In this document: positions 1 to 64,000 of the stretch, piece by piece | Position numbering within the stretch: the stretch's first letter is position 1 | Layout of the letters: each line of letters starts with the position of its first letter | Origin: Peromyscus leucopus | Lineage: Eukaryota > Chordata > Mammalia > Rodentia > Cricetidae | DNA: 64,000 nucleotides | Reading direction: 5' to 3' | Assembly (NCBI RefSeq): GCF_004664715.2 | Contig: NC_051074.1 | Coordinates: 22,484,058 to 22,548,057 of the forward strand | Notes under the pieces: model-generated | Databases searched by the model: none | Told to the model about the DNA's origin: nothing | Seen by the model: only the letters and a program-made list of their open reading frames with translations | Translations under genes and position numbers: made by a program

Positions 1-944
1 TCAATGAATACAGAAAAAAGACAAAGAGCACTAATTGGACAATTCAGCATCTTCTAATGGAGGCAGACTCTTCAGTATGTCAGAATATGTAAGTCACTTT
101 AAAGTTAAAAATACTTAAAATATTTTTTTTCCAGAAGTAGCCATCATGATTTGCCTTGCCCCATGGGCGGCATGGCTACCCCTGTCATTTCCAGCAGCAA
201 GCCCTATTTTCCCTGTTCTAACAAGGCAGAGAAAGTGCTAGATGACTCCCTGATGCACAGGTGGAGTGCTTGCTAACCACGGGAAAACGCCTAGAGCATT
301 GACATGATTTTTTTTGGTTATCATCAAGCCAACAAAAGACAATTTTTCAAGCTCACGCTTATCTATGCCTTAGATTTCATGTGTCAAATTGCAGTAATTT
401 CTCAGCAGAGTGAAAAATATTCACTGCTCAAAAATAACATTTTCCTCCTTCCTAGGCAATATTGGTGAATTGCCCCCTCCTTTCCCAGCCACCTGTCAAG
501 TTAAAAAAATAAATAAAACAACCCTTCAAACAGCAGAAATATGACAACCTATAGCAAGGAGATTTGCTAGGCTGTATATTTCATTCTGCCCAGGGCTAAG
601 GAAAATACTTTAGCAAGTAAATATATGTCCTCCATAAACAGAACATTTTCTCCCTCTTTTCCAGCACTCTACCTTCTTGGGAAAGAGTTTTTTTCTTCTC
701 CTTTATGTTATGCTAAAATGAGGTAAGTGAAGTTTTTTTCCCCCCAGGCAGTGGATTCTGGTAGAATAATGCTTGGTTCTCATTCGTCTAGCATCTCCTG
801 ACATAATCTGCATAGACCATGACTCCCAAACCCATTCCTATCCCTGAAGTCTTTGCAACCAGGACTGAGAAGGAAGCCTACATCTTTGGAACTTGCCAGC
901 TTTTGCTTCTCCTGATCTCAGAATTCATCATCTCTCTCTCCTAC
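1..944 (-). other. Intron 1 (partial) of THEMIS-family gene
   Basis: Sequence downstream of the splice donor of the 945-1035 exon, read on the minus strand, so it is the 5' part of the intron and continues past the left edge. The donor GT lies at 943-944 (AC on the plus strand). I see no exon, SINE or microsatellite here. It is AT-rich with short T and A runs. The next exon of the gene, which would continue the CABIT domain, is outside the window. Confidence 0.5.
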
Positions 945-1035
945 CTGAGAAGTAGTTTCCATCAGTCACCTCCACTTGTCTGGGCAAGGAGTTCTGATTT
1001 AAGGAATTGATGTAAGAATCCCAAGCTTGCTCCAT
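945..1035 (-). CDS. Themis3: First coding exon of a THEMIS-family gene (probably Themis3)
   Basis: Read on the minus strand, an ATG at 1033-1035 in a good context (G at -3 and +4) opens 30 codons plus one base, ending at a CAG|GTAGGAG donor. The peptide has SYINSLNQNSLPRQVEV followed by TDGNYFS and the first base of a Gly codon. Family knowledge: THEMIS proteins start with about 30 residues before the first CABIT domain, with the pattern (F/Y)-I-x-S-L ... L-P-R-x-L-E-(I/V) ... G-x-Y-F-x-G. Spacing and length match THEMIS residue for residue, but identity is only about half, so this is a paralogue and not THEMIS itself. Themis3 is favoured because the other gene here looks like Ptprm, which I recall as its mouse neighbour. 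THEMIS-family proteins are adaptors in lymphocyte receptor signalling; the function of this paralogue cannot be read from the exon. An upstream in-frame ATG at 1159-1161 is less likely because only the 1035 start gives the family length. Whether the gene is intact elsewhere cannot be judged. Confidence 0.66.
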
Positions 1036-1082
1036 GACGACGGAATCCTTTCTCTCCTGCAGGACATGCCCAGCACTGCTCG
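1036..1082 (-). promoter_or_regulatory. Probable 5'UTR and possible acceptor upstream of THEMIS-family start
   Basis: The bases just upstream of the ATG on the minus strand read GAGAGAAAGGATTCCGTCGTC, preceded by a weak acceptor-like CATGTCCTGCAG ending near 1057. Another candidate acceptor, CTGCATCGAGCAG after a pyrimidine-rich stretch, ends near 1075. Either would make 945-1035 the coding part of a second exon with a non-coding exon further right. I cannot identify a core promoter or CpG island in 1036-2430, so the transcription start is not placed. Confidence 0.25.
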
Positions 1083-2434
1083 ATGCAGTAGACAGACAGC
1101 AAAAGCTGTCTCTTGGGAGCAGGTAATCAGCCACCTGATCATGACCTGGACTGTGAGCCATGTGTCATAGGGGGAAGGAGGAAGTAAGTAGTTTGCTAGG
1201 AAGAATGAGTTCATTAGTTCAATGTCTAAGGGTTGGGAAGGGTAGGCATCTGACTGTTTTGTATGAATGGTTTCTGGAAAGGCTGGCTAGGCCTATTGGG
1301 AGTATCTTCTAGATTAAAGTATCCCACGCAGCATCGTGTACAACATTACCCAAGTATCCCATCACAACACAGACTCTGATTCTGTAGGTGGGGTCTGGTC
1401 ATCTGCATGTCTGGCAAGCCTCCAGATGACACCTGCTGGTCCTTCAACTACCTTTCGAGGAACAGGCTACTAGGGATCCCAGTGTTGCTTGGATTATATG
1501 CATTCGTGATGAATTCTGAGTCACCAATAATGCACAGGTGTGTCGCAGTAAGGAAAGAAAGAAGAGCACTTTCCCTTGGAGTCTTTAATCAAGAAAGAGT
1601 CCAGATTTGAATTCTCTACTTCCTGCTCCCTCTGTCTGCTGTGAGCCTGCACCTGTGTCCGTCTGAAGAAGAGGCTTCTTGTGAATCTGTTGCTGTGCCT
1701 GTGTCTTCCATCAGTGCGTGTCCTCCACTACACAGGGCTCCGCTCTGCATTTATTGAACGACACAGAAAGCATCACATGGGGAAGGAATGGAATACTTTA
1801 CAGAAATCTTTAACGGAGTTTTACAAGGGATTAAGTCACTGACTCCAACTGATTCCAACTGACCAGATAATAGGCATCATTGTTTATCAACCAATAACCG
1901 TAAATGGCCACTTTAAACTTTTATGGTGGATTTTAGGAAGTTGCTTTCAACTTCAGTATTTGCTGCTTTCAGTAAAAGATACACATGCATTATTTGGGTC
2001 AGGGGCATGGAAGAGTCCATAATTTAAGATTACAGCTATGCATTAGCTTAGTAAAAGTGATTTCATGGGAAATCCAAGGCACGAAAGGTTGATTGTGACA
2101 TTGTTCTTTTAAAGGCAGGTTAAATGAGTTGTTTGCACAGTTGGACAGCAGTCTTGAGTGGCTTCAAGGTGTATTGTTAAGTCTGGGTATGAGGTCCAGC
2201 AAAAGCTCCAGTCTCTTAGAATGTGGGGTCTGTAGATCAGCACCACCACCATCAACTGAGAGACGGAATGCAGGTCAACAAGTCACTCACAACCTATCAA
2301 AGGTGACTCTCCAGGTATGGGGTCCAGTAAACTGTGGCCTTGATTGGATAGCATCTTTGCCATTTACCAGTGGTTGAGGATGCAGACTTGGGCCCCACTA
2401 TAAACAGAGTCCTCATTTAAACACGTTCCCCAGT
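1083..2434. other. Sequence upstream of THEMIS-family exon, no feature recognised
   Basis: About 1.3 kb with no intact reading frame, SINE or simple repeat that I can recognise. It may hold diverged retroelement sequence, but I cannot assign a family. Any promoter of the neighbouring gene would be expected in or beyond this stretch. Confidence 0.3.
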
Positions 2435-2515
2435 TGATGGGGTTAAATATTTTTGGTTGTGAGCCTAACCTTTAATGGCTGAGCCATCTCTCCAGCCCTG
2501 ATGGGGTTAAATATT
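2435..2515 (-). mobile_element. Very short B2-head SINE flanked by a 17-bp target duplication
   Basis: A 47-bp insert (2452-2498) reads on the minus strand as the B2 promoter head (GCTGGAGAGATGGCTCAGCC) followed by about 20 bases and a short CAACCAAAA tail. It is bracketed by perfect 17-bp copies of TGATGGGGTTAAATATT at 2435-2451 and 2499-2515. The duplication shows that the short form inserted as such and is not a later truncation. B2 heads contain the A box of the tRNA-derived pol III promoter; almost all of the B2 body is missing. Confidence 0.85.
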
Positions 2516-3246
2516 AACATCTGAGAGGTACCACTGGAGAACTGTTCTAAGTAAGGACAATCTTGAGCATTTAGCGTTTAAGGCAACACATTTCAAGCCC
2601 GAGGAGTGGCTGTCTACATCCCAGCTAATCAGAACTGAGCATCATCACTCTACCTCCTGGTGGGCCACATGGGCCACATGCTCCACCCACCACAGTCTAC
2701 CTTTTCTGCGTGGGGCCTTTTCTTCCTCCTTATTTGATTAGAAGAGTAATACCATGAGAATAAAACTGTAAAGAAGAAATGTACAGCTCCCCATACCTCC
2801 CCTCCCAGAAGGGGCCACCAATCATAGTTTGGAATATTTCTTCTGTTTCTCCTTGTACGCATCGTTCAGATACCACAGTTCTTTTTCCTTGATATTATCA
2901 GGTCCAAAGGAAACTCCATTTCCCCAAATTCTGGCAGTTAGACAAAAGGCAGCAGTCCTCAGGGACTGGTGAAGCCAGTTCCTCTCCACCAAAAGACCCA
3001 TTTCCCTTATCACCAGCAGAAGGGTAAGTGGCTATCTGTGGTGCCTATTAGCACACCAAAGCCCATGCTGGCCTCCAGGCTCCTTCAGTATCACAAGTAC
3101 CTGTTACACATTTCTGAGTCCATGCGGCATCCTGGCTCTTCTTAGCTCTTCTCATCTCCCCACTACCCTAAACTCCAGCTCATGGGCTTCCCTCCCTGCA
3201 GCTACTCATTTCTCCTCATAGCACTGCTATTTCAGTGTCCCCACTT
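2516..3246. other. No feature recognised
   Basis: The minus strand has two adjacent open stretches, 2822-3013 and 2650-2862, that look protein-like (lysine-rich end, aromatic-rich continuation). I could not match either to a known protein family and list them under rejected items. Confidence 0.25.
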
Positions 3247-3382
3247 CTCTCTCTCTCTCTCTTCCTCCCTCCCTCCCTCTCCCTCCCTCTCTCCCTCCCT
3301 CCCCCCTCCCTCTCTCCCTCCCTCCCTCCTCCCTCTCTCCCTCCCTCCCTCCCTCTCTCTCTCCCTCCCTCCCTCCCTCTGC
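3247..3382 (+). repeat. Pyrimidine microsatellite (CT/CCCT)n
   Basis: About 135 bp of mixed CT, CCT and CCCT units on the plus strand, a pure polypyrimidine tract. The apparent reading frames on both strands are low-complexity Ser/Pro/Leu or Glu/Gly/Arg artefacts. Confidence 0.95.
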
Positions 3383-4301
3383 TTCTCTCATAGTCAGGTC
3401 AGGTCTGCCGGTCATATCCAGTCTACTGCTTTCTCTCTCTGTTCCGGACTCTTCCAGATGCCTCTGACTGTTCTCTCCCTCATATCTACAACAAAAACCT
3501 CCTCTTTAAACCATACCAGGGAGTGATCATGACATCAGTTTATATAGATATTATTTTAGGCTTTAAAAAGACTCTATTGACACGATTTTAATTCCTATAA
3601 ATACCTAAATAGTAGCCACTAATAAACTTTTTTTTTGTGCTAATGTTAGACAATAGGCCACTTAAAATTTTCTTTCTATACGTGCAAAGATCTTTATATT
3701 CATCTCACTTATTTTGGAGAAAGTCCTACAAGTGTTAATTATAGTAATTACTGAGCTAAATGATTTTAATATTTCTAAGGCTTTTGTTATCTATTGCCAA
3801 GTTGCTTTGCAGAAAGTTTGAATAGTTGAAACTTTGACTTGCATATCAGGGTACCCGTTTTCTTCTCCCGCTTGAGAACTGTTGATTTGGGAATATTTGC
3901 TAAAGTGGTAGGAACTAGCCTGGCACGGTTGCTGTTTTCCTGTTTCCTCAGTGGTAATGGACCTCCATTCTCTGTGTAGCCATGACACCATGGGAAAAGA
4001 ACTATTGGGATTCAGGCATCCGAAGGCCATTTAACTTTCCCCATGCCTTGCTCCTGGAGCTTTCCCCACACCATGAGATATATTCATGGCCATTAACCAT
4101 TTGCAGCTCTCTAGAACATTCCATGGGGCAGTCTAAATTAATCCCAGACCACCTCTCATCTGATCCAGGGCAACATCTGGATTTAACCCTGCTCATAGAC
4201 AACTCTCGCCAACCTACCTGCGCTGCCTCCGCTATCCCCAAACCCCCATTTCCTGTGGGTTTTACAGTTCAGGCATCCGAGGGGCCTCTAGTAGTCCTAT
4301 A

Positions 4302-4303
<2 letters not shown>
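3383..4303. other. No feature recognised
   Basis: Non-repetitive at the level I can read, with no convincing coding potential; the longest frames are short and lack family resemblance. Confidence 0.3.

Positions 4304-4390
<87 letters not shown>
4304..4390 (+). repeat. Compound microsatellite (GT)n(GA)n
   Basis: About 17 GT units (4304-4337) pass directly into about 26 GA units (4338-4390). The switch from an alternating purine-pyrimidine tract to a polypurine tract is a typical rodent compound dinucleotide repeat. Confidence 0.97.
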
Positions 4391-4394
<4 letters not shown>

Positions 4395-5119
4395 ATAGTA
4401 CCATAGACAGGTGGGCAAGCTTCATTGAGGAAAGGCAGCTTAGCTCACCTCCACTCCCCTGCTGGTCAGATGTTGTCACCCTTCAATAACTGTTCAATTC
4501 TGCCAATGACCCTAGACTCAGCTCCCTCTGCAGTTTCTTTATGGGCCTTGCACAAGATTTAAGAGGACGTCATTGTAACATCCTCATTTAAACTTCCGCC
4601 TGCATGTGTTTATTATCTAGTTGCGTGCTTATTATCTAGTTGCATGTTTCTCTCTCCAGCTAGATTTCCTAGCTGGCAGAGGCTCTGAGTGTCAATGTCT
4701 CCTACCTCCTCTCAGATGTTGTTTACAGCTTGGGCTGGCCTTTTCTAGTCCACATATCTCCTGAAAGGGCAGCTGTCACACCAAGGCTTATGCAAGTCTC
4801 TGCTTTGAGCCTGACAGAAAGGACAAGGAGGAAGGGATAGGGTGCGAGTTTGAGGAGAATAATGAAGACAGTCTGCTTTTCTCAGATCAGTCACTAGAGA
4901 GATGGAGAAGCCACAGCCACAGGGTCCAAATAATGGCCACCAAGGAGAGGCCCTCCACAGCCAGACTTCTTCCTGGCATTAAAAATCAGTAGAAAATAGA
5001 AATGACAGTCAATGTGCCAAACCCTGCCGCTGCCAATCCTCTATGCTTCTGAGACCATGACAGGTGTTCACGTGTCTGCCACTGGTAGGTTAAAAAGATA
5101 AAAGGAACTGTTTGGATTA
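4391..5119. other. No feature recognised
   Basis: Short imperfect direct repeats of TTATTATCTAGTTGC near 4610-4645, otherwise nothing I can classify. Confidence 0.3.
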
Positions 5120-5308
5120 TTTATACTCTTTTGAGATAAGGTTTCATTTGTCAAGGTTGGCCTCAAACATGGTTAGGCTGAAGATGACCTTGAAAGATTG
5201 CAGGCATGCACCAACATGTGCATTTGATGCAGTGTTGGGTTTTGAACTCAGGGATTAAGGCCACTAGGCAAGCATTGTACCAATGAGCTACATCCACAGT
5301 CCCAGGAT
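5120..5308 (-). mobile_element. B4-type SINE (B1 + ID), antisense, old
   Basis: The first half matches the B1 complement (GAGATAAGGTTTC ... GGTTGGCCTCAAAC ... CAGGCATGCACCA). The second half matches the ID/tRNA-Ala complement (GGGATTAAGGCCACTAGG ... AATGAGCTACATCCACAG). B1 joined to ID is the B4 arrangement. Divergence is high, so it is an old copy. Confidence 0.75.
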
Positions 5309-5439
5309 TATAGTTCGTTACTTGGTGAAAACATTGATAAACAAGTGGTTGTGCTGCTTATAGCAATCACCAAGAGTGATATCTTTTCCACAATGTTTTC
5401 ATTAGATTTTTCTGTATATTCCCAAGGGCAGGGGCTGCA

Positions 5440-5701
5440 TCGTAGTCCATTTCCTGTAACTATAATGAAATAACCAAGACTGGGTAATTTGTAAAGATTA
5501 GAATTTTATTCTGAGGCTGGGAAGTCCAAGAGTATATACCATCTGGTGAGGGGTCTGCACCACATGCAAACACGGTGGAGTGTATCTCCTGGGGAGACAG
5601 AGTCAATGTACCAGATCAGGACTCTCCTCATCTTCTCAGCACACCACTAACACCATCAAGGAGCTGCATCACCATGGCCTCTTCTAGTCCTAGTTACCTC
5701 C
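5440..5701 (-). mobile_element. Old mammalian interspersed repeat, antisense, family unassigned
   Basis: Contains ACTGGGTAATTTGTAAAG and GAGGCTGGGAAGTCCAAGAG, phrases common in old mammalian LTR/MaLR-like repeats read antisense. Its right end abuts the rodent repeat that starts at 5703. I cannot assign the family by eye. Confidence 0.45.
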
Positions 5702-5702
5702 T

Positions 5703-6058
5703 GTCTTAGTTGGGGTTTCTATTGCTGTGAAGAGACACCATGATCACGGCAACTCTTATAAAGAAAGCATTTCGTTGGGGCTGGCTTACAGTTCAGAGGT
5801 TCAGTCCATTATCATCATGGTGGGTGGCGTGCAGGCAGACATGGTGCTGGAGAAGGAGCTAAGAGTTCTACATCTTGATCTGCAGGCAGAAGGAAGTGAA
5901 CGAAGTGCCACATCATGTGTAGTTTAAGCATAGGAGACCTTAAAGCCCGCCTCCACAGTGACATACCTCTTCCAAGGCCACACCTACTCCAACAAGGCCA
6001 CACCTCCTACAAGTGCTGCTCCCTATGGGGGCCATCTTCTTTCAAACCTCCTTTCACA
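5703..6058 (-). mobile_element. Rodent interspersed repeat, copy a
   Basis: Begins TGTCTTAGTTGGGGTTTCTA and continues TTGCTGTGAAGAGACACCAT..., with GACATGGTGCTGGAGAAGGAG in the middle and paired CAAGGCCACACCT motifs near the end. This is the same family as the copies at 28441, 39664 and 51238, which read in the opposite direction. Its ends are TG...CA, but I see no convincing target duplication. It is a known type of rodent dispersed repeat; I leave the family name open. Confidence 0.8.
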
Positions 6059-8288
6059 CCCCCTCCTGGCCTCACAATAACTTTGGGGATTAAGCTTCCT
6101 TAATGTATAAATTAGCAAAGATTCATTTTTTAGTAAAGTAGCACAAAGTTTATCTAAGCAGTGAATGACTGTTTTTTTTTTTAAAAAAAGGCATTTTCCT
6201 TAGAGATACTGACCTCTCTTTGAAATGTTCAGCTTAGTCCAGGGAAAAGTGTGTTAACAGAGTACTTGACTGTTTGGAGCCTTTGCTTTGTTTCAGTTCC
6301 TTCCCATTCTCCACAATGACATCATATGTAAAGACTAGGGGAGAAAATGTCTCTCCAGAAACTTCCTTAACCTCAAACATAACAGTCCACTTGAGCAGCC
6401 TTGAGCACAAAATAGAAGCCCAAGTTAAAAAAAACAAAAACAAAAAACCGGCCCATTCATGGACAGTCTAAACATAAAACAAGACCATAAAACTTAATGG
6501 GAGAAAGGTCTGGTTATATGTTAATTGATTTGGTCACTGTATGCAAAACCATTTCTTTATACTAAGCATTATTCAATCAAAAGACATTTAAACAAACTAA
6601 TAAAAAGTGAACTTTGAGCTCCCTCAGTTGACTGAGTCATACTTGGATAGGACTTTTGTGGGTGTGGATTTCCTGAAGAACCTAATTTCAGTGCAAAGGA
6701 AACATTGGAAAAAACTTGCTTTTCTAGTGGCTTTTTAATGAAAAGACTCTGCCTTGTAGATATAATTTCTTGTCAAAGCTTTCGACTGAGTCCACAGAGC
6801 AGCACCTTATTGTCTTCCTTATGTTTTGTATATTGTAGGATTTGTGGTTGATAATTATTTAGGATACTTGTGTAAATTCTTCTTCACCAGAGTTATATCC
6901 ATGCAACACAGAGCATAGCAACATAACAAAGGTAAAGATACATTTGGGAGATCAGGTGGCACCTGCCCATCCTACACGTGAAAATTCAATTTTATCTCTG
7001 TCAAGTCAAGAAAGTTTGGATTTGGAGACCCATAGCAAATGGGGATTGAGAAAGGAAACTGAAGGCAAGCCCTAACGATGTGGGTAACACTCTGTGCGGT
7101 GGCTGCAACTCTGTCTACACATGGCAGGTGGCAAAAGTCCTCTTACAAGGTTCTCCTATGATGGGAAGGACCAGATGCTCATCAGCTCTCCATCTCACCA
7201 AATGTGAGATGTGCCACATTTCTACCTGTGAATCTGAGAAGCCCCAGCAGCAGAAAGACCAACAGGACTTGTGGTAGGACCCCCAAGAGCCATAAAAACA
7301 TCAAGCGGGTACGCACTGCCACTCAGGTCAGATGCCACTCCAAGTCCAGGGGGATTAACACAAAATGGCATTGGATTCCTTAGACACTGGAGGAAAGGTT
7401 GAAGTCCCGCTCACTCACACAGGCTCCCTGAAACCTGAAGTAGGGAAATCTGCTTTTAAGGGCTTTAAGCCAACTTCACCCTCAGAGAGAGTTTCTGCAC
7501 TTCATTCTTACTTTTAAATTCCACTTTGAAGATTCTGGTTTATTGTTCTGGCAGAAACCATGGTAACCCAACACCTTGGCAATTTGCTTTTCCCTTCCTC
7601 TATGCCTCTTTTTCAGTGGAAGCAGAAAATTCCAGGACTTACTGTCTCAGGTACTTGATGTAGCTGGGAATGGTCACATGATCCAGCTCAGGTCCCTGAG
7701 ACAAAGGAGAATCTGTGATGGGAAATTTGATTTCTTACTAAAAGTGCACCATGTCCTCCCAACCTCGTATGTATCCATACTGATGAACCATCCAAAGAAA
7801 GTCAATGGGAAACCTAGGATGAAGGCAAGAGGCAGAGATGGCCGTAGCTGGAGGACATGGTTGAGCAGTAGGTCCACACAAATCAGCCTTCAGCCAACCA
7901 ACTTGCTTCACAGACTTTCTGTTGTTCCAGGCTAAACCCTCTAAGCTTAATTATTGACCCCCTTAAAAGGTGGCTATCAGTTTTATATATACACGCTTCC
8001 CTACACATCATGAAATTTGTAGAAGGAAATCAAGTCGACAATTTTAGTTATGTTGAAGGTACAGAAGAAACTCAAAAAAGGAAAATTTAAAACAAAATAA
8101 AGCTTTATGAAAAAATAATCTTTGGGAGAAAAGTACTTGAAAAGATCACAAGCTGTATACTATATTTCCTTGCTAACACTTTATAGTTCAAAACATTTGG
8201 AAATACTTAGCTAAAAGGGTTTTGAGCTCCAAGACATGGAACTCTCTAGTGATACTAAGCATTGATGTATGATGTTAGTAAAGGTACA

Positions 8289-8290
<2 letters not shown>
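6059..8290. other. No feature recognised
   Basis: About 2.2 kb without recognisable SINE, LTR or gene. Short frames at 7080-7277 and 7576-7935 have no family resemblance that I can see. There are A-rich and T-rich runs near 6170-6190 and 6425-6445. Confidence 0.3.

Positions 8291-8337
<47 letters not shown>
8291..8337 (+). repeat. (GT)n microsatellite
   Basis: About 23 uninterrupted GT units after GTACATGTGA. Confidence 0.97.
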
Positions 8338-8340
<3 letters not shown>

Positions 8341-8390
8341 GTACAGTTGCTTTCTGGATCTGTAGGTTTTACTTCTGAGGATATTTGGGG

Positions 8391-8436
8391 CTGGACAGAT
8401 GGCTCAATGGTTAAGAGCTCTGGCTGCAAAGAGGCC
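8391..8436 (+). mobile_element. B2 SINE head fragment
   Basis: GGCTGGACAGATGGCTCAAT and the following GGTTAAGAGCTCTGGCTGC match the first 45 bp of B2, including the A box; the remainder does not follow the B2 consensus. It is a partial copy. Confidence 0.7.
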
Positions 8437-8759
8437 CCACGGAAACCTCCAAGTAACTCAGGTTATTGCCAAGGCTATTGTGTGTTCTCCACAAAATGAT
8501 GGTAAGAAGACAACATATGGTTTGGCTTCTTCCTCAGGATCATTGGCTGTTGGTTCATGAGAGTGGAGGGAACAGAGTGGGGAGCAGGGTTTGGATGGCT
8601 GTGGACATGATGGAGACAGACTTAGGTGAATCAGCTCAACTTCCTTCCAGAGTACAAGGAATATATAGGATTGTGGAGCCCAGGGAACAAACCCTAATTT
8701 GCATTAAGTGGCACACTCCTATCACAAGGCTCCCTATGTAGCAGTAGGTTCCTAGCACC
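8437..8759. other. No feature recognised
   Basis: No repeat or coding family recognised; possibly the start of the adjacent L1-derived sequence. Confidence 0.25.
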
Positions 8760-9978
8760 AATCTTCTATGGAAATCTTCAGAGGAATCTGTGCCAAGGGT
8801 CAAGCTAAAGATAAATCAAGCATCTCATGGCTTAGAGACAGCTCTCAGATCAGGTCCCTCCGGACCCAGGGACATTCTCCAGATAAGGGCTGGTGGAGCA
8901 CAGGAAGTTTTGCTGGGGAGGGAGGGAGTTTCCCTGTTGCCAAGTTTTTGGGAAAAGTTTCCAGGCCAGGAGAGCCTGCAACCTTGGTCAGTCAGCAATG
9001 CCTTCCACCAACACCTACAGATCTTGTTGAACCCAAACAAGCTGGTGCCTAACCAGTGCCTTCGCCCTGACTGAACAGTGGTCTCGGTACTGGAAGGGAC
9101 TATGCACACTAGCAGAGGAGAGAGGTGAGCGTCAACCCAGCTATAAAATCTTTGCTCTCCATCGGTGACCTGCCTGAGTGAGATGCTGGTGCAACCGAGA
9201 CACAGAAATTGTTGGAGTCGCCGACCACTCTCTGGTTGGATTTAAGGTCCACGCCATGAGATGGAACCTGTTGTGCCTGACACTGCTTGGGTAGCCAACA
9301 ACCTGGGACTACATACGGCCTGGGGGAAAACCAAATACTATTGTTTTGCTAAAGAAATGCAGCAATATACTTTCTAATGACATTTTACTATCTCCATAAA
9401 TCAGTGTCTTGCTCAGCCATCAGAGCCGATTTTCTTCTAAGTAGATGGGAACACATACCGAGATCCACAACCGGACAGTGTGCAGAGAGTGAAGGACCTT
9501 GGGACACTCAGTCTGAAATGGGATGTCTCCATCAAATCCCTCCCCTCAGAGGGGGCGGAAGGAGTGTAAGAGCCAGAGGGAATGGAAGACACCAGTGCCT
9601 TCTAGACACAGTAGGACTGACACACAGAGACCTGAACTCAAAGAGACCGTGGCAGCATGCACAGGGCCTGCACTGGTGAACGCCAGATGGGAGAAGCAGA
9701 GAGGATCTTCCATCCCTAACCAAGAAGCTATCTCCAACGGATAACTGTTTGCAAGGGACAAATCGGTTTTCTGCAGTGGAGTCTCACAGGGTCTAGGGCC
9801 ACACTGAAGAGCAGGCCCCATTCTCAGCAGCAAGTGGACAACTCAAAATGAACTCAATGGTGTTTTTAGAGGGTTTTCTTTTTGTTTTGTTTCATAATGC
9901 TTGGTCTGAGCATTTTTCTTTCTTTCTTTTTTTAACTTCACTAGTCTTGTTTATATATTATAGTCTCCAACTTTTTAA

Positions 9979-10020
<42 letters not shown>
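9979..10020 (+). repeat. (TTA)n microsatellite
   Basis: About 14 ATT/TTA units within the L1 3'UTR. Confidence 0.95.
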
Positions 10021-10021
<1 letters not shown>

Positions 10022-10145
10022 GGTGTGTATGTGCTTCTTGTGGTTTTTCTTTCTTTCTTTCTTTTTTTTTTGCTGTCGTTGTTGTTCTATTCTCGTTTAT
10101 TTGCCTATTTGTTTTCTTTTTTCTTTCTTTTCTTCTTCTTCTTTT

Positions 10146-10308
10146 TTTTTTGTTTTTTGTTTTTTGAGACAGAGTTTCTCTGTGTAGTTTTGGTGCCTTT
10201 TCTGGAACTCGCTCTGTAGACCAGGCTGGCCTCGAACTCACAGAGATCCGCCTGGCTCTGCCTCCCGAGTGCTGGGATTAAAAGCATGTGCCACTGGTGC
10301 CCAACCTG
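10146..10308 (-). mobile_element. B1 SINE, antisense
   Basis: Poly(T) start, then TTTTGAGACAGAGTTTCTCT ... GACCAGGCTGGCCTCGAACT ... GAGTGCTGGGATTAAAAGC, the complement of B1. It lies within the L1 3'UTR. Confidence 0.93.
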
Positions 10309-10371
10309 TTTGTTTTCCAAAAAGAGAAAGAAAGCATAGAGTTGGATGGGTGGGGAGGTGGGAAGGGTGTG

Positions 10372-10872
10372 TGTAGCAGGAATCTTAAAAGTTCTTATTA
10401 ATAAAATCAAACCTGGGGCCAGGTATTGGGATGAACTGGAAGATCAGAGAACAAGCCACAGCTAACCTCACCTGGTCAACTTCTCAGCTGGTCTTGTGTC
10501 CTCAGACTGGAAGCCTCTGAGTCCTCATCAGCTGAACTGTGTTGCTCCAAAGCCTGGAAGCTTATGCAGCCAAATGCTTAAACAGCCAAATGCTTCTAGT
10601 TTCTGGTCCTCACGCCTTATATACCTTTCTGCTTTCTACCACCACTCCCTAGGATTAAAGGCTTGCTTCCTGGGATTAAAGGTGTGAGTCACTATGCCTG
10701 GCTGTTTCCAATGTGGCCTTGGACTCACAGAGATCCCAGATGGATCTCTACCTCTGGAATGCTAGGATTAAGGGCGTGTGCTATCACTGCCTAACTAGTG
10801 GCTTTTCTGTTCTCTGACCCCAGATAAGTTTATTAAGGCACACAATATTTTGGGGAACACAATACCACTACA
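10372..10872 (-). mobile_element. Solo LTR of an endogenous retrovirus-like element, copy 1
   Basis: A 501-bp element with TG...CA ends, read on the minus strand as TGTAGTGGTATTGTGTTCCC to AAGATTCCTGCTACA. Flanks GGTGTG (10366-10371) and GGTTTG (10873-10878) are a 6-bp target duplication with one mismatch. The minus strand carries a TATA-like TATAAGGCGTGAGG box and, downstream, a CAG|GTGAGG splice-donor-like site. It interrupts an L1 3' end. No internal retroviral sequence is present. Confidence 0.85.
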
Positions 10873-10980
10873 GGTTTGGGAGGAGATGATGGAGGAGAAA
10901 CCATGGTCAGAATATATTGCATGAAAAAAAATCTATTTTCTGTAAAAAAGTCATATTTCAAAAAGAGAAAAAAGTAAAAA
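10873..10980 (+). mobile_element. L1 3' terminus, sense, continuing after solo LTR 1
   Basis: GAGGAGATGATGGAGGAGAA, then ATGGTCAGAATATATTGCAT and AAAATCTATTTTCTG with an A-rich tail, the standard rodent L1 3' end. It completes the fragment interrupted at 10371. Confidence 0.75.
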
Positions 10981-10983
10981 AAA

Positions 10984-11185
10984 GAGCATTGGTCGCTCTT
11001 CCTGAGGACCCAGGTTCAATGCCCAGCTCCTACCCGGTGGCTCACAATCATCTGTATGTAACTCCAGGCCGAGGGGATCCAGTGCCCTCTTCTGGCCTTT
11101 GAGGACAGCAGGCATGTCCAGAATACGTAGACATATGTACAGGCAAAGTATATATATAATACATACATGTAAAATAATAAAATAT
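10984..11185 (+). mobile_element. B2 SINE, sense, head slightly truncated
   Basis: AGAGCATTGGTCGCTCTTCC, GAGGACCCAGGTTCAATGCC, CGGTGGCTCACAATCATCTG and a tail of ATGTAAAATAATAAA follow B2; the first few bases of the head are lost. It lies at the tail of the L1 3' end. Confidence 0.88.
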
Positions 11186-13619
11186 TTTGAGAAAAATACT
11201 TGTATCTGCACTGAACACACACATACTTGTTTTCCTTGTTACTATTTCCAAACAATAAAGTGTAGCAGCTATTCTACGACAGTTCTCACAGGTATTGTAT
11301 TATCTGGAGATGATTTGAAATGTACAGAGAGACGGGCGTAGGCTATGTGCAAGTGCTCAGGCATTTTATATAAGAAATTTGCATATCTGTAGATTTTGGC
11401 ACAGAGTGTGTGTTCTGTAACCACCCCCTCCCCAGGGTACTAAGGAATAGATTACACCCCTACCCCGTGTGAGTGTGTGTGTGTGTAGACAAACGTAATC
11501 ATATATCAGGTAAAGCAGCCTGGATGAATGGGTATATGCTTAGTGATAACTCTGGTTACAATATTGTGGGTCATTTTCTCCCATTGTTGATTATTTAATA
11601 TCCTGGTTTTCTACTAGGCCTATATTGCTTTTATAATATTGATAACGTTTATAATTGCGTTTATAATATGGATAACGTAGGGAGGGGAATGGAAGATGAC
11701 TACTGCAGGAGAAAACCTGATGCTCCAGGAGGATCAGAGCCCTGAGGCTGGGGATGAGAGTCAGCTGGGAAGGGTCAGGTCTCGTGGGACACTTTGGTTC
11801 AGGACTCGTTTGAGACCCCCCATGTCTTCATCTCTTTTAGTTTTTTGGAGATACACAGAAGGCAACTTTAAGGGATTCTTCCCATGGCTGTCCTGTCCTC
11901 ACTGGGGCTGCAAAATCAAGAATTATAGATCTTATGTTCTGTCTTGACTCTCGGAGCATTGGAGGCTAAATTTAAATGGAAAGTGACTTGAAGGTTTAAG
12001 GACCTAACAGCATCAAGTGGGCTGAGAAACCACGGACAGGAAAGCTGACTGAAAACACCTGTGGGCTGTCAGGACCCGCCAAGCTTCTGATAGAAGATCT
12101 GCGTCCCAGCCTCCATTGGTATCTACCTCTCTGACACCGCAGGGGAACTGACCTGCAGATGGAATTCCCATCCCCAAGTTCCTTTTCCGCCCTCTGAAAC
12201 TGCAGGTCCCGAGTCACAGGCACACGGTTCCAGTCCCGAGGAGATGCTGGTGTCCTTCTTTGCTCTGGCTAAAGGAGAATCTGCTTTTGTTGAGGTAGGT
12301 TCATTTTCTTTTATTTCCATGCCACCTCCATCAGTCCCAATCCAACAAAGACAACTTGTAACAAGAACTGGCCCCTAAACCTTGAGAACTGTGTATTTTT
12401 CCCCTAATGGGAGGAATGACTTTGAAATTTAGATTTGTGTATATGGATTTCAGCACAGATTGTAAAAATAGCGTCTTAATGGGGTTGACCCTTCCTGGGG
12501 AAACTTGGTTGAACGAAATTTAATGTTCACTATTTTTAGCTGAAGCAATTTCCCCCCATTGCATTCTGTTGGGTCTGACTCAGTACCTATCTGTTTTTTC
12601 CTCGTCTATTTCAAAACATAACTTAAGAATATAGAAGTAATAACTCTTCCCCTAAGATGCTGTTTCAAGAGAGAACCTAAGTTGGTCCCTTCCCCCACTC
12701 AGCATTTAATCTGTAATTTTGCAGGTTACTCTCATTTGCAGATTTTAGAAGGTGCCTTTTATTCTCCTCGAAGTGTTAAAGCAATTTAGATTAATTGGCC
12801 TTGGAGTCTTTGATACCCATTTTAAAGACATTTTAAAATCCGTTGAAGACGATACCCTTTCATATGTGATAAGTAAAATTCTTGGCAGATGAAAGCCCTC
12901 TCTTTCTTTTTGTTTTTGCACAAAAGAAACTTTCAGAGCTGTAGGAAAACTGCAGAGGTGAGAAGAGAGTGCTCCCATGTTGAAGACCAATTCCTTTCTT
13001 CCCTCCTCTGGGAATCTTACCCTTCACAGCTGCTTGGAGAAAATGGGAGCAGAATTAGGGTGCCGGCTCTCCTTTCAGGACAAAGGATGACTGGCAGGCA
13101 CTCCACATGGTCCCCACCACACTCTGCATTTGATGGCCACTGTCTAAACATATTTATCAGGCCAAATATTCCACCACAAACAACACATGCACAAGCTAGT
13201 GCCACTCCCTGAGGACCAAGGGTCAGGAATAAAGCTAGCCATGTGGTTCCTCCAGGGTAGGATGATTCCTTAGAGTCCCTGAATGATATTGAGAGTGGTA
13301 GAGTGGGACCTTCCTGGCCTTGCCTCTGACTTTAATTCCTCCATTAGATTGTCAGTCCTGGGTCTAGCCTTCGAAAGGTAGACATAATACAATCTCAGTC
13401 TCTCTCTCCCCTTGATTATTAGAGACAGAGTCTATGTAGTCAAGGCTAGCCCCAAATTGGAGACCCTCCTGACCAAGTCTTGGACTCTCAGAATTCACTG
13501 ATATCCCTGAACTTGAAGTAAGGTGTGGACATGGTGCAGGCATCACTTGCGCTTGGTGTATATTTCTGTGGGGCCATTGGCCAGAATGGTAGAAAGCTTG
13601 GTTGATAAGTCTGAGAAAC
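11186..13619. other. No feature recognised
   Basis: About 2.4 kb with a short GTGTGT run near 11466-11486 and a nearly duplicated TTTATAAT(A/T)TTGATAACGT near 11628-11678. Frames in 11696-13212 are short and unmatched. No SINE or LTR recognised. Confidence 0.3.
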
Positions 13620-13740
13620 TCTTGGGAGTAATGCTAAATATCTATAATCCTATTACCTGGGAGGCTAAGGCAGAAGGATGGTGAATTCCAGACTAATCTG
13701 CACTCTAGTGGCATGACAAGAAACAAGGCCAACACACCTC
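13620..13740 (+). mobile_element. Old B1-like SINE, sense
   Basis: TAATCCTATTACCTGGGAGG, CTAAGGCAGAAGGATGGTGA and AAACAAGGCCAACAC follow the B1/7SL right part with heavy divergence. Confidence 0.55.
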
Positions 13741-13831
13741 TTCAGGAACTCATTTTTTTTCTCCCTTTGGTTAAGTTACAACGTGTTGCCTTAGTGATGG
13801 GGAGAAAAGATGCCACTAAAGGTCAACAAAG

Positions 13832-14040
13832 CAAACTGAGCCCGGTGGTACAAGCCTGTAATCCCAGCGACTCTGGAGTCTAGGCCAGGTGATAGCAAGT
13901 TCAAGGTCGGCCTGGGAAACTTAGCCAGATCCTGTCTGCAGTAAAAGGTACAGAGAGCTGAGGATGTAGCTCAGCAATACTGCACTTGCCTAGGGTATGG
14001 ATTCAAGCCCCAGAATGTTGAAACAAACAAACAAACAACA
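13832..14040 (+). mobile_element. B4-type SINE (B1 + ID), sense
   Basis: GAGCCCGGTGGTACAAGCCT, TAATCCCAGCGACTC and CAAGGTCGGCCTGGGAAACT (B1) run into GCTGAGGATGTAGCTCAGCA and TGCCTAGGGTATGGATTCAA (ID), ending in (CAAA)n. A B1 part followed by an ID part defines B4. Confidence 0.85.
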
Positions 14041-14525
14041 GCAAAACCAGGGACCACCCTCAAAGTAAAAGATACAAGTGCCAAAGAACCAGCGGCATTC
14101 AGAAGTTGAGATCACAAAGATAACTGTCAGAAAGGGACTTTATTTATTTTTTTAAAGCTTTTCAAAGAAGCATTTATTTGTAGTATGTGCATTACAGTGA
14201 TCACAACACAAGAAGCCAAGAACAGCCCCCTAGTCACAAGCAGCTCAGCTTGACATGTCCTTCTAGATGCTGCAAGTGTACACACACGTAGGGAATTGAG
14301 ATTATATAGTATGAGCATTAAAGCCAACATATTACAGAGGAAAAGAAATGCACAGCTATTAGCACATGGCAGTGATCCTCATATATTGGAAGCCAACAGA
14401 GTTGAGGCCAAGCATGGCAAGTCGACAGAAAGGATTTCTGCTTCAAGCAATTGTGGGAGCCCTAATAAACAAACACACACAGTGTTAACAATAATTAATA
14501 CCTCCACTTAAAAGATAACAAAATA
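14041..14525. other. No feature recognised
   Basis: Contains a T-rich run at 14138-14155 followed by unclassified sequence; it could be a reversed 3'-end fragment with a poly(T), but I cannot assign a parent. Confidence 0.25.
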
Positions 14526-14703
14526 GGCTGGGCGGTGGTGGCGCACGCCTTTAATCCCAGCACTCGGGAGGCAGAGCTAGGCATATCTCTGAGTTTGAGG
14601 CCAGCCTGTCTACAGAGCGAGATCCAGGACAGGCACCAAAACTACACAGAGAAACCCTGTCTCAAAAAACCAAACCAAACCAAACAAAACAAAACCCAAA
14701 ATA
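14526..14703 (+). mobile_element. B1 SINE, sense
   Basis: GGCTGGGCGGTGGTGGCGCA, TTTAATCCCAGCACTCGGGA, ending AAACCCTGTCTCAAAAAACC with an (ACCAA)n tail. CAAAATA on both sides is a weak 7-bp target duplication. A young-looking copy, close to the consensus. Confidence 0.93.
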
Positions 14704-14882
14704 GACCATGTAAATGTCCAATAGTAATATGCTATATAAATGTCCAAGGGTCAGGGGATTATTAACTATTAAGATATAAATTCACTCTAGTCTAATTCTC
14801 AGGGAGCCAAAAGGCACATCTTTGTAATTGACAAGCAAGCTATAATAGTCATAAAGGCCTGCATTAATTTTTAAAACATTAT

Positions 14883-15404
14883 TGTAGCAGGAATCTTCAA
14901 AGTTCTTATTAATAAAAATCAAACCCGAGGCCAGTTATTGGGGTGAATACTGGAAGGTCAGAGAGACAGAACAAGCCACAGCTAACCTCACCTGGCCAGA
15001 TCCTCAGCTGGTCTTGTTTCCTCAGACTGGAAGCTTCTGTGTCCTCAATCCAGAATGAATCTCAGCTGAACTGTGCTGCTTGAAAGCCTGAAGTTTAACC
15101 AGCCACATGCTTAACCAGCCAAATGCTGCTAGTTTCTGGTCCTCACGCCTTATATATCTTTCTGCTTTCTACCACCACTCTCTGGGATTAAAGGCTGGCT
15201 TTCTGGGATTAAAGGTATGTGTCACCATGCTTGGCTGTTTCCAATGTGGCCTTGAACTCACAGAGATCCAGAGGGATTTCTGTCTCTGGAATGCTAGGAT
15301 TAAAGGCATGTGCTATCACTGCCTAACTAGTGGCTTTTCTGTTCTCTGACCCCAGATAAGTTTATTAAGGTAAACGATATTTTGGGGAACACAATACCAC
15401 CACA
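14883..15404 (-). mobile_element. Solo LTR of an endogenous retrovirus-like element, copy 2
   Basis: A 522-bp element of the same family as 10372-10872 and 23879-24413. On the minus strand it starts TGTGGTGGTATTGTGTTCCC and ends GATTCCTGCTACA. Perfect 6-bp target duplications CATTAT lie at 14877-14882 and 15405-15410. The minus strand carries TATATAAGGCGTGAGG and, downstream, a CCAG|GTGAGG donor-like site. No internal region. Confidence 0.92.
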
Positions 15405-15566
15405 CATTATTTTAATTTTTACTTATTTTACAGTTGAGTCGTGATGTCATTTGATATGGGGGAGGCCCATAAATTTTATAATTGTCCAAAGGTCATAGGT
15501 TAACACAAGTCAAGGATGTTGTTCAGGGTACCTTCAGCATCTATGAGCTGCAGAGTAGAGTTTACC

Positions 15567-15620
15567 CAGGAAGTGGAGTTCACACAGAAAGTGGAATTTA
15601 CTCAGGAAGTGGACTTCACT
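15567..15620 (+). repeat. Three tandem 18-bp units
   Basis: CAGGAAGTGGAGTTCACA, CAGAAAGTGGAATTTACT and CAGGAAGTGGACTTCACT lie head to tail; further right the periodicity fades (CAAAGAAATTCAG). In one frame it gives a repeating (G/S)-(V/I/L)-(H/Y)-(T/S)-(E/G)-S-G pattern, but nothing suggests translation. Confidence 0.85.
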
Positions 15621-15796
15621 CAAAGAAATTCAGGTTTTCTGGCTTGGCTGTAAAGTTGGTAGAGGGAAGAAAGAAAATACTTTGACCTTTATACGTCTGA
15701 TTTTTCCATCATGGTCTATCCCAACACAACTTAATGGGTTACCAGTCCCTTTAGGGTGTGGCCTGTTGGTAATTGCCCTGGGCGGGCCTTGGTAAA

Positions 15797-15799
<3 letters not shown>

Positions 15800-15846
<47 letters not shown>
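15800..15846 (+). repeat. (GT)n microsatellite
   Basis: About 23 GT units. Confidence 0.97.
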
Positions 15847-15850
<4 letters not shown>

Positions 15851-15977
15851 CTATAAACAGGTAGATAGCATTTTAGCATGGGCTGAATGCTGGCCCCAAA
15901 GCATCAGGTGTGGACAGTGGACTTCTGAGTTTCCCAGTTCTTAGGTTTATGACTTATTCATATAGCAACTACCAAAG

Positions 15978-16020
15978 TAAAAAAAAAAAACAAAAAACAA
16001 ACAAACAAACAAACAAAAAA
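15978..16020 (+). repeat. A-rich (CAAA)n tract
   Basis: A run of A followed by AAAC/CAAA units, probably the tail of a lost retroposon. Confidence 0.7.
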
Positions 16021-16592
16021 CTGTTTCAGAGAAATCGAGGACTTGTCAGATTCAGTGCTGGCTTTAGCCCTCTAAACCTAGCTACAGAGAGCCCATCCCT
16101 GAACATGTTTTCAATTTACCAATTTTCTAGTTGAACTACACAAACACATACAGATATTGAAATGGGCCAGAAGTCAGGTTTCCCTAACCCCATACCTCCT
16201 CCATGCTTGATAGGACATGTGGTCTCTGACTCCATAACAGACCCCACACTTTCTCAGTCATGTTCTGCCTGAGAGGACAAAGGGCCCCTCCTTTCTTGGA
16301 AGGAAACAATGCTTGTAAAATTCCCGAATTTTTTTCCCTTTATAAACTTTATATTGTCTTACTTTGAAGCAAGAGTTCTTTGTGGCAGGAGCCTACCCTC
16401 CTCTCTAGCTTAAATAAAAAGATGTTTATTTGGCCTTAGGTTTGTGGAGGCCTATAAATTACTTGAGATGGATGTTTCGTATAGGTGCTGTATGGTTAGT
16501 AGCTATGTTACTTGCTGGGTGTCTGGGTGAAGATATAATGGAAATACTATGGCTTCCCCTTGAGAAATCACTCTGTACACTAGAGTGGAAGC

Positions 16593-16779
16593 AAAGTCTC
16601 TCTCTCTCTCTTTCTCTCTCTGGTTTTTCGAGACAGGGTTTCTCTGTGTAGCTTTGCACCTTTCCTGGAGCTCACTTGTTAGCCCAGGCTGTCCTCGAAC
16701 TCACAGAGATCCGCCTGGCTCTGCCTCCAGAGTGCTGGGATTAAAGGCGTGCGCCACCATCGCACGGCGGAAAGTCTCT
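16593..16779 (-). mobile_element. B1 SINE, antisense, with 9-bp target duplication
   Basis: The element (about 16602-16770) reads TTCGAGACAGGGTTTCTCTG ... CTGTCCTCGAACTCACAGAG ... GGGATTAAAGGCGTGCGCCA, the B1 complement. AAAGTCTCT at 16593-16601 and 16771-16779 is the target duplication. A (CT)n run sits at its poly(T) end. Confidence 0.93.
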
Positions 16780-18488
16780 TTAATAGCATTTGTCTGGCTG
16801 GGGCTAATTCCCAAGGAAGAGCTGGCCTCAGACAGAAGATTTTACAAACTTATATACACTTTAGGCTTGTGCATTTTACATGAGCGGCCATCATTAAATC
16901 TCTTTTAGGTCCTGGCCCCAGGTTATACTTTGGACAATTTAAATGGACAAGGAACTTCAAGTCTGGTCACGTGGCAGATGAGATATTTGCCAAGCGAAGA
17001 CAGTATTACTTCTCAGCACATCTGTGGTGTTATTTTCTAGTAGCTGTTAGTCAGGTTCATCTTGCCCACCTGGCAGAATTATGCTTTTTCTGATCAGAGC
17101 TGGGGGACTTAATGGTGGCTTTGACCCTGCACTGCCCCTTTTCAGCTGCCTCGGAGAGATGCGTTCTTTGATATGTGTGGTGATGGACCTAATGGCTGGT
17201 TGTAAGTCAGGGTTGTCTTCTATTGTTATGGAAATAGAACCCAATTGGAGGACAATCTTGGTGAGTGAACATTAGCAGAGACTTTTCTTAGCATCCCTAA
17301 ACTTCAATGATGGTACAAATTTTCTTTCTTTCAGCCTCTACCAAGTCTGGCTAGCACAGTACTTACCTTACAGTCATATTGGATACAGTGATCATTTAAC
17401 TAAATTTATTTGTTTATTAGTAAATCCTTTATAGCATCAAATGTATAACTCACGTTTTCCTGCATCTAAGGCATTAGTCCCTGAGTACTTTAAACCATGA
17501 CTATCACACCAATCCACTAGAGCCAGCACCCAGGCAGGGCTTCTTACAACCTGGTTAAGCCATCAGCAACCCAGAAAGGACAGAATGCCATGGTTTGAAT
17601 TTGAAATGTCCCCTGTAGATTCATGTGTGAAAAGTTTCAGAAGAGGGGCTTCAAAGGGACCCTGGGACTGACGTCTGGGGAATAAGGTCATTGAAAGAGT
17701 TACTAAAGCCATAGACAGGAAGCTAGGCACCAACGTGGGCAGGGGTTAGAGAGTTCAGGCCCCAGCACCAGAAACAGCCAGCATGGGGGGCCATGTGGCA
17801 GAAGTCAGGTCTGTCCAGGCAGGAGGCAGCGAGGGGGTGGGAGACGGGGTGTGACTTCAATGCCCCTTTGGTGTAAACTCAGTTCCTGGGAGGGAGCCTG
17901 GCTCTGGGATGGGTTTGGCTAGGTGCTCACAGACAACGTCTCCATCCTGTCTGCAGATACTGGAGCCTGGGTCATTCTAACATTATGTCCTCACAGCGTG
18001 TTGCTTACTTATCCCAGACTGGTGGTGCCATCCGGAAGGTTCCGGAAACAAGATACTGGAGCTTCTTGGAGCAAGTATGTCCCTGAGGGTTGTTCTCTGA
18101 ATGTTACACCTGGTCCTGACCCCTTTCTGGCCTCTGTTTCCTGTGTTGCTATCATTATGTTTTGTTTTGTCTGGGCTCCGTAAGTTATATGCCCAAGGAC
18201 TGTGTGGTGAAATCATTGACTCTATGAACTCAATCAATTCTTCCTCTCATGGATGGTGTTGGAAGGCGTCCTATTACACCTATAAAATATCTGAGGAATG
18301 GACAAAGCTAAGGTCTGGCAGACACAAGGGGACCTTGGCTAAGTGGCTTTTGGTATAATCAGGTATCAGGAGAGAGAACCCACACAGTGTTTTGTTGAAT
18401 ATAAAGACTTATTGGGGTTGGGATGATAGATGGGTGGGTCAAGGGTTTGTCACACAAATATGAGAATCTGAGATGGGTTCCTCAGCGA

Positions 18489-18489
<1 letters not shown>
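16780..18489. other. No clear feature; possible old LTR/MaLR-like sequence near 17590-18200
   Basis: CATGGTTTGAATTTGAAATG at about 17590 followed by GTCATTCTAACATTATGTCC and similar phrases resembles old rodent LTR-like repeats, but I cannot place boundaries. The rest is unclassified. Confidence 0.3.

Positions 18490-18554
<65 letters not shown>
18490..18554 (+). repeat. (GT)n microsatellite
   Basis: About 30 GT units with one TTTG interruption at 18538-18541. Confidence 0.97.
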
Positions 18555-18720
18555 CTGTGTCCTGCTGAGTTTAATTAGGGTTGCCTGAGTGAGCATGCCT
18601 GGAGGCTATTTGCATAAGCATGGGCAGCTTATCAGTGGAGAAAGTGATACCTTCTCCCAGAGACAGCTGACACAAGTTCCTTAGGGAGGGGTGGGGCCTC
18701 AAGACAAGGTGTTGACAGGG

Positions 18721-18950
18721 AGGCTGGAGAGATGGCTCAGTGGTTAAAAACATGGGCTGCTCTGCCCGAGGATCCAGGTTTGGTTTCAAGTATTCCCATG
18801 GCAGCTTACAACCTCCTGGATCTCCAGTTCCAATGGATCCTATGTCTTGCTTCCTTGGGTACCAGGTATACATGTGGTACATACTATATGTTGTGTGCAT
18901 ATATCGCAGGCAAACATACACATAAAACTATTTTTTTTTAAAAAGGAGAA
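18721..18950 (+). mobile_element. B2 SINE, sense
   Basis: GGCTGGAGAGATGGCTCAGT, GGTTAAAAACATGGGCTGCT, CATGGCAGCTTACAACCTCC and an A-rich tail after CAAACATACACATAAAAC follow B2 through its full length, with an extra segment before the tail. Confidence 0.9.
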
Positions 18951-19863
18951 TGTTGATAGGCCCAGTCTGTGCAGATCTTGTGCTGCCAACAACAGTGAGT
19001 CCATGACGGCAGTGGCCATGATGCATCCAGAATAAATTGTTTTGTGACGTCTTCCCTAACCTTAGTTCTTTCCATGCCCTCTCCTGTGACGTTTCCTGCA
19101 TCTTGAGGGACACTGCAGATGCCCTGTTCAGAGCAGATCACTCCGCTGTCACTGTCTCCGCGCTCTGACCAGTTGTCATCTGCCTGATGCAATAAGAAGC
19201 TTTGGACCAAGGCTGAGGGCAGCACGGATCCTGCCTTCCCATCATGGGTGGAAAAGGCAGACGAGGCTATGCAAATCCTGCAAAGCCAAAACCAAAGCCA
19301 GGTCAAAGGAACAGAAACCAAGCTCTCATGGTAAGCTCACCGAGAAAGTAACCAGCCAGAAGGGGCAAAACAAGCGCGGAAAGTCGTCACTGAACCGAAG
19401 AAGTCAATGTCAGCGGTGGCGGCAGGAGATGGGAACAGCCACAGTGTGTCAGACAAGAAGACAAGACAAAAAGGGGACAAGAGCAGAGAGCTGGGGAAGG
19501 CAGAGAGAGCTGGGAGAGGAAGAACAAAGCCCTCACAGGACCTGTGGGCTGGACTCCAGACTGGTGCGGTCTGCATTTTCTCTCCTTCCTGGGGTTTCCA
19601 CTGAGTTCTTGCCCTGGTGACCTCTCAAGGCCCCCAGGACAGGCCAAGGAAGCACTGGGCATGTCTGAGAGAAGCTGTGTGGTGTGCTTTGGCTCAGCTG
19701 TAGCAGAAAGGGATGAAGATACGAACCTGTGCCTGTCCTTGGAAAAACTGAAGCTCTCCTTTCCCTGAAGGCACACCAAAAGGGTGGGTGTGCGGCGGAT
19801 GCCGTCCCTGGCACCCAGGCCTACCCAGAAGTGGCTTTTCCTGTATATGTCTATCTGACTGTC

Positions 19864-19869
<6 letters not shown>
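18951..19869. other. Possible old L1-3'UTR-like sequence, then no feature recognised
   Basis: GATAGGCCCAGTCTGTGCAG and ATCTTGTGCTGCCAACAACA near 18955-18990 resemble a phrase of the rodent L1 3'UTR; beyond about 19240 I recognise nothing. Long overlapping frames in 19387-19869 are compositional. Confidence 0.3.

Positions 19870-19930
<61 letters not shown>
19870..19930 (+). repeat. (TC)n microsatellite
   Basis: About 30 TC units, located at the tail end of the adjacent antisense B2. Confidence 0.97.
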
Positions 19931-19932
<2 letters not shown>

Positions 19933-20098
19933 ATGTGTACTGGTGTTTTGCCTGTATATATTCTATGTGAGGATGTTGGGTCCCCTGGAACTATAGTTAC
20001 AGGCAGTTGTGAACTACCATGTGGTTCCTGGGGATTGAACCTGGGTCCTCTGGAAGAACAGCCATTGCTCTTAACTGCTGAGCCATCTCTCCAGCCCC
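19931..20098 (-). mobile_element. B2 SINE, antisense
   Basis: CCTGGGGATTGAACCTGGGT, CCTCTGGAAGAACAGCCATT and CTGAGCCATCTCTCCAGCCC are the complement of B2, ending exactly at the SINE head. Confidence 0.93.
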
Positions 20099-20142
20099 TT
20101 TCCTATGTTCTTATTCCGTGTGTATCATTTAGAATGTAATAA

Positions 20143-20480
20143 GATGAGGAAGGCTGGAGAGAAAGAAGGCTCAGTGGATAAGAGAGCCTGCTTTGAAAGC
20201 ACAAGGACTTTAAATCCCCAGCATACTGATAGAAAGCTGTCTGTGGCTGTGGACACCTGTAAGCCAAGTGCTGTGGAGATCTGAGGTGGAAGGATGACTG
20301 GAGCCTGTTGACTGGGCTTGGTGCAAGATCCTGTCTCAAGGGAACAAGGAAGAGAATGATTGAGCAGGATATCTGATGTCATCCTTTGGCCTCTTCCACA
20401 TGTGTGTACACATGTACACATGTACACACACAAGAATTTGCATACATCCCCACATTCACATATACAACACACATACATAC
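20143..20480 (+). mobile_element. B3-type SINE (diverged B2 family), sense, with CA-rich tail
   Basis: GGCTGGAGAGAAAGAAGGCT, CAGTGGATAAGAGAGCCTGC and the stretch GTAAGCCAAGTGCTGTGGAG follow a diverged B2/B3 structure, ending in a CACATG/ACATAC-rich tail. Confidence 0.7.
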
Positions 20481-21480
20481 AAAAAATAAACAAAACACCA
20501 TCACACAATAGTATGTGCGGCACCCAACCGCAGCTAGGGTTCTAAAGGTGCTTTACACATACTAACTCACTGAGTTCTCCTCACAGCCCCAAGCAGTGAG
20601 TGATAAACACTCTCACGCTGCAGAGAAAAACACAGAGACGCAGGCGAAGCAACTGGAAAGGGGCAACCGGAAAGCAGCCGACCACATCCTGGTGCCCTGG
20701 CTAGCCATAGCAATTCCTCCTGAGGGACACAGCCCTTTGATACGACCAGCCCTGCTTTTTAAAACATACCAGCCGTTAATTTATTTTATACTACCATAAG
20801 CTGCCACTATTCTATGGCCAGGGGGACAGTATTTCTGTGCCTCTGTCATTTAGGATGGTTACTTATTTGATTGAGATTTAATGAGTAGAAATAAAAAACT
20901 GCTTTCGGTGTATAGACATTTGCAGGTAATATATATTCAAAACAGGCTAGTCAAAAGTCAAACATCTGTTGGACACATTAATTTTTTGTGGGAGCATTAT
21001 TGTCTCATTCTGATACAAATTTGCTGGAAAAAAATGTCTCGATATTTACAAATTGGCTTTGACGTTCTGGGCAGGAATTGCCCTTCTGAATTGATGAACA
21101 TGTTTTGTGGAATCACTGGGCTGAAATGCCATTAGCCACGAGGAAGATATGCATTGCAACCGAGTCCTGGGTATGTTGATAAAGTCATCAGCACATCCGC
21201 TGTTCGGTGACAGACAAATTTATATTAGCCTGTCAGCCTTTACAGTTGTACCAGTCAGCCCAGCTCCTGCTTTGCCAGCTGAGGGCACCCAGCCTCCACT
21301 CCCATTGATCTGATTGCTCCGCCATCTTGAGAAACTGGATTTCAAACCACAGCAATGACATTGTGACAGTTGGATACACTAGGGCTGGGATGCTATGATT
21401 AGTTCATCAAGAAGGTAAGGCCATGACTAAAGAGAAGGCCCCTCTCTAAGGTTAATAACAATTCTTTTTCTTAAAAAAAA
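20481..21480. other. No feature recognised
   Basis: About 1 kb with no SINE, LTR or coding match that I can support; AT-rich around 20750-21060. Confidence 0.3.
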
Positions 21481-21486
21481 AAAAAA

Positions 21487-21690
21487 GGTTCAGTGGTTAA
21501 GAGTTCTGGATACTCTTCCAGAGGACTGAGGTTGTATCCCCAGCACCCACGTGGTGAATTACAGCCATCTCTAACTTCAGTTCCAGAGGATCTGACAGCC
21601 CCTTCTGGCATCTCCAGGGACCTGGATATGGCACACACACATGCGTGCAGGCAAAACACTTATACTCATAAAGAAATAAGTAATAATAAA
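21487..21690 (+). mobile_element. B2 SINE, sense, head truncated
   Basis: GGTTCAGTGGTTAAGAGTTC, TTCCAGAGGACTGAGGTTGT, CAGCACCCACGTGGTGAATT and a TAATAATAAAAA tail. It is preceded by an A run at 21474-21486, as if it entered an existing poly(A). Confidence 0.9.
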
Positions 21691-21799
21691 AACCCATATC
21701 TAAGATGGCAGAGACAGACCAGAGAAGATGGTTTCTCCCATGTGAGACAGATGAGGAAGAGCTGCTTGTTTCTGAAGTACTGGGCAAGTGTTAAGTATC

Positions 21800-22378
21800 G
21801 TGAAGCGCAAGTACAGTCACTAGTCAGAGACCTTGGGACACTCAGCCCTAAGTGAGAAGTCTCCATCAAATCCCCCCCCAGGGGGGGGGGCTCAGGAAAC
21901 CCCGCAGAAGAGGAGGCAGGCAGAGAGGATGGAGGATTCCAAGAAAACGAAGCCCTTTAGACCAACATAAGCAAAGCTCATGTGAACTCACAGAGACTGA
22001 GGCGGCATGCACAGGGCATGCGTGGGTCTGCTACGCCAGGTTGGGTCCTGGAGCTGAAAGGAACAGTGGACACAAGCCTGCATCCCTAACCCAGAAGCCA
22101 CCTCCAACTGATGACCACTTGCAAAGGAAAATTTACTTTTCTCCAAGCATCTTTTATTTCCGATGTGTTCGTTTTTGTTTTATATATGTATATTCATTAT
22201 ATCTTTATCCCTTAAAAGCCTGTTTGTTTTCTAAGGAGACACAGAAAGGGTGTGGATCCAGATGGGAGGGGACGTGGAGAGGAACTGGGAGGAGAGAGGG
22301 AGGAAGAACTGTGACCAGGATATATTCTACTGGAAAATAAAAAAATCTATTTTCAGTAGAGAGAAAAATGTGTTTCTA
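21800..22378 (+). mobile_element. L1 3' end (3'UTR), sense, 5'-truncated
   Basis: CAGAGACCTTGGGACACTCA, GAAGTCTCCATCAAATCCCC, CTCACAGAGACTGAGGCGGC, GTGGATCCAGATGGGAGGGG and GTGACCAGGATATATTCTAC with AAAATCTATTTTCAGT are the rodent L1 3'UTR to its terminus. A C/G run near 21873-21890 contains a CCCCCCCCAGGGGGGGGG hairpin-like motif. Confidence 0.82.
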
Positions 22379-22740
22379 ATGTTCACTTTCTGCAAATCAA
22401 CAAGGATGATGAAGGAGGACAATCTGATTCTCTGCTTGGCAGCTGCTGGGCTCTCCTTGATCCCAGCATTCCAGCGTTCCTTGAACAAAAAGGACTGCCA
22501 GTCAAATAGCCAGCCAGATGACCCTTGCCAGCACGAACCCCCTGGAGCATTCCCTGGACACCTTGAGGAAACCTGCTTCGCCCAGCTGATGGCCCTGGCT
22601 CCTGGAGATGCAGGCTTTTGCCAAGGCTGTTTGAAATCATTTGTCCCAGGCCTTTGGCTATCACCAGCCTCTGCAAATTCTAGATAACTCTATAAACATC
22701 TCCACCCAGGCCAGAAAAGAAGCCCTGGTGCTCTAGCGCA
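22379..22740. other. No feature recognised
   Basis: Unclassified sequence between two L1 elements of opposite orientation. Confidence 0.25.
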
Positions 22741-23878
22741 TGGTTTCTTTTATATTTTTTAAGATGGTAATATAACTACATAATTTCCCCCTTCCCTCTC
22801 TTCCCTTCAAGTCCTTTCATATACTCCCACCTCGCTCTCTTTCAAATGCATGACCCTTTTCTCATCAGTTGTCAGTACATACATATACGTATATAGATAT
22901 TTTTCTAAGTACAGCCTGCTCAGTCCGTGTAATGTTCTTGGTATGTACGGTTTCAGGCTGACCACTTGGTATTGGGTAACAATCAGTGTGCCCTTCCCTG
23001 GGAGGGTGGTCTCTCCCGCTCCCGGCGTTCCTCAGTTGCCTGTAGCTCTCTGGGTAGGGTTGAAGCCTCTGGGGCTTGTCCCTGTCTGCTTCGGCATGTC
23101 TATCCCTGTCGTCTTTGTTCAGCTCATGTTCGGGCAGCCACGTTGGTGGGGTTTTACGGATATAGCGTTTGACATTCCTAGGAAAGAGAATCGCACAGCA
23201 AACTCTCTGACTTTCTGATTCCTATCATCTTTCTGCCCCGCCCCTCCCCGCTCCAATGTTCCCTGAACTCTAGGTGTGGGAACTCTGCATTTTCGTTTGT
23301 TGTTTGGGTTTCTGTAGTAGTCTCCATTTGTTGCAAAGAGAAGTTTTCTCGATGAGGGCTGAGGATGACACTCATCTGTGTGTGTAAGGACACATGTTTA
23401 GGTGGTTGTGAGGGCTTAGACTGGTTTAGTAGAGTGGTCGTTGTAGATTCCCCTCCAAAAGCCATGACTTTACTAGCACCAAATTTTGTTTCCAGTACCA
23501 GGCATGGTTTCCCCCTTGTTGAGCAGGTCTTAAGTCCAATTGGAGAGCTGTGCATTACTGTCAGGGTATGTATGTGCGCCTCTACTGCCGCCAGAGGGTT
23601 GTTGTGACATGCTGGTTGTTGGTGTGGTTCATTGGCATCATGACTGGTTGGTGGGTTGTCTCCTTCCTTTGGGAGCCTGCCTGGCACCTTCCGGTACTAT
23701 GAAAGCTATCGAAGGGTTTTAGATCTGTTCCAGCTCAGGGGCCTCTGGGCCCTGTTTCTGAAGTGCACTGTACCTTCAGTAATGGGGATTTACCTTCCAC
23801 CTCTGTGGGGGTGGGGGCAGGGCGGGCCATAGTAATAGGCTGTATGCTTTGGGAGCCTCTCGAACAGTCCTCACTAAT
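22741..23878 (-). mobile_element. Long L1, part 1: 3'UTR (antisense)
   Basis: On the minus strand this is the rodent L1 3'UTR down to an A-rich end at 22741-22762. Plus-strand landmarks are TCAGGCTGACCACTTGGTAT, GTTGCAAAGAGAAGTTTTCT and GTCTTAAGTCCAATTGGAGA. It is interrupted by solo LTR 3 and resumes at 24420. Confidence 0.82.
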
Positions 23879-24124
23879 TGTGGCGGTATTGTGTTCCCCA
23901 AAATATTGTGTACCTTAATAAACTTACCTGGGGTCAGAGAACAGACAAGCCACTAGTTAGGCAGTGATAGCACACGCCTTTAATCCTAGCATTCCAGAGA
24001 TAGAAATCCCTCTGGATCTCTGTGAGTTCAAGGCCACATTGGAAATAGCCAAGCATGGTGACACGCCTTTAATCCCAGAAAGCCAGCCTTTAATCCCAGG
24101 GAGTGGTGGTAGAAACCAAAAAGA

Positions 24125-24131
24125 TATATAA
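24125..24131 (+). promoter_or_regulatory. TATA box of solo LTR 3
   Basis: TATATAAGGCGTGAG. The same box occurs in solo LTRs 1 and 2. The 5' end of the LTR-Sgk3 retrocopy aligns about 30 bp downstream of the T of this box, the expected cap-site distance. Confidence 0.75.
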
Positions 24132-24300
24132 GGCGTGAGGACCAGAAACTAGAGGCATTTTGGCCTGGTTAAGCATTTGGCTGGTTAAGCATGTGGCTGG
24201 TTAAGCTTTCAGGCTTTGGAGCAACACAGTTCAGCTGAGATTCATTCTGGATGAGGACTCAGAGGCTTCCAGTCTAAGGAAACGGACCAGCTGGGGAACA

Positions 24301-24312
24301 GGCAAGGTGAGA
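24301..24312 (+). promoter_or_regulatory. Splice-donor-like site in LTR (GGCAAG|GTGAGA)
   Basis: GGCAAGGTGAGATAG, with the exon end at 24306. The other two copies read CCAG|GTGAGG. The LTR-derived part of the Sgk3 retrocopy ends at this position, so the site has evidence of use. Confidence 0.7.
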
Positions 24313-24539
24313 TAGCGGTGGCTTGTTCTGTCTCTCTGATCTTCCAGCATGGACCCCAATAACTCGCCTCAGGTTTGATTTTATTAATAAGAACTTTTAA
24401 GATTCCTGCTACAACTAATAACTCAAAAGAGGGCGTCTCATGCAGGTATTGGGGTTTTTGGTGGTCTTGGGCTCTTGGAGGAAGCATTGTAAGCACAGAT
24501 GAAAAAAGTTCACTGCAACTATGTATATAGTTATAACTA

Positions 24540-24542
24540 TAT

Positions 24543-24583
<41 letters not shown>
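24540..24583 (+). repeat. (TG)n microsatellite
   Basis: About 20 TG units within L1 sequence. Confidence 0.95.
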
Positions 24584-24584
<1 letters not shown>

Positions 24585-27001
24585 ATACACAGAATTACGA
24601 ATGAATATTATAGGGCATTTTGAGGTAAATTGTTAACAGTGTGATTCCTTATGACCTTTTCAGACATCCTTATTGTTATTTTACCCTCCTCCCTTCTTCT
24701 GGATTTGTCTCCCCTTTCCCCTCCCTAAAGAGCTGCCCTTTCCCATTCTCCTGATCAGATTGCTTGTTCACACTACTCTCCTCTTTATTGCCCTCCCCAC
24801 ATTCTGGCAATGGTCTTGTTTCACTTTCCTGGTTTCTGTAGTCAACTGTAGGCAATATACTCATATCTGAAGATTCAGAGCCAGGGGCCTCCAGTTAGAA
24901 AGAACATCTGACGTTTGTCTTTACGGGTCTGGGTTACGTTTTCCAATATGATTACTTCTAGTTCAAACTATTTACTTGCAAAGTTTATGACTTCATTTTT
25001 CTTTACAGCTGAATCGTATTCCATAGTGCATAAGTACCACGTCTTCATTATCCATTCTTTGGTTGAAGGACATTTAGGCTGTTTCCATTTCCTAGCTACT
25101 GTGAATAGAGCAGCAATGGACATGGTTGAGCAAGTATCTGTGAGTAGGATGTTGAGTACTTTGGGCATATGCCAAAGAGTGGTATATCTGGGCCATATGG
25201 TAGGTTATATTTAGGTTTTTGAGAATTTTCCACACTGATTTCCAGAGTGGCTGGACCAGTTTGCAGTCGCAAACACTGAATGAGCATTCCCTTTGCCCTG
25301 CATCCCCTCCAGCATTTGTTAGTTGATTTGTTGATCTTTGCCATTCTGACAGGGGTAAGATGAAATCTCAAAGTTGTTTTCATTTGCATTTCCTTGATTA
25401 CTAGGGATGATGAATATTTTTTTGAGATATTTTTTAGCCATTGTTTTTCTTCCAAGAACTCTTTCCATGCCCCAGGCCTATTTTTTGAAAGGGTTTTTGT
25501 TTGTTTGTTTCCCTTTAAAAATGTCCTTTGTATATTCTAGATCTCAATCCTGTCAGATGTCTAGCTGACAAAGATTCTCTTCCATTCTTGGGCTTCCTCT
25601 TTATCAGGCTGTTTTTTCCCTTAGCTGTGCAGGAACTTTTTGGTTTGATGAAGTTCCACTTGGCAATTGTTGCTCTAATTCCTGGTCAAATGGAGTCCTA
25701 TGGTGGTCCAGGTTTCATAGTTAGGTCCTTGATCTATTCAGACTTAGTTTTTGTATGAGGTGATAGATAAGCATCTAGTTTCATTCTTCTGCATGTGGGC
25801 ACCCGATTTCCTCAGCACTGTTTGCTGAAGATGCTTTCTTTTCTTCAACCTATTCTTTTCCATCTTTGTCAAACATTAAGTGGCTGAAGTTACTACACAT
25901 GCTCATGTTTGGGTCTTAAATTTTGTTCCATTGGTCGACATGTCTCTTTTTGTGCCACCACTGTATTGTTTTTATTACTATGGCACTGTACTATATTTTA
26001 AGATCTGGAATGATAATCCCTCAAGCATTGTTCTTTTCATTGAGGATTGTTTTGGTTATCTGGGATATTTTATGGTTCCATAAGAATTTTAGAATAGCTT
26101 TTTCCATTTTTGTGAAGAGTGATGAAGGGATTTTGATTAGTATTGCTTTGGATCTGCAAATAGCTTTCGGTAAAATGGTCATTTTCACAATGTTAATTTT
26201 ACCAATCCATGAGGATGGGATGTCTTTCTACTTTTTGTGTCTTTCTCTGTCTCTTTCTTCAGAGGGTTAAAGTTTTAGGTATAGAGGTCCTTCACTTTCT
26301 GGGTTAGGTTTATTCATAGATATTTTATTTTATGTGATACTACTGTGAATGGGTCCATGATCTACTTCCCTGTATGTTTTCCGTGTGTAGAAAAGTGATG
26401 GATTGATGCAAGTTGACTCTGTTTTCTACTACATTGCTGAATTTATCATTTCTAGGAGTTTTCCACTAGAATTTTAGGGATCCCTAATGTATAGCATCAT
26501 ATCATCTGCAAATAAGGACCATTTGCCTTCTTTCTCTGTTTGTATCCTTTAATTTCTTTCTCTTGCTTTATTGCTCCAGCTAGTATTTCAAGAACAATTT
26601 TGAGAAGGAGTGGACATAGTAGGCATCCCTGTCCCACTCCTAAGTTCAGTGGGGTTGCTTCAAGCTTTTCTCCATTCAGGATGCTGTTGGCTGTGGGTTT
26701 CTTATATATTGATTTTATTGTGTTAAGGTATGTCCCCTCTCACCCTACATTTTCTAGGACTTTTTATTATGAAACCATGTTTTTCAGAGGCCCTTTCTGC
26801 AGCTATTGTTGATTCTGTGATTATCTCATGTCCATTTAGGTGGTTTATTACATGTATTGACTTGTGTATGTTGAAGCACCCTTGCATTTCAGGGATAAAA
26901 GCCAACTTGATCATGATGGATAATCTTTTTGATATATGTGTATATTCTGTTTGTAAGTATTTTATTGAGTATTTTTGAATCTATGTTCATCAGGAGTATT
27001 A

Positions 27002-27174
27002 GCCAGCTGTTTTCTTTTCTTTTTTTCTTTTTTAAATTTTATTTATTTTATTTTACAATACCATTCAGTTCTACATATCAGCCACGGATTCCCCTATTCT
27101 CCCCCTCCTACCCCCTCCCCTTACCCCCAGCCTACCCCCCATTCCCATCTCCTCCAGGCCAGCTGTTTTCTTTT
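27002..27174 (-). mobile_element. Short 5'-truncated L1-tail insertion with 17-bp target duplication
   Basis: A 139-bp insert (27019-27157) reads on the minus strand as CTGGAGGAGATGGGAATGGG, a G-rich stretch, GAATCCGTGGCTGATATGTA and an A-rich tail. Perfect copies of GCCAGCTGTTTTCTTTT lie at 27002-27018 and 27158-27174. The G-rich segment followed by GGCTGATATGTA and a poly(A) is like the 3' end of a younger rodent L1 family. Confidence 0.8.
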
Positions 27175-27247
27175 TGTGTTGTCTTTACCTGGTTTGGATA
27201 TTAAAGTGATATTGGCTTCATAGAAGAAATTTTGAGTTTGGAAGTGC

Positions 27248-27316
27248 GCTCTCTCTCTCTCTCTCCCTCTCCCTCTCTCTTTCTCCCTCTCTCTCCCTCT
27301 CCCTTTCTCTCTCTGA
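27248..27316 (+). repeat. (CT)n-rich microsatellite
   Basis: CT units with CCCTCT interruptions inside L1 sequence. Confidence 0.93.
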
Positions 27317-27828
27317 ATAGTTTAAGAAGGATTGGCTGTACATCTTCTATGAATGCCTAGTATAATTTTGCTGTGAATCCATCTGATCCTAGTTTTTTTT
27401 TCTTTATTTCTATTTCAACCTCTTATCTGTTATGGGTCTGTTTAGGCAATGGACTCCTTCTTGATTTAATTTTGGTGGTGTGGCTGAATCTAGAAATTCT
27501 CCCACGTCTTTTAGATTTTCTAGCTTAATGGAGTACAGGTTTTAAAAATACTCCTTTATAGTCTTATGAATTTCTTTGTGTCTCTTGTAATGGTTCCTTG
27601 TTCATTTCTGATTCTGTTAAAGGGGTCTCTCTTTCTTTCTTTTGATTAGTTGGGTTAAGAGTCTGCCAATCTCATTTATCTTCCCAAAGAATAACTCTTA
27701 GATTCATTGATTCTTTGTATTATTTTCTTTGTTGCTATTTCACTGATTTCTGTTCTAATTTTTATTTCTTGCCATTGACTGGATTTGGATTGGGTTGGAT
27801 TTAGATTTTGGGTTGTTTTTGTTTTTCT

Positions 27829-28047
27829 GACTTTTTGAGTTTTTTTTTTTTTTTTGTTGTTGTTGTTGTTTGTCTTTTGTTTTTGTTTTTCAAGACAGGG
27901 TTTCTCTGTGTAGCATTAATGCCTGTCCTGGATCTTGCTCTGTAGGCCAGGCTGGCCTCAAACTCACAGAGATCCACCTGGCTCTGCCTCCTGAGTGCTA
28001 GGATTAAAGACATGCACCACCACCGCCTGACGACTTTTTGAGTTTTT
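27829..28047 (-). mobile_element. B1 SINE, antisense, with 16-bp target duplication, inside L1
   Basis: The B1 complement (CAAGACAGGGTTTCTCTGTG ... CAGGCTGGCCTCAAACTCAC ... GAGTGCTAGGATTAAAGACA) lies between GACTTTTTGAGTTTTT at 27829-27844 and 28032-28047. Part of the poly(T) is expanded to (GTT)n. Confidence 0.95.
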
Positions 28048-28440
28048 AATGATGCCGTTAAATCATTTATTTGTGCTCTTTCTGATTTTTTAATGTAGGC
28101 ACCCAGAGCTATAATTTTCCATCACAGGACTGCTTTCAATGTGTCTTAGAGGCTTGTTGTGCTGTGTTTTCATGTTCATTTAGTTCTAGGAAGATTTTTA
28201 TTTCTTTCTTTACTTTTTCGTTGACCCAATCACCATTCAGTAACAAGTTGATTATTCTCCATAAGTTTGCACATTTACTAAAGTTTTTTTTTTTTTCTGT
28301 CAGTTTTTAAGTTTTATTACTTTGTGGATGGATAGGATACAAGGAGTAATTTTAATCTTTTAAAATTTGTTTTGTGTCCCAGGATGTGGTCTCTTTTAGA
28401 TAAGCTTCTGTTTGCTGTTGAGTAGAATGTTCATTTTGGT

Positions 28441-28821
28441 GTGTGGTGGTTTGAATAAGAATGGTCCCATAGGCTTAGAGATCTGAATGCTTGGTCACCA
28501 GGGAGTGGCACTATTAGCAGGTGTGAGGCCTTGCTGGAGTAGGTGTGGCCTTGTTGGAGGAAGTGAGTCACTGGGATGTGCTTTGAGGTTTCAGAAGCTC
28601 AAGCCAGGCCCAGTGTCTCTTCCTGTGTCCTGTGGATCTGCATGTTGAACTCTGAGCTCCTTCACCAGCACCATGTCTGCCTGTATGCTGCCATGCTTCC
28701 CACTGTGATGATAATGAACTAAACCTCTGAAATGTAAGCCAGCCCTGACTATATGCTTTCCTTTATAAGTGTTGCCATGGTCATGGTGTCTCTTCACAGC
28801 AATAGAACACTTACTAAGACA
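28441..28821 (+). mobile_element. Rodent interspersed repeat, copy b, inside L1
   Basis: From about TGTGGTGGTTTGAATAAGAA to CACTTACTAAGACA, with paired GGTGTGGCCTTG(C/T)TGGAG(T/G)A motifs and CAGCACCATGTCTGCCTG. Same family as 5703, 39664 and 51238. Flanking bases show only TG in common, so no clear target duplication. Confidence 0.85.
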
Positions 28822-29244
28822 TGAGGTTTGGGTGAAATAGTCTCTTAAGCCCATTTGATGTGTTATGTCAATTAATTCTGATATTTTTCTGTCAATTTTT
28901 TTTGTTCAGATGACCTGTCTATTAGAGAAAGTAGGGCACTGAAATCATTTACGATTAATGGATTGATGGTAATCTGTGTCTTTAAATCCAGTAGTATATT
29001 TAAAAAAGTGAAATTGGGTACCCTAGAGTTTGATGCCTGTATGTTTAGGGTAGTACTGTCTTCTTGGTTATCTGTTTCCTTGATTAGAAAGAAGTGTCCT
29101 TCATTGTCTCTTCTGAGTAGTTATAATTTGAAGTTTATTTTGTTAGTCATTATGATAGTGACGTCTGCATCCTTCCTGGTCCTATTTGGCTCAAGTCCGT
29201 TTGTCCATCCTGTTACTCTGAGGTAGTCCCCTATCTTTAAAGAT

Positions 29245-29256
29245 CAAATGTGTTTC
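29245..29256. repeat. Target-site duplication of the LTR-Sgk3 retrocopy, left copy
   Basis: CAAATGTGTTTC, identical to 32141-32152. Outside both copies the L1 ORF2 sequence is continuous, which fixes the insertion boundaries. Confidence 0.95.
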
Positions 29257-30994
29257 TTTTTTTTAATCATTAATCTTTCTGATAATTTTATTATGCTACA
29301 TAGATCTGTATTTCTTGTGATCCAAGAAACATCAAAAGTCTAAAACTTGTTCTTAAAAATACAATATTGCACTTTAATTTTTGGCAATTAAGGGATATCT
29401 GAATAAAAAATCATACATGTACAATTTTTGTCTTGATTTATAATCAACAAAAACCTCTGTATTAAAGTAGAGCTTACAGAAGTGCCCCCAAATCAAGTAT
29501 ATACAGTGTAGGAAGGTTCAGTGTCCTGCATGGATATACCACCCATCAAAGTCAAAGCCAAGCACCGCCTAGCCCAAATCGGCTGAACATAGTTAAGCCA
29601 AAGGTGAGAAATGTTTCTGTCATCTCTTTATCAAGATAACACATGTAAGGGAAGTTTGTTCTTAGGGCAGCTAAGCTCATGACACTGTTTCCTAAAGGAC
29701 CCAAAAGACTGTCCTCCAGGAACGGGCTTCCCAAGCTGAGCACCCCCTTTTAAATAATTTCTCTGTACCTAACATCCTTTACCATTACAGATGGAGATGT
29801 TAGATGACATGTGATTTTTATGGTCTCTTTTCGGTGCTATTTCTAAGATGTATGAGGATCCAGAGGCAGGTGTGGACTTCAGACATAGCGAAAACTCTTC
29901 ATCAGCCTTCATGAGACCTCGTGTTTGTCTGATCCCTGTCACTACCAAATGAGTAATACCGAACATGTATCTGCTAAGTCACTGTTACCTTTCGTTACAG
30001 TGTAGGAGGTGACAGACATTTACACCGACCCAGATTTGCTAGTTTACTTTTTAATTCACAATTAGGTAAACATGATAGAAAATTACTTTTTTTCCTGTCA
30101 TTTTAAAAACTCGATTAGGAAGGCAGTTTTGAAATAGCTATTTGCAAAAACAGACACCAAGGTTGAGACCTACTCAACAGTCTACTAAACCTAAAGAGTC
30201 AAAAGGAACATAAATAGAAAACATTTATAATATAAATATATGACAAGAGACATTTATTTTTGGCACCACTAAAAATATCTGGTAGCATTTTATTACTTCT
30301 CAGTTCCTTGGGAATTCTAGAACTTTCTAGCCATTAAATATTGTCTTTTCCTCTAGAAGAAAAATGATGCACGGATGAGAACCAAGTATTCCAAAAGCAA
30401 AGGATTTCTTTTTGTTTTTTCTTACAGGGGCTGCAGGTGAGTAGCCTATTACTGTTCACTAGCAGCCAGGGAGTTTCTTCTGCTTTTGCATTTGAATCCT
30501 AACAAAAAGCAAATTTCAGAGAATGACTTATCATGGGAAGATAGGGTTTCATCTTAAACTGTCAGGTACCATTTGCATAGTTCTGCTATGATAAAAGTCA
30601 TAGAATTGTAGAGATCTTACTACATCTTACTTAACTGTAACAGACTATTAAAAACAGTCTATCTTGGATGTGTTAGTGTAAACTTAGCAGGGAAAAAACA
30701 GTCAATAGCAAAAAGTTATCTTTAAAAATAGGTTAATGCTAAGAATAATAGCTTTAAATTTTTGTTTAAAAATAAGCTTAATAAACAAGAATACAAAGTT
30801 CAGTTCAAAACTCAGCTCTTTGAAATGCCCTATTTCTGGCTTACAGCAGAAAACACATATTTCATAGTTTTTAACATTTATTGTAAAAATGAGGCACTGT
30901 TATACATAGTTGAATATATTCACACAAATTGGCGTTTCTGTCTCCTCCGCAGGCTTGAATTTATTTGTCCAATGGTTTCTGAATGTCAAACTGC

Positions 30995-32024
30995 TCACAA
31001 AAATAAGTCTTCTGAAGGAGGGGCGTAAGAAAAACCAACAAATGCATCGTCTGCCTCCAGAACACTGGCATTCACTATCGAATAGTCAGAAGACACACAC
31101 GCAGAATAGGGAACCGCTTCTTCCGTGAAGACTGTGTCGAAGTTCCTGATATCACCTGGTCCGGCCACATTAGGATTAAATGGTGGTGGGATCTTTTTTT
31201 GTACAAGGTCAGTCCAGCTGAGTGATTCAAAAAAGGGATGATTCTGGATTTCAAGAAAGTCTTCTTTGGCACCAAGTCAATTCTGCCTGTTTTTTTCTAG
31301 GAGTTCTTCCAGAATGGACCACGCTGTGAGGCTCACGCCTGGCCTCAAGTTCAGGGGCTTATGAAGAATATTATCATACATTTCAGCAACATCCCGGCAG
31401 TAAAAAGGAGGCAGTCCATACAGCATTTCATAGAGAACAGCTCCCAGGCACCACCAATCCACGGTGTTGTCATAGGGCTGTTTTCTAGTCACTTCAGGTG
31501 CAAGGTACTCTGGTGTCCACAAAAGGTTGTGGTGGTATCGGAAATAGCAATTCCTTCTTTGCAAAGCCCAAAATCTGTTAAGACAACATGCCCCATTGAA
31601 TCCAAAAGAATATTTTCTGGCTTCAAGTCTCTGTACACTATTTTGATGGAGTGCAGGTAACCCAAGGCGCTGGCGATTTCAGCAGCATAGAACCTCGCTC
31701 TGTGTTCAGGAAAAGACCATTCTTTTTGTAAGTGGAAAAACAGCTCTTTTCTGCTGAGAACTATTTTTTTCTGTAGCACTTTGACAGCATAGAATTTTCC
31801 ATCCAGTTTCCGCTTTGCAAGAAGAACCTTGCCGAAGCTGCCCTTTCCAATAACTTTTAAAAAATCAAAGTCAGTTGGTTTTAGCATGAGGATTTCCAGT
31901 TGGTCCCAGGTTGATGTTCTGTGAGGTAGAATGTGGCTTCGGAGCACTTCTTTCATCCTCATCTTCCGATGGATCGGACTGGTGCCAGGGGCTGTCCATT
32001 TGAAGGAATGCTCTGACATCTGGA
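30995..32024 (-). pseudogene. Sgk3: Sgk3 coding-derived part of the retrocopy
   Basis: Segment derived from Sgk3 coding exons after the PX domain. Three reading-frame sections are visible: a shifted start (reads out of frame from an incidental ATG at 32017-32019), the correct frame from [10 protein letters not shown] to TTTTFCG, then a -1 shift to TPEYLAPEV through LEKNRQ, where a stop interrupts. After the stop, similarity continues to the SEDLFL terminus. Most codons still match SGK3, so the insertion is moderately recent compared with the L1 that hosts it. Confidence 0.93.
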
Positions 32025-32140
32025 CTCGACAGTTCCTCAGCTGATCCTGTTTCCTCAGACTGGAAGGTTCTGAGACCTCATCCCAATGGCTCTCAGCTGA
32101 ACTGCTGCTTGAAAGCCTGAAGCTTAACCAGCTAAAAGCC
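32025..32140 (-). other. LTR-derived leader exon of the retrocopied transcript
   Basis: On the minus strand it reads GGCTTTTAGCTGGTTAAGCT ... GTTCAGCTGAGAGCC ... CCTTCCAGTCTGAGGAAACA ... GGAACTGTCGAG, aligning with 24154-24306 of solo LTR 3. It starts about 30 bp after the LTR TATA box and stops at the LTR donor site. It has one TTAAGC repeat unit where solo LTR 3 has three. The target duplication abuts it directly, so it belonged to the inserted RNA. Confidence 0.88.
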
Positions 32141-32152
32141 CAAATGTGTTTC
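32141..32152. repeat. Target-site duplication of the LTR-Sgk3 retrocopy, right copy
   Basis: CAAATGTGTTTC, identical to 29245-29256. Confidence 0.95.
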
Positions 32153-33256
32153 GTATAGACAGTAGATAGATGGATTTTGTTTCTTGATCCACTCAGTCAC
32201 TCTGTGTCTTTTGATTGGACAACTGAGGCTACTAATATTTAAAATGATTACTGAAATGTGTGTGTTAATTGTGGTCATTGTTTTGTTGTTTTTGTGTTTC
32301 TCTTTATTTTTATAATTATAGCTTCCTATTCATCTCCACAGTTTCTTCTGCTTTGCTGGTTCATCTCTTCACCCACAATAACACTTCCTGTATTTTATTT
32401 AGGTTTTAAGTTTTTCTTTCTCCTTCAGTCATGGCAGATAGTTTTGCTGGGTATATTAATCCAGTTTGTCTATTATAGTCTTTAAGGACGTGGAATGTAG
32501 TCTTCAGGCTCTTCTGACTTTCGAAGTGTCCACAGAGAAATAAGCTGTTATTCTGGTGGGTTTTCCTGTATATGTGACTTGCAATTTTTCCTCTTATAAT
32601 TTTCAACACAAGTTCTTTGTTACATATACTTAGCACTTTAACTATAATATGCTGTGGGGATTTTCTTTTCTAGTCTATCTGCTGTTCTGTGCACTTCTTG
32701 TATTTCTATGGGTATGTCTTCCTTTATTTTGGGGAAGTTTTCTTCTATGATCTTGAAGAGCTAGTCTATGCCATTAACTTGAGATTCATCTCCCCTGTCT
32801 ATGCCTATAATTTGAGTTAGGTTTGGTAGTTTCGTGGTGTTCCACATTTTCTCTGTGTTCCTTTTCAGTGTTTAAATTTTTTTCCTAACCCTTGCTTTTT
32901 TGATCTGGAGCCTCTACTTTATCTTTGAGTCCTGATATCCTATCTTCTGTTTGATTCATCATATTTCTACAGCTTTCCTTTGAGTTTTCTAGTTGAGTTA
33001 TTAGGTTTTTCAATTCCACCTTGAATTCATCTTTAATGTTTCTAGCTCCTTACTGATTTCTGTTCTCAAGTCCTGGATTGCGTTCATTTCCATCAGCCTT
33101 GTTTGTGTCTTCCTGGGCATCACTCAGGCATTTATTCTCCTCAAGCCCTTTCTTCTTAACCTCATTAAGCTGTTTCTTTGTGTCTTCTTTAAACTCCTTG
33201 AATTCTTTGATGACATTTATGATTGTTCTTTTTAAATTCTGCATGCTGGTATTCAT
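32153..33256 (-). mobile_element. Long L1, part 3: 5' ORF2 region and ORF1 start (antisense, disrupted)
   Basis: L1 resumes after the retrocopy with the ATGGATTTTGTTTCTTGATC-type sequence that follows GTGTTTC in L1. At 33050-33256 on the minus strand a 68-residue frame starts MNTSMQNLKRTIINVIKEFK and is rich in Lys/Glu coiled-coil repeats, like the L1 ORF1 N-terminus. Only about 1.1 kb lies here, so a good part of the ORF1/5' ORF2 region is deleted or unrecognisable. Confidence 0.8.
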
Positions 33257-34075
33257 TTAGTTAATTCTCATCAGCAAACATTTCTAGAGCATCGGTAGGT
33301 TCTAGGGAGATGATATTGGCTTGATGTCCCATATTGACATTTTTGTGATATGTTCTGAGCATGTGAACTTTTTTTGTTCTAAGTCTGGTCTGGACAGAAC
33401 AGGTTGGGGTGGAGGAGAGATCATGTGGGTGCTTTGGGTCTAGAGGTTTGGGTCTTGGTTGGAATGAAGTCAGATGTGCAAAATGTGCTTCCTGTCCCAA
33501 GCTGGAGTGTTGGGGTAGACCTGGCTTGGTAGAAAGGTTGGATATGGCTTTGGAAGGTCTTATGGACTGGGGATAGGTAGGTCCTGGATGAAGTCCAGAG
33601 CTCCTTTGCAGTGTAAGCAGGGGAGTCCACACCAAGCAGGTGCACTGGTTGTTGGGCAGGCCCAGGCTAGACCTTGCAGGTTGCAGACAAAGCATGGACT
33701 GGGATTTCAGGGAGACATACCAGGCTAGACCCTGAAGGAGGACCTGGGAAGTCTGGGCACTGAGTGGATTGGTTGGAATAGCATGGAAAGGACTTGGTGG
33801 TGGTTGCAGGTAGGGCCAGTCCTGGTAGAAGACTGGAGTCTGGCTGTGGCACAGGCAGAGTGGTCAGACTAGGCCAGGGCACTGGTTGTAGTGCTGGGAC
33901 TAGATCTGGAGGGTTTGGTAAGGATGTGAGAGGTCTGGGTATCAAATTCTGTGGTTGGAGTCTACTGCACAGTTTCTTAAGATGTGAGTTACCACCATAT
34001 AACTGAATGTGGTGCAGGGAGGCAGAGGTGTCATTAAAATTTGGCAATAGCAAAGGTTTCTAATACTGAATTAAT
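33257..34075 (-). mobile_element. Long L1, part 4: 5'UTR-like sequence (antisense)
   Basis: Lies directly upstream of the ORF1 start. It contains loosely repeated CTGG/AGTC-rich phrases (GCACTGGTTGT appears at about 33642 and 33879; AGGCTAGACC at about 33666 and 33723) that may be diverged 5' monomers. The left-to-right reading frames here are not coding. The 5' boundary is uncertain. Confidence 0.55.
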
Positions 34076-34097
34076 AGACAGAAATTAATTTCTGTCT
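34076..34097. repeat. Perfect 22-bp palindrome
   Basis: Half-site AGACAGAAATT followed immediately by its complement, with no spacer. It lies near the presumed 5' end of the long L1; no known function assigned. Confidence 0.9.
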
Positions 34098-34738
34098 GGG
34101 TAGAGTGAATGGACACCAGCCAGCTGATTGGTGACTCAGGGATCTGGAAATGCACTGGAGGAAACTCACACATACCTGGGATCTAGGTCAGGCACATACT
34201 ATAGCTTGCCTCAGCATCTTGGGACAGCCTGAGCAGTAAGAGGTGAAGCCCATGGGCTGTTCTCTTTCTTTTTTCCATTGAGCATAAAAGATAGGCCATG
34301 CAAGGAGGCCTTAGGAAGTAGGTCCTGGGCCTCTGATTTTCTGGAAGCCACATCTCATCAGAAAGCTGGACACGGCCTGAGTTCTTCCTGATTTGGAATC
34401 CAAAGGCTTCCAATGTACACATAGGAAGGACACTGAGTGGCTAGCGTGGAGTCTGTGCAGAGCCCTGGGGCTGTGGGCTCTATGGCAGAGCAACAGCATT
34501 CTCACTTGATCAGTTGAGAGGAAAGTGGAGAGATGTAGTTTGAAGTTACTACTTTGTAGTAGTGGGCTCTGCCTTTGAATGTAGTTGCTTTGGATGTAGG
34601 ACCGGGATGTATCATGGTTGGCTAAGTGGGGCTGTGGTTTATATGTTGAGGATCGCCTGCAGAATCCTAGGGCATGGCACAGTGGTTTTACATGTTTCTA
34701 TGGAAACAGGCTCATTTGAGTACTGCATGTTTTGTAAA

Positions 34739-34740
<2 letters not shown>
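34098..34740. other. No feature recognised
   Basis: Unclassified; short frames only. It could contain more of the L1 5' region. Confidence 0.25.

Positions 34741-34784
<44 letters not shown>
34741..34784 (+). repeat. (CA)n microsatellite
   Basis: About 22 CA units. Confidence 0.97.
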
Positions 34785-34785
<1 letters not shown>

Positions 34786-35260
34786 GGGCAAGAGAATAGG
34801 AATGAGGGGACAGAGGCACCCTCTCTTTCAGTGCACATTTTAACCACTTGAGCTGACAACAATAGCTTCTATTTGTTAAGTACTTTTTATACTGGGTCAG
34901 TTAGAACGCTTTTGTTTGAAAATTATAGAAAAGACACTTGACACTTGTGTGAGTAAATATAATCTCGTGGCTCAAATGGTGAGGCACAATATGGTTTTGG
35001 TGTATTTGGCTGGGGCCCTGGATCAAGTTTTCCCACAATCCTTCCCTCCTCCTCTCTCTCAACTTCCCTTGTCAGCCTCTTCTAGAGTAACTTTCTTGGT
35101 AGTCCATGGTTCTTAGGATGTCAGTTCATAGATATTATATCATCCTCACCAAAGAAAAAAGGGAATTCCTCTTCTTAAAATGGTCTGAGATAAGAGTTGA
35201 TCTTCATTGTGATTGGACTAAGCTCAGCAGCATGTTCTAGGATACTTGATTGAAAATAAG
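34785..35260. other. No feature recognised
   Basis: Nothing I can classify. Confidence 0.25.
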
Positions 35261-35263
35261 TCA

Positions 35264-35425
35264 ATGAAGGGGCTGGACTTTTTCCTCACATGCTTTTAAT
35301 CCCAGCTCAAGAGGCAGAGGCAGACATATTTCCATATGGTCTACATAGCTACAAGTTCCAGGTTAGCTAGGGCTACATGGTGAGAACTTATCTCAAAATA
35401 AACAAATAAGTAAGTAAAGAAATCC
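35264..35425 (+). mobile_element. Old B1-like SINE, sense
   Basis: TTTTAATCCCAGCTCAAGAG, GCAGAGGCAGACATATTTCC, GGTCTACATAGCTACAAGTT and an (AAATAAGTAAG) tail follow B1 with high divergence. Confidence 0.7.
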
Positions 35426-36439
35426 AATAAATCAAACCCCAATTCAGGCAATTTCACCCAAACCCCACTTAGGAAGGATGGCAGGAAGGCCATTATAATA
35501 AAAGAGGGTCCATAATGCATAGCAGATCTCATCTGTGCCTTGTTTTGAATCACTGTATCTGATTGCCCTCCATTTTAGAGATGCTTAGGTATGGGAGACC
35601 TTGAAGTAGACACACCTGCTTGGCAGTGTGTGATGGAAGGAGGCTGGAATTACATGTATGGGTCCACTTTTAGAACAAAAATATGGAGGAAGGAGAGAAT
35701 GAGAAATCAATTTAGAGGAGAAAGATCTCAAGGGGTGAATTAAAATGTAAAAGGGCTGAGAACCAGGGACTGACTTGGAGGTAGGTGTTTCTAGGGATTC
35801 AGAAAACACACAGTGTACTGGCTCACAGGCACCCATGTGACATGGAAAATCAAACCTGTGATCTGGGAATTGACACCTCATAGTAAAAATATTTCACAAA
35901 AATGAGGAAACTTGGTTGTAGGTTACTGTGTAAGAAACAAAGTCAATAAAGCAGCACAGTATGTTTGCATCACTACAACCTTTTTTTCCAATTTATTTAA
36001 ATATCTCTTCAGTGCTCCATAGGCATGGATTTACTCTGTGATTCTCACGCTTACATCCATTGGGCAAACAGATGAGACCTATCACTTACTCAATTCCCCA
36101 AATGTCTCCACTCGGCACCTCTATCCAGCTATAGAGAAACCCTTCTGAGTTCAGAGCATGAGTCTGTTTTTCCCACAGTGACTGAGCCGTACCAGGACAA
36201 AAAACTGCTAAAGCGTTTCCTAGGGATTCAGTTTCCTTTCTTCCTGATGCTGAATTCAGCTTTATGAATGATCAGCCTCAAATTAGAATTCTGGGATTTC
36301 TTTCTCAGTCCAATGAGGCCATCTCAAAGTTATGAACAACCTGTGCTTTTCACTGTCTTCCATGAGTCTCCTCGAAGACAAAACACACTAGGTCAGAGGA
36401 AGCAACCATCCTCAAAACGTGACTTGAAATGACCACAGG
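35426..36439. other. No feature recognised
   Basis: About 1 kb of unclassified sequence without coding resemblance. Confidence 0.3.
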
Positions 36440-36540
36440 TGGGGGAACTGGCTAGAGACACGGCTCAGAATTTAAGAGTGAATGTTGTTGTTACAGAGGC
36501 CCTGAGCTCAGTTCCCAGCACTGCTGCCCTCATCTGGCGT

Positions 36541-36543
<3 letters not shown>
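36440..36543 (+). mobile_element. Diverged B2/B3 SINE, sense
   Basis: GGGAACTGGCTAGAGACACG, GCTCAGAATTTAAGAGTGAA, GCTCAGTTCCCAGCACTGCT and TGCCCTCATCTGGCGTGCAC follow a diverged B2; its tail has become the (GT)n that follows. Confidence 0.65.

Positions 36544-36599
<56 letters not shown>
36544..36599 (+). repeat. (GT)n microsatellite
   Basis: About 27 GT units at the end of the SINE. Confidence 0.97.
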
Positions 36600-36829
36600 C
36601 CTGAAAGGAAGGAATGCATATCCCTGCACAGAAGGTCTGCCTGGAACACAGAACATGTATTGGTATGCAGCAATGTGGGAGGAGGTTTGGGTAAAAGTGG
36701 AGGTCAGGGTTGGTTCCTGGCTAAAGCCACCGGCGATCAGAGACAAAGACACTGGAAAATGACTCTTGCACAGGATGGGAAAGTCCCCACCTCTCTTTCC
36801 CCTTCCTGTTTCTTCTCCATGTACCAAGT

Positions 36830-36955
36830 GAGCACCATATGCTCTGCTCCTGAGCACCTCAGTCCTTTGAAGGTTCTGTAAAGTTGAGGCATGAGCACCA
36901 TATGCTCTGCTCCTGAGCACCTCAGTTCTTTGGAGGTTCTGTGAAGTCGAGGCAT
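36830..36955 (+). repeat. 63-bp direct tandem duplication
   Basis: Unit 1 (36830-36892) and unit 2 (36893-36955) both begin GAGCACCATATGCTCTGCTC and end GAGGCAT; they differ at 4 of 63 positions. No member of a repeat family is recognised, so this looks like a local duplication of unique sequence. Confidence 0.93.
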
Positions 36956-37399
36956 ACAGCTGTACAGTATTGTCAAACCAGAAGTGATCAGGGACTCATG
37001 AATTTTAACCAATGCTCTGGGAGGAAAATGGTTGACTTTCAAGTTTTGCAGAAGCGAATGATCTAGAACAGAGTTAAACATACAGTGTAAAGATAAGTTT
37101 CAAGAATTCCCATGGAGGCTGAAAATAGCTTTGGGTGGGTGCTTACACATTTTTTTTTTTTTTAAATGGGAGAGGATCAAACCTGGATTCTCAAGTGGGT
37201 TAGTGAGCCTCCTGTGAATGATATTGTGATCTTCTGCACAGGACATTGGGACATTTAGTCTTTCATATTGATATCAGATCTCATTTTTGCATAGGCTTTC
37301 TAACTGAATTATTGAGGGGTCACAGTGAAATCTAATGTCAATCCCTGAGGAGAGTAAACTATCTGTAGATAAGAAGGGAAGAAATAAAAGAGTTACAAC

Positions 37400-37915
37400 C
37401 TAAAGCAAAACTAAAACTTGGAGGCCGACAGCAGCCTTATTTGCCATCACTAAAATGTGGAAGCCATCGGGTGTCTGTGCATGAGTGGATGGATGGATAA
37501 ACAACTTGTTACATAGACATATGAAGGAATATTATTCAGCTTTAATAGGGAAGGGGATACTGAGACTTGCCACTGTGTGCATTAGACGTGAAGACATGCA
37601 CTAAGTGAAGGCAGCCACAGAAGGACCAAATTATACTCTGCCTCTGCAGGAGGTACCCAGAGGAATCACATTCATAGAAAAAAAAAACATGGGATACCAA
37701 TTTCCAAGGCTGGGGTGAGAAGGATGAGTTGTTTAATAGGTAACATGTTTCTGTAGGCAAAGATGGGAAGATCCTAGGGGACAGATTCAGGTAGCATAGT
37801 CACACAACAGTGTGGCTATCTCTGTGCCACTGAATTGTACACTTGAAATGGTTATAGGGTGATTTTTATGTTATGACTATTTTATAACATTAACAACAAC
37901 AACAGAGACTCCTGA
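37400..37915 (+). mobile_element. Old mammalian L1 3' fragment, sense
   Basis: GGATGGATGGATAAACAACT, GACATATGAAGGAATATTAT and TCAGCTTTAATAGGG match the ORF2 3' end of old L1. CTGTGCCACTGAATTGTACA and CTTGAAATGGTTATAGGGTG match its 3' flank. It is far more diverged than the other L1 fragments here. Confidence 0.75.
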
Positions 37916-38345
37916 GGTTACTGTCAAAATACTGAAGTCCCATGTACTTGTTCCCAGCAGGCTATGAGCATCTGTCTAATCCTTGCTGCAGCCGAGTCTC
38001 AAACTCCCCTCCTCAGAGAATGAGGGGCTACCTGACTTATGAAGCAAAACACGTTGTTATAATGGCCACTTAGGCACCGGCAATTAAAACCAATACCTAT
38101 TACACGGTCATTTAAACGTGTGACAATTTGCTAATGCTTTTTTATCAGCTAATAGGATCAGAAAGAGGTGAATTATATTTAACTAATGTACACACTTTAA
38201 CGTGAGGCTAATGACCGACAAATTGGTATATTATGAAATAGAGACATAGAGTTAGCTTGAGGGAGAGCAAGAGACTTTAGACGGATGGGCTCAGACCTTT
38301 CATTAAGTTACTGGAAGAGCAGATCACTGAACCTTCTGCCTTAGA
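37916..38345. other. No feature recognised
   Basis: Unclassified, AT-rich around 38050-38260. Confidence 0.25.
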
Positions 38346-38391
38346 TGCGCGCGCGCGTGCGCGCGCGCGCACACACACACACACACACACA
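38346..38391 (+). repeat. (GC)n(CA)n alternating purine-pyrimidine tract
   Basis: GCGCGCGCGTGCGCGCGCGC followed by about 11 CA units. It is uninterrupted alternating purine-pyrimidine, with an unusually pure CpG block for a mammalian genome; such tracts can adopt Z-DNA. Confidence 0.95.
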
Positions 38392-39335
38392 GAGTGTGAT
38401 GGGTTTCTAGCTCTAAGGAAACTTCCTTGGCCTAAGGAAGGTTTCGGTCACCAGCTAGGAGCTATTTGGTCAGGTGCATATCCTGGAGGGAACAGAACTC
38501 CACACTTGCCCCCTAAAATGGCTCATTCTTTTACCAGACAAGTTATAAAGGCCCCTAATAGAGCCACAATGCTGATCTACTGGCTAGGGTCCTAACAGTG
38601 GCCTGACCACACGGGAGAGCTCTATGGAAGATATGAACTCCCTATGCCTGACCTGCTGTTTCTGTGGTCAGGGACCCTGCTGGAATCACTTGAAGGGACA
38701 TGAACTGCCCTCTGGCCTCAGCAGTCACCTGTCCCCCAAGAGGTCCTGCTATCGAGTGGGGATAGTTTGGGTGTGTCCTCCAGAGGTCTGTGTGCTGGAA
38801 GCTTGGCCACCAGTGTGGCAGTATTGAGGTAGGAGCCCCTTGAAGAGGTGCAGCCCAGGTGGAGGTTCTTCAGGGGCAGAGCTCCTGTAAGAGACTAATG
38901 CTGGTCTTGTGGAATGTGTGAGCTTCGTGAGTGGATTCCAACTGAGCAAGGCAGGGAGATTACTACAGAGTTAGACCGTATTATCTCCAGCCACACTGCT
39001 CTGAATACACCCAGTCTCACCAGAATGAAATTCAGAGAGAGTCGACAGGCAGGGAGTTGAGGTGGAATACTGAGGTTCTGAAGTGAGGCCTCCATGTGCC
39101 TGGTCCTTCCCGTGCCCTGCCAAGTTTCTTTCCATTTTTCTGCTTTGTGGCCATGCAGCCAGGGTCCCTTCAACAGGATGCTGAAATTGTCCAATTTGGA
39201 CTTGCCAGGCACAAGAACCATTTCCCCAAGCCTAGCTTCATCAAGTCTAGGGTCAAGAGGCTCGGAAGAGCACCTGTCTTGTAAGCTAAGGACCCGTGAC
39301 TAATCCTCTGACCCCATATGGAATGCCAGGTATGG
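38392..39335. other. No feature recognised
   Basis: Several short frames (38624-38827, 38895-39303) without family resemblance. GGTCAAGAGGCTCGGAAGAG, CACCTGTCTTGTAAGC near 39250-39280 could be a tRNA-derived SINE remnant. Confidence 0.25.
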
Positions 39336-39339
39336 CGGT

Positions 39340-39663
39340 GTGATGGCCAACCTTCATTGTCAACACCTAGGAAGTTGAAACCCCAGCTGAAGAATTGCCT
39401 CTATTAGATTGGTCTGTGGCCATGTCTGTGGACTCTTTTTCTTGATTGGTAATAGATGTAGAAGGGCCCTGCATACCATGGGTGATGCCATCCCTGGGTA
39501 GGTGGGCCTGAGTTGTGTAAGGAGGTAGCTGAGCAAGCTAATAAGCAGCACTTCTCCATGCCTTCTGCTTCGGTTCCTGCCTCCAGTTTCCTAGCTTGGG
39601 CTTTTGTCCTGGCTTCTCTCAATGAAGGGAACCTATAAATTGACATGAACTCTTTCCTCCCTT
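39340..39663 (-). mobile_element. Rodent interspersed repeat of a second family, truncated
   Basis: GTGATGCCATCCCTGGGTAG, GCTGAGCAAGCTAATAAGCA and CTCCATGCCTTCTGCTTC follow, in reverse orientation, the family present at 55199-55575. It is cut at its right end, where the next repeat begins with TGTGGTAGTTTGAATAAG. Confidence 0.7.
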
Positions 39664-39680
39664 GATGTGGTAGTTTGAAT

Positions 39681-39874
39681 AAGAATGGCCCTGAAGCCGG
39701 GTAGTAGTGGTGGCACACACCTTTAATCTCGGCACTCCTGAGGCAGAGCCAGGCAGATCTCTGTGAGTTCGAGGCCAGCCTGGTCTACACAGCAAGAGTC
39801 AGGACAGGCACCAAAACTACACAGAGAAACCCTGTCTTGAAAAAAAAAAAAAACACATAAAAAAGAATGGCCCT
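39681..39874 (+). mobile_element. B1 SINE, sense, with 12-bp target duplication
   Basis: GCCGGGTAGTAGTGGTGGCA ... TTTAATCTCGGCACTCCTGA ... GAAACCCTGTCTTGAAAAAA. AAGAATGGCCCT is present at 39681-39692 and 39863-39874. It is inserted in copy c of the rodent repeat. Confidence 0.96.
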
Positions 39875-39976
39875 CATAGGCTCATATAGTTGAATGCTTA
39901 GTCACCATGGAGAAGTATTAGGAAGTGTGGTCTTGTTACAGTATGTATGTCATTGCTGAAGGAGGAGTGTCACAGG

Positions 39977-40025
39977 GTGGTGGCGGCGGCGGTGGTGGTG
40001 GTGGTGGCGGTGGTGGCGGTGGTGG
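39977..40025 (+). repeat. (GGT)n/(GGC)n triplet repeat
   Basis: About 16 GGT or GGC triplets; gives polyglycine, polyvaline or, antisense, polyproline frames that are artefacts. Confidence 0.95.
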
Positions 40026-40289
40026 CTTTGAGGTTTCAAAAGGCCAAGCTAGGCCCAGTGTCTCTCCGCTTGCTGCTTGGGAATCAGGATGTAAAGCTCT
40101 CAGCTGCTGCTCCAGCACCATGCCTGTCTGCTTCATGATGACCATGGTAGGACCCTCTGAAACTGTAAGCAAGGCTCCAGTTAAGTGACTTCTTTTCTAA
40201 GAGTTGTCTTGGTCATGGTGTCTCTTCACAGTATGAGAACAGTGACTAAGACACTCGTGATGCTTTTGGTCGGTATGTTCTCTCAGCAA

Positions 40290-40440
40290 CAGACAGCACC
40301 CTAGAGCAGGTGGTGTACATGTGTAATCCCCGAGCTGGGGAGGCAGAGACAGAGATGATCTCTAGGGTCAGCAGTTCAGCTGTCCTTACCTAACTGATAA
40401 GTGCAGGCCAGTGGGAGACCCTGACCCAAAGAAACTGGAT
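40290..40440 (+). mobile_element. Old B1/B4-like SINE, sense
   Basis: GAGCAGGTGGTGTACATGTG, TAATCCCCGAGCTGGGGAGG and GTGGGAGACCCTGACCCAAA follow a diverged B1-type SINE with a B4/RSINE-like right part. Confidence 0.55.
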
Positions 40441-42119
40441 AACCTTCTCTCCTCTCCCTCCCTTCCTCCCTCCCTCCCAATGCTTCCCCCTCATTTTCAT
40501 CGAAAATGTCTTAACTTCAGGCATTTTGTTATAGCCATAGTAAATTAAGATGCAGACCAGAGAGGCTGTCCCAGGTCACACTTGGATGTGCTGAGGTGGT
40601 GGCTGTCAGGACCTGGAAGGTGGCTTTAGATCCTAAACTTCACTGTGAGCCAAGGAAGCAATGGGTGAGCTGGTCTGAATTCAAGCTCTGCGTGGCCCCA
40701 TGTAGTGTCATGACCTTAGGGGAGTCACTGAACCTACCAGCTCAGGTTCTTTCTCTTTCCAATGCTGAGAGCCAGGGGCAGCTTTCCGAACTATTCCAGA
40801 TTGAGGCAGAGGTGGTAATTACATGCTCATTCTGTTACTTATAATAACATAGAGGGGTGAAAGGCATCTTAACATGGCTTTAATGAAGCAGGAGAGAGCC
40901 TCCCTGGCCAGCTAAGTGTAGCACTGGGGCCCAGGATGTGGTGTTATCTTTGTTTACAGGGCCCAGCTGGCATCCAAGGGTCCACAGAAACAGCCGGAGG
41001 AGCCAGGAGTCTTTGCTAGATCCCTGCCCAGGCACAACACAGGCAGGCAGTGTTTCTCCAAGTGCCTACCACTGTAGTTATAGTAACATCTCCTTTATCA
41101 TGAGATCTACTTTATCCATGTGGAAACCTTTCAGGAGGTAGAATTTCTTATATCGGATATCCGTCACGGCTATGTTTTATGCTCATGTAGCTCTTAACTT
41201 TCTCTACCTCTTGTTAGGTCAAACCCTTGTTTGATAAACAGGGATAACATGCCTCAGACAGAGGAGGAAACTGAGTCAAGGAGGTGATTCCTAGTGGTGA
41301 TAGCTAGTTTACTTTTGTTTCCACTTGATAGGAGGCATCAGAGGCCTATGACATACACGGCCCTCCAGCGTATAGGGCCCTCCAATGTACTGGGGCCTCC
41401 AACATTCTTTTACAGGAAGGGAAGGCAGAGGGAACTACTGTCTTGTTTGCCAAGTGCATCTGATAAGCAATCAAGATGAGGCATCTGAGGAGTACCCCAT
41501 CACCTAAATGTTGCATTTAGATTTCTAGAACTAGGGATAGCCAAGAGACCTGCACCTTTTCTCTTGCAGGAAACGTTGTGGGGGTCACACAGTTCTCGTC
41601 TATCTTCTCACTAGCACAGGAAACAGACATATTGTAACGGTTCCATCATCCTGGGATTTTTACTTGGCTCCAGCTCAGCATCAGCACAGTTTAAAAATCT
41701 GGAAATTCAAGGCATGATCAGAGAAGGACCTGCTTGCCTTCCGTGCTAAAGTTTCCCTGGTGTTCTTCCAAAGCGAAGAGGAGACATGGGAGAGAAGGCT
41801 CCAGAGGATGGGAGGACATCACGAGAATGGTCATCCTGGCAGTTTAGGGCTGGTGGTCACTATGCTGCCCACTCATGTGATTCTTGAAGGATGTGACCCT
41901 CTGAACTCCACTGGATGACAGTGTGCATCTGGGCTCCTGTGATGAGGCAGAAGGATCCAGAGCTGGACCAAAGGACTTAGAGGCTCACACAGAAATCTCC
42001 TGTTAATGTTCTGTCACCATGGCATCTCTTCATGCTGCTAAAGGACAGGAACCCACACTAAGGTAACCCCCACTTCAGATTCTGCACAGGAATTTTATAG
42101 CCCCAAATCCACATAGTCC
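40441..42119. other. No feature recognised
   Basis: About 1.7 kb of unclassified sequence, with a short CCCTCC run near 40450-40480. Frames here (40596-40844, 40938-41141) have no family resemblance. Confidence 0.3.
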
Positions 42120-45100
42120 TGTACAGAGGGGAATTGAGGGCCGAAAGCCTCAGACCGATCCCAGCAGGAACCCAACTACAAATCACTTATTGGTTAAGGA
42201 TGCGGCCATGCCTATTTCCCCTTCTTAGTGCTTGGATTTTGTCTGCTTTGAACATCTGCAGGTCTTGTATGTGCTTTCACAGCCTCTGTGAATTAATAGG
42301 GGCATCAGTCCTGCTGTGTCTGAGATATACTGTTTCCTTGGAGTCATCCATCCTCTCTGGCTCCTACAAGCTTTCTGCCTCCTCTTCTGCATAGATCGCT
42401 GAGCTCTGAGGTGAGGAGTTTGATGAAGACATCCCATTTAGGAATGAGTGCTCCAAAGTCTCTCACTGCCTTTACATTGTCCAAGTGTGCGTCTCTGTGT
42501 TAATCCCCATCTACTGCAAGAAGACACGTCTCTGATGAGGTAGTGATGTATGGGGATGACAGTATGTCATTAGGAGTCATTTTATTGCTATGTTTCTTTA
42601 GCAACTTAATACTACCAGCTTTTCTCCTAGGCCCATGAGTTATTATTTGTCTTAGGTTCTTGCCACTTGACCAATGTCAGGTATGAGTTCCAGCTCATGG
42701 AACGAGCCCCTAATCCAATAAACAACTTGTTGGTTAGCCCATAACATTTGTGCTACTATTAGAACAGTGTATCTTGCAGGCAGGTCCCTGTTGTAGATTG
42801 TAGGGCTTGTAGTTGGGTAATATTGATGATTGCTCTTCTCCTCTGGTAGTGTACAGAGCACCTTCCAGCACCTCAGATGCTAGTCAGTAGGGGTGAAGCT
42901 TCTAGCTGGGCATGAGCTTATTTCTCTGTGCCTGATGACATAAGGAACTGGTGTCTTCATCAATAAGCATTACCATCAGGTTGTGGAAGTAACTACTAGC
43001 CTTGGCAATAGCCTACTATGTGTAGGAGTCAATGGGACCCTTTTGGCTCAGCAAGAGATAGCCCATTCCTGGCCGTAGATGTCTAGTTGGGGCACTCTCT
43101 CCCATCATATGATGATGCCACTTAGATTCCTTTCACATATGTATATATTGTGGGAAGCTTCTACATTAGTAAGTTTCCATATAGTTTTTCAAAAGACATT
43201 TAGCATTCACTGTTCCTCCCCATATTCCTGCCTCACATCCCCCTTCTGATTGAATTCCTCTATTCTAGTTTCTTCTTTATCTCTTTATATATATCTCTAT
43301 ATATCTACATGCCATTTCCCCTTCCTTGGAGGAGCTCTTCCTCCCCCTGGTGTCTTGCTAGCCACCTAACCTCTGTGATTATTTGGATTGTAGCACACAT
43401 ATCACTAGTTTAAAAGGTAACACCTACATGTAAGAGAACACATCCAATGTTTGTCTTTTTGAGTCTGGGTTACCTCACTCAGGATCATTGTTTCTAGCTC
43501 CATCCATTTTCCTGCAAATTTCATGTTTCTTAACAGCTGAATATATTTCATTGTGTAAATGTACCATATTTTTGTTATTCATTAATTAATCAGTTGATGG
43601 ACATCTGCGCTGTCTCCAGTTCTTGGTTATTATGAATAGAGCAGCAATGAACACGGATGAGCAAGTATCTTTTAGTGAGATGTAGAGTCCTTTGGGTATA
43701 TGCACAGGAGTGGTATAAATGGATCTCGAGGTAGATCTACTCCCAGTCCCTGAGGAACTGCCACACTAATTTCCACAGTGGCTGTACAAGTGTGCTCCCA
43801 ACAGCAATCCCCCCACATCCTTGCCAGCATGAGCTGTCCTTTGTTTGTTTGTTTTTTAACTTGCTTTATTGAACTTGACTAGGGTAAGATGAAATTTCAA
43901 AAAAGTTTTAATTTGCATTTTCCTGATAGCCATGGATATTGAATATTTCTTTGTTTCTCAATCATTTGTTTTTCATCTTTTGAGAATTGTTTATTTAGCT
44001 CTACACCCCATTTTTAGTTGGACTATGTTTTATTGATGTTATTTTAGTTTTATATATATTTCAGATAATAACCCTTTCTAAGCTGTATAATTGCTAAGGA
44101 TTTTTTCCCATTATGCAGGCTGCCATCTTGATGATGTCCTTTGCTTTGCAGTTTCATTAAATTCCATGAATTAATTGTTGATTTTAGGGCCTATGGTATA
44201 GTGTTCTGCTCAGAAAGTCCTTCCTGTGCCAGAGTTTAATCCTATTCCCCACTTTCTTCTATCAGATTCAGTGTGTCTGGCCTTATGTTGAGATCCTTGA
44301 TTCATTTGGAGTTGAGTTTTGTTCATGGTGATAAATGTTTGCATACTTCTACATGTGGACATTCAGTTTGATCAGCACCAATTTGTTGAAGATGTTTTTC
44401 CTACAGTTTATATTTCTGGCTTTGTAAAATATCAGGTACCTGTAAGTGTGTAGGCTAATGTCTGGGTCTTCAATTTGATTCCACTGATCAATGTATCTGT
44501 TTCAATGCCAACACCATGCTGTTTTTATTACTATATCTCAGAAGTACATCTTGAAATCGGGAATAGTGATATCTCCAGCAGTTCTTTTATTACTCAGGAT
44601 TGTTTAAGCTATCCTGGTTTTTATTGTATTTTTGGTTTTGTTTTTAAATTTCAAGACAGGGTTTCTTTGTGTAGTCCTGGCTGTCCTGGGATTTGCTCTA
44701 TAGACCAGCCTGGCCTCAAATTCACAGAGGTCCACTTTCCTTTCGAGTGCTGGAAATAAAGATATGCATCACTACTGCCCTTATTCTGTTTCCACATGAA
44801 GTTGGAGATTGTTTTCTTCAATTTCTGTGAAGAATTGTGTTGGCACTTGTGTGCAGATTGCACTGAATCTGTATATTGCTTTAGGTAGGATGGCCATTGT
44901 TACAACCTTGATCTGTCTGATACATGAGCAGAGGAGATCTTTCCATCTCTTGATAGTTTCTTCAATGCCCTATAGTTTCATTACACAAGTCTGTCACTTG
45001 CTTGGCTAGAGTTATCTCAAAAATTTTTGAGGCTATTTTAAAAGGTACTGTTTCCCTGATTTCTTTCTTAGTTGCTTGTCATCTGTATATAGGAATGGTA

Positions 45101-46795
45101 CTGATTTTTTTGTGTATGTTAAGTTTGAATTCTGCTACTTTATTGAAATTGTTTATTGAAGCTGTCAAAGTTTCCTAGTGCACTCTTTAGGGTCTTTTGT
45201 GTTTAAAATCATATTATTCGTAAATAAGGATACTTTGACTTATTCATTTGTGTCCCCTTGACTCCTTTAGTTGTCTTATTGCTCTAGACAAGACTTCAAG
45301 CACTATATTGAATAGATATGGAGAGAGTGGACATTACTGTCTTGTTCCTAATTTTAGCAGAGTTGTTTTGAGTTTCTCTTCATTTAGGATGATGTTACCC
45401 ATGGGCTTTCTGTAAACTGCCTTTATTCATCAAGGCATGTCCCTTTGATCCCTAGTCTCTCCAGGACTTTTATTATGATGGGATATTGGATTTTGTCAAA
45501 GACCTTTTCTGCATATAATGAGATGATTATGTCTTTCAATCTGTTTATATTATGGATTATGTTTATGATTTATGTATATTGAACTATCTGTGCATCTTTG
45601 GGATAAAGACTTGATAATGATGGATAAACTTTTTTACATATTTTTGAATTTGGATTGCAAATATTTTATTAATAATTTCTGGATCTACACTCATGGTCTA
45701 TTGTTGTTGTGGTTGTTGCTGGGTCTTTGTGTGGTTTTGGTATCAAGGTAATAACGGCTTTGTAAAACATTTAGAAATGTTCCTTCAGCTTCTATGTTGC
45801 AGAATAATTTGCAGAGTATTGGTGTTAGTTCTCTGAAAGTCTTGTAGAATTCTTTGCTGAATCCACTTTGTCCTGGGATTTTTGCTGTTGTTGGTTTAAC
45901 TGTTGCTTTTATTTTACTAGAGGTCATGGGTCTGTTTAAATTGTTTACTCTGTCTTGATTTAACTTCAGGAGGTTATATAAATCAAGGAATTTGTTCATT
46001 TCTTTTAGGCTCTACAGTTTGGTGGAGTACAGATTTTTAAAATACATCCTTATGTTTCTTTCAATTTCCTTGGTGTTCACTGTGATGTCTCCCATTTTTA
46101 TCTTTAATTTTATATCAATTGGATATTCTCTATCCACTTTTTGGTTAATTTGGCTAAGAGTTTGTAAATATTGTTGATTTATCAGTTTCTCAGGTGTGTT
46201 ACTATGTTACTGATATGAGAGCTCTCTAGGTCTTTCTTTTTTTAAATGTAGGCATTTAATGCTATAAACTGTCCTCTTAGAATGGCCTTTGTTGTTTCCC
46301 ATAATTTTTGGTTATGTTGAGTTGTCATCTCCATTCAATTCTGTCAGGCTTTTAATTTTCTTTTTGATTTCTGTCTTGGCACAATTCTTATTCAGTAGCG
46401 AGCTGTTCAGTCTCTATGAGCTTGTATACTTTCTGTTGTTGATATCCAACTTTAATCCATGGTGATCAGATAGAATGCAGCATGGTATTTCGACGTTCTT
46501 ACATCTGTTGAGATTTGCTTTGTGTCTTAATATGTGGTCAATTTTGGAGAAAGTTCCATGGGATGCCAAGGAGAAAGTGTATTCTCAAGTGTTTGGGTGG
46601 AATGTTCTGTAGATTTCTATTAGGTACATTTGATTTATGATATTGCTTGGAATATCTTTCCCCATGCAATGTTACCCTTAGGTGATATCTATCCTTGATG
46701 CTAAGATGTGTTTCTTGGATGCAGCAGAGGTATGGATCATGTTTTCTCAACCAGTTTGCTAGTGCAAACTTGTTCAGCTACTATGGAATTTAATG
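42120..46795 (-). mobile_element. 5'-truncated L1, 3'UTR and ORF2 (antisense)
   Basis: 42120-43190 is the L1 3'UTR complement (TTTCTCCTAGGCCCATGAGT, GTCTTAGGTTCTTGCCACTT). From there ORF2 runs upstream: 45691-45999 reads on the minus strand as the reverse-transcriptase N-terminal part (LKLNQDRVNNLNRPMT, KIPGQSGFSKEFY). 46538-46750 is the endonuclease end (CCIQETHLSIKDR). Multiple stops and shifts make it inactive. An antisense B1 lies at 44648-44790. Confidence 0.9.
44648..44790 (-). mobile_element. B1 SINE, antisense, inside L1
   Basis: TTTCAAGACAGGGTTTCTTT, GTCCTGGCTGTCCTGGGATT, CCAGCCTGGCCTCAAATTCA and GAGTGCTGGAAATAAAGATA are the B1 complement. Confidence 0.9.
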
Positions 46796-47785
46796 TGGCA
46801 GTTCCTCAGGAAGATGGAAATTGATTAACTCAAGATCCAGCTATATCACTCCTGGGCATATACTCAAGGATGCTTCATACTACCAGAGACACTTGCTCAA
46901 CCATGTTCATTACTGCTCTGTTCATCATAGCCAGAATATGGGAATAGCCTAGATGTCCCTCAACTGATGAGCAGATAAAATGTGATACATTTATACAATG
47001 GAACATTACTTAACTGTTAAAAAATGAAATCATGAAATTCACAGATAGATTGAACTAGAAAAAAATCATCCTGAGTGAGGTAAAACCTGGGCCCAGAAAG
47101 ACAAATATGGTGTATGTTGCTTACATATGGATATTAGTTGTTAAGTCAATGAACAGTAGTTCATTGAACAGGGCCTGCATGGGTCTATATCAAATGGGGT
47201 TCTAGAGATGAAAGGAGAAGTGAACATATCCTCCCCATCCCTAACTCAGAAACTATTTCTAAATGATAAACACTTGCAAATGAATATTGAATTTTCTCTA
47301 AGGGAGTCTCACTGGGGAAACAAATTACTCTTAAGGGTAGGCTGTATGCCCAGCAGGAGATGGGCAATGGAAAATGAACTCAGTGTCATCTCTGGAAGTT
47401 CCTTGTCTCGTAATGTCATGTGAGGGCAGCTTCTTCTTATTTATTTTAATTTTGATTTAATTTATTTGTTTTTTTAATCTCTCTTTTGCATACATAGTAT
47501 GACTTCTAATTTAGTGATTTTATGGGATTCCTGAGTTTTAGAAAGCTCAGGTCTCTGCATCAATGTTTCTTTTGCCTTGAGCTTTCTCCCTTCTGTTTCT
47601 TTTGTCCAATTCTGATGTGTTAGTTTAGTTTTATCTTATTATATTTTATTATTATCCTCGAGAAGCCTGTTTGTTTTCTAATGGAAGGGTATGTGTGAGG
47701 GGAGGAACTGGAAGGAACAGAGGGAGGAAAATTGTAATCAGGATATTTATGAGAAAAAAAAATCTATTTTCAATAAAAGAAAAAA
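46796..47785 (+). mobile_element. L1 3' end, sense, abutting the antisense L1
   Basis: Begins in the ORF2 3' part (GTGGCAGTTCCTCAGGAAGA, CCTGGGCATATACTCAAGGA, TGCTCAACCATGTTCATTAC) and runs through the 3'UTR to AGGATATTTATGAGAAAAAA with AATCTATTTTCAAT and an A-rich tail. Its ORF2 end overlaps in content with the antisense L1 at about 43440-43800, so the pair is not a simple single twin-primed insertion. Confidence 0.88.
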
Positions 47786-48860
47786 ACAAACAAACCCCAA
47801 ACAACACAACAGCAACAATGAAACAAAAATGATGGCACCCACATCATCACACCCACTTATGGTGTGAGGGCATTCGCAAGTTTGTAGCTTCTTTTGTGGG
47901 AAACTTAGCATTTTAAGGTATTAGAATACTGAAGGGAATTGCGATGTTAATATTTAGATTTTAATTAAATGTCTGAGAGTACCAGGTTAAGTTTTGTAAT
48001 TGGGGTTTATATTGATTGGGGAAAATTTATTTTGCAAAGTCATAATTTTTTTTACCTACCAGTTGTTAGTAATTGTAAATATTTAGGGCAACATCGATTA
48101 TATAATATTTAAAAGATTTCTAATTATCTAATAAATTCTTAAGATTAATAATTGGGACACTGCCAAAGTTGTAATTAGTAGCAAGCATTTCCTCACATGC
48201 ACAGATTTCCCTCAGGCACTAAGAAATCCATTAGCAATGAAAATGGAAAACTACTATTTCTCTAAGGCAGAGCCAGATAAATTCAGAATGCTGAAAAAAT
48301 AAATGTTCAGTTATGTGCCAGCTCAATGACCTCTTAAACCCAACATTTTTGACATGAATCCTTCTGGGTAGAAGAGGTTGGGCTACAGTTTCAAATTTCT
48401 AGGTTGGAAGTCCCTCTTTCTAGAAGCTTCTAATGAATATCAGAATTGGAGCTTAAGTCTGGGGTAAGAACATCAGCCACTAAACTCATAGAGTTATTGA
48501 AATCCCAGACACAGTGTAAAGGATGCAGCATTGGGAATGTGTAAGAATAAAAGTAAGGATCTAAAAAGATGGCACCCACATCATCATGTCACAAAACTTA
48601 GTCATTTAAGATGAACAGCATTTATTTTCTCACACCGTCCACTATGGTTGATAATCTGAGAGCAGACTAGGTGGGTGGATCTGGACCTTTGTTGTTCTGG
48701 TGTCCTAGTCAAGGTGTATGTGGGGACTTGGCTTGGAGCTATGAAATTTGCCTTCCAGCATTTATCTAGTGAAATTTGAGGAAGGCCTTATGTAGACAGC
48801 TTTACATTCCTATAGGAGATACTCGAGATGATCATCCACTGTAACTTGACCCTGCAAAGG
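47786..48860. other. No feature recognised, AT-rich
   Basis: About 1 kb of AT-rich sequence without recognisable repeats. GATGGCACCCACATCATCA appears twice (about 47831 and 48570), the only internal repetition I noted. Confidence 0.3.
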
Positions 48861-48865
48861 CCCAT

Positions 48866-49160
48866 GTGTTGGTGACATTAAGAGGTGGTGGAGCTGATGG
48901 AAGGAAGAGAGGTAATGGAGGGCATAACCTTTCAGGGAATATTTGGACTCGAGGATTTCCTTCCCCTGTATTTCCTGGCTACCATAAGGTAGGTCACTTC
49001 CGCCTAGTATTTGCTCCCACCTTGATGGACAGCACTGGCCATAGGTCCAAAGGCAACTGGACTAGTTGAGATGTACTCAAACCTCCGAAACTGTGAGCTG
49101 AAATAAACCTTTCTTCTTTTCAAATTGATGATTTTAGACATGCTTGTACAATGAGAGAAA
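48866..49160 (+). mobile_element. Possible old MaLR/LTR-like repeat
   Basis: CTGTGAGCTGAAATAAACCT and TTCTTCTTTTCAAATTGATG near the right end are typical phrases of rodent LTR-like dispersed repeats; the left part is diverged. Confidence 0.45.
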
Positions 49161-49204
49161 GCTGAGTAAAATATTTTATTTTTAATAAATTTATATGTGG
49201 TATG

Positions 49205-49308
49205 TGTATATATGTGTGTGTGTATGTGAGTGAGAGAGAGAGAGAGAGGGAGGGAGGGAGGGAGGGAGGAAGAGAGGGAGGGAGGAAAGGAGGGAGGGAG
49301 AAAGAGAG
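49205..49308 (+). repeat. Compound simple repeat (TG)n(GA)n(GGGA)n
   Basis: A short TATG/TGTG part, then GAGA, then GGGA/GGAA units to about 49306; a polypurine tract on the plus strand. Confidence 0.95.
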
Positions 49309-49309
49309 A

Positions 49310-49445
49310 ATGCTGCAATGTGCATATGGGGACAAATGAACGTTCAGGAGTTGGTTTTCCCCTTCCGCCCTGGTTTCTGAGGAGTAAACTCAGGTCATTA
49401 GGCTTGTGTGACAAGTGCTTTTATCCACTGAATCTTCTCACCAAT
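49310..49445 (-). mobile_element. B3-type SINE, antisense
   Basis: TTGGTTTTCCCCTTCCGCCC, TAAACTCAGGTCATTAGGCT and TTTTATCCACTGAATCTTCT follow the B3 complement. Confidence 0.65.
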
Positions 49446-50011
49446 CCAACCACATCAATTTCTAATGAATACATGAATTATACTTATGGAGGTTTTTATC
49501 CATGGTTGGTTATCCCTGTAGCCCGTGGATCTATAGCAAAGTCGCACACTGTAGTGGATGGAGAGCATACAGCAATGGCCAAAATGTCAGGGAAGAGGAG
49601 GGTGATCATGCCCTAACATCCCCTTGGAAGGCATGCCCTCAGCAATCAGATTTCCTGCTGGGCTTCACTTCTTAAAGGTTCTACTTTCCCCCTCAAGTGA
49701 CATGGTGTGGGGACTGAGCTTTTAATATATGGCCATTTAGGAGACATTCAGCCAAATGTCTTAATTCCACATTGTTGCTGGTTGGAGATCTTAGTTCTTA
49801 TCAGTGGGGTTCTCCAAAAGGGTGTTCGTCAAGGCATCTGGCTTCATAGGCGATCAGGGCAAGCAGGGCGATCAGGCAGGCTGCCTGCCACAGGGTCTTA
49901 TCACGTCCGTGCCTTTGACGGCAAGCATGCTCATTGGACTTTGTCTCGTTTGTTAGAAGAGCTGCTCAATAGAGCTGACGCTGGAGAGAGGAGGGGTCAG
50001 GCTGTATTCTT
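49446..50011. other. No feature recognised
   Basis: Includes a local near-repeat GGCGATCAGG at about 49850 and 49868. Nothing assigned. Confidence 0.25.
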
Positions 50012-50450
50012 TCTTGTGTGATAAATACCCTGACAAAAGCAACTCAAGGAGAAACCTCGGGCTTTCAGAGAGATAAAATCCACCCCGGGAAGACAAGGCA
50101 GTGGAGGGAAGAGACAGCGGTAGGAGACGGTGGAAGGAGTCGGAGGTCGGCTGACCGCAACATATTTCATTTGCATTCCGGAAGCAGACAGTGAACAGGA
50201 AGCGGGACAGTCTAGAAAGCCTAAGGCTCACTTCCAAGTGACTCATCTCTTCCAGCCAGCCAGTTTCTACCTGGAGAAGGTTCCACCACTTCCCGGGACA
50301 GTGCCACCTGCTGGGGAGAAAGCGTTCAGAAGTGGAGTACAGTTCACCTTAAACTACCACAGCCTCCTGCAGGGAAGTGGCAGAGCTTTTGTGGACTGTC
50401 TTGCAGCCACCGTAGCTCCCCGAAACTCGTGTGGCAACTAAGGGGTCTTA
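50012..50450 (+). mobile_element. Rodent interspersed repeat of a third type, diverged
   Basis: TGTGTGATAAATACCCTGAC and AAAAGCAACTCAAGG at the start are typical of a rodent repeat beginning ...acactgaccaaaagcaactt; the interior is diverged and the right boundary is uncertain. Confidence 0.45.
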
Positions 50451-50807
50451 CCCTGAACGCGGAAGAAATGACTGCTCAGCCGTCGCTCCCTCTCTTTGGT
50501 TTTCTTTGAAAGAGTGCCTGTCACTCAGGACTGAGAACTTACCTCACCACAGCCTCCCAAGCTCCATTCACTGGGATGTAAACAGCGAAGACGACACATT
50601 GTCTGCTAATTGCCTGCATTTTAACTTCTGCTCCTTCAGACAGATACCTTTCTTTTTGCTTAAAAAAGGTCTTTTAATCTGTCAGAACCTAAACTATTAT
50701 GTGATTCTCTCTTTCTTTTTTTTTTTTTTCCCCTTTCCAAGTCTGGGTTTTATAGCAAACAGCCCTGACAGTAAGAGCAAGGGCTTATTTATTAAATTCA
50801 CTCCCTC

Positions 50808-50811
<4 letters not shown>

Positions 50812-50862
<51 letters not shown>

Positions 50863-50880
50863 TCTGTCTGTCTGTCTGTT
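50812..50880 (+). repeat. (GT)n microsatellite with TCTG end
   Basis: About 25 GT units followed by CTCTGTCTGTCTGTCTGT. Confidence 0.97.
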
Positions 50881-51237
50881 TTAATATTTTGGTTGTTTTG
50901 ACCCTCAACTAATTCTCCATATGTATATGACTTGCCTGTGCCCACAAAAGGGCCTGACGACTGACTGGTTTGTCCTTCCTACCTCTCAGTCCCTCACTGT
51001 GCCGATGCTAAGTGTTGTAATGTGGTGGTAAGCGGCTCTGTGGAGTCTCTAGTCTGATGTGTGACCCAGACATTGAACATGGAGATATATGAGGACGGAA
51101 TGAGGGAACAAGATGGAGATGGGTGCGAGAGATGAGCAGAAACAATTTGAAGACACCCAGGTTTTGTGGTAAGCAGCTAAGAGGACTGGATGTCCACTTC
51201 AAAGGTAGTGAGAGAGAAACAGTAAAGATAGCTCTGA

Positions 51238-51622
51238 GGTTTGAATCAGAACGACCCCCTCAGATGCATAGATTTGAATGCTTGGTCAACAGGAAGTGGC
51301 ACTATTAGGAGGTGTGGCCTTGCTGGAGTAGATGTGGCTTTTTTGAAGGAAGTGTGTCACTGGGAATGGGCTTTGAGGTTTCAAATGCTCAAGCCAGGCC
51401 CAGTGTCTCTCTCTCTCTTATGGCTTCTTGTCAATCCAGATGTAGAACTCTTGGCTCCTTCTCCAGCGCCACAGTCTGCCTGCATGCCCCCATGCTTCCC
51501 ACCATGATGACAGTGGACTAAACCTCTGGAACTGTAAGCCAGCCCCAATTATCTGCTTTCCTTTATAAGAGTTGCCGAGATCATGGTGGCTCTTCACATC
51601 AATAGAAACCCTAACTAAGACA
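51238..51622 (+). mobile_element. Rodent interspersed repeat, copy d
   Basis: AGGTTTGAATCAGAACGACC at the left and GAAACCCTAACTAAGACA at the right, with AGGAGGTGTGGCCTTGCTGG in between. Same family as 5703, 28441 and 39664; first bases missing. Confidence 0.85.
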
Positions 51623-52693
51623 GCTCCATTTCTGATGGGAGCCAGAACTCTGGGACTTCAAGGGTGGTTGCTCGGGACTTTGTTAGAGGAGGGAAGTCAT
51701 TACCATTTCTCTGAATTTGGCAAAAAGGGGAGGGAGGTAAGTGTGGGCACACTTATCTGGTAGGTAGGGGGCAGATAGCTGCTGTTCCCTGTGAAGCAGG
51801 AAGTCAAGTCATCATGGTGTCAGCACCTTAGGTAGAAGTCTTGGGTTATTTACTAGGGGGACTAGAGAAGGAACGGCACCACGAATTTACAATAACAATA
51901 ACATATCCACTTTTATTGTTTTTCTCTCCTGGCAGTTCTCAGCAGCTTAGGAGCATAGCAGAAGGCAGACGGGTGGGTTTTTAAAACTTGCTTCTTAGTT
52001 TGTAAGGTAGGTTCCCTGTAGGCAGCATGCAGTCCGGCCTTCCCCGCTCCTTCTAATCTGAGAAGCTCTCTCTGCCTTCTGGTTGAGATGCGAGTTACAT
52101 TTCAGTGTGATTATTGTTAGCTGTTTGAGTCCACCAGCTTGCATTTTGTTTTTGTTCTATTTTCTTCCTTCTTTTGGAAATTGACTCTTTCAGGATCCAC
52201 TGAATCTTTCTGGTTACGTCACACCACTTTACATACAGAAACATCTCACTCGCTACTCTTTCCCGCCTATCTATTTCTTGCAGGTTACAAGCCGTACGCT
52301 ACATGTTAATATTTTAAATTTAGGAAGTGAGTAATAGTAAATGTTTTTTTAAATCCTTTATATGAATCATTGTAAGAACTCTCTCCAGCGTTCTTCATTC
52401 CCTTGTGTACATCAGATACTTATCTGAGTTCATTTCCTTCATTCTTCAAATGAAAATTTCAAACATTTCTTCATTATCACTACTCTTTTGGAAAGCATTT
52501 TTGTTGGTAACAGAGTTCTAGTTATCTCTCTATATCTAGTTCTAGTTATTTCTGTATATCTTTCTATATATCTAGGCTAAAAGTTATTTCTTTCAGTACT
52601 ATAAATTATTGCCCTATCTTTTGAAGTACTGTAAAAAGAAGACTCCTGCAATTTTATTTTTATACAGCCTTTTCCTCTGGCTGTGTGTACAAC
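51623..52693. other. No feature recognised
   Basis: Short TCTATATATCT clusters near 52520-52570. AT-rich, unclassified. Confidence 0.3.
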
Positions 52694-53250
52694 TGTGTAT
52701 TAGTCAGGGTTCTCTAGAGTAATAGGACTTATAGAATGAATCTCTCTATATATACATATAGAAACGAGATTTATTACAATTACTTACAGGGTGTGGTCCA
52801 GCTAATCCTACAATGGCTGGCTATGAATGGAAAATCCAAGAATTCAATAGTTGTTCAGTTCACGGGGCTGGATGTCCCAGCTGGTCTCCAGTTTCTGCTG
52901 GAATCCTGAAGAAGTAGGCTCTCATGCCAGTGAAGGGATGGATTTGCTAGAGAAGTGAGGGTAAGCAGGCAAAGAGCAAAAGCTTCCTTCTTCCATGTCC
53001 TTAGACAGGCTTCCAGAACAAAGTGTGGCCCAGATTAAAGGCATGTCTTCCCATGTCAAGATTTGGGTTTAAACGTGTTTTTCCCAGCTCAGAAGATTTG
53101 TATTGAAGGTGGTGTGTCTTCCTAACTCAAAGATAGAGATTAGAAGTGGATTTTCCTATTTCAAATGAAGCAAAATTGCCTCACAGGTGTGCCCTGCATT
53201 ATTGGATGTTAGTTAACACCAGATGTAGTGAAGTTGACAATGAGGACAGC
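52694..53250 (-). mobile_element. Rodent LTR-like interspersed repeat, full-length-looking
   Basis: TGTATTAGTCAGGGTTCTCT, AGAGTAATAGGACTTATAGA and GTCCTTAGACAGGCTTCCAG, CAGATTAAAGGCATGTCTTC are phrases of a common rodent repeat that starts TGTATTAGTCAGGG. Several ATTTGGGTTT/GTGTCTTCC segments follow. Family name left open; orientation uncertain. Confidence 0.6.
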
Positions 53251-53735
53251 CACCACAACCTGTCTTTCTCCTGACTGTTGTCTGACTGTCTTAGTCTCTG
53301 GTTTTCAGCAATCTGACTAGCTGGTCAGAGAGTAATCTGGTGTACTTTACTCTCTTTCTGTTTCTAGTGCTTGAAGTTTACATGGCTTGTTACATTTATG
53401 AGTTTATATGTTTTAGTTTGGAAAATTTGGGCTATTACTTCTTCAAATAGTGTCCTCTGTTATCTTTATTCTTCTTCAGAGAAACTTCAGAAGTTCACTC
53501 ACACTCAATCGTTTTTGGTCTTTTCTCTCTGTTTTAGTTATAGTGCTATCTTTTTATTTGCTATTTCTTTTTCCTCTGAAAAAGGTAATGCAATCTTAAC
53601 CTCTTGTAGTGTATTATCTTATCTCCTGCTTTGACATTTTCATCTCTTGGGGTTTGCTTGGGACCCTATCATTTCATCCATGCTACTTCTCCAACTTTTT
53701 ACCACTTGTAATATAGTTAAAAATAATTGCTTTGA
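53251..53735. other. No feature recognised; L1-like words
   Basis: TTACATTTATGAGTTTATAT and ATTACTTCTTCAAATAG-like text is reminiscent of L1 antisense but too short to assign. Confidence 0.2.
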
Positions 53736-53739
53736 GTCA

Positions 53740-53872
53740 GGTGTGTGGCATGGGCCACTAATCCCAGCACTGTGGAGGCTGAGGCAGGAGGAGCTTGACT
53801 TTGAGGATTGCTTGGGCTACACAGTGGGTTTGAATTCAGTTTCCTCTACATCCTGTTTCAAGAAACAACTGA
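53740..53872 (+). mobile_element. Old B1-like SINE, sense
   Basis: GGTGTGTGGCATGGGCCACT, AATCCCAGCACTGTGGAGGC, TGAGGCAGGAGGAGCTTGAC and TGTTTCAAGAAACAACTGAT follow B1 with high divergence. Confidence 0.75.
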
Positions 53873-55198
53873 TCAACCAAAGAAGGCTGGAGTGGGAGCT
53901 GTGTGAGCCACACCCTGAGGCACCGCCCCTGGTGAGGCAGCTGTAGCGATTACACCTGCCTGTGACCTTGAGGGACATGCTCTTGAGGTGTGGCCACTCT
54001 GGGACCCTTAAGACCTAGGATGCACATACTTGCTCTCTCTCTTCCATTCCTTGTGGTTTTGGATACTAGGACAGACCAGGGCAGAGCTCTCCAGAGAACA
54101 GTGTTGGACTATACTCACCCTTCCTGGATCCTGCAACAAATTCCTTTATTCTGTCTTGTGAGTTAATCCCCAATAAATTCCTTTGATCATTAAGCAGACT
54201 CCATGGATTGCTAGTGATGGGATTCCAATAGAAGGCAAATAGAATCCCTCCCTAACATCCTACCATCTGTGTTACTTTAGGCATCTGTGATGGATGGATT
54301 TTCATTCTCATTACGTGTAATGTTTTCCTGCTTATTTGTATGCTTTGTAACTTGAGGCTGGTTTGGGGGTAGATATGAATTTTCCTTTCTTGGGATAGAT
54401 CCACATTTCTGTAAGGATTCTCCAGTTTTGTTCAGTGATACCGTTGTTTGGAAACACCTTGGTCACTAGTTATTATTTTAGTTACTTGGAAACACTTTGA
54501 TCACTAGTTACTGTTTTAGTAGGCAGCAGCACAGGGCTGCTTAGCCTAGAGGTCACTTTGGCCCACCTCCCTTCTCTCTTCAGCCCCAGGGAACCCCCTT
54601 CTGTGCTTCTTGTCATCAGCATTTGGTTCTGGACTTGAGGGAGGCCCTCTGAAGATCTGCAGATAGTTGCATGTGCAGCTCTCTTGTCTCTGATCCTAAG
54701 CCCTTCAGTCATGGCCTCAGTCTCACCTCAAGTAAAAGAGACCAGTGTGCAAACCTTGGCTTTCTCTTGCCCCCAAGGGAGGGAATTCTGTCTAGGCTGT
54801 AAGCTGAGAGCTCTCTGAGGTGGCCACTTGAATTGTTTCCCCTTTCTTGGCATCTAATATCCCCCCACTGCCTGATGGCTAGTATTTTGGAAACTATTAT
54901 TTTTTCTCCAGTTTTTTAAACTGTTTCATATCGAGGGTAAATGTGGTCTTTGTTGCCCTGCTTATCTGGGATGGGAAGATGGAATATTTAACTCTGACCA
55001 TTTGTAGGGTGGTTATAATGAATCTATATGGTGTTTATTAGGTACTTTTCTCTCTTTTGTGACAAAACTCAAGAGAAAAAGCACTTGAGAAAGGGAGGGC
55101 TTAGGCTGGCTCATGGTCTGAGGGCCTGTCTCTCATGGTAAGGAAGCCATGGGGTCCAGAGTCTGAGGCACTTGATAGCATTGTAAATACAGTCAGTG
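53873..55198. other. No clear feature; possible old LTR end near 53950-54250
   Basis: GACCCTTAAGACCTAGGATG followed by CCCCAATAAATTCCTTTGAT looks like an LTR promoter and poly(A) region, but I find no paired ends. The rest is unclassified. Confidence 0.3.
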
Positions 55199-55575
55199 TC
55201 TTAGTTAGGGTTTCTATTGCTGCAATGAACCACCACCAAAGAGCAAGTTGGGGCGGAAAGGGGTTATTAGGCTTACACTTCAACATTGCTGTTCATCACC
55301 GAAGGAAGTCAGGACAGGAACTCAAACACGGCAGGATCTTGGAAGCAGGAGCTGATGCAGAGACCATGGGGGGATGCTGCCTACTGGCTTGCTTCCCATG
55401 GCTTGCTCAGTCCACCTTCTTAGAGAACTCAAGACCACCAGCCCAGGGACAGCACCACCCACCATGGGCTGGGGGCCCTTCCCCATTGGTCACTAATCGA
55501 GAAAATGCTGGATTTGAGAATTTCAGAGGACATTTCCTTGGAAGTTGGCACTGGGGAGCCTTGTGTTAGTTGAAG
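55199..55575 (+). mobile_element. Rodent interspersed repeat, second family
   Basis: TGTCTTAGTTAGGGTTTCTA start, GTTCATCACCGAAGGAAGTC, CAGGAGCTGATGCAGAGACC and TGGTCACTAATCGAGAAAAT. It shares its opening words with the copy a-d family but has a different interior. Confidence 0.8.
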
Positions 55576-56769
55576 TTATAGGGCATTATTTATAATTACA
55601 TAAGCCTTCCTCGGGGCAGACTAATATTGACTGTGGGAGACTGTTGGCAGTAGAAGCTGGCAAGACAACGATGCCTAGCAACATGGGGAAGGCATTGTGT
55701 AAAACAGACTTAACTGACAGGCTAAGTGCCCCAAGAGGTAAGACTTACTTTGCCCAGATAAAGAACCCACAGAACTTAAGCAGCCACTTGACACAGACAG
55801 TTGAAGCTGACCAGCAGGTGGTATCAGCCTCCAAGATGGATCTAATGTCTCTCACGTCCTAGCATTTGTTTCTCTGAACAGTCTCTTCCCGCACAGACAG
55901 GGATGACTTTGGTAACCAATAAGATATCACAGCAGTGAGGAACCATGACTTCCAAAGCTAGAACATCAAAGAAATGCTGGCCTGTCTTTTGCTTGTTTCT
56001 GTTATCACTGGGTAGAGAGGACCACACCGGGAAACCGCTGCCAACAAATACCAACTTGCTGGATCTATGAGTGGGTTACCTGGGAACTGCTTCTCAGCCC
56101 AGTCACTTTCTCAATGACTGGGGTCCCTCTCGGCACAGGAAGTGGTGCCACCTTGGGACTTTGTGGAATCCTTACAAACAAGAAGGCTTTTTTTTTTTTT
56201 TAAACCAAATGTGGCTTCTTGACATTGGACTTCCTACCTTCTAAGAACCATGAGCCAAATAAATCTTAATTCTTTCTAAAGTACTCACTGTATAGCATTC
56301 AGTTACAGCAATGGAAAACTGGATAGCTCAGGCCAAACATTTAGAAGGCTGGCTCATCATGTGTGACCTCCTATCTAGACTCAAGCTGCTGAAATACTCC
56401 TAAATTCTGAGTCATAGAATCTGCATGAAATAGACGCTTTAAAAAACACATCTAAATCTTGGTACCACTTGTCCTTAGCAGTAGATAATTTGCACATGCC
56501 TTGGGATCCAGAATTAGGATATTGTAACACTGAAAGTACAAATATGGGATTGGATCTAGTGAGCAGAGTCTGGAGAGGAGGCTGAGAGGGTGCTGCGAGG
56601 TGCTTATGCTGATTGTTGCTAAGCAACCGCTTCCCCATCTGAGGACGAAAGTACCACTGCTGCCCTGTAAGTCCACCTCTGCATCTTCACTGAAACTCCA
56701 GAGGTTCTCACTACAACCAGAAATAAGGAGAGAGTAGACTCTATGGCATAGGGATAAACATGGGTGTGC
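55576..56769. other. No feature recognised
   Basis: T run at 56190-56202 after AAGAAGG; GAACCATGAGCCAAATAAAT near 56250 suggests an old LTR-like end. No boundaries can be placed. Confidence 0.25.
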
Positions 56770-58102
56770 ATGTCTCTCTAGTCAGATGTGGAGTCCTTTG
56801 GGTGTATGCTCAGGAGTGGTCCAGCTGGGTCATATGGCAGTTCTATTTTTATGCTTTTGAGAAGTCCCCACACTAATTTGTACAGTGGCTATACTAGTCT
56901 ATACTCCCACCAATAGTAAGTTCACTCCCACCAATAGGGAGTAAGTTCACTCCCACCAATAGTGAGTAAGTCTGTCTTTCCTGCATCCTCTCCAGTGTTT
57001 TTTGTCATTTTTTTCTTGATGGTAGACATTCAGCTTGGGATGAAACGGCATCTCAAAGTTTTGATTTGCATTTCTGTGATGAGTAGAGATGTTGAACTCT
57101 TGAAAATATTGGCTACTTTTACTCTTTTGTGGTCTGTTCATTGATCCATTTACTGATCAGCAATGTTTTTATATTTAAAATTTGCAGTTCTTTATATATT
57201 CTAGATATTAACCCCTGTTTGAAGTATAGCTATGAAAGATTTTCTCCTATTTTGTAGGTTAGCTGTTCATTCTGTTGATAGTTACTTTGGATGTGCAGAA
57301 CCTTTTAATATCAAGTAATCCTACCTGTCAATTCTTGGGGCTATATTTTTATATCACCATATCTTGTACTATGGGAGTTCTTATCTATGACTATAACCAT
57401 CAAGTGTTTTTCTCAGTGTTTTCAATTTTAAATTACAGTCTCAAATCTAATTGAGACTTATTTTTGCTCATGGTGAGAGAGGGTCTAATTTCATTCTTCT
57501 GCAGGTATGTGTCTAGTTTTGGCATCACCATTTGTGGAAAAGGCCATCTTTTTCCCTATGCATATTTTTTAATATCTTTGTCAAAAAGAAGTTGTTATAG
57601 TTATATGGGTTTTTCTCTGGGTTTTCTAGTATCTTCCAGTGGTCTTGGTCTACATGTCTGTTTTTGTGCTAGTAGCAGGATGTCCTAATCACTATGGCTC
57701 TGTAATATGCTTAGAATTCAGGTAACATGAGGCCTTCAGCTGTGTTCTTTCTGTTTACAATCATATTAAACACATGCGGTCCTTTGTGTGCCCATCTGAA
57801 TTTTGGGATTTTTTTCTACCTGTGAAGAATGTCATTGGAACTTTGATGGGGATCACATTGAATCTGTAGATTGCTTTTACTAGTATATGGCCATTTTCAC
57901 AATGCTAACCCAGGACCATGGAAGGCAACTGCATTCTATAAGTCTTCTTCCATTTCTATTTTCATCACTTAAAGTTTTTGTTGTTAGAAATCTTTCACCT
58001 TCTTGGTTAGGTTTATTCTCATATCTTTTTTTGAGAATATTGTGAATGGAATATTTTTCCTTATTTCTTTGTCAGCAAGTTCATTATTGGTATATATAAA
58101 GG

Positions 58103-58106
<4 letters not shown>

Positions 58107-58158
<52 letters not shown>
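58107..58158 (+). repeat. (CA)n microsatellite
   Basis: About 26 CA units inside the L1 fragment. Confidence 0.97.
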
Positions 58159-58404
58159 TGTCTAAGTGTTTACTAGCTCCAAAAGATTTTTTTTGTGGAG
58201 TCCATGTGACTTTTCAGTGTAGAATTACGTCATTTTAAAATAGGAGGAGTTTAACTTTGAAAGAGTTTAATGTTTTCTTTTTAAAATTTTATTCGTCTCC
58301 TTTGTCTTATTGCTCTACTTAAAACTCATGCAATATATTGAGTACTAGTGGAGGGAGTGGATGCTCTTGTCTCATTCCATATTTCAGAGGAAATGTTCTC
58401 AGTC

Positions 58405-58419
58405 CCCCCCCCCCCCCGG
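58405..58419 (+). repeat. Poly(C) run
   Basis: About 14 consecutive C inside L1 sequence. Confidence 0.9.
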
Positions 58420-59530
58420 TTTCCCCCAGTTGATGTAACATTGGCTATAGGTAAGCAGTATATAGCCTTTATTGTATTGAGGTATATTTTGTCTACTTAA
58501 CTTCCTTCAAGACTTTTATCATGAAGCTATGTTGAACTCTGTCAAATGCCTTTTATGCATTTATTGGTATGATCCTGTGATTTCTGTCTTTAAGCATATT
58601 AATATGATATTGCATTTGTTTATTGGTATATGTTGAACCAACCTTGCATTCCTAGTCTGAACTGTCTGTTTGTGGTTCTTTTATGTGATCCTGAATTCCG
58701 TCAGTGGGCATCTTGGTATCAGGGTTATTTTGTCTTCACAGGATGTGTTTGGTAGTGTTCCTTTGTGGGATGGTTTGAGAAGGGCTGGTATGAGATCATT
58801 CTTGAAAGTCTGGTAGAATTTAGCAATATAGACACTCGCCCTGGTCTTCTCTTTGTGGGGATGTTTTTAATTACTGCTTTAATGTCATTGCTTGTTACAG
58901 CTCTGTTCAGGTTCTCTCTTCTGGATCTAATTTCAATAGGTTATAGACATTTGGGAATTTGTCCATTTCTTGTAGCTTTTCCAAGTTGTGGTAGTACAGG
59001 TTTTCAAAGTATCCTTTGATGATCTGAATTTTGTTGGAATCTATTGTAAAATCTTTTACAGCTCCAATTTTATTCATTTGCATCTTCTTGTTATCTTGTC
59101 TAGGACTTGATAAGTTTTGAAAATCTTTTCAAAAAATCAACTCTGTCTTGTTAACTCTATGTCGGTTTTGTTTTTTAAATCTTCTCCCTTAATTTTGTCT
59201 TCTGCTGCATTTGGGGTTTAGCTTCTTCTTGCCCTTTGGAGCTTTGAGGTGCAGTGTTATTTTAGATCTCTCTGATTTTTAAGGTATGAGAAGTCATATC
59301 GATAAAGTTTGCTCTTAGTACTGCCTTGGCTAGATCCCAGAAGTTCTCTGGCAGGCCGTCTTCTCATTTTTATTTGATTCTAGAACTTTTAAAAATTTCC
59401 TCTCTGATTTCTTCAATAGGCCACTGTTCATTCAGAAGTGTGTTGGGTAGTCTCTGTGTTTTTGTGTACAGTCTGAGTTCATCTTGCTGCTGATTTAGTT
59501 TTACTCCACCATAGTCTCATAGGGTACAGG

Positions 59531-60034
59531 GGATTATGTCCCGGAATTCTTAGAAGAGCATCCATTCAAGAACCCCAGCTCTACCTGCACCAGGCAAACA
59601 GGCTGCTATTATGCGGATGTCCCTTCCTAAACTCCTGTGGACAGTAAATTGCTAAACACATTGGGAGGTAGGAGCTTTGCCAGGTGGCCTTTGATGGATT
59701 ACAGCCATTATTGTGGGAGTGGCTTTGTCACAAAAGCGTTCTCACGCTCCTGCTGCATCTCTCCTGTGCATGCTCGTCCTTTCACATGATGGCCTCAATA
59801 CACACATGATATCATTTTCTTTATACATTAACTGGCCTATCAGAAGTCAATCATGGACCAAGGCAAGGTTCCAGGTGCAAGCTCTCCCCGACTGGATTAG
59901 TCTGAGGGGTATGGGTGGCTTCCAGCAACACAGCAAGACTAGTTAAGGATCAGAATTTACTGAGTTGAGAATTCATAAAAGGTAACATCATACAATCACT
60001 TCTTGGGTTTAGTAAAAATGATTGCCACTCACTG
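59531..60034. other. 3' flank of the phosphatase gene, no feature recognised
   Basis: Lies beyond the predicted poly(A) site of the minus-strand gene. Unclassified. Confidence 0.3.
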
Positions 60035-60718
60035 TGCATCACAAAAATTTCTTTTAATGAATAAATAATTTGATGAAATCAAAAAATATTTACAATATAA
60101 ACAAATGGAAAAGCTTTGGATCTGTGACTCTCACCATGTTACATTTCTGAACGGAGGCCTCCCCAGCTTTTCTCTTTGAATCATACAAATCCGCTAGAAA
60201 CAACAACTCATACACTGTGTCTTTGTTCATTACATCTTTATCTGTTAGTCCTTGAAAGCTATATAATCTTATATTATGCAACATGTTAAAATACAAATAT
60301 TAACTAAAAGAATATATTATCATAATGCCAGGTAGCATTCTCCACAGAACAAAACATACACTCAGTTGTAACAATGACAAAGGGTCACGGCCACAAAAAA
60401 AAAAACCCCAAAAACCCAAAAGTACAAATTCCTTCATAAGAATATAATTGTGCTCTTCGGTTGACCAGATGTCTGTGCTGCTCTAATAGTGCCAGTGGCG
60501 AGAACAGTCTCTGGTGACTGTCTGCTGTGTTTTGGTCACGCAGCAGCATTACAGGGAACTGGGCAGTGCAAGCAGTTTTAGAAACACTTTCTTGGGCTCT
60601 TAAAAAGAGCCAATTATGCAAAGCAAGAATAAGCATACTGACAATTCTTCATCTCATTGCCACAGAACGTCTTGACTTTGTGGTAGGAAGATATTCCTCT
60701 GCAGAGCTGTTGATGCTG
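60035..60718 (-). other. Ptprm: 3'UTR of the receptor tyrosine phosphatase gene (predicted)
   Basis: About 0.7 kb after the stop codon on the minus strand, AT-rich, with no SINE or L1, which stands out in this repeat-dense window and suggests constraint. The last plausible poly(A) signal is ATTAAA (plus-strand TTTAAT at 60053-60058), giving an end near 60035. A G/T-rich run (plus-strand A run at 60396-60406) lies in the middle. Longer or alternative ends cannot be excluded. Confidence 0.5.
60053..60058 (-). terminator. Poly(A) signal ATTAAA (predicted)
   Basis: ATTAAA on the minus strand within TTCATTAAAAGAAATTTTTG; no other close match to a canonical hexamer was found further downstream within the next 60 bases. 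Confidence 0.4.
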
Positions 60719-60772
60719 TCAGCCAGAATTCAAGTACTCCAGGGCCACCTCATAGCAGAACTTGTACTGATC
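60719..60772 (-). CDS. Ptprm: Last coding exon of a type R2B receptor protein tyrosine phosphatase (probably Ptprm)
   Basis: On the minus strand, TTTCTCTTCTAG is followed by 17 codons DQYKFCYEVALEYLNSG and TGA (60719-60721). Family knowledge: R2B receptor phosphatases (PTPRM, PTPRK, PTPRT, PTPRU) end with a (D/E)QYKF(C/V)Y(E/D)VALEYL tail closing the second, non-catalytic phosphatase domain. I recall the NSG ending as that of PTPRM; PTPRK and PTPRT end differently. The protein is a homophilic cell-adhesion phosphatase at cell contacts. The intact acceptor with polypyrimidine tract and the intron upstream show a real exon, not a retrocopy. Upstream exons are not seen before the right edge, so the last intron exceeds 3.2 kb. 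PTPRK is the main alternative. Confidence 0.8.
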   Translation of the reverse strand, partial: DQYKFCYEVALEYLNSG

Positions 60773-62358
60773 CTAGAAGAGAAAGTGAGGATGTCAGCAG
60801 ACATCTAACCTCTGCTTCTATTAGGGCAATTACAGCAGATGAGGGTTCTTAATTGCAAGACATAAAAACAATAAAGCTTTGAGCTAGAAATGAATCAGAA
60901 TGGAGCAGTTTTGAGCCACAGAGCACCCACTGTTGATGCTTCCCTACAATGCCTCATAGACAGAATTCCAGTATATGTGTGCATTAGCACCGTGGAAAGT
61001 CCTGTGCAGCTGAAGATGCTTGGGTTCTGCATGCAATTTACTATCAGAAAAGGAATTGCATCTGTAGTGAACAAGTAAGTGGGTTTTTTTTTTGTTTTCT
61101 TTTCTTCTTCTTCTTCTTTTTTTTTTTGCTATTCCCTAAACAACAGGATACATTAACTATCTATATGGCATTTCTAGTCTCTATTCTAAGTCATCTAGAG
61201 GTGATTTAAAGTACATGGAGGATGTGTTGGGTATATGTAAACTATGCCATTTTATATAAGAGAATGGAGTGTCTGCAAGGAGTGAGTCCTGGAACTAAGA
61301 CCTCATGGTTAACAAGAGATGAAGGTATGCTGTTCCTATATGTCTTACATGGGTATTAACAATTGAGCCTTGTGCAGGAAGATCAAGAGGTAGATGGGGA
61401 GACCAGGAAGGCTGGGGGAAATGCCTGCATGGACTTTCCCCAACAGGCTTGTCGATAAGGCTTTTCTCTGGCCCTGCTTTTTCTTGAAGTTTTAGTCAGC
61501 AGGATTTCTTGAACGTCACAAGACTTGACTAAGGTTCTTTTAAGTATCATGCACCTTACCATGACCCCTGACTTTGAGAAGTTTGTGATCTAGGGGAAAG
61601 GGCAAAACAGGTACCCGAGTGTTAGCACATAAGACAGAATGGTTCCCCGACATGGACTTCGGGTTCACTGGAGATGAGGACAGATCTTCTTGGGAAGGGT
61701 GGCATAGGATGGTTCAAATCTGAAATCTCCATCACAGGTTCATCTTTTAAATTCTTAGTCTCCAGCTGGCAGCACTACTTTGGAAGGTTTTAGACAGTGG
61801 GAGGTAGGGTCTAGGTAGAGGATGTAACTCACTGGCAACAGGTGCTCAGGGGAGATGTTATCACTACCCACTTAATATCTTAGTCTGGGCTTCCTGATCA
61901 ACTAAAATGGAATGGCCCCTGTCACATGCTTCTGCTGTCAGGATTTGTGTGGCTCCACAATGCCTTCTTTGCCATGATGGATGGAAAACCTCTCTGTAAT
62001 CCTCTCTTCTTTAAGTTACATCTGTAATTCAGGGGCCCAAGGATCGATGCAGCTAAGGGACGGGACTCAAATTCTTGGTTCTGTCTGTAGTTTTGATTTC
62101 TGCCATTGTTATTACAAGCATCCTTTTGGGCTCTCAGATGCTCTTAGATGATAAAAAAAAAATGACCATTTAAAGTGGGATTAAAACAGACCTTCCAGGT
62201 AAAGGCAAAAGGAGAATAAGAGACACATGAAAATGTTTGATATCTTCTGGGAAGCACATGTCAGTTCTTTAACAGTTTCAGTGAGTTGAAAAAATAAAAT
62301 TGGGTGCACATAGAGTGACAATCATCCCCTCTTAGGAACAGTCAGGTCTTCATACAGT
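60773..62358 (-). other. Last intron of the phosphatase gene, 3' part
   Basis: Acceptor AG at 60773-60774 (plus-strand CT). A plus-strand frame at 60890-61078 is not in the gene's orientation and matches nothing I know. T/TTC-rich runs at 61083-61128. CAAATCTGAAATCTCCATCA to CTTCTTTAAGTTACATCTGT (61715-62030) resembles an old LTR/MaLR-like rodent repeat. Confidence 0.5.
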
Positions 62359-62740
62359 TGTAGCTGTGGATTTCGCTCTGCATAAATAAAATGTCAATTG
62401 GCCAGTAGCCAGGCAGGAAGTATAGGTGGGACAAGGAGAGAGGAGAATTGTGGGAAGTGGAAGGCTGAGTCAGGGAGACACTACCAGCCACTACCATGAA
62501 AAGTGAGATGTAAGGTACTGGTAAGCCATGAGCCATGTGGCAAGATATAGATTTATAGAAATGGGTTAATTTAAGATAGAAGAACTAGATAACAAGAAGC
62601 CTGCCACGGCCATACAGTTTGTAAACAATGTAAGTCTCTGTGTATTTACTCGGTTGGGTCTGAGTGGCTGTGGGACTGGTAGGTGAGAGAGATTTGTCCT
62701 GACCATGGGCCAGGCAGGACTGGAGAAAACTCCAGCTATA
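62359..62740 (+). mobile_element. Solo LTR-like element of a second cricetid/murid LTR family
   Basis: TGTAGCTGTGGATTTCGCTC, AATTGGCCAGTAGCCAGGCA, TATAGGTGGGACAAGGAGAG, GCCACGGCCATACAGTTTGT and GGAGAAAACTCCAGCTATA are phrases of a frequent rodent LTR-like repeat. TG at the left, but TA instead of the expected CA at the right end. The flanks share only AGTT, so the target duplication is unclear. It sits in the last intron of the phosphatase gene in the opposite orientation to the gene. Confidence 0.65.
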
Positions 62741-63011
62741 AGTTGTTGTCTTTAAAGTCTTTCCCCCTGTATAACCTAGCTAACTGCTGCTTGCTTATTA
62801 AACCTTAGAATTTCATTTTTCCATCTTTTAACTTCCTGTGGTGTGCATTTATGAATGAGATGATAATGGATAATCTCAAAATAACCCCCTTTACCCCATC
62901 TGTTTGTTCTAGTTAGGGAACAAAGTCCATCTACATTCATGGGTATAGTTGATCAGTAAGGATGTACTCATATCATCTGGTTGATTTTCTTCTGGGTGTT
63001 TTAAAGAGTCT
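62741..63011 (-). other. Intron, no feature recognised
   Basis: A possible L1-like word (AGGGAACAAAGTCCATCTAC at about 62916); otherwise unclassified. Confidence 0.25.
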
Positions 63012-63160
63012 TTGTGTTTCTCTTCCTTCTTCTCCTTGTTGACCTGGAACATGGTGTGTTCCTGATCTTGAACTTGAAATCCTTCTACCTCTATGAGAGT
63101 TGGGGTTAAAAGCTTGTGCCACCATACCTGTCTCTTCAGGTTTTTCTTTCTTGTTCATCT
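63012..63160 (-). mobile_element. Old B1-like SINE, antisense
   Basis: CCTGATCTTGAACTTGAAAT, CTTCTACCTCTATGAGAGTT and GGGGTTAAAAGCTTGTGCCA follow the B1 complement with high divergence. Confidence 0.6.
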
Positions 63161-63439
63161 TTGTGATTAGATATAGATCATACAGATAATAACCTGATTC
63201 CTTTACACTTCTCATTTGCAGACCTATTCTATTGGGATTCATAACTTTCATGATGGTAGTTATTTTTTCATTCACATCTGGATGTTGAGTCCACTAAGCA
63301 TCTTTTGTAAGGCCAGCATGGTGGTCATGAGTCCCTCAGTCTGATTTTCTTTGAAGCATTTTATTGCCATTTACGAATGGTAGCCTTGCTGGGTACAGGA
63401 TTCTTGGTTGGCAGTTACTCTCTGAATTCCAGGAATGGA

Positions 63440-63625
63440 TTATTATTTTTTTTTTTTTATTTTTGCAGGGTGGAGGGGTATGGTGTGGCAGATGGGTAAG
63501 GAATAACATATGGAAGGAGTCAGTTCTCTCCTTCCACCACGTGGGCTCTGGGGATGGAACTCAGGCTCTCAGGCTCTGTAGCAAGTGCCTTTACCTGTTG
63601 AGCCCACTCTCTAGCTTGGTAGTTA
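63440..63625 (-). mobile_element. B3-type SINE, antisense
   Basis: T-rich start at 63441-63466, then CAGTTCTCTCCTTCCACCAC, TGGGGATGGAACTCAGGCTC and GTGCCTTTACCTGTTGAGCC, the complement of a B3/B2-like SINE ending near CTCTCTAGCTTGG. Confidence 0.82.
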
Positions 63626-63713
63626 TGCCGCAATGTTGGCCTTATCTCTGCATGGGCACCACAGTGTAGAAAGCCTCTATAGATGGAGCATCTTTGGCTG
63701 AGATGGATGACCT

Positions 63714-64000
63714 TTAGCCTAGCATAGACCATGACAGAGTCAGAGAGACCCACTGTCTCTGGTGGCCACACAATAGAGATACTTTAGTCATGTAAATAGG
63801 TGTGGTGTAGACAGCAGTGGGTATGGGCATTCTGTGTGTAGCTACTACTGGAGGAACAGTAGCTCCAACTGGTGCCACGGATGTTCCCCCTGGCACTGTA
63901 GAGACCCAGCACCAGCAACTGCTTCTGGTTTTGGAGGTGGGGGCAGTGATGGGACCCATGCAGCCCTCTGTGGTGCTCACACAGTACTGACAGCAGCCTG
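63714..64000 (-). other. Unidentified Pro/Thr/Val-rich open frame running to the right edge
   Basis: A minus-strand frame of 88 residues (63714-63980) contains PVGATVPPVVATHRMPIPTA followed by VYTTPIYMTKV. The composition is unlike the SINEs and L1 nearby and could come from a processed pseudogene whose 5' part lies outside the window. I cannot name a parent. It could equally be chance. Confidence 0.25.

Follow-up and report, generated by a model that had tools for sequence, protein, structure and literature searches.

Which RNA gave rise to an intronless copy of Sgk3 that begins with a piece of LTR? The question is raised by an insertion on the minus strand of the window, i.e., the whole 64-kb stretch of DNA analyzed here (C12:22484058-22548057). 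The insertion is very probably a processed pseudogene of an LTR-headed, spliced, and polyadenylated Sgk3 mRNA. That an LTR-started Sgk3 mRNA was copied into the genome is, at the level of sequence, strongly supported by two discoveries in the window's own assembly (1840 contigs totaling 2.475 Gb), namely, the source LTR itself and another insertion carrying the same junction.

Anatomy of the insertion

The earlier note on this DNA had described one insertion, bracketed by a 12-bp duplication and composed, in transcript order, of 116 nt of LTR, Sgk3 sequence, a 3'UTR with AATAAA, and an A tail. The sequence bears out both parts of this description. Specifically, the exact 12-mer CAAATGTGTTTC stands at either end of the insert and occurs only these two times in the window. 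The chance of a 12-mer match at the insert ends, allowing ±5 nt of slack, is approximately 7e-6. The insert reads from the LTR (32140-32025) into Sgk3 at 32024 and onward to the tail, and its features are:

29245-29256, no strand: target-site duplication at the insert 3' end, exact 12-mer
29257-32140, minus: whole LTR-Sgk3 mRNA retrocopy, 2884 nt
29257-29264, minus: A tail, 8 A
29265-31165, minus: Sgk3 e17, comprising the end of the reading frame, the stop, and the 3'UTR
29287-29292, minus: AATAAA
31166-31743, minus: Sgk3 e11 to e16; one nucleotide of e13 is lost (window only), and e15 has CGA>TGA
31743-31744, minus: e9/e11 junction, e10 absent (parental e10 C5:139226903-139227034, 132 nt)
31744-31936, minus: Sgk3 e7, e8, and e9; e8 has one extra A in the window, absent in C1436
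31937-32024, minus: Sgk3 e6, 88 nt, starting TCCAGATGTC (parental C5:139216428-139216515)
32025-32140, minus: LTR first exon, 116 nt, ending at the LTR splice donor (115/116 identical to C5:139214341-139214456)
32141-32152, no strand: target-site duplication at the insert 5' end, exact 12-mer

The introns of the parent are absent, and exons e6-e9 and e11-e17 are colinear with the gene on C5. Contig C1436 was rejected as an independent copy: aligned with the window locus over 9.9 kb, it has 4 mismatches and 81 gap openings, and in all likelihood it is a duplicate, unpolished contig from that locus. The e15 stop is common to both. The inserted A in e8 and the lost G in e13 may be assembly or allele differences, because the duplicate contig does not have them. 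When the flanks of the insert were joined in a script, one alignment crossed the join (joined positions 443-786, 67.5%). Its partner, some 2 kb upstream of another Sgk3 copy (on C6), is a sequence that we take to be L1; this alignment lends modest support to insertion. An Rfam scan of the window at gathering thresholds gave no match.

The parental gene and the recorded transcript

The parental Sgk3 gene lies on the plus strand of C5. Its PX exons occupy 139199808-139209819, and e6, the exon that follows them, occupies 139216428-139216515. The earlier note had predicted that an LTR of the insert's family would be present on the same strand in the intron before the exon encoding DVRAFLQ. Such an LTR is indeed there, at about C5:139213686-139214563, with a foreign stretch within its upstream part and flanks (CATAAA/CATATT) that are alike at 4/6 positions. 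Its segment C5:139214341-139214456, read on the plus strand, is identical to the LTR piece of the insert at 115 of 116 positions, and it ends at the same donor, CTGTCGAG|GTGAGG, 1971 nt upstream of e6. LTR variants 68T and 74C are common to the window copy, C1436, a copy on C4, and the parental LTR, and are absent in the four next-best genomic LTRs fetched (L005-L008).

The acceptor side agrees. In the parent, ttttcag precedes e6 (cag|TCCAGATG), and the exon starts with TCCAGATGTC, that is, at the junction base of the insert. Joining the LTR donor to the Sgk3 acceptor leaves zero bases over in the insert, as had been claimed for the AG|GTGAG donor and the next base of Sgk3; the contrary case, in which no Sgk3 exon starts at the junction, is not what the C5 gene displays. 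Protein fragments from mammals independently point to the same exon edge. Among 14 retrieved mammalian fragments with PDVRAFLQ, all 11 that extend into the intron (P0054-P0064, with P0057 and P0058 nearly identical) have Ser immediately before this motif, and the three spliced fragments (P0002, P0003, and P0010) have His there. The mammalian exon edge would thus lie at the junction, because the unspliced fragments read S-PDVRAFLQ, as AG|T CCA would give.

The events that produced the insert can be reconstructed provisionally. Transcription would have started just downstream of the TATA box in the sense LTR that lies in the intron preceding e6 of Sgk3. From that start, 116 nt of transcribed LTR would have served as the first exon, with the LTR donor spliced onto the e6 acceptor (..GGAACTGTCGAG -> TCCAGATGTCAGAG). 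Skipping of e10, removal of the introns, and polyadenylation would have completed the transcript. The fusion RNA was presumably present in germ cells or the early embryo, where L1 enzymes would have copied it into the window locus. Germline expression is what inheritance of the copy would call for, and the A tail together with the duplication points to L1 as the copying machine. The observed marks of this history are the parental intronic LTR with its donor, the acceptor at the junction base, the lack of introns, the loss of e10 at its exact edges, the tail, and the duplications. Among the observations that count against it, the target site in the window, TAC|GAAACA, is not a clean L1 endonuclease motif, and three amino-acid changes among the differences from the parent that the window and C4 copies share are odd for a functional parental allele and give room for an intermediate copy.

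Where did the RNA begin? Counted from the first T of TATATAAGG, the TATA box of the parental LTR, the 5' base of the insert is 29 nt downstream, and approximately 29 nt from a TATA box is the usual distance of a transcription start. The C6 copy begins at the same LTR base plus one extra G, such that the best LTR matches start at its base 2 or 3; an extra 5' G can arise from copying of the cap. The C4 copy, however, carries 36 nt more LTR upstream of the start in the window, the TATA region included, so not every such RNA began at the same site. We infer a start within the LTR from the TATA spacing and the 5' end held in common with C6, with C4 opposing. The notion that the LTR served as promoter and first exon thus stands on the splice join, the TATA spacing, and the C6 5' end, and is weakened at the promoter by the further upstream reach of the C4 copy.

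The earlier note also supposed that the fusion mRNA would encode a kinase without the PX domain. A kinase deficient in that domain only is not supported as the product. Parental e10, which is flanked by ccag and gtgagt, is missing between 31744 and 31743. Its loss keeps the reading frame and removes 44 residues, presumably the alpha-C glutamate, beta-4/5, and the hinge of the kinase, so that the product without e10 would be expected to lack kinase activity. Translation of the parental fusion mRNA from its earliest in-frame ATG, at nt 142 (MDSPRHQ), would span 378 codons with e10 or 334 without it. Two ATGs lie before this one, at nt 60 (an 8-codon ORF) and at nt 122 (53 codons, out of frame). 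Given the absent e10 and the two upstream ATGs, the recorded mRNA is not a simple source of a PX-less kinase. In a protein search with Sgk3 (8000 candidates scored), the matches listed (120 of 612) are mostly full-length Sgk3; a few of them lack the PX Pfam domain, for example P0204, from a bat, and none of the PX-less entries among those listed is named from a deer-mouse-like rodent.

Further LTR-headed copies and the source of the template

An Sgk3 query against the genome returned 20 matches from 17 candidates, all scored. The loci are the C5 parent, the window locus, C1436, C4, C6, and older pieces on C11, C22, and C14. The older pieces are 67-79% identical; the one on C14 is the exon of another kinase, and no LTR was present in the stretches examined of the C11 and C22 retrocopies, of which the 5' ends are only partly covered.

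The C4 copy is a second insertion. It has other flanks, its own 11-bp duplication AAAAGTTTAGG, and a nearer poly(A) site, while its LTR-e6 junction and its e10 skip are identical to those in the window. The C6 copy is a third insertion, with a 16-bp duplication AAGAACTTTAAATCTC, an A-tail site that is different again, and e10 retained. Its 202-nt LTR piece extends beyond the usual donor position, where it reads AGAGGAG and not AGGTGAG, and joins e9 at CCTCAG|GTTCTTC. Thus, an LTR heads each of the three Sgk3 insertions with at least 96% identity, and PX exons are absent from all of them. Judged by resemblance to the L1 endonuclease target TT|AAAA, the site is good for C4 (TTT|AAAA), fair for C6 (GAT|AAGAA), and poor for the window copy.

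Two accounts would dispense with a spliced LTR-Sgk3 mRNA. In one, the LTR piece inserted later, at 32024/32025, into an ordinary 5'-truncated Sgk3 retrocopy. A single duplication pair surrounds the whole insert, the LTR piece lacks TG and CA ends, and the same join recurs on C4; we consider this account refuted, with next to no probability left to it. In the other, reverse transcriptase switched templates from Sgk3 mRNA to an unrelated LTR RNA. L1 chimeras of such a type have been described (PMC13174262, in the part available), but here the junction runs exactly from donor to acceptor, the source LTR sits in the parental intron, and the C4 insertion has the same junction. A template switch is accordingly very improbable and is rejected for the window and C4 copies; for C6 it is a candidate.

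A weightier rival accepts the spliced mRNA and questions its immediate source: instead of two copies made from the parent, the window and C4 insertions could both derive from a master, an LTR-Sgk3 retrocopy that was itself transcribed and that is now unseen or unassembled. One splicing event would then explain the e10 skip in both. The two copies also share six differences from the reference parent, of which three change amino acids, two are synonymous, and one lies in the 3'UTR, versus none of five amino-acid changing among the parent's private differences. (Sites with a gap in either copy were set aside, and C6 was compared from e11 on only.) At the residue of one shared R>W change, R or K is present in 5/6 relatives, the five in which the motif was found; at those of a second R>W and of the D>G change, R and D, respectively, are present in 6/6. 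At five comparable sites of the six, C6 has the parent's base at four and a third base at one. Yet no third such locus exists among the 17 scored Sgk3 candidates, and neither known copy can be the master: C4 lacks the distal 3'UTR present in the window copy, and C4 has more LTR than the window copy. Two of the six shared differences affect CpG sites and may have arisen in parallel, and an old parental allele would share the differences too. We therefore regard a master copy as unlikely, although a serious contender, and for the six differences we moderately favor an older parental allele over an unseen intermediate.

The C6 copy poses a separate problem. The source of its LTR exon may be an allele of Sgk3 with an LTR in intron 8, which is missing from the assembly because it was lost, is polymorphic, or was left unassembled. 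This proposal, which has about an even chance of being right, fits the join of CCTCAG to the start of e9, with a downstream CAG|GTTTGA that would serve as the donor. It also fits the distance between the C6 LTR piece and known LTRs: the best match is 93% (best 40 of 1838 candidates), while the Sgk3 part differs from the parent at 18/1712 aligned sites, and within C5:139125000-139252000 the piece matches the known LTR alone, at 84%. Alternatively, an LTR RNA from another locus could have been joined by trans-splicing or by a template switch. In favor of these alternatives, the LTR and the Sgk3 mRNA both read AGGTT where they meet, which would allow a microhomology jump, and a closer LTR could exist beyond the best 40 of the 1838 candidates. 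GTTTGA is, moreover, a weak splice donor. Probably, then, the assembly lacks the source of the C6 LTR, or else the join is the product of a trans event. As a separate observation, a short SINE-like part of the upstream region of the LTR has 11 other matches in C5:139125000-139252000, at 73-77%.

The most interesting part of these results, and the least certain, is that all three Sgk3 retrocopies of at least 96% identity begin with an LTR and that, for one of them, a search of the assembly did not find the LTR in question. As all three recent copies are LTR-headed, LTRs may have been the main germline promoters of Sgk3 in this rodent lineage, with at least two different LTRs joined to two different exons. 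With no match above 93% to the LTR of C6 among the best 40 of 1838 candidates, retrocopies may also archive promoter LTRs since lost from the population. We offer this reading tentatively and rate it somewhat below even.

The LTR family, its donor, and known systems

The window contains three other LTRs of the family, each with AG|GTGAG at the position that corresponds to the end of the insert's LTR piece:

10372-10872, minus: 6-bp flanks CAAACC/CACACC, 5/6 alike; donor AG|GTGAG
14883-15404, minus: TG..CA ends, 6-bp duplication ATAATG; donor AG|GTGAG
23879-24413, plus: 6-bp duplication ACTAAT; donor AG|GTGAG

ERVK-like traits are thus present, namely TG..CA ends and 6-bp duplications that are exact in two of the three window copies. 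Abundant nonautonomous ERVK-like elements are reported from the deer mouse (PMC10089650, available in part), and the present family resembles them in its abundance, 6-bp duplications, and TG..CA ends, a likeness drawn at the level of these traits. The donor is intact in 17/17 genomic LTR copies inspected, the parental one included; these copies are best matches or window loci rather than a random sample, and the three retrocopies were set aside.

A genome-wide scan for an exact 32-nt pattern ending in NCNAG addressed what follows the donor position. The pattern is followed by GTG at 1,466 places, by non-G at 105, and by G plus non-T at 49, with GT followed by non-G left out of the counts. The 105 comprise 24 'HV' places (four of them Sgk3 copies), six 'HTH' places, and, by subtraction, 75 'HTG' places, which were taken as mutated donors and left out of the reading. 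All 20 non-Sgk3 'HV' places were read: 14 are LTRs that lack the segment running from GTGAGG to ATTAATAAG (in the parental LTR, this segment is 85 nt long), five are unspliced LTRs, and one is another join, to sequence that we take for element-internal. Among the 14 shortened LTRs, six also have BLAST matches that resume just beyond that AG, and the other eight were assigned by visual inspection; as four of the 14 fall within a 0.23-Mb span of C8, the independent cases number at most 11. GT..AG excision in 14 of these 20 odd places suggests that RNA of the element itself is spliced from this donor. Microhomology deletion with later spread is a possible alternative source of the shortened LTRs; that two sequence types (AAC and ACC) follow the join argues for more than one event. 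The six 'HTH' places are three unspliced LTRs, two with a shortened LTR end, and one, L092 (C12:65709675-65709815), in which the LTR is joined to sequence without an assignment. All 16 of the 49 G-plus-non-T places that were read (14/15 GG/GA and 2/34 GC) are unspliced LTRs. No clear fusion of the LTR exon to another host gene was seen among these 20 'HV', six 'HTH', and 16 G-plus-non-T places.

Retrocopies are DNA records of RNAs from the cells that pass DNA to offspring. A copy whose 5' end is at a likely LTR start site, and which passes from the LTR donor to a host exon, shows at the DNA level alone that an LTR and a host mRNA were joined in or near the germ line. With the source LTR still in place, the start site, the donor, the acceptor, the exon skip, and the choice of poly(A) site are all readable. 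Scanning for retrocopies that start at the start site of an LTR and exit at its donor could map ancient germline use of LTR promoters in any genome.

LTR-driven chimeric host transcripts of the rodent germ line are known from RNA. Sgk3 resembles them in its sense intronic LTR, TATA box, inferred start, and donor into a downstream host exon; unlike them, the Sgk3 fusion is known from retrocopies alone. Our literature search, which included the available part of PMC9343867, returned no description of a retrocopy that starts with an LTR exon derived from its parental gene. Related systems exist. Retrocopies of MIR302CHG, made by L1, record alternative exons of their parent (PMC7692494, in the part available). 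The window copy is likewise intronless, with an A tail and target duplications, and likewise reveals splice forms of its parent, but its first exon is an LTR, the source of which still resides in the parent. In mouse, the fz-ica allele of Sgk3 carries a sense ETn insertion in intron 6 and yields aberrant transcripts containing ETn (PMC6466679). There, too, an LTR element in an Sgk3 intron, in sense orientation, is spliced into Sgk3 RNA; fz-ica, however, is a mouse mutation involving a different element, and the accessible portion of that report mentions no retrocopies. Finally, chimeric mRNA/L1 insertions with splice-site junctions, for which trans-splicing is proposed (PMC13174262), are also retrotransposed chimeric RNAs with a junction at an exon edge. 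Their partner is L1, whereas the window and C4 copies pair an LTR with a host gene, and, with that LTR in the parental intron, splicing in cis is possible.

Further Sgk3 retrocopies

Other retrocopies were located in the Peromyscus leucopus assembly (G000):

C4, about 105871968-105873930 (L031): second Sgk3 retrocopy, with the LTR-e6 join
C6, about 16653364-16655500 (L044): third Sgk3 retrocopy, LTR-headed
C11:14185075-14188270 (L018): decayed, old Sgk3-like retrocopy
C22:62081248-62084443 (L023): decayed, old Sgk3-like retrocopy

The C4 copy contains the TATA region of the LTR, skips parental exon e10, and uses a nearer poly(A) site. In the C6 copy, an LTR with an altered donor is joined to Sgk3 e9, and e10 is retained; among 40 scored of 1838 genomic candidates, no LTR matched its LTR piece at >93% identity. 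The C11 and C22 copies show 67-79% identity to Sgk3, with no recognisable LTR in the portions of these loci that were inspected. Parental intron 9 (C5:139226805-139226902), which immediately precedes the exon skipped in the C12 (window) and C4 copies, is only 98 nt.

A probable duplicate of the window locus

C1436:76000-85900 (L032): duplicate contig of the window locus, rich in indels

Two 1-nt indels of the window copy, in e8 and e13, are absent from this duplicate. At LTR position 83, C1436 and C4 carry G, whereas the window and the parent carry C; mis-polishing, polymorphism, or conversion could each account for the difference between C1436 and the window.

Related LTRs altered at the donor

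C3:148037400-148040400 (L073): same-family LTR, donor position joined directly to other sequence
C12:65709675-65709815 (L092): end of the LTR exon, then unrelated sequence ATATTATTATTTG...

L092 is possibly another fusion. The sequence joined in L073 is perhaps element-internal, and L073 may be a spliced copy of the element. Among the 20 odd donor places read, 14 LTRs (L057, L061, L064-L072, L096-L098) lack the segment running from the donor to an AG farther downstream, a pattern resembling the return of spliced RNA to LTR form by reverse transcription.
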